From positions 1-21,461 of IMG/VR virus record IMGVR_UViG_3300021599_000491: a stretch of DNA of 21,461 nucleotides; one strand, 5' to 3'. Both the position numbers and the translations under genes were made by a program. Below, one piece after another: positions 1-21,461 of the stretch. The stretch's first letter is position 1; every line of letters starts with the position of its first letter. This stretch comes from a virus. Under the pieces are notes generated by a model. That model searched no databases. It saw only the letters and a program-made list of their open reading frames with translations, and was not told the origin of the DNA.

Positions 1-21
1 TCCTTCGTTTAGTATTATCAT
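1..21 (-). CDS. Start of a further structural gene (partial)
   Basis: An ATG at 21 opens a frame that reads seven codons (MIILNEG) to the window edge, 16 bases after the stop of the YadA-like repeat protein. The spacing and the A-rich leader match the neighbouring gene starts, and a Met-Ile-Ile-Leu-Asn opening is common in small structural proteins near the fibre genes of Bacteroidota phages. That family link is from memory and only seven residues are visible, so the function is open. Confidence 0.45.
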
Positions 22-37
22 ATTTTGTTATTTTATC

Positions 38-1348
38 TTATGAATAGTTATGTCTTCTATTTCCGTAAATCACACTACCGAATACTTCAAATACAAAGAT
101 GTCTGTAACATTATTACCAGGGTCTTTAAGTCCACCCTCAAATACAAATGTGTATCCTGAAGCAGTCCAAGTTGTTACATAGTTTCCGTCAGTTTGAGTT
201 TTAATCATAAATGAAGCACCATCTCTAACATTTGTAATGTTAATTGTATTTGTTCCTGTAATGTAAAATTGTGATTTCGCACCATTTTCCAAATTACAAG
301 TAAAAGTTGTTCCACTTGATATTGGTTGAACTCTTGTTGAAGGTGTCCTAAATGTGTGTAAGTTTTCTACATAAGTGGTTGCTGATGCTGTTGCTGTTCT
401 ACCACTACAACTTAACATAGTAACACGGGTATTACCTGTAATTGCATTACCTGTTCCACCAATAATGGATGAATAAGGTGATGTTCCAGATATGTTGTTT
501 CCATCACCACCAATAATTGTAGATACTATTGAACCAGCACCGATTGATGAGTTCCAAGCACCAAATATAGATGCTCCAATATCTTCATAAGAGTTTGTTA
601 AATTACAACTACGAGATGAGTAAATACCACTACAATTTGTATTTGATACATTATTACCATATCCACCAACAATCATAGCACCCCCACCTCCGTTTATTAC
701 TGCTGCTGCTCCACCAACAATAGCAGAACCATAACTTGTATTACCCATTTGTGATTGTTGAGAACCAAAGATTGATGAGTTTTGAACATCACCGATAATT
801 TGGTTTCCAAAACAACCAATAATCATACTATTTTGATAACCATAGTTTTGAACACTATTACTTTGTCCTCCAATAATACCACTGGCATTACCAGCACAAT
901 TATTCATAACATTTGATGCTCCACCAAAGATGAATCCACCACCATTTTGTCCAGGTCTATCCATTTGGTTATTATTACCAAAGATAAAAACATTACTACC
1001 TTTTCTTAAAAAGTTTTCATTACCAAAGACATAACAATTGTCTATTGCATCACCAGCATTACTATCAGTTCTTAAATAATGATTCGTTCCTAATAATGTT
1101 GAATTTGTTACATAATCATCAATTCTATTTAATGTTGCTGGCCACATAAAGTTATTACTTGTGTTATCACCAACTCTTTGTGGTATAGCGTCAAATGAAT
1201 AAATTGATGACCTATTATTACCTGTTAAAATAAATGGACTATAGTTTTTAACTTTATATGTGGTTGTTTCACCACTGTTATTCCATATACTATATCCACC
1301 ACTTGTATTACCTGTATATTCAGGTAAGTTTGAAACATATACACTCAT
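38..1348 (-). CDS. YadA-like repeat tail fibre/adhesin
   Basis: 436 residues, probably a trimeric tail fibre or virion adhesin that contacts the host surface. From about residue 104 to 312 it is built of short repeats such as FIFGGASNVM, SIIGGTGNAI and TIIGGDGNNI, each a small hydrophobic strand, a Gly-Gly turn and an Asn. This resembles the YadA/Hia head repeats, which form trimeric beta-rolls. The C-terminal 100 residues are non-repetitive and probably form a compact tip domain. No signal peptide or membrane segment is visible, as expected for a virion part. It is the last complete gene of the fibre group, behind the beta-propeller protein with a 25-base A/T-rich leader. The fold is inferred from the repeat pattern; a right-handed beta-helix of another type is possible. 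Confidence 0.7.
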   Translation of the reverse strand: MSVYVSNLPEYTGNTSGGYSIWNNSGETTTYKVKNYSPFILTGNNRSSIYSFDAIPQRVGDNTSNNFMWPATLNRIDDYVTNSTLLGTNHYLRTDSNAGDAIDNCYVFGNENFLRKGSNVFIFGNNNQMDRPGQNGGGFIFGGASNVMNNCAGNASGIIGGQSNSVQNYGYQNSMIIGCFGNQIIGDVQNSSIFGSQQSQMGNTSYGSAIVGGAAAVINGGGGAMIVGGYGNNVSNTNCSGIYSSRSCNLTNSYEDIGASIFGAWNSSIGAGSIVSTIIGGDGNNISGTSPYSSIIGGTGNAITGNTRVTMLSCSGRTATASATTYVENLHTFRTPSTRVQPISSGTTFTCNLENGAKSQFYITGTNTINITNVRDGASFMIKTQTDGNYVTTWTASGYTFVFEGGLKDPGNNVTDIFVFEVFGSVIYGNRRHNYS

Positions 1349-1373
1349 TTTATTTTATATTTAATTTTTTATT

Positions 1374-2834
1374 TTATAGATTTATTTGTGGATAAACACC
1401 CATTGATGGTTTACTGAATATGGTAATTAATGTTCCAAGTCCCGATACAGGTGTTGATGGTGTCCAAGTTAAACCATCAGGTGATGTTCCAACAATACCA
1501 TCAGTTGAACTGAATCCATTACTACCAACACCCACGAATTGAGTATCAGACCAAGTTATTTTGTTTATCGCAAAGTTTATATTTGTTCCCGTAAATACAA
1601 CTTGTGAGTTTGGTGATTGTGTCCAAGTGATACCATCATTTGATACCGCAACCACACCCGCAGTTCCACCTGCAACAAATCTATCTAATGTATTTGAGTA
1701 GGCGATTGTTCTAATTAATGTTCCACCAGTGAATAATGTTCCACCAGTAGATGCACTCCAAGTTAAACCATCAGTTGAATATCCAATTGTATTTCCAACA
1801 CCAACAGCAACAAATCTGTTTAATATTGGTGAGAAGGCGACACTATCAACCCTTGATGTAAATACACTTGTTGCGTTTATAGATGGAATCCATGTAACAC
1901 CATAATCAAGTGATATACATATCTGTGGTGCTGTTAATAACTGTCCAACCGCAACATCCCTTCCATTACCATAACTAAATCCATAAGGGAGTTGCATCAT
2001 AGTTTTTAAGTTTGATGATTGTGTCCACACATTTCCATCTGCGGATAAATAAACTGCGTCTGTGGTTGCTCCTGATATTCCACCCAATAAGAAGTATGTT
2101 CCATTCCATCCAATTTCTCTTGGAACAAATGAACCAATATATCCATCCATTGATGTAACACCAGTCCAATTTATACCATCAGTTGATGTTGCAACCCTTG
2201 ATGATGCACTACCCGCTGTTCCTGATTGTCCACCAGAAACCCATATTGAACCATTTGTTCTTAATGCGTATACCGCTCCACCAGTTCCACTAAATATTGT
2301 ATTTACATTTCCAACACCCTTCCAAGATGTGGTATCAGTTGAATAACCCATTTCATTTTCAAAAGAACCTGAACCACCAACAACATAAATTGGTGATAAT
2401 GGGCTAATACAGTTATCCCTTAATATTTCATTTCCATTTTCAGTAAGGATATATCCATTACCTTCGGCTTTAATAGCACAATACACATCAGGTGGTGGTG
2501 TTGATGAAGGTGTAACGGTAGGGGTAGGAGTTGGTGAACCAGTATTTGTAGGCGTATTAGTCGGTGTCCTTGTTAAGGTTGGGGTAATACTTGGAGTAGG
2601 TGTTAAACTACTTGTAGGCGTAGGAGTGATTGGAACACCTGAACTTGTAGGTGTTGGTGTAGTTGTTGGTGTAGGCGTAAGTGTTGATGTAGGTGTTACA
2701 CTTGGAGTATTGGTAGGTGTAGGTGATGGTGAAGGTGGTGGTCCATCAGGTATGAATTGTGCATAGATATCATCTATGGCTCTTTGTTCACCCAAATAAT
2801 CACTAAATTTCTTTCTGTAAAATACCTTACTCAT
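1374..2834 (-). CDS. Pro/Thr-linker plus Asp-box beta-propeller structural protein
   Basis: 486 residues in three parts. Residues 1-30 are a charged N-terminus that may anchor to the virion. Residues 31-115 are a low-complexity Pro/Thr/Ser linker of TPTPT type. Residues 118-486 are a repeat domain. Seven Asp-box-like motifs (S/T-x-D-x-G-x-x-W) are visible at about residues 164, 216, 263, 307, 352, 397 and 450, for example YSTDGLTW and VSNDGITW. They are 36-53 residues apart, which fits a seven-bladed propeller as in BNR/sialidase-like folds. I see no clear sialidase catalytic set, so carbohydrate binding is more likely than hydrolysis. Its start overlaps the small gene upstream by 8 bases. 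It probably works as an adsorption protein; that is inferred from neighbours and architecture. Confidence 0.72.
1464..2345 (-). repeat. Seven Asp-box repeat units (coding)
   Basis: This part of the propeller gene encodes seven degenerate units, each with an Asp-box turn followed by Trp. The protein repeats are clear. At DNA level they show only as scattered short matches, for example around the phrase for DGxTW, so the array is old compared with the linker repeats. Confidence 0.65.
2490..2744 (-). repeat. Pro/Thr linker repeat DNA, copy in propeller gene
   Basis: About 85 codons of Thr-Pro/Ser-Pro units, seen on the plus strand as repeated GGTGTAGG/GGTGTTGG phrases. An 18-base block at 2598-2615 is identical to 3733-3750 in the glycine-rich protein gene, and other phrases (around 2695-2712 and 3832-3850) are also shared. 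The linker probably forms an extended, flexible spacer. Confidence 0.8.
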
Positions 2835-3033
2835 TTATTATACCTTTTAATTCTTCAATCAATTTATTTATATTCACATCACAATTTGTTTTAAATCTAT
2901 AAGATTTTTCTTGTGTTATTCTGTCATCATCTTTTGTGAATCTAACCTTCATAATTAAATCACAACTATCCAATTCCAATTCAACACTCATTACCTTATA
3001 TTCATCAAATGCAATATCATTTATTCTATACAT
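2827..3033 (-). CDS. Small hypothetical protein
   Basis: 68 residues, acidic, with alternating hydrophobic and charged residues ([17 protein letters not shown]) that suggest beta-strands, then a helix-like C-terminus ([11 protein letters not shown]). It has no signal peptide or membrane segment. It starts 3 bases after the stop of the glycine-rich protein gene and overlaps the propeller gene start by 8 bases, so it looks translationally coupled and real. I do not recognise the family. Position suggests a small virion or fibre-assembly accessory, but there is no direct evidence. Confidence 0.6.
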
Positions 3034-3036
3034 AGA

Positions 3037-4002
3037 TTATAGTGCATAGGTTATTTTAACTATACCACTACCACCATTACCTGATATTCCTGTTGAACCA
3101 ACACATCCTCCACCACCATTACCTGTGTTAGCGGCTCCATTAGAACCATTTATCACACCTCCTGATTGACAACCATTTCCTGCTCCACCAACAGAATATC
3201 CTGGTCTATTATTTGATGAACCACCATTACCAGCACAAGTAGCACCATTATTTCCTTGTCCGACAGTTCCTAATCCACCACTACCACAAATAGGGTCGGC
3301 ACAACCTCCTGCACCACCATTACCACCAGCATTACCATTATTTGCGCTACTAAGGCTTGTCGGTGCTCCACCACCTCCACCACCAATTGCTGTAAATCCT
3401 AATCCTGTTGTGTTACCTCCATTTTCACCATTTTGTGAATTACCACCACCAAGACCACCATTACCAATATTAATAGTTCCTCCAGTATTAACTGTTATTG
3501 ATGAATAGTATATTTGGCCTCCGCCACCACCACCGCCACCTGAACCGCCAGAAGAACGACCTCCTCCTCCTCCACCACCACCAGCAACCATCAATAATTC
3601 TACATTACCACCTTGAATTACTGTTAAAGTTCCTGATGAATTAAATGTATGTGTTCTAAATCCACCTGAATCAGTAACAGTTCCACCACTCATTATTACT
3701 TTTGGTATAGCACTTGAACTTGGTGTAGGTGTAGGTGTTAAACTACTTGTTGGCGTTGGTGTAACCGTATTAGTAGGGGTAATAGTTGGTGTAGGAGTCA
3801 AACTACTTGTTGGTGTAACCGTCATTGTTGGGGTTACACTTGGAGTAGGTGTTGGACTAACCGCAGGTCCACTTGAAGGTTGTGGAACATTCATTAAAAT
3901 ACCACCTATCCAAACATTTCCACCCTGTCTTGAACCTGGTGGATAAATCATATCATTAATCTTTGGTTGTCTTCTTGGTGCTTGGTAAGGTCGTAATTTC
4001 AT
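3037..4002 (-). CDS. Pro/Thr-linker glycine-rich adsorption protein
   Basis: 321 residues from the ATG at 4002. A longer reading frame from 4056 would put its first codons inside the hairpin at 4031-4060, so the 4002 start is preferred. Residues 1-41 are a basic and Pro/Gln-rich N-terminus, residues 42-99 are a Thr/Pro/Ser linker, and residues 100-321 include very long Gly runs around 141-165, 178-214 and 222-312. The end (GNGGSGIVKITYAL) matches the closing strand seen in many glycine-rich phage proteins. Gly-rich domains of this sort can fold as packed polyglycine-II helices, as known for the T-even phage S16 gp38 receptor-binding adhesin. Six Cys residues in the last 90 residues (CADPIC, C, C, C) are unusual. 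A role in host binding is inferred from composition and the fibre-gene neighbours. Confidence 0.7.
   Translation of the reverse strand: MKLRPYQAPRRQPKINDMIYPPGSRQGGNVWIGGILMNVPQPSSGPAVSPTPTPSVTPTMTVTPTSSLTPTPTITPTNTVTPTPTSSLTPTPTPSSSAIPKVIMSGGTVTDSGGFRTHTFNSSGTLTVIQGGNVELLMVAGGGGGGGGRSSGGSGGGGGGGGQIYYSSITVNTGGTINIGNGGLGGGNSQNGENGGNTTGLGFTAIGGGGGGAPTSLSSANNGNAGGNGGAGGCADPICGSGGLGTVGQGNNGATCAGNGGSSNNRPGYSVGGAGNGCQSGGVINGSNGAANTGNGGGGCVGSTGISGNGGSGIVKITYAL
3706..3879 (-). repeat. Pro/Thr linker repeat DNA, copy in glycine-rich protein gene
   Basis: About 58 codons of TPTPT/TSSLTPT units. The TSSLTPT phrase occurs twice here (around 3733-3750 and 3795-3810) and once in the propeller gene (2598-2615) with almost the same DNA. 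The shared DNA is long enough to allow recombination between the genes. Confidence 0.8.
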
Positions 4003-4024
4003 ATATGATAAATATAATATAGGC
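4003..4024 (-). promoter_or_regulatory. Possible promoter before glycine-rich protein gene
   Basis: The minus strand reads TATATTTA at 4016-4009, one base from the Bacteroidota -7 consensus TAnnTTTG, just after a hairpin and 6 bases before the ATG at 4002. No clear -33 TTG box is seen at the usual spacing and the stretch is simply AT-rich, so this is a weak candidate. Confidence 0.25.
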
Positions 4025-4030
4025 TTATGA

Positions 4031-4060
4031 AAATGGGGAGATTTTAACCCCCCCATATTT
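4031..4060 (-). terminator. Hairpin after the capsid-module genes
   Basis: On the minus strand AUGGGG (4056-4051) can pair with CCCCAU (4038-4033) across a 12-base loop, and is followed by UUUUCAU. The hairpin begins 11 bases after the stop codon of the tube-like protein. The short U-tail makes it a moderate intrinsic terminator candidate. The flanking A and U runs could extend the stem around one mismatch, so it might act in both directions. It separates capsid-module genes from the adsorption genes. Confidence 0.45.
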
Positions 4061-4071
4061 CAAGGTTTTTA

Positions 4072-4623
4072 TTAAGATTGGAAAGTAAAACCACCCGCAG
4101 TGAATACTGCTCCAATAGTAGTTGTTACTGCAACCTCTCTAATTGATGTTGGTTCTCCACCAGAAATTGTAAGAGCCGTAACTCCATTCAAATCTGTATA
4201 AGCCTGTCCTGTATTCAATGAACCAGCGGTAACTAAACCACCATTATCCAAGAATACCAACCAATATCTGTTATTGTTGTCTTCAATCAAAGCATATACT
4301 TCGTTCAAAGCCACCAAGTCAACAAACGCATCTCTCAATGTTGTTTGTAATTTCGGTAAATTTACAACCACCTCTGGTTGGAATGTAACTGATTGTGCTA
4401 CGGTATTGATTCCAAGTGTTTCACTCAAAGAACCAGATTGTTTTGGTAATTCAAACTTAAACCAAGTTCCTGTTCCACCAATAGCAGATACTTCACTATT
4501 AGTTACAGTGTAACCTGTGATTGAGTTGTTTGCACCACCCAAAATCCACATAGTTTTGATACCACCCGTAGATGATGTTCTACAATCTAATGTATATCCT
4601 GTTGATAAATAACATGCTGCCAT
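4072..4623 (-). CDS. Tail-tube-like / virion structural protein
   Basis: 183 residues opening MAACYLSTGYTLDCRTSSTGG, a start I associate with a structural protein encoded next to the capsid gene in many Bacteroidota phages. The rest is rich in predicted beta-strands (VTFQPEVVVNL, YWLVFLDNGGLVT) with a helix at LRDAFVDLVALNEV, and has an order of features that fits a tail-tube-like fold. There is no signal peptide or membrane segment. It lies 28 bases after the capsid stop, and a hairpin follows its own stop. A decoration or head-completion role is the main alternative. The assignment rests on remembered family resemblance and position. Confidence 0.5.
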   Translation of the reverse strand: MAACYLSTGYTLDCRTSSTGGIKTMWILGGANNSITGYTVTNSEVSAIGGTGTWFKFELPKQSGSLSETLGINTVAQSVTFQPEVVVNLPKLQTTLRDAFVDLVALNEVYALIEDNNNRYWLVFLDNGGLVTAGSLNTGQAYTDLNGVTALTISGGEPTSIREVAVTTTIGAVFTAGGFTFQS

Positions 4624-4651
4624 AATTCTATTTCTTTAATTAGTTAATAGT

Positions 4652-5437
4652 TTATGGATTATGATTTACAAACGCAGAAGGGATAACTTTTACATTTGTT
4701 CCTGGTAACATCAAACTCCACTCTTCACCAATTGCAGCGTTTGCTGAATCCATTGTGAATAAATTCACGAATGAGTTGTTTCTCATAGAACTTACCAAAC
4801 CTCTGTAGTTAGCATAACTTGTGTAGATAGCCAAATCATCCAAATGCAATACATTTGAAGGGATGTTTTCGTAGATTGCTGTGAATACATCCAAACCATT
4901 TGATGCAGTTGCTGCTGAATAAGCGATTTGAGTTGCTCCATTACCTGATGTAATCAATGCAGTAACACCGTTGAAACAAGCGTTGTTGTAGATAGTAGCA
5001 CCAGTTGCAGTAGTATTCTGCCACAATTGTTTTTCAACTTGGTTGGCGATGCGATTGCTGATATCAGTTAAAATGACCTCCTCAAAGGGCACTTCCGACT
5101 GAAAGTTTGCATTAGTTAATGATTGACTCAAATATGTATCATACAAAGAGTATGGACACAATTGTTGGTTAACCTTTTTATTACACAAGTCAACAGTTAC
5201 AAGGTTTTGCACTGTATCACCTGTTGGGTCAAAACCACAACTCAAATCTTGAAGGATAACATCGTTGGTTACGAAACCTACTTTTTCAGTTGTTCCTTTC
5301 AAGTTAGGTCTAATTGTTGCATATTTTGGTAAAGTCAATCCCAAGATTGCTTTAATCAACATATCAGAACCATAAGAATTGTAAGTTGGTAAATTTGATA
5401 AGTCATAGTTAAATGACAATTTTTTCTTATTTTCCAT
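4652..5437 (-). CDS. Major capsid protein, apparently short at the C-terminus
   Basis: 261 residues, HK97-fold-like major capsid protein of the Bacteroidota phage type, the main shell subunit. Evidence is position (protease, scaffold, this gene, tube-like gene), the Cys-rich N-terminal stretch with LCPYSLYDTYLSQSL, the helix with DISNRIANQVEKQLW that resembles the spine-helix region, and the late MLPGTNVKVIPS phrase. In relatives that I recall, the latter is followed by roughly 60-80 more residues of A- and P-domain strands. Here the frame ends seven residues later at FVNHNP, with only 28 bases before the next gene, so the rest is absent. The leader 5438-5461 is almost pure A on the coding strand, typical of highly translated Bacteroidota genes. 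A naturally short capsid protein, a deletion or an assembly fault are all possible. Confidence 0.72.
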   Translation of the reverse strand: MENKKKLSFNYDLSNLPTYNSYGSDMLIKAILGLTLPKYATIRPNLKGTTEKVGFVTNDVILQDLSCGFDPTGDTVQNLVTVDLCNKKVNQQLCPYSLYDTYLSQSLTNANFQSEVPFEEVILTDISNRIANQVEKQLWQNTTATGATIYNNACFNGVTALITSGNGATQIAYSAATASNGLDVFTAIYENIPSNVLHLDDLAIYTSYANYRGLVSSMRNNSFVNLFTMDSANAAIGEEWSLMLPGTNVKVIPSAFVNHNP

Positions 5438-5461
5438 TTTTTTTATTTTTAATTTTTATGT

Positions 5462-6235
5462 TTATTTTCTTAATGATTTAATCAACTCTAATTGGTAATC
5501 AGAAAAAGATTGTGTATAAGATTTCTTTTCTTCTACTGCTTTTCTTTCTGGTGACTTTTTGAAAGTATCAAAATCGGTTTTTAATGAGTTTAACTCTGTC
5601 TTGAATTTTCCGTTCATTGAACCAACCAATTCAAGTAGGTTGTTAATTGATGATTTAATGTCTTCAATGTCTTTACTAAAATCAACACTCATTTCTTCTG
5701 GTTTCATCATTTCTTCCACATTTTCTCTTTCTGTGATTTTACCATCTTTAACTTGTATTCTGATTTTATTTTCGTTTCCACTTGTGTCCTTTAAGGTTAC
5801 TTGATGTTCTCCGTCTGGTGCTGGTTCTTTACTACCATCTTCCTTAACCAAGAATACATCTTCACCAACATCAAAAGTAGATGATTCAAGGGTTTGTCCT
5901 TGTGCATCTTTTGCTTCTGTGTATTCCATTTCTTTACCTGCTTCTTCTTTAACCTCTGCCTCATCAGCAATATCCTTTTGGGATACGGCAATGATAACTG
6001 ATTCTGAATCAACGGTAATAACAACACCTTCTCTGGTTTCGTGTGAACCTTCAGGTGCTGGTGCAAGTGTGGATTCTTTTACAACATAAAGGGTTTGACC
6101 TGGTTGAAAGTCATCTTCCATATTGTTGGTAACCTCTGTGGTTCCATCAGTAAGGAAGGTTGATTTAAAGGTCTCCTTCTTAAATTGTAATCCTAACATT
6201 TTGACGATATTATCAATCGCTTGTGCTGCATTCAT
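5462..6235 (-). CDS. Capsid scaffold-like protein
   Basis: 257 residues, strongly acidic, probably the scaffold or prohead core protein on which the capsid shell is built and which the upstream protease would remove. Residues 23-79 and 107-170 are two copies of a small beta domain with the pattern F-x-x-G-x-x-(L/V)-x-(V/L)-V-K-E then PAPxGxH. Residues 185-230 are a likely coiled coil (heptad-like IKSSINNLLELVGSMNGKF). The C-terminus is short and basic (ELIKSLRK), which could be the capsid-binding end, as is usual for scaffolds. It starts 4 bases after the protease stop and ends 24 bases before the capsid start. Position and coiled coil support the call; the repeated N-terminal domains have no function I can name. 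Confidence 0.6.
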   Translation of the reverse strand: MNAAQAIDNIVKMLGLQFKKETFKSTFLTDGTTEVTNNMEDDFQPGQTLYVVKESTLAPAPEGSHETREGVVITVDSESVIIAVSQKDIADEAEVKEEAGKEMEYTEAKDAQGQTLESSTFDVGEDVFLVKEDGSKEPAPDGEHQVTLKDTSGNENKIRIQVKDGKITERENVEEMMKPEEMSVDFSKDIEDIKSSINNLLELVGSMNGKFKTELNSLKTDFDTFKKSPERKAVEEKKSYTQSFSDYQLELIKSLRK

Positions 6236-6239
6236 AATT

Positions 6240-8831
6240 TTAATCGTTTATTTGTTTTATTATGTTTATGATTTCTTGTAATAAATATTCATCATTATCT
6301 TGACGGGAAAAGTTCATAATAAAATTACCTTCAACTGAAAATCCTTTTACCTTACCTTTCTTAATATATTCATTCCAAATGTAATCTCCTTCTTCTGTGT
6401 CCAATACCTTAAATCCACCCATCCAAGTTCCATCAGGTATATTATCCCTTGAAAAACCTAATTGGAAAGATTTATCAGAATCACCCGATACAATCCAACT
6501 CTCCACCATTACCACCGAATCAATCTTGTTATCACTATGTTCATAGTTTGTTCTATCCAATCTCTTTTCAATCATGTAAAGGTTTTGTATTTTTTCTATT
6601 ACCTGTGGTGTGAATTTAACAAAGTATTTTTCCCCATCATCAGATAATCGTGGTATTAGAATATTAGGTATCATTAGTGGAGAATACACCATTCTTTTTT
6701 CATCATCCGCTTTGAACCCCATCTTGGACATTCCCTGTTGTGATATGATGTATGCTACCTCACTCTTTCTTTTTGTTTCAGGTGAGTAATAACCACTATT
6801 TGGTAATTGTTTTGGTGGTATTCCCGCAGTTCCTTCAGCCATGCCTTGGTCTGCAATAACATCACCTTGAACCAAATACTTTCTCCAAGCATGAATACAA
6901 TTAGGTCCACCTTTGTATAACCACTTTGAATATGGTTGTCTTTCATGTCCAAACTCTGTATTGGTATCCCTTAATAAATCTATTTCCAATCTACGGAAAT
7001 ATCTATCTTGAATGGACATACAGAAATCTCTATCAGGTGCTCCTGATAATACCCTTTCATATTTGAAATAGTTTGTAGGTCTTGGGTGGTTTCTTCTTTT
7101 TATTTCGGCTTCGGTTGCACCTCTCATTGCTCCAACAACAGCCTCAAATTGTTCATAGTCATTTTCCTTTAAGAAATATAAGTTTTTAATAACCTCAATT
7201 TCTTCATCAGAATAATCTTCAACACCAAATTCTTCTTCCATCTTTTCAGGGTGTATCTCACAACCCATATAAACGGTATTACCATCTTCATCTGTGTGTG
7301 AATGGTGTCCTGAACATCCATGTTCTGTTTCTCCATATAACTCGGCTTCTTCAGGTGTGGTAAAGACTGGTTCCCCATCTATGAATCCAATCATTGTAAA
7401 GTCCTGTTTCTTATCCACGAACTCATCCAAACAAGGACACATAAATTGAATACCAATACTACCCAATGAATCTATTACATCTTCATTATTGTCGTAATGT
7501 TTATCTATTCTTAAATCCTTTATCTTTTGTAGTTTAGCCCTATTTGAACCTGTTGCAAATACCTTATCATGTGGTATTCCCAATTCTGTTGCAAGGGGAA
7601 GCATTCTCATCTTATCCGACCTTGCTGATATGATATACACATCACTACCTGATTGTAATTCATGTAATGCTAATCCCCTACCTCTTGGTGTATTCAATGT
7701 ATCATCAAAGTCAAAACTGACATTTTGTCCGATTGAATATTCATCTGCTTCTGAATTACAGATTGCGTATGCTTGTTCAGGTGATTTACCTTCATTTTTG
7801 ATAAGGTATTCTGTGCATCTATTGATATAATCTTTTCTATCTTCACCAGGATTTCTTTCAACAAATAATACAGGTTTTATCAACATATTATTTTCAGTAT
7901 CACCTGTTGGATAATTTACATAATCAGGTAGGTTGGATACATCAATATCCATATCTTCCTTTCCCTTACCTGCCTTTGGGTGTTTATCAGGTAATAAATC
8001 ATTATCAGTTGTATATTTTGGATTTTGTGGTCTTCCGTTTTTAAGTAGATATAAATAAGCATTTACCCTTGCATAAGCCCATTGTTCTGCTGACCTTACC
8101 TTTGGTGAGTGTGATGTATTGAATGCTCCCAATCCCCTTTGAAATACTGATTTGAGTTGTCCAAGTGTTGCTCTACCATGTTTGGTATTTGATTCTTTTT
8201 CATTAAAATCATCAACCTTATTTTGTAATGTCTTTTCTTGTTCTGCTGTAACCTTTGCTCCCCTTTTACCACTGGCATCACCCTTTGCTGTTCCTTCACC
8301 TTTTGGGTCTTTGTTTGGTGTGGTTGACTTTGGTGCCTTCTTTGATGGGTTAATTCCACCTCTTGGACCTACCGTAGCCATTTCTTCTTGTTTGGTTATT
8401 ACCCTATCCAAGTAATTCATCACACTATCATAAGTTGATGGTTCAAAACCCCACGATGCGAGAGCAAGATATCCACAACCTTCTTCAAATGATTTGGAAC
8501 TATCCCAATCTTTCTTATGTCTTGTTCCAAACGCCTTCATGCGTTTTAAAGTTTCTATTGATACAGGTTCTCTGTTGGCTAATTGGTTTAACCTTGACTT
8601 ACCCACAGGGGTCATACAATTACCATATCCATTTTCATCAACCCATTTCTTTGCTCTTATTGCCGTATCGGTTATGTATTGTGGATAATCTGTTATGGAA
8701 TCAACAAATTCTTGTTGGGTGAAATATATGAAATCCTGTTCTATTGCTGGCATTCTTACAAGTGCAATCTCTTCCACTCTTGTATCACCAGTTAAGGTTC
8801 CTTCTATATCTAAATCAATTACTTTAATCAT
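6240..8831 (-). CDS. Multi-domain XkdF-type head maturation protease fusion
   Basis: 863 residues, much longer than a usual prohead protease (about 150-350). Visible modules in order: residues 15-36, an XkdF-like opening (VEEIALVRMPAIEQDF); 52-142, a phage domain with the RMKAFGTRH signature and a Gly/Trp end (GYLALASWG); 150-288, a basic low-complexity stretch followed by a DUF5824-like domain (FQRGLGAFNTSHSP, WAYARVNAYLYLLKNGRP); 371-456, a HAD-like domain with FDFDDTL, ISARS and DNNEDV; 588-655, a MuF-like minor head region (RDFC, GGPNCIHAWR); 705-840, the XkdF (Peptidase_S78_2-like) core with probable His765 in YEHSDN and Ser832 in GFSVEG. It is encoded directly before the scaffold, as expected for a head protease that cleaves scaffold and capsid. 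Domain calls are by eye; the HAD and MuF-like roles are inferred. Confidence 0.75.
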   Translation of the reverse strand: MIKVIDLDIEGTLTGDTRVEEIALVRMPAIEQDFIYFTQQEFVDSITDYPQYITDTAIRAKKWVDENGYGNCMTPVGKSRLNQLANREPVSIETLKRMKAFGTRHKKDWDSSKSFEEGCGYLALASWGFEPSTYDSVMNYLDRVITKQEEMATVGPRGGINPSKKAPKSTTPNKDPKGEGTAKGDASGKRGAKVTAEQEKTLQNKVDDFNEKESNTKHGRATLGQLKSVFQRGLGAFNTSHSPKVRSAEQWAYARVNAYLYLLKNGRPQNPKYTTDNDLLPDKHPKAGKGKEDMDIDVSNLPDYVNYPTGDTENNMLIKPVLFVERNPGEDRKDYINRCTEYLIKNEGKSPEQAYAICNSEADEYSIGQNVSFDFDDTLNTPRGRGLALHELQSGSDVYIISARSDKMRMLPLATELGIPHDKVFATGSNRAKLQKIKDLRIDKHYDNNEDVIDSLGSIGIQFMCPCLDEFVDKKQDFTMIGFIDGEPVFTTPEEAELYGETEHGCSGHHSHTDEDGNTVYMGCEIHPEKMEEEFGVEDYSDEEIEVIKNLYFLKENDYEQFEAVVGAMRGATEAEIKRRNHPRPTNYFKYERVLSGAPDRDFCMSIQDRYFRRLEIDLLRDTNTEFGHERQPYSKWLYKGGPNCIHAWRKYLVQGDVIADQGMAEGTAGIPPKQLPNSGYYSPETKRKSEVAYIISQQGMSKMGFKADDEKRMVYSPLMIPNILIPRLSDDGEKYFVKFTPQVIEKIQNLYMIEKRLDRTNYEHSDNKIDSVVMVESWIVSGDSDKSFQLGFSRDNIPDGTWMGGFKVLDTEEGDYIWNEYIKKGKVKGFSVEGNFIMNFSRQDNDEYLLQEIINIIKQIND

Positions 8832-8849
8832 TTCTATAAATATCAGTTG

Positions 8850-11768
8850 TTATAGGGTTGCAAGTTCGTTCAACCTTCTGTTTATCGCTTGTCCATTTGT
8901 TATCTCACTATTCATAACATAAGCACGGATTGGTTCATTTTTACTTTTAGCAATTGCCTGAACTAATCTTTCTTCCATCAAACTATTTGACGGGTTATTC
9001 ACTATTGGTGAACCACCACCCATTTGGTTGATTTGTGATAATAAACCACCGTAGTTCAACGAACTCACCTTGTTTATTACACTCTCCCCACCTTCAAGAT
9101 TAACTCCACCAGCAGCAAAGGAAACACCCCCTTGTTCATGTGATGGACCTACAACCATTCCACCTGCTCCAATTCTAATAATACCACCACCTGCAAGTGA
9201 TTGTGCGGCGGATAATTGTTGTGCTATTAAGGAAATCTGTGCTGCTCCCAACGCTCCAACAGCGATGGCTAATAATGGAATTTCCAAGTTTGCAATAACT
9301 GCTTGTGCTGTATCAGCAATAGCCTGTATCAACTGAAATTGAAGGGATTTAATTAACGCTTTCTTTTCAATTTCCGCCCTTTGTTTTTGGTATTGTCCTT
9401 CTAATTCTATTCTTTTTTGATTGGCTTCTTCTGTATCACCAACAACCTGTGATAATGCATCTTTACTTGCTTTTTCAAGTTGTTCTAATTGGAATGAATA
9501 AGATTGTGCAATCAGTGATGCTGTTCTACCAACCAATGAACTGAATTGTTGTAGTCCTTCTGAAATTGCATCAAGGGTTTTTTTCTGTGCTTTGTTCTTT
9601 TTGTCTTCCGCTGATTCAACTTCTGTTATTTCCTTTTGAAGGGCATCTTTTAATAATTCAAGTTTTTGTTCATAAGTAAGTTTGGAAATATCAACCCCCT
9701 TCTTTAATAGTTGTTCTTGGAAATTAGCAACATCTGTTTGGAATTTCTTTTCTTTATCATAGGTTTTATTACTTACTTCTTCAATAATTTTATCTGCTTC
9801 TGTTCTATTTTTAGCAAGTGCTGCTAAATCAACATCATAAGCATTTGCAAACAACTCCCTATTTTGTAATAAGAAACCAGCAAGTGCTTGTGAATTACTA
9901 CTCAATGATTTGATTTGAGCGTTTAATTCTTCAACCTGTTTTACAGTTGTATCAATACCAATGTTAAACTTTTCATTTTCCAATACAAGGTTTTTGGTGT
10001 TTTCAAATAAAGTTGTTCCAATCTTTTTGTATTGTTCATCCAATGCTGCAAGTTGTTTTGTTCTATCAGCAGGTAATAATTTTGGGTCATTTAATATTTT
10101 ATTCTGTGCTTCAATACCTGATTTGGTTGTCTTAATGTAGGCAACATAAGCGGCAACAAATCTTTCTTGTTGTTGTTGTGCTGTAATTCTAATCTGTGCT
10201 GCTCTTTCAGGTGAGAATATCACTGTTTCACTTTCAAGTAATGCCAGTTCCTTAAACGCATTTCTAAATTCAGCAACATTAAATGGTGGTTTAATATTCG
10301 CCTTGCCAATCTCAAATAATGTATTACTTAATAGAATTAAATTACTACTCAATTTTTGCACTTGAACAACTGTTTCAGGTGATACATAATCCTTATTTAA
10401 TTCAATAAAGGTTTGTGTTGCTTTGTTAATCTTATCCTGTTCAATTTTTAATTGTTCAACAGTAATACCTGCTTTACCAGCATTTTCACTAAACACATCA
10501 AATGCGGCTGATAATGATTTTAACTCATCACCTGCAATATCCCTAATTGAACCAAATGTTTCTTGTAATTTAAGAGCAAATTGTTCTTCATAAGGTAATG
10601 TTTCAATCAAGACATTTTTTAACTCTTCAAGATTTTTAACCCTGTTTTTACCAGTTTCAACAATCTTTGAATCAACCTCACCAATCTTATATCCAAGTGT
10701 ATTTAATTTGTTTTCTAATTCTAATCTCTGTCCTAATAACTCAATTTCTTTTTGTATGATTACTGCTCTTTCTGATGATGTTTTCTTTCTTGTTTCATTA
10801 AGTTGGATTTCCAAATCAATTTCATCCAATTTAATTTGTTGTTCCAACTTGAATCTTTCAACCCCTAACCTTCTACCTTCTTTGGCAAAATCATCACTTA
10901 ACTTTTGTATTGCTGCTTTTCTTTCTTTTTCATCTTTTATGTTGGCACTAATTTCTTTCTGCCTTTCCATACGCAATCTAACCAAATCTTTAACCTCCCT
11001 GTCAATAAGTTCTATTGTATCCAAGTTGGCTTGTTTCTTTAATTCTGCTATTTGTTGTATTGACGCACCTTCCAATTCAGCGGTTTTTAATTTTAACGCC
11101 AAGTTTGATTCAATGGTTGTTCTTTCCAAATCATATCCATATAAAGTGTCTTCCAATACCTTATTGTATGATTCTTGTGCTTTTTCAGCATCATAGGTTG
11201 CATCTGCAAGGGTAAGATATGCCGTAACTAATAATCCAATTACCGCCAAAATTACTCCATAAGGATTGGCAGCAAGGGTGGTGTATAACGCTTTTGTGGC
11301 ACTATTGCTTGCAAGTGTTGCGGCTGTTGATGCCTTCTCTGCTATGGTCTTGGCAACAATATCTGCCCCTGTCTTTATTTCGGCAATACCCCTTAAAGAT
11401 AATGCTACGGTTAAAAGGTTTTGTGCTTGGGTTGCAGCCTTTTGGACTGATTCACTTTCATTTCCAAATAAGGATACTGCGGCAGTTGCGGCAGCAAATG
11501 ATGATGCAATACCAGCACCCAACTTACCAAATCCTTCAAGGGTTTTTTCTTTGGATATTCCCTTTGCGGCATCTTGTAATCCAATCAGTTTAGTTTCAGC
11601 CTGACTAATTTCTTTTGCAAGTTGGTTGAATATGGGTCCACCAATCTCAACCTCTTTAAGGTCTTCTTTTGCTTTTCTTATTTCTTCTTCTAATGTTTTG
11701 ATATCAGTTATTACTGTATTCAAACCATTAAGTTGGATTCTTATTCCTATTGTGCGTTCACCTGCCAT
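8850..11768 (-). CDS. Tail tape measure protein
   Basis: 972 residues, the protein that sets tail length and may help DNA entry. It is largely helical with long charged coiled-coil stretches (LEEEIRKAKEDLKEVE near the start, KKNKAQKKTLDAISEGLQQF near residue 730) and one hydrophobic segment at about 165-190 (NPYGVILAVIGLLVTAYL). The last 120 residues are Gly-rich with GPSHEQGGVSFAAGG and LEGGESVINK, a C-terminal form common in tape measure proteins. Using the accepted rule of about 0.15 nm per residue, the tail would be near 145 nm long, typical of a siphovirus. It begins 2 bases after an HNH endonuclease gene and ends 18 bases before the protease fusion, so the chaperone genes that usually precede it are far upstream. 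Confidence 0.88.
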   Translation of the reverse strand: MAGERTIGIRIQLNGLNTVITDIKTLEEEIRKAKEDLKEVEIGGPIFNQLAKEISQAETKLIGLQDAAKGISKEKTLEGFGKLGAGIASSFAAATAAVSLFGNESESVQKAATQAQNLLTVALSLRGIAEIKTGADIVAKTIAEKASTAATLASNSATKALYTTLAANPYGVILAVIGLLVTAYLTLADATYDAEKAQESYNKVLEDTLYGYDLERTTIESNLALKLKTAELEGASIQQIAELKKQANLDTIELIDREVKDLVRLRMERQKEISANIKDEKERKAAIQKLSDDFAKEGRRLGVERFKLEQQIKLDEIDLEIQLNETRKKTSSERAVIIQKEIELLGQRLELENKLNTLGYKIGEVDSKIVETGKNRVKNLEELKNVLIETLPYEEQFALKLQETFGSIRDIAGDELKSLSAAFDVFSENAGKAGITVEQLKIEQDKINKATQTFIELNKDYVSPETVVQVQKLSSNLILLSNTLFEIGKANIKPPFNVAEFRNAFKELALLESETVIFSPERAAQIRITAQQQQERFVAAYVAYIKTTKSGIEAQNKILNDPKLLPADRTKQLAALDEQYKKIGTTLFENTKNLVLENEKFNIGIDTTVKQVEELNAQIKSLSSNSQALAGFLLQNRELFANAYDVDLAALAKNRTEADKIIEEVSNKTYDKEKKFQTDVANFQEQLLKKGVDISKLTYEQKLELLKDALQKEITEVESAEDKKNKAQKKTLDAISEGLQQFSSLVGRTASLIAQSYSFQLEQLEKASKDALSQVVGDTEEANQKRIELEGQYQKQRAEIEKKALIKSLQFQLIQAIADTAQAVIANLEIPLLAIAVGALGAAQISLIAQQLSAAQSLAGGGIIRIGAGGMVVGPSHEQGGVSFAAGGVNLEGGESVINKVSSLNYGGLLSQINQMGGGSPIVNNPSNSLMEERLVQAIAKSKNEPIRAYVMNSEITNGQAINRRLNELATL

Positions 11769-11770
11769 GA

Positions 11771-12259
11771 TTATTTAATGTGTTTCCAAGTTTTATTGTG
11801 TATTAAAGGATATATTGTTCCATAAGACACATTAAATTTTCTACTTAATGCTCTCATACCAAATTTTTTATCTCTTGGTGTGTAATTGTTTCTTATGAAA
11901 GAAATATCATTTTCTGTTAATTTAGATAAATATTGTTTTTCACCCTTACAAGTATTAATAAGATTATTTTTAAAAGCGTGTTTCATATTTTCTTTCTTTG
12001 TGTTCCATTCAAGATTTGAACTTACATTGTTTAATTTATTACCATCAATATGGTTTACATCAGGTTTTTTTTCAGGATTTGATATATAACACTCTGCAAC
12101 CATTCTATGAATAAGAAATTTATTAATTTTTTTATCAACATATATAGAACATCTTCTATACCCTGAATTACTAACTTCACCTTTTAATTCATAACCTTTT
12201 GGACCTATAACCTTTCCATCTTCACTTACAAAGTATTCGGTATCTCTAAATCTTTTCAT
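11771..12259 (-). CDS. HNH endonuclease, NUMOD4-type, with C-terminal HTH
   Basis: 162 residues from the ATG at 12259; an earlier start at 12286 would overlap the previous gene and the promoter-like box, so it is less likely. Residues 8-45 look like a NUMOD4 region (YFVSEDGKVIG, GYRRCSIYV). Residues 51-94 form the HNH core: HRMVAECYISNP, then DVNHIDGNKLNN, NLEWNTKKEN and a final His. Residues 129-152 look like a helix-turn-helix (MRALSRKFNVSYGTIYPLI). This is the usual make-up of free-standing phage homing endonucleases, which cut DNA lacking the gene and spread by repair. It is inserted between the tail-tip gene and the tape measure gene, is richer in A/T than its neighbours, and has its own promoter-like box. 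Confidence 0.88.
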   Translation of the reverse strand: MKRFRDTEYFVSEDGKVIGPKGYELKGEVSNSGYRRCSIYVDKKINKFLIHRMVAECYISNPEKKPDVNHIDGNKLNNVSSNLEWNTKKENMKHAFKNNLINTCKGEKQYLSKLTENDISFIRNNYTPRDKKFGMRALSRKFNVSYGTIYPLIHNKTWKHIK

Positions 12260-12263
12260 ACTA

Positions 12264-12271
12264 CAAATATA
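12264..12271 (-). promoter_or_regulatory. TAnnTTTG -7 box before HNH gene
   Basis: The minus strand reads TATATTTG, a full match to the Bacteroidota -7 consensus, ending 4 bases before the ATG at 12259. A TTG lies 12 bases upstream of the box, shorter than the usual 17-23, so the -33 part is uncertain. If active, the transcript would have almost no leader. The other HNH gene has the same arrangement. Confidence 0.5.
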
Positions 12272-12279
12272 AACAATTC

Positions 12280-14844
12280 TTAACAAGTTTGTGATAGAAT
12301 TTCTCCTATGTTATTTATTACCACATAACTATCTGTATCTGCGGTGTATCTGATGTATGTTCCCAAATTTACTGGTTGATATCCTGTTACAGCACTGAAA
12401 TAAACCTGTTGTAAATCAGTCAATCCTGATGTTCCAAATGTTGTTAGAGTTGTTGTTGGTGCTGTTCCCAAACATACTGGTTGTTGTGTTAAACCTGTAT
12501 AACAGGTAAGGGTGTAAGCACTCAATAAACCAGGATATGGTGTATTACCTGAAATTGCATAATATGGTGCTGGTGGGGTTACCTTGTAATAACCACCCCT
12601 TTCTTTAATCAAGGAACATTCAGTTAGTTTTGTTTGGATTAAATCTGCTTCATTTATTCTTTCAATGCGATAAAAACTATCCTTAACATAAATCTTATCT
12701 GTAAGTTTTGTATCATACACATCTAATGGACGGAGCAAGAATCTACCTGTTAATCTTCTGGTTTCATTTGAATAGTTGTCATCAACATAATCTTCCCAAA
12801 AGGTATTGAATAGATTGTATTGTGTAAATTGAACTGGTAAGGTGTTATAGTTTCCAAAGAAATCAAATGTTGATTGGAAATTCAAATCAGACACCAAGTC
12901 AGGTATTAGAATATCTAATGAACTCAAATGTGATACACACGGATAAGTTGTCTGTTCATATTGGGTTGTCCCTGATGATAACCACCATGTTCCTTGTTGT
13001 TGTTTAAATTTGTCCTTATATGCAAATCTATTTCCTACCCAAAAGAATAGGTGTGGTTTATTTGAATATGGTTGTAATTGGTTATTTAATTCACGATAAA
13101 CTGCTGGTATAATGAAATTATCTGCTCCATTAACAACGGTTGTTGGTGTTGCAGCAAATGGAACCTCATAAGTTTGTTCTGATGTGAGTAAATTATTCGT
13201 TGAAATATATTTAAATCTTCCATACTGATATTTGTTTTGGTCTTCAAATATCTTATTTAGATATTCTTCTGAACCTTTTGTATAAGTCCAATTCACCTCT
13301 TTTGGTAAATCAAATGATAATGGTTCTACCCTGTATGTTGAGTTCAAATCCAATCTCTGTGTCCAATCCTTAACATCCCTATCTTCTTCGTTGTAATACC
13401 AATTAAATGGTATAATCTTGATGGTCTTGGACAACTCATCTTGGATGACAACCAAGTTAAATAGTGTGATAAGTGATTTAATAAAATCTATACAATTTAT
13501 CTGTTGTAGTCCCAATCTAATATCAACAAGTTGTGTTCCTGCTAATGTTGGTGATGAGTATAAATCCCACATTGGTGCTGGTGATGAAACACCAAAAGAA
13601 TTGTAAGGTAATAATCTTAAATCACAATTGTTATCATTTCTATTAACTTGGATATATGCTTTAACAAAATCACCAGCATCACAATTAAATGTTGGGAAAA
13701 AGTTAAATGGTTCTTGTAGTCCTGATGTTGGTAATTGAACTGTATCAGATGCGGCACATAAAGGTTCAGAATCCAATGTGGATAAGTTTCTACCTTTTCT
13801 CATAACCACTTGGAAATATACATCACCCCCACCAACAAAGTTATTATCATCATAATTAAACCTGATGTTGAATGAATATTGTCCACCAAATGGAACCCTG
13901 AAAAATGAATGTGTTGGTTGGTTACCAGGATTTATTGAGTTATATGGAACGGCTTTATCAAAGTTTCCAAGTGGGTCTGAACCATCACCCCTGAAATTGT
14001 TAAATAACAAATCCTTTGTTCCTGTAATGTTGTTATAGACAACAGCACCATTTGTGTATATCTTGAAGATGTTTTGGTTTGTTACACCCGATGCAACATC
14101 AACACCAAGTTTTCCATTTTGGAATGTATCCATATACATTGAACGGAAATAATCTGTTTCAAAAAACTCTGATTCAACACCATAACCCGTCTTTGCGAAT
14201 ATTCTATCAACAACCTCTTTAACCCTAATGGCTGGTTTCCATATTGATTCAGGAACTGGTTTGTTTGATTGGTCAAATGAGTTTGCTTCACCAAAGGTAT
14301 ATGTGAATACTGGTGTTGTTCCGTTATATGGTAGTCCATAGTTAATCATTGGATACAATACCTTACCACCAAATAAACCATCAGTGTCGTTGTTCTTACA
14401 TTCCCAAGATTTGGTTATTGCAGTATAAGTTAGTTCATGTTGTAGGTCAGTCCAATTCAGGTCCTGTAATGTAATGTTTCTTATTTCAGATGCAAAATCA
14501 CCAACATTACCCATAATATACACCTCATAATCTGTGTAGTTTGGATTTTCAATTACTGCTGATAATCGTAATATACCTGTGAATATATCTGTTCCCCTAT
14601 ACTGAACCACACAATCTATTCTTGTAAGGGGGTTAAAGTCAATTCCATTTACCTCGTAGTATTGTTCAAATATCTTTGCGTTGTTATCTGTGTTTGGAAC
14701 AACAAATTGTTTTGAATATGGTGATTTTCTTGTATCAAGAGCATTGATGTCCACCTGTTGGATAATAACAGAAATTGGAATATCTTCATAGATATCCAAT
14801 CTATTCCATTGGTTGTTAAGATATACCAGTAGTGATGTATCCAT
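12280..14844 (-). CDS. Tail-tip / baseplate structural protein
   Basis: 854 residues, probably a tail-tip or baseplate hub component. The N-terminal 130 residues (ISVIIQQVDINALDTRKSPYSKQF, then YRGTDIFTGILRL) resemble the opening of large minor tail proteins in Bacteroidota phages. The middle is rich in beta-strand and aromatic residues (YSFNIRFNYDD, FNWYYNEEDRDVKDW). The C-terminal 85 residues form a Cys-containing, Thr-rich module (CYTGLTQQPVCLG to the final Cys) that looks added on, in the manner of the Cys modules in the gene at 15392. It follows the 177-residue gene by 1 base, in the middle of the tail module. I see no lysozyme or protease motif. The call rests on position, size and remembered similarity. 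Confidence 0.6.
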   Translation of the reverse strand: MDTSLLVYLNNQWNRLDIYEDIPISVIIQQVDINALDTRKSPYSKQFVVPNTDNNAKIFEQYYEVNGIDFNPLTRIDCVVQYRGTDIFTGILRLSAVIENPNYTDYEVYIMGNVGDFASEIRNITLQDLNWTDLQHELTYTAITKSWECKNNDTDGLFGGKVLYPMINYGLPYNGTTPVFTYTFGEANSFDQSNKPVPESIWKPAIRVKEVVDRIFAKTGYGVESEFFETDYFRSMYMDTFQNGKLGVDVASGVTNQNIFKIYTNGAVVYNNITGTKDLLFNNFRGDGSDPLGNFDKAVPYNSINPGNQPTHSFFRVPFGGQYSFNIRFNYDDNNFVGGGDVYFQVVMRKGRNLSTLDSEPLCAASDTVQLPTSGLQEPFNFFPTFNCDAGDFVKAYIQVNRNDNNCDLRLLPYNSFGVSSPAPMWDLYSSPTLAGTQLVDIRLGLQQINCIDFIKSLITLFNLVVIQDELSKTIKIIPFNWYYNEEDRDVKDWTQRLDLNSTYRVEPLSFDLPKEVNWTYTKGSEEYLNKIFEDQNKYQYGRFKYISTNNLLTSEQTYEVPFAATPTTVVNGADNFIIPAVYRELNNQLQPYSNKPHLFFWVGNRFAYKDKFKQQQGTWWLSSGTTQYEQTTYPCVSHLSSLDILIPDLVSDLNFQSTFDFFGNYNTLPVQFTQYNLFNTFWEDYVDDNYSNETRRLTGRFLLRPLDVYDTKLTDKIYVKDSFYRIERINEADLIQTKLTECSLIKERGGYYKVTPPAPYYAISGNTPYPGLLSAYTLTCYTGLTQQPVCLGTAPTTTLTTFGTSGLTDLQQVYFSAVTGYQPVNLGTYIRYTADTDSYVVINNIGEILSQTC

Positions 14845-14845
14845 A

Positions 14846-15379
14846 TTAGAAACCGATTAGTGTGATATCACTTGAATACACATAAGTTAATTCAATGTTT
14901 GTAATTGTTCTATTACCTTTGTTTTTGATTGTAAATTCTGTATTCACAACATTGATTGGTGTAAGTCCCCCATCAGATGTAATCTCATATACCTCATTGG
15001 ATGTGTATAACTCTTGTAAAAACATAAAGTCAGGTTGATTTAAGAACCCTGAATTGATTACATGGGTCTCACTCATATTGACTTGGAAATCATTTAACCC
15101 ACGAGCCCATTGGTATCTTGATGGGTCATTTGAACCCCAATCAACAGCCCAACTATTATATGCTTGTCTGTCTATTGATAAACCTTCCAACTTGGATGCT
15201 GTAAAGGTATAGTAGTCGTAGTGTCCATATCTGTTTAACCACATCAGTTGTAGTTGTGGGTTACCACTCCTGTTACAGATTGGTTCAATGTTAAAGGTGA
15301 ATATTTCAGACACAGGTGTATATCCTGTGCAGTTTCCTAATGTATAGGTTGTTGGAACTGGATTTGGAATGTTTGACAT
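14846..15379 (-). CDS. Minor tail protein, likely C-terminal half of a split gene
   Basis: 177 residues with the motif LMWLNRYGHYDYYTF, which resembles the L-N-R-x-G-x-x-D-x-F/Y signature of Bacteroidota phage minor tail proteins. In those, as I recall them, the motif lies in the second half of one longer protein whose first half looks like the gene just upstream (15392-16780). The opening (IPNPVPTTYTLGNC) is Pro/Thr-rich and could be the remnant of a linker. It is mostly beta with no membrane segment. It starts 12 bases after the upstream stop and ends 1 base before the tail-tip gene, so the two halves would be made together. A naturally separate small tail protein is the alternative. Confidence 0.55.
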   Translation of the reverse strand: MSNIPNPVPTTYTLGNCTGYTPVSEIFTFNIEPICNRSGNPQLQLMWLNRYGHYDYYTFTASKLEGLSIDRQAYNSWAVDWGSNDPSRYQWARGLNDFQVNMSETHVINSGFLNQPDFMFLQELYTSNEVYEITSDGGLTPINVVNTEFTIKNKGNRTITNIELTYVYSSDITLIGF

Positions 15380-15391
15380 GGTATTATTATT

Positions 15392-16780
15392 TTAACAAGG
15401 TCCTGCGTAAGTTATTGATGTATATGAACTACCTGATGTTGCGGTAAATGAACTAACACATCCACAAATAAACACATTTTCTGATGGTGTTAAGTTGTAT
15501 GTATATGGTGTTCCATCACAGAAAGTATAACTGATGGTTGCTCCTGATACTGATGATGAATTGTCTATTTCATATTCACCACAAGCACAAGGGGTCGCTG
15601 ATGGTGTTGGTGTTGGTGTAGGTGATGGAATTACACAAGGTGAATCGTAGGTTACTGCCAAATTACCTTCAATACTCCAACTTGTTGTAGAACATACACA
15701 AACATAGAATGTCTCACTTGGGTTCAATACTAATTGTTGTTGTATATTACTACAATCTCTATAAGTGAATATTCCCTGTGCTTCCAATGAATTGTTGGTA
15801 ACCTCATAAGTTATACAAGGACAAGATTGTGGTGTTGATGACGGGGTTGGTGTTGGTGTAGGTGTTGGTTGTATTGGTGATGTTGAACCTGTGAATTTAC
15901 CAAACAACTGAACGGTATATTGTGCCGTGTTTGCAGGTATAATATCTTGTAGGTTTGCAGGTCCTGCTCCAACATAAAGTGTATTATAGTTTGTATTGCC
16001 TGATGGAATAATCAAAGGTAATGCTTGATATACATCAGTGCAACCTGTTCTTGGACCACCACCATTGGTTGTAATGTTATCTATCGTTACAGCGGTTAAG
16101 GTTGTGCCTTGGTCATCATAAAAGGTATATTGAACATAATAAGGTTCAGATAAGGTTGTTGTATCCAAGTAGTAGTTTGTAAATCCAAGTGTATAATATT
16201 CTGTATCTTGAATATTTCTAATTCTTGGTGAATTGGTTAAGAATAATCCTGATGTTGTTGGGTCTGTGTTTGTTGGTGCTCCTGACAATACAAATGGACC
16301 CATATCAAAGTCCTGTTGTGTTGCCCTACCATTTACACCCATTGTTGATTTAAATGTTTTCTTCAGTGGTGTTGATACACCAGGATTACCTTCTACCAAT
16401 CCATTACCAGTGAATGCACTTACCACACCAAGTTCGGTTGATGAATATTCATAACCAAAATATACTTGGTAATTTATTGTCTCATTTTGAGATGGACGGC
16501 TAAACGGAAATGTTTGATGTGTATAAATTTCTGTTGTATTCCAAAGTGATATTGGATTGTTTAGACAATATGTCTTTAATACCCTTGATACATCAGCAAC
16601 CCCCAATCCAAATGGGTTTGGTGTTGCCTTGGCACTGAACTCCAATGTTCCATTTACATAGACATCATAGTTGTATCTGAATTGGTATTTATTTGTCGTA
16701 TCAGCAGATACGGTATAAAACAACCCATTGGTTAATACAGGTTGAAATGATGGTGGTTGGTGTAATATTGATATGCTCAT
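15392..16780 (-). CDS. Minor tail protein with two Pro/Thr-linked Cys modules
   Basis: 462 residues. Residues 1-300 are a beta-rich tail protein region (FRYNYDVYVNGTLEFSAKATPNP, GVADVSRVLKTY) similar in style to minor tail proteins of Bacteroidota phages. Two spacer-module pairs follow: linker 301-317 (PTPTPTPTPSSTP), Cys module 320-382, linker 383-397 and Cys module 398-462. Each module has CPC or CAC at its start, an inner Cys after SYTFC or TYRDC, a FxCxC near the middle and a last Cys, suggesting a small Cys-stabilised or metal-binding beta domain repeated twice. The protein could display these modules on the tail surface. Its ATG shares one base with the stop of the gp10-like gene. Function of the modules is unknown. 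Confidence 0.62.
   Translation of the reverse strand: MSISILHQPPSFQPVLTNGLFYTVSADTTNKYQFRYNYDVYVNGTLEFSAKATPNPFGLGVADVSRVLKTYCLNNPISLWNTTEIYTHQTFPFSRPSQNETINYQVYFGYEYSSTELGVVSAFTGNGLVEGNPGVSTPLKKTFKSTMGVNGRATQQDFDMGPFVLSGAPTNTDPTTSGLFLTNSPRIRNIQDTEYYTLGFTNYYLDTTTLSEPYYVQYTFYDDQGTTLTAVTIDNITTNGGGPRTGCTDVYQALPLIIPSGNTNYNTLYVGAGPANLQDIIPANTAQYTVQLFGKFTGSTSPIQPTPTPTPTPSSTPQSCPCITYEVTNNSLEAQGIFTYRDCSNIQQQLVLNPSETFYVCVCSTTSWSIEGNLAVTYDSPCVIPSPTPTPTPSATPCACGEYEIDNSSSVSGATISYTFCDGTPYTYNLTPSENVFICGCVSSFTATSGSSYTSITYAGPC
15395..15589 (-). repeat. Cys module, copy 2
   Basis: Second of two tandem modules of about 65 residues (residues 398-462): CAC start, a strand pair ending in YTFCDG, then LTPSENVFICGC and a TYAGPC end. 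It aligns with copy 1 through the order of its Cys residues. Confidence 0.65.
15635..15823 (-). repeat. Cys module, copy 1
   Basis: First of two tandem modules (residues 320-382): CPC start, TYRDC, then LNPSETFYVCVC and a TYDSPC end. The pattern of six Cys is the same as in copy 2, and a Pro/Thr linker separates the two. Confidence 0.65.
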
Positions 16781-17346
16781 TATAGTTTAATGTTAATTCC
16801 TGTATCTTGGAAATATACTTTTAGTGATTCATCAAGCAGGTCAGATATGTATTGTCCTGCTGCATCACCTAATTTTTCGGTTATTTGGTCAATAACATTG
16901 TTTATTGCTTTATTCACAAAATCTGTTTTGTAGTAACCATACTTTGCGATTGAACGGGCTCTTAAAAAGTTTAAGGTCTTTCTTGGAATAAATCTACCCT
17001 GTTGGTCCCTTACCCCTGATAAACCTTGTTTAACAATGCTCCATCTATCAATTGCTGACAATGGTGGATATCTACCAGGTCTTCTGCCTTGGTCTACCCA
17101 TATCCAATAGTCAGGCATCTCAACAACCAGTTGTGGTTTTCCTGATTCAAGATTGTCCTTCCAAAATACATCAATGTTATTTATTAAATTACCTGATGCA
17201 ATTGGTGGTGTCTTTGGATAGGTGTAATTACCCGATATTGGTTTCTTCCTTCCATCATAGGTTTTAGATTGTCTTGGAACCTTTAATTGTTTTTGTAAGG
17301 CTTCCTTGATTATCTTTGGTATTTCTAAAAACAACTTATCATCCAT
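16780..17346 (-). CDS. HK97-gp10-like tail/neck completion protein
   Basis: 188 residues from the ATG at 17346; a GTG three codons earlier (17355) is possible. It is probably a neck or tail completion protein of the HK97-gp10-like group, which sits at the head-tail junction or the tail end. Evidence is the basic N-terminus, the paired strands and loop MPDYWIWVDQGRRPGRYPP, and the helical end (FVNKAINNVIDQITEKLGDAAG). The Asp-Gln-Gly-Arg-x-Pro-Gly-x-Tyr-Pro-Pro signature is one I associate with this group. Its start overlaps the tail-terminator-like gene by 8 bases and its stop overlaps the next ATG by one base (TAATG), showing tight coupling. Confidence 0.65.
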   Translation of the reverse strand: MDDKLFLEIPKIIKEALQKQLKVPRQSKTYDGRKKPISGNYTYPKTPPIASGNLINNIDVFWKDNLESGKPQLVVEMPDYWIWVDQGRRPGRYPPLSAIDRWSIVKQGLSGVRDQQGRFIPRKTLNFLRARSIAKYGYYKTDFVNKAINNVIDQITEKLGDAAGQYISDLLDESLKVYFQDTGINIKL

Positions 17347-17812
17347 AGTAATCACATGCGTTAATATCGGTTCTTATGATTACCTCCATATCAATAGATA
17401 TACCACCAACATAATCGTTGAAACGCTCTAAAAAGGGTAATCCTGTCAATGGTAAGTTACAATCCATATAGTTCCACAATGGTGGGTCTTGGTTCATACC
17501 CCTACGGATATAAGACATAAACCTTCTTGCTTGGATATCCATATCACTTACAACATCAATTTCATTAGACATATCATCGTTGATTCTGTCTGCAAAGATT
17601 AACTGCATTGTATAGGTGATTATATTTTCATCATAACTGATATTCTGTGGTGTAACAAACATAAATGGATATGTTGGTGTCATACCTGATTCAGTCATAC
17701 CAAACATTACAATGTTTCCATGTCCAAATGAGTTTAACCCAATCCCTTGTTGTGATACCTGATAATCCTGAAATAACTGAATTATCTTGTGATATGATAC
17801 ATATTCTTCCAT
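17339..17812 (-). CDS. Tail-terminator-like protein
   Basis: 157 residues: an N-terminal helix (SYHKIIQLFQDYQ), then strands containing YPFMFVTPQNISYDENIITYTMQLIF, a helix (DIQARRFMSYI) and a last strand (GISIDMEVIIR). This helix-strand layout is that of tail terminator proteins (lambda gpU-like), which cap the tail tube. Its ATG overlaps the stop of the -1 frame chaperone product by one base (TAATG), and it is followed directly by the gp10-like gene, as in many siphophage head-tail joining clusters. The call rests on layout and position, with no catalytic motif to check. Confidence 0.5.
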   Translation of the reverse strand: MEEYVSYHKIIQLFQDYQVSQQGIGLNSFGHGNIVMFGMTESGMTPTYPFMFVTPQNISYDENIITYTMQLIFADRINDDMSNEIDVVSDMDIQARRFMSYIRRGMNQDPPLWNYMDCNLPLTGLPFLERFNDYVGGISIDMEVIIRTDINACDYYG

Positions 17813-18614
17813 TACTTATATTGTTTTTCTAATTTTCTTAATTCTTCTTTTTGTTTTAAATATCTTTCTTTTAACATGGAACAGATATTCAGACATAAAT
17901 ATAGTGGTTGGTTATCTATCTGCTGAAATTTGGTAATGTCTTCCCCTGCAAGTTGGTGGGTAAGGTTAAAATAGAATCTAACGGCAGTTTCCTTTTTACC
18001 CATTTTGGTAGTATCTTCCACCCCTTCACTATCATCTGGTTTAATTTGTTCTTCATAGTCAAAGAACTCTCTATATCTTTCATATACAGATTGACGGTTA
18101 TGAAAAAAAAAACGCTCACACCAAACCAATAATTCACAGGTAAGGTAAGGAACTCATTTGCTCTTTCTTCAATGGTATCAGCATCATAGGCTTCCAATAC
18201 ATACTTGTTCTTTTTTCTTTCTTTGATTGGACGGTATAATACCGACATAAGTAGATGAATATTTTCTTCAATATCTTCTGATGAGAATACCTCCAAATCT
18301 ACCCATGCTCCCCAAGCAAGTTTCTGCCAGTTATTCTCCAATCCATATTCAACCCCATTATGGGTGAAAACATTATGTAATTCATCACTGATGGACTTAT
18401 CTGTGAATTGTGTGGTAATATACTCCTGAACAAATTTGACTTGTTCTAATGGTAAATTCTTTAATTGTCTAACAGGAATATTGGTGTATAGGGATAACAA
18501 CGCTGTTGGGTCATCCTTATATGAATCCATATTTCTTTTTAGGTTCTGGTATTGACCGATTGTAAGATATGGGTTTACCTCCACTACCTTATCTTCTACT
18601 TCTATTTGTATCAT
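17812..18614 (-). CDS. Tail-assembly chaperone, -1 frameshift product (GT-like)
   Basis: Predicted fusion of 267 residues. Codons 1-171 are read in the frame of the shorter product; ribosomes then slip by -1 on the T10 run (18103-18112) and read 96 further codons from CAT at 18102 to the stop at 17814. Support: the downstream frame has no ATG or GTG start near its beginning (only a TTG at 18129), stays open for 96 codons, and its stop overlaps the next gene's ATG (TAATG). The new part (FYFNLTHQLAGEDITKF, then a charged helix KERYLKQKEELRKLEKQYK) resembles a T-type domain, which in lambda recruits tail tube subunits to the tape measure protein. A mis-sized homopolymer in the read or a natural frameshift mutation is the main alternative. 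Confidence 0.7.
17916..18614 (-). CDS. Tail-assembly chaperone, unshifted product (G-like)
   Basis: 232 residues, mainly helical. It holds ENIHLLMSVLYRPI, YVLEAYDADTIEE and LPVNYWFGVSVFFF, an order I recognise from tail-assembly chaperones of Bacteroidota phages, in which the aromatic FFF helix comes late. Codons after the slippery run continue for 61 residues (ITVNLYMKDIESSL to TLPNFSR), which is longer than the short tail usual in G-type proteins. It starts one base into the stop of terL, and would bind the tape measure protein during tail assembly. The family call is by motif recall. Confidence 0.72.
   Translation of the reverse strand: MIQIEVEDKVVEVNPYLTIGQYQNLKRNMDSYKDDPTALLSLYTNIPVRQLKNLPLEQVKFVQEYITTQFTDKSISDELHNVFTHNGVEYGLENNWQKLAWGAWVDLEVFSSEDIEENIHLLMSVLYRPIKERKKNKYVLEAYDADTIEERANEFLTLPVNYWFGVSVFFFITVNLYMKDIESSLTMKNKLNQMIVKGWKILPKWVKRKLPLDSILTLPTNLQGKTLPNFSR
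18102..18108 (-). promoter_or_regulatory. -1 frameshift slippery site
   Basis: In the unshifted frame the heptamer is T TTT TTC, a classic X XXY YYZ slippery sequence, within a run of ten T (18112-18103). After slipping, both tRNAs would re-pair on TTT TTT and the next codon is CAT at 18102. A downstream stimulatory hairpin or pseudoknot is not obvious by eye. Confidence 0.65.
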
Positions 18615-19774
18615 TATATTATTGTTATTTTAGTTTTAGGTCTGTCTAAAAATTGGACTATACCATATTTCAAGGCATCAATTAAGTGGTCTTTACCTAT
18701 GGTGTTATTTGTTATTGCACCAGTGCGGTCTTTCTTAAATTTAAAGTTAGTAAACTCACTGATTAAATCCACACTCTCATTATGTAAGTATATCTTGAAT
18801 TGTTTCATCTTTTGTATTCCATATAAGATACTGGTTTTGTTTACAGGTCTAACATTTATCCCCAATCTTTTAAGTTCTTCAATGGACTTTGGCTCTGCTG
18901 AATCTGCTACCACATTTACATTTCTGTCTATTCCTAACTCTTTGAGTTTATAGGCTAAATCTTCATTGGTTAGTCCAAGTTGATATATCAGTTGTTTAAC
19001 ATATAAATTCCTACCATCCACATTTATTTCCACTACAGCACACTCATCATTACTAAACCCGAAATCTATTGAATAATACTTGTCCTTGATATGTCTTGGT
19101 AGTTCATCATACAATTCTGGTTGTGTGAATATCTTTTCTCTTGGTTCAACAATAAGACCTTCTGAATATATCTTTGCCATATCAGGGTCAATGTCTATAA
19201 GTTCCTTGATGGCTTGAATTGTTCTTTTGTCCAAGAAACTATTCATTCTCCAAGTGGAGTGTAACATTACCCCATTATCTTTTCCTTCATATTCTAATCC
19301 CCACCAGTCAATCGGTATTTCAGGGTTGTATAAAGCCATAATATACTTGGAACAACGAATATCCATTTGGATAAAGGCGTTTCTATCAATGGTGTTTACC
19401 TCATCAATTAAGATAATGTCAGATTTAAATCCTTTTAACTTACCAGTTGAATCATCAAGTCCAATAAATCTAACTACCGAACCATTTGGAAATGTGTATA
19501 CAAATTCTTGTTTTTGGAATACCCCTTCATCCCATTGTCCAATAGATTCCATTACAAACTTGAAATCAGGTAATATGGTATGTCTTAAAGATACTTGCGT
19601 TGCACGGGCTATGGTTATACTTGTCTTGGGGTTTTTGATTGCTTCCAAGATGATGTATTGTATTGCTGATATTGTTTTAGAAGAACGAGAACTACCCCTT
19701 AAAAAGATATATCTCTTTTGTTCTTCAACAGCATTGTTGATATGTTCCCATACTTCAGTTACTTGAAATTTCAT
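18614..19774 (-). CDS. terL: Terminase large subunit
   Basis: 386 residues, the ATPase-nuclease motor that packages DNA into proheads and cuts it. The N-terminal ATPase shows Walker A GSSRSSKT at residues 27-34 and Walker B with acidic end IILIDE at 120-125. The C-terminal RNase H-like nuclease shows Asp237 in YYSIDFGF, Asp291 in VVADSAEP and an acidic pair at 362/366 in GKDHLIDALKYG. The layout and length fit the PBSX/XtmB (Terminase_3) group, close to complete. Its ATG lies 20 bases inside the end of the HNH gene, so its ribosome binding region is inside that gene. No small terminase lies before it; it may be outside the window. Confidence 0.95.
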   Translation of the reverse strand: MKFQVTEVWEHINNAVEEQKRYIFLRGSSRSSKTISAIQYIILEAIKNPKTSITIARATQVSLRHTILPDFKFVMESIGQWDEGVFQKQEFVYTFPNGSVVRFIGLDDSTGKLKGFKSDIILIDEVNTIDRNAFIQMDIRCSKYIMALYNPEIPIDWWGLEYEGKDNGVMLHSTWRMNSFLDKRTIQAIKELIDIDPDMAKIYSEGLIVEPREKIFTQPELYDELPRHIKDKYYSIDFGFSNDECAVVEINVDGRNLYVKQLIYQLGLTNEDLAYKLKELGIDRNVNVVADSAEPKSIEELKRLGINVRPVNKTSILYGIQKMKQFKIYLHNESVDLISEFTNFKFKKDRTGAITNNTIGKDHLIDALKYGIVQFLDRPKTKITII

Positions 19775-20528
19775 TTCCCCATTCTTCAGATATTTTATCG
19801 GACTTTTTTAAATTGTCTTCCCACCATAAAGGTTTTAAATTAGTATAATGATTTAAACGAAATATATCTTCTTCAGTTTTAGCAAATGAAATTGGTATGT
19901 GATGGTCTAAATGCCAACCATTAACTCCATAGTTATCCCAAGACATTCCTTCTTGAAAATTATTTTCAATATGATTTTTAAATGTTTCCCAATCACATCC
20001 AATATATTCACTTGTTCTACTTCTTTTTGTAAAACCATTTTTTCTACAGGCTTCACGAATACGACAACTAACCCTACTTTTTAATTTGAATAAAAGATTT
20101 GTATTAGTTTTAATTTGCATATATTCTCTACGGTATTTTTTAATAATTTCTTTTACTTCAGGTTTATCTCTATATTTTTTTGCGTTTACTATAAGATTTG
20201 ATGGGTTTTCTTTTTTCCAATTATCTTCGTAAATTTTACGACATAATTTACAATCATTTCTATACCCATCTTTATTTTCTTTTTTCTTTGAAAAGAAAGA
20301 AATGTCTTTTTTAATATGACAAGTATTACAAATTTTATTTTTAACAAATATTTTCGCTATACTAATTTCATTTTGATATATTTTTTTTGACCTTTCTTTT
20401 GAGCGTTCTCTATAACAAACTTTACAAACTGAATTATACCCACTCTTCGCTGTTAAGTTTTGATAAAAATCATTCAAAGATTTATCAACACCACATTTAC
20501 TACAAGATTTATATATAATCGTTTCCAT
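19755..20528 (-). CDS. HNH endonuclease with two CxxC zinc-ribbon units
   Basis: 257 residues from the ATG at 20528 (an in-frame start at 20555 lies upstream of the promoter-like box). Residues 9-38 and 67-96 are two four-Cys units (CSKC...CKVC and CNTC...CKLC), likely zinc ribbons. Residues 205-245 are the HNH core (WHLDHHIPISF, then LNHYTNLKPLWWEDNLKKSDK). The middle is very basic. Enzymes of this make-up are free-standing endonucleases in phages, and an HNH next to terL is known in some phages (HK97 gp74) to assist packaging. Here the A/T-rich codon use, the separate promoter-like box and the 20-base overlap into terL suggest later insertion. Packaging helper and homing endonuclease are both possible. 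Confidence 0.87.
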   Translation of the reverse strand: METIIYKSCSKCGVDKSLNDFYQNLTAKSGYNSVCKVCYRERSKERSKKIYQNEISIAKIFVKNKICNTCHIKKDISFFSKKKENKDGYRNDCKLCRKIYEDNWKKENPSNLIVNAKKYRDKPEVKEIIKKYRREYMQIKTNTNLLFKLKSRVSCRIREACRKNGFTKRSRTSEYIGCDWETFKNHIENNFQEGMSWDNYGVNGWHLDHHIPISFAKTEEDIFRLNHYTNLKPLWWEDNLKKSDKISEEWGNEISSN

Positions 20529-20532
20529 ACAA

Positions 20533-20540
20533 CAAAGATA
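20533..20540 (-). promoter_or_regulatory. TAnnTTTG -7 box before HNH gene
   Basis: The minus strand reads TATCTTTG, a full match to the Bacteroidota -7 consensus, ending 4 bases before the ATG at 20528. As at the second HNH gene, a TTG lies 12 bases upstream of the box, closer than is usual for the -33 element. A transcript from here would be nearly leaderless. Confidence 0.5.
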
Positions 20541-20564
20541 ATACTTTTTTATCAATCTAAAAAA

Positions 20565-21461
20565 TTATGTTTCTTTTTCTTCTAATTTCCATTGGAATCC
20601 ATAACTTGTTTTGTTTCCTTTACGGATACAATCTTCAATATGGTTATGACTATCAAACCCCAATGTGTTTTCTATTTCAGTTATTGTTTTCCAACTACGG
20701 ATAAAGTTATCTTCCAAATCATATTGGTTAATTAAATATTCAGTTTTTGGTTGTAGTTTCCAATCAAACCCCCATAGTGTAAAGTTTCTTTTATATCCCC
20801 TTAAAATATTCTTAATGTTATTCACACAGGGTTTTCCAAAGTAGTTTTCAATTTCTTGTAGTGTATTAAATGTTTGAATAAAATTACCTTCCAAATCATA
20901 TTGGTTAATTACTTGTTGTTCCAATTCTTCACCATTTAATCTTTTTTTACTGAACTCCGCATACTTCTCATTCAATTCAATACCAATGTAATTTCTATCA
21001 TTACAACCCAATCCTGTGGTTCCTATTCCACTGAATACATCCAATACAGTATCACCTTCATCTGTTAGTAAGTTGATGAAATATGTGGGTAAATCTTTAT
21101 GATATGGTGCAGGATGTCTAATGGTATTATCCCTTGCAGCACCTGCTGTTTGAAATCTAAATACATTATCGGGTCTAACTAAATCAGGAACAACTCTTTG
21201 AACCAAGTCAGGGTTTTTACTACCAGTTTCATCAACCTTCATACTTGTCCTTCTAACCCATACCACTTTCTTTCTTTTTCTTTCACCATCCACAATATTA
21301 CTATCATCATTTGTTGGACTATTCAATCTTGATAAGTAACTATCTTTTGGGTCTTGTAATACCCTATCCATATAGAATTTCAATTCCTTCTGGTTCTTAA
21401 CAAAATGGAATATAAACTCTGTATTGTTTCTAAACCTTTTCTTTGAACCATTTGGTATTCC
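20565..21461 (-). CDS. DNA methyltransferase (N6-A/N4-C type), 3' part, with two NUMOD1-like repeats
   Basis: The frame is open to the window edge: the first 26 codons read here (GIPNGSKKRFRNNTEFIFHFVK) are typical of amino-methyltransferases, so the gene is cut and the DPPY catalytic motif should lie upstream. The AdoMet motif comes late (LDVFSGIGTTGLGC, then NYIGIELNEKYAEFSKKRL), the order of the beta class. The catalytic domain ends around codon 183 of the visible part. Two repeats of about 50 residues follow (INQYDLEGNFIQTF...WGFDWKL and INQYDLEDNFIRSW...YGFQWKL), resembling NUMOD1, a DNA-binding unit normally attached to homing endonucleases. It may protect phage DNA from host restriction or act with a partner nuclease. 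It lies 36 bases upstream of an HNH gene. Confidence 0.85.
   Translation of the reverse strand, partial: GIPNGSKKRFRNNTEFIFHFVKNQKELKFYMDRVLQDPKDSYLSRLNSPTNDDSNIVDGERKRKKVVWVRRTSMKVDETGSKNPDLVQRVVPDLVRPDNVFRFQTAGAARDNTIRHPAPYHKDLPTYFINLLTDEGDTVLDVFSGIGTTGLGCNDRNYIGIELNEKYAEFSKKRLNGEELEQQVINQYDLEGNFIQTFNTLQEIENYFGKPCVNNIKNILRGYKRNFTLWGFDWKLQPKTEYLINQYDLEDNFIRSWKTITEIENTLGFDSHNHIEDCIRKGNKTSYGFQWKLEEKET
20583..20735 (-). repeat. NUMOD1-like unit, copy 2
   Basis: The second repeat codes for INQYDLEDNFIRSW, a helix region (TEIENTLGF) and the YGFQWKL end. Its first 24 bases (20711-20734) are identical to the start of copy 1. Confidence 0.7.
20751..20912 (-). repeat. NUMOD1-like unit, copy 1
   Basis: The first repeat codes for INQYDLEGNFIQTF, a helix region (QEIENYFGK) and WGFDWKL. 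The matching 24-base block at 20888-20911 and near-matching bases just before it point to a fairly recent duplication. Confidence 0.7.

Follow-up and report, generated by a model that had tools for sequence, protein, structure and literature searches.

We describe a conserved, dual-coded recoding junction in a phage gene, which is probably a variant of the tail-chaperone frameshift with a different slippage step. Frameshifting in tail chaperone genes is a textbook phage recoding event, taken to be ribosomal and to occur near the end of the gene. The family found here is widespread, probably among phages of Bacteroidota. We see about an even chance that slippage of a polymerase on runs of 9 to 12 Ts, and not of the ribosome, sets the ratio of two tail assembly proteins in this family, the shorter of which has a selected, folded extension.

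A ten-T run lies between two open frames in the window

The window is the whole stretch of DNA that was analysed, an IMG/VR virus record (IMGVR_UViG_3300021599_000491) of 21,461 bases. Its structural genes are located on the minus strand, and the features relevant for the following analysis are:

18614–19774, minus strand: terminase large subunit, directly upstream of the recoded gene and overlapping its start by one base (PHROG terminase matches, E 2e-28)
17916–18614, minus strand: unshifted (zero-frame) product, 232 aa (ORF; phrog_32199, E 3.5e-9; AF2 pLDDT 86)
18114–18614, minus strand: N domain, 167 codons, common to both predicted products (alignment)
18103–18112, minus strand: putative slippage site, read as T10 in coding sense and as A10 on the plus strand (T9 or longer at 246/246 distinct related sites)
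17916–18102, minus strand: dual-coded stretch, which encodes the zero-frame tail and, in –1, the beginning of the C domain (dual selection test with controls; synonymous-codon null, p = 0.0075)
17812–18102, minus strand: –1 frame C domain, 96 codons (45% identity to the relative L016; alignment; AF2 pLDDT 74)
17339–17812, minus strand: next gene, 157 aa, with a start codon that shares bases with the –1 stop (TAATG); its position resembles that of a tail terminator
16780–17355, minus strand: tail completion or Neck1-like gene (phrog_5, E 2.9e-5)
8850–11768, minus strand: probable tape-measure protein, 972 aa (length; weak phrog_20739 match, E 0.003)

On the minus strand the junction reads GTGAGCG-T10-CATAACC, and no other A/T run in the 21.5 kb window reaches nine bases. 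The unshifted ORF (18614–17916) reaches the ten Ts and the following C at codon 168 and continues for 61 codons beyond the run; its product consists of the N domain and a 61-residue tail found in the zero frame only. The –1 frame stays open for 96 codons past the run, down to 17812, where its TAA overlaps the next ATG. Near its start it contains neither ATG nor GTG, only a TTG at 18129. A frameshift would join the C domain to the N domain, and the final third of the C domain is single-coded. An earlier note, made from the letters of the window, had reported a ten-T run with T_TTT_TTC where the –1 frame begins, the length of both open frames, the missing start codons and the TAATG overlap; all its statements on the sequence are correct.

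The run and both open frames are conserved in relatives

Relatives were collected by protein and profile scans of IMG/VR, which gave at least 580–600 confirmed candidates per profile scan, the best 80 of each being kept. A re-survey in which the T run was not demanded comprised 334 loci with 257 distinct junction contexts, 246 of them with enough sequence. These 246 distinct sites, among them those of the isolated Nonlabens phages P12024S and P12024L, represent 60 clusters at 60% N-domain identity. Every site has at least nine Ts in a row (T9 at 194, T10 at 49, T11 at two and T12 at one), and runs of eight or fewer Ts were not found at any of the 246 junctions. Runs this long were counted only 106 times in the initial 660 kb of sense-strand DNA from relatives (overlapping loci included), nearly always at the junction. 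The comparison of these two numbers excludes a chance origin of the T run.

Downstream of the run, the zero frame is open for 23–73 codons (median 54; one site, L049, excepted) and the –1 frame for 56–103 codons (median 83) across the 246 sites. The –1 continuation is a conserved domain of about 80–100 codons, and the length of the overlap varies from clade to clade. Upstream of the run, ATG, GTG and TTG are all absent from the –1 frame in 215 of 245 relatives, and from the run onward 237 of 245 have no ATG within 30 codons. Internal initiation of the –1 frame is excluded in most relatives, since they lack start codons there.

The two isolated phages show the same anatomy, with T9, a zero frame open for 24 codons and a –1 frame of 80 codons. 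In both genomes the pair is annotated as two unconnected hypothetical genes (gp38–gp39 in P12024S, gp40–gp41 in P12024L). They were the only relatives found by tblastn of the phage collection, where the –1 domain alone as query gave no match, and a scan of GTDB genomes for prophage relatives found none. The hosts of the family are apparently marine and freshwater Bacteroidota, an assignment based on the Nonlabens isolates; for the window, we infer the host.

Homopolymer runs are prone to error, and two near-identical junctions, in L049 and L043, differ by a single T, as would fit a sequencing or assembly indel within one continuous gene. The identical arrangement at 246 distinct sites, which stem from independent assemblies, and in both isolates rules this reading out, and one continuous frame was found in no relative; we regard its probability as negligible.

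The earlier note had named relatives with only one open frame as evidence against its proposal. One such site exists, L049, with T9 in place of the T10 of L043. This one-T difference rotates the frames, and in L049 the zero frame closes after two codons while the C domain lies in +1. This could be either an assembly slip or a natural switch. Both frames are open at the other sites. In a further locus (L300:500-760), T9 is retained further upstream of the surveyed T3, but a TAG breaks the –1 C domain.

Sequence tests place both frames of the overlap under protein-level selection

Dual translation of the overlap had been proposed in the earlier note together with a codon-level selection analysis, which we carried out in three parts. 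In the first test, the –1 protein was held fixed, synonymous codons were redrawn and the length of the open unshifted frame was scored, resulting in p = 0.0075 for the window and p ≤0.005 for many other lineages. In the second, we compared 731 sequence pairs with simulations, in which the second sequence evolved under constraint on the –1 frame only and codon distances (synonymous and non-synonymous) were fitted on the N domain. The observed identity in the unshifted frame was 19.5 residues on average compared to 12.6 in the simulations (mean z 3.1; BLOSUM z 3.7), with z below 0 in 3.4% of the pairs. The same pairs show no stop in the unshifted frame, where 2.5 were expected. The third part consisted of controls, with z ∼0 for alternative frames of the N domain and 0.8–0.9 for the single-coded end of the –1 domain; the 731 pairs are non-independent, and the controls carry the same dependence.

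AlphaFold, run on 46 unshifted sequences, reached a pLDDT of 86 and predicts a single helix (residues 161–201) that crosses the slip site, the unshifted tail being confident up to about residue 210. The –1 domain is predicted to be helical as well (pLDDT 74).

It is highly improbable that the zero frame behind the run is open by accident and that the –1 fusion or the short product alone matters. Such an accident would agree with the different overlap lengths between clades and with the zero frame of L049. It does not agree with an identity above the –1-only expectation while controls stay near zero, the lack of stops, an open frame too long for synonymous shuffling and the confident helix. Judged by these comparisons, the overlap is truly dual-coding. 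Because both of its readings are under protein-level selection, the short form should possess a folded C-terminal extension of its own.

Run length points to probable slippage of the polymerase

A ribosomal –1 slip requires an in-frame U_UUU_UUN, that is 7–9 Ts depending on the phase, with the requirement reduced by one T where N is C. The run begins at codon position 1, 2 and 3 in 14, 217 and 14 sites, respectively, and its minimal length is nine Ts in all three phases (0, 1 and 2), although 7 to 9 would be sufficient by phase. In all 179 phase-1 sites with T9, a purine (A or G) follows the run. At these sites, a change of the eighth T to C would therefore be synonymous in either frame (Phe TTT/TTC; Leu TTR/CTR), and U_UUU_UUC would remain. 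Elsewhere in these genes, CTA or CTG encodes 26% of such leucines, yet the change is used by none of the 39 clusters (P ∼8e-6; P 4e-3 if the CTA/CTG rate is halved).

We also searched the 70 nt after the run for conserved structure and found none family-wide (90 sampled relatives, mean z –0.13; controls –0.24 and –0.04). An Rfam scan of the junction gave no match, and a promoter scan gave fewer matches than chance. In bacteria, runs of nine A/T represent the threshold both for selection against and for use of transcriptional slippage (PMC1088944; PMC5009743), and the run for such slippage is given as T_n with n > 8 (PMC3711429). Based on the floor of nine in every phase, the unused doubly synonymous change, the absence of conserved structure and this threshold, we favor polymerase slippage over ribosomal –1 slippage as the probable mechanism of the frame change. 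In the literature searched, we found no description of a phage tail chaperone that uses transcriptional slippage, which is not proof of absence.

The earlier note had assumed a ribosomal slip at T_TTT_TTC. Every T9+ run contains an in-frame heptamer of the X_XXY_YYZ type (U_UUU_UUU or U_UUU_UUC) in every phase, but this is not the best-supported mechanism: T_TTT_TTC by itself is not used by any relative, and at least nine Ts are kept whatever the phase. The same two products and the same dual coding could result from ribosomal –1 frameshifting on this heptamer, as in lambda and P2, an explanation that we consider less probable but that deserves serious attention. Slippage of the ribosome is the known mechanism of tail chaperones (PMC5009743), and P2 slips on TTTTTTG. 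The window's own 70 nt past the run fold better than shuffled sequences (z –3.1), and a strict need for U_UUU_UUU, combined with constraint on hydrophobic residues in both frames, could account for the outer Ts. The phase-independent floor, the unused change to U_UUU_UUC and the lack of a conserved downstream structure in the sampled relatives speak against a ribosomal slip, and polymerase slippage remains our preferred reading.

The recoded gene is likely a tail assembly chaperone

Tail chaperones are characterized by a frameshift that yields two products. Here, two products with a common N domain are predicted, with both frames conserved and selected and the –1 frame mostly devoid of start codons. 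PHROG 32199, of unknown function, spans the family and is matched by 45 of 46 members. Six of the 46 match phrog_166 (tail protein; best E 2.4e-4) in the same profile region as P2 gpE, which matches at 4e-7, and three show a match to Phage_TAC_7 (best 1.1e-3); these chaperone matches are weak or fall below threshold. The top structural match is likewise weak, the HK97 chaperone 2ob9 with Z 3.5 over 74 residues (rmsd 4.3). The window protein itself matches neither Pfam nor a known chaperone family. Foldseek of both models against the PDB returned no significant match, hhalign against the single sequences of lambda G, P2 E, Mu gp41 and HK97 gp13 returned nothing, and the PADLOC result was empty.

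The two-product design, the tail-completion gene downstream and the matches to phrog_166, Phage_TAC_7 and 2ob9 make it likely that the recoded gene encodes a tail assembly chaperone similar to P2 gpE. The role suggested in the earlier note is plausible through these weak profile matches; the location behind the terminase and not beside the tape-measure gene speaks against it. The typical place of a chaperone is just upstream of the tape-measure gene, and in the window the genes from 17812 to 11771 lie between the two. In view of the terminase directly upstream, the five structural genes and one HNH gene that separate the pair from the tape-measure gene, and a window protein that lacks a Pfam match, the pair could be real and serve another function, for instance as a head-tail or packaging accessory. 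We consider this unlikely given the tail-completion type of the downstream genes, the phrog_166 and Phage_TAC_7 signals and the two-product frameshift, which is typical of tail chaperones, and we retain the chaperone assignment.

A weak structural relative, gp10 of Flavobacterium phage 6H (L108:10352-10927), contains T_TTT_TTC; its unshifted frame ends four codons later and is followed by a 105-codon frame. It was not used as a relative, as its –1 frame stops at once and no T9 run is found there.

Some further observations concern the neighborhood. Near-identical recoded genes are preceded by two very different terminases, one in L010, L012, L014 and L015 and the other in L011, L013 and the window (18614-19774). 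The two types of large subunit upstream are MKFQVTEVWEHI.. and MKISTT.VFEELL..; the pattern looks like an exchange of the terminase with its boundary precisely at the start of the recoded gene. The gene after the pair, without a family match in the window (157 aa), is longer in L009, L010, L011, L012 and L016, where it is followed by a Pro/Thr-rich linker and a variable extension of ∼180–290 aa. Two endonuclease genes are inserted in the window, an HNH gene beside the tape-measure gene (11771-12286) and an HNH, endonuclease VII-like gene just upstream of the terminase (19755-20555). Long (S/P/T)PT repeats form linkers in three structural genes (1374-2834, 3037-4056 and 15392-16780), which suggests module shuffling of tail or decoration proteins. 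A protein of 863 aa (6240-8831) seems to be built from several modules, among them a HAD/nucleotidase-like segment and, at its C-terminal end, a part resembling a head maturation protease.

Comparison with known recoding systems

By sequence, the overlap could be at most 20 codons long in lambda, 16 in HK97, 14 in TM4 and 11 in each of P2 and Mu; Bxb1 allows up to 49 codons, its G-run being located about 10 codons before the stop. The earlier note had called the overlap unusually long for a lambda-type pair, and indeed the 61 codons of the window far exceed the at most 20 possible in the first five phages; the family ranges from 23 to 73. The small overlaps possible there make the new family exceptional among the textbook cases measured.

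P2 E/E+E′ (Phage_TAC_7) resembles the new family in that one gene yields a short and a –1-extended product at a T-rich slip site, and its gpE shares the phrog_166 match with some members. It differs by six Ts, an overlap of at most 11 codons and a position beside the tape-measure gene, in contrast to T9–T12, 23–73 codons and a position behind the terminase. Lambda G/GT (Phage_TAC_2) and HK97 gp13/14 (Phage_TAC_1) likewise have two products, a shared N domain and a –1 shift. Unlike in the new family, the slip occurs at most 20 codons from the G stop on a GGGAAAG-type site and close to the tape-measure gene; neither system matches the new family in sequence.

Transcriptional slippage at A9/T9 in Thermus dnaX, Shigella mxiE/spa13 and IS elements shares the conserved run of at least nine A/T at a frame junction, whatever the phase. 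These genes are not phage tail chaperones. In the potyvirus P3N-PIPO, polymerase slippage opens a long frame that overlaps the original one, which itself runs on (PMC4552492); there, the polymerase is that of an RNA virus, the site is GAAAAAA and the proteins are unrelated. P12024S/L belong to the same family as the window, with T9 and both frames open, and differ in their shorter overlap and an N domain that is only 28% identical.

A model for two products from one gene

We propose that the recoded gene would give rise to two products. The majority of transcripts, with the templated number of Us, would encode the 232-aa unshifted protein consisting of the N domain and the helical tail. RNA polymerase would slip on the run of 9–12 Ts, adding one U (or dropping two), and a minority of transcripts would consequently be read in the –1 frame after T10 to produce a protein of ∼264 aa with the N and C domains. 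By analogy with P2 E/E+E′ or lambda G/GT, the pair would most likely serve as a tail assembly chaperone, the short form being abundant and the long form, which would connect the tape measure with the tail tube, rare. Taken as a whole, with two products, a tail chaperone, polymerase slippage and dual selection, we hold this scheme to be somewhat better than evenly supported.

A large, unannotated family of environmental phages thus appears to reach the two-product design by means of a homopolymer, of which the length and not the phase is conserved, and both frames carry meaning over as many as 73 codons. Should this hold, polymerase slippage would be added to the ways by which phages set the ratio of their tail proteins. 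Comprising hundreds of related loci as well as two phages in culture, the family offers a natural and testable case of dual-coding protein evolution.
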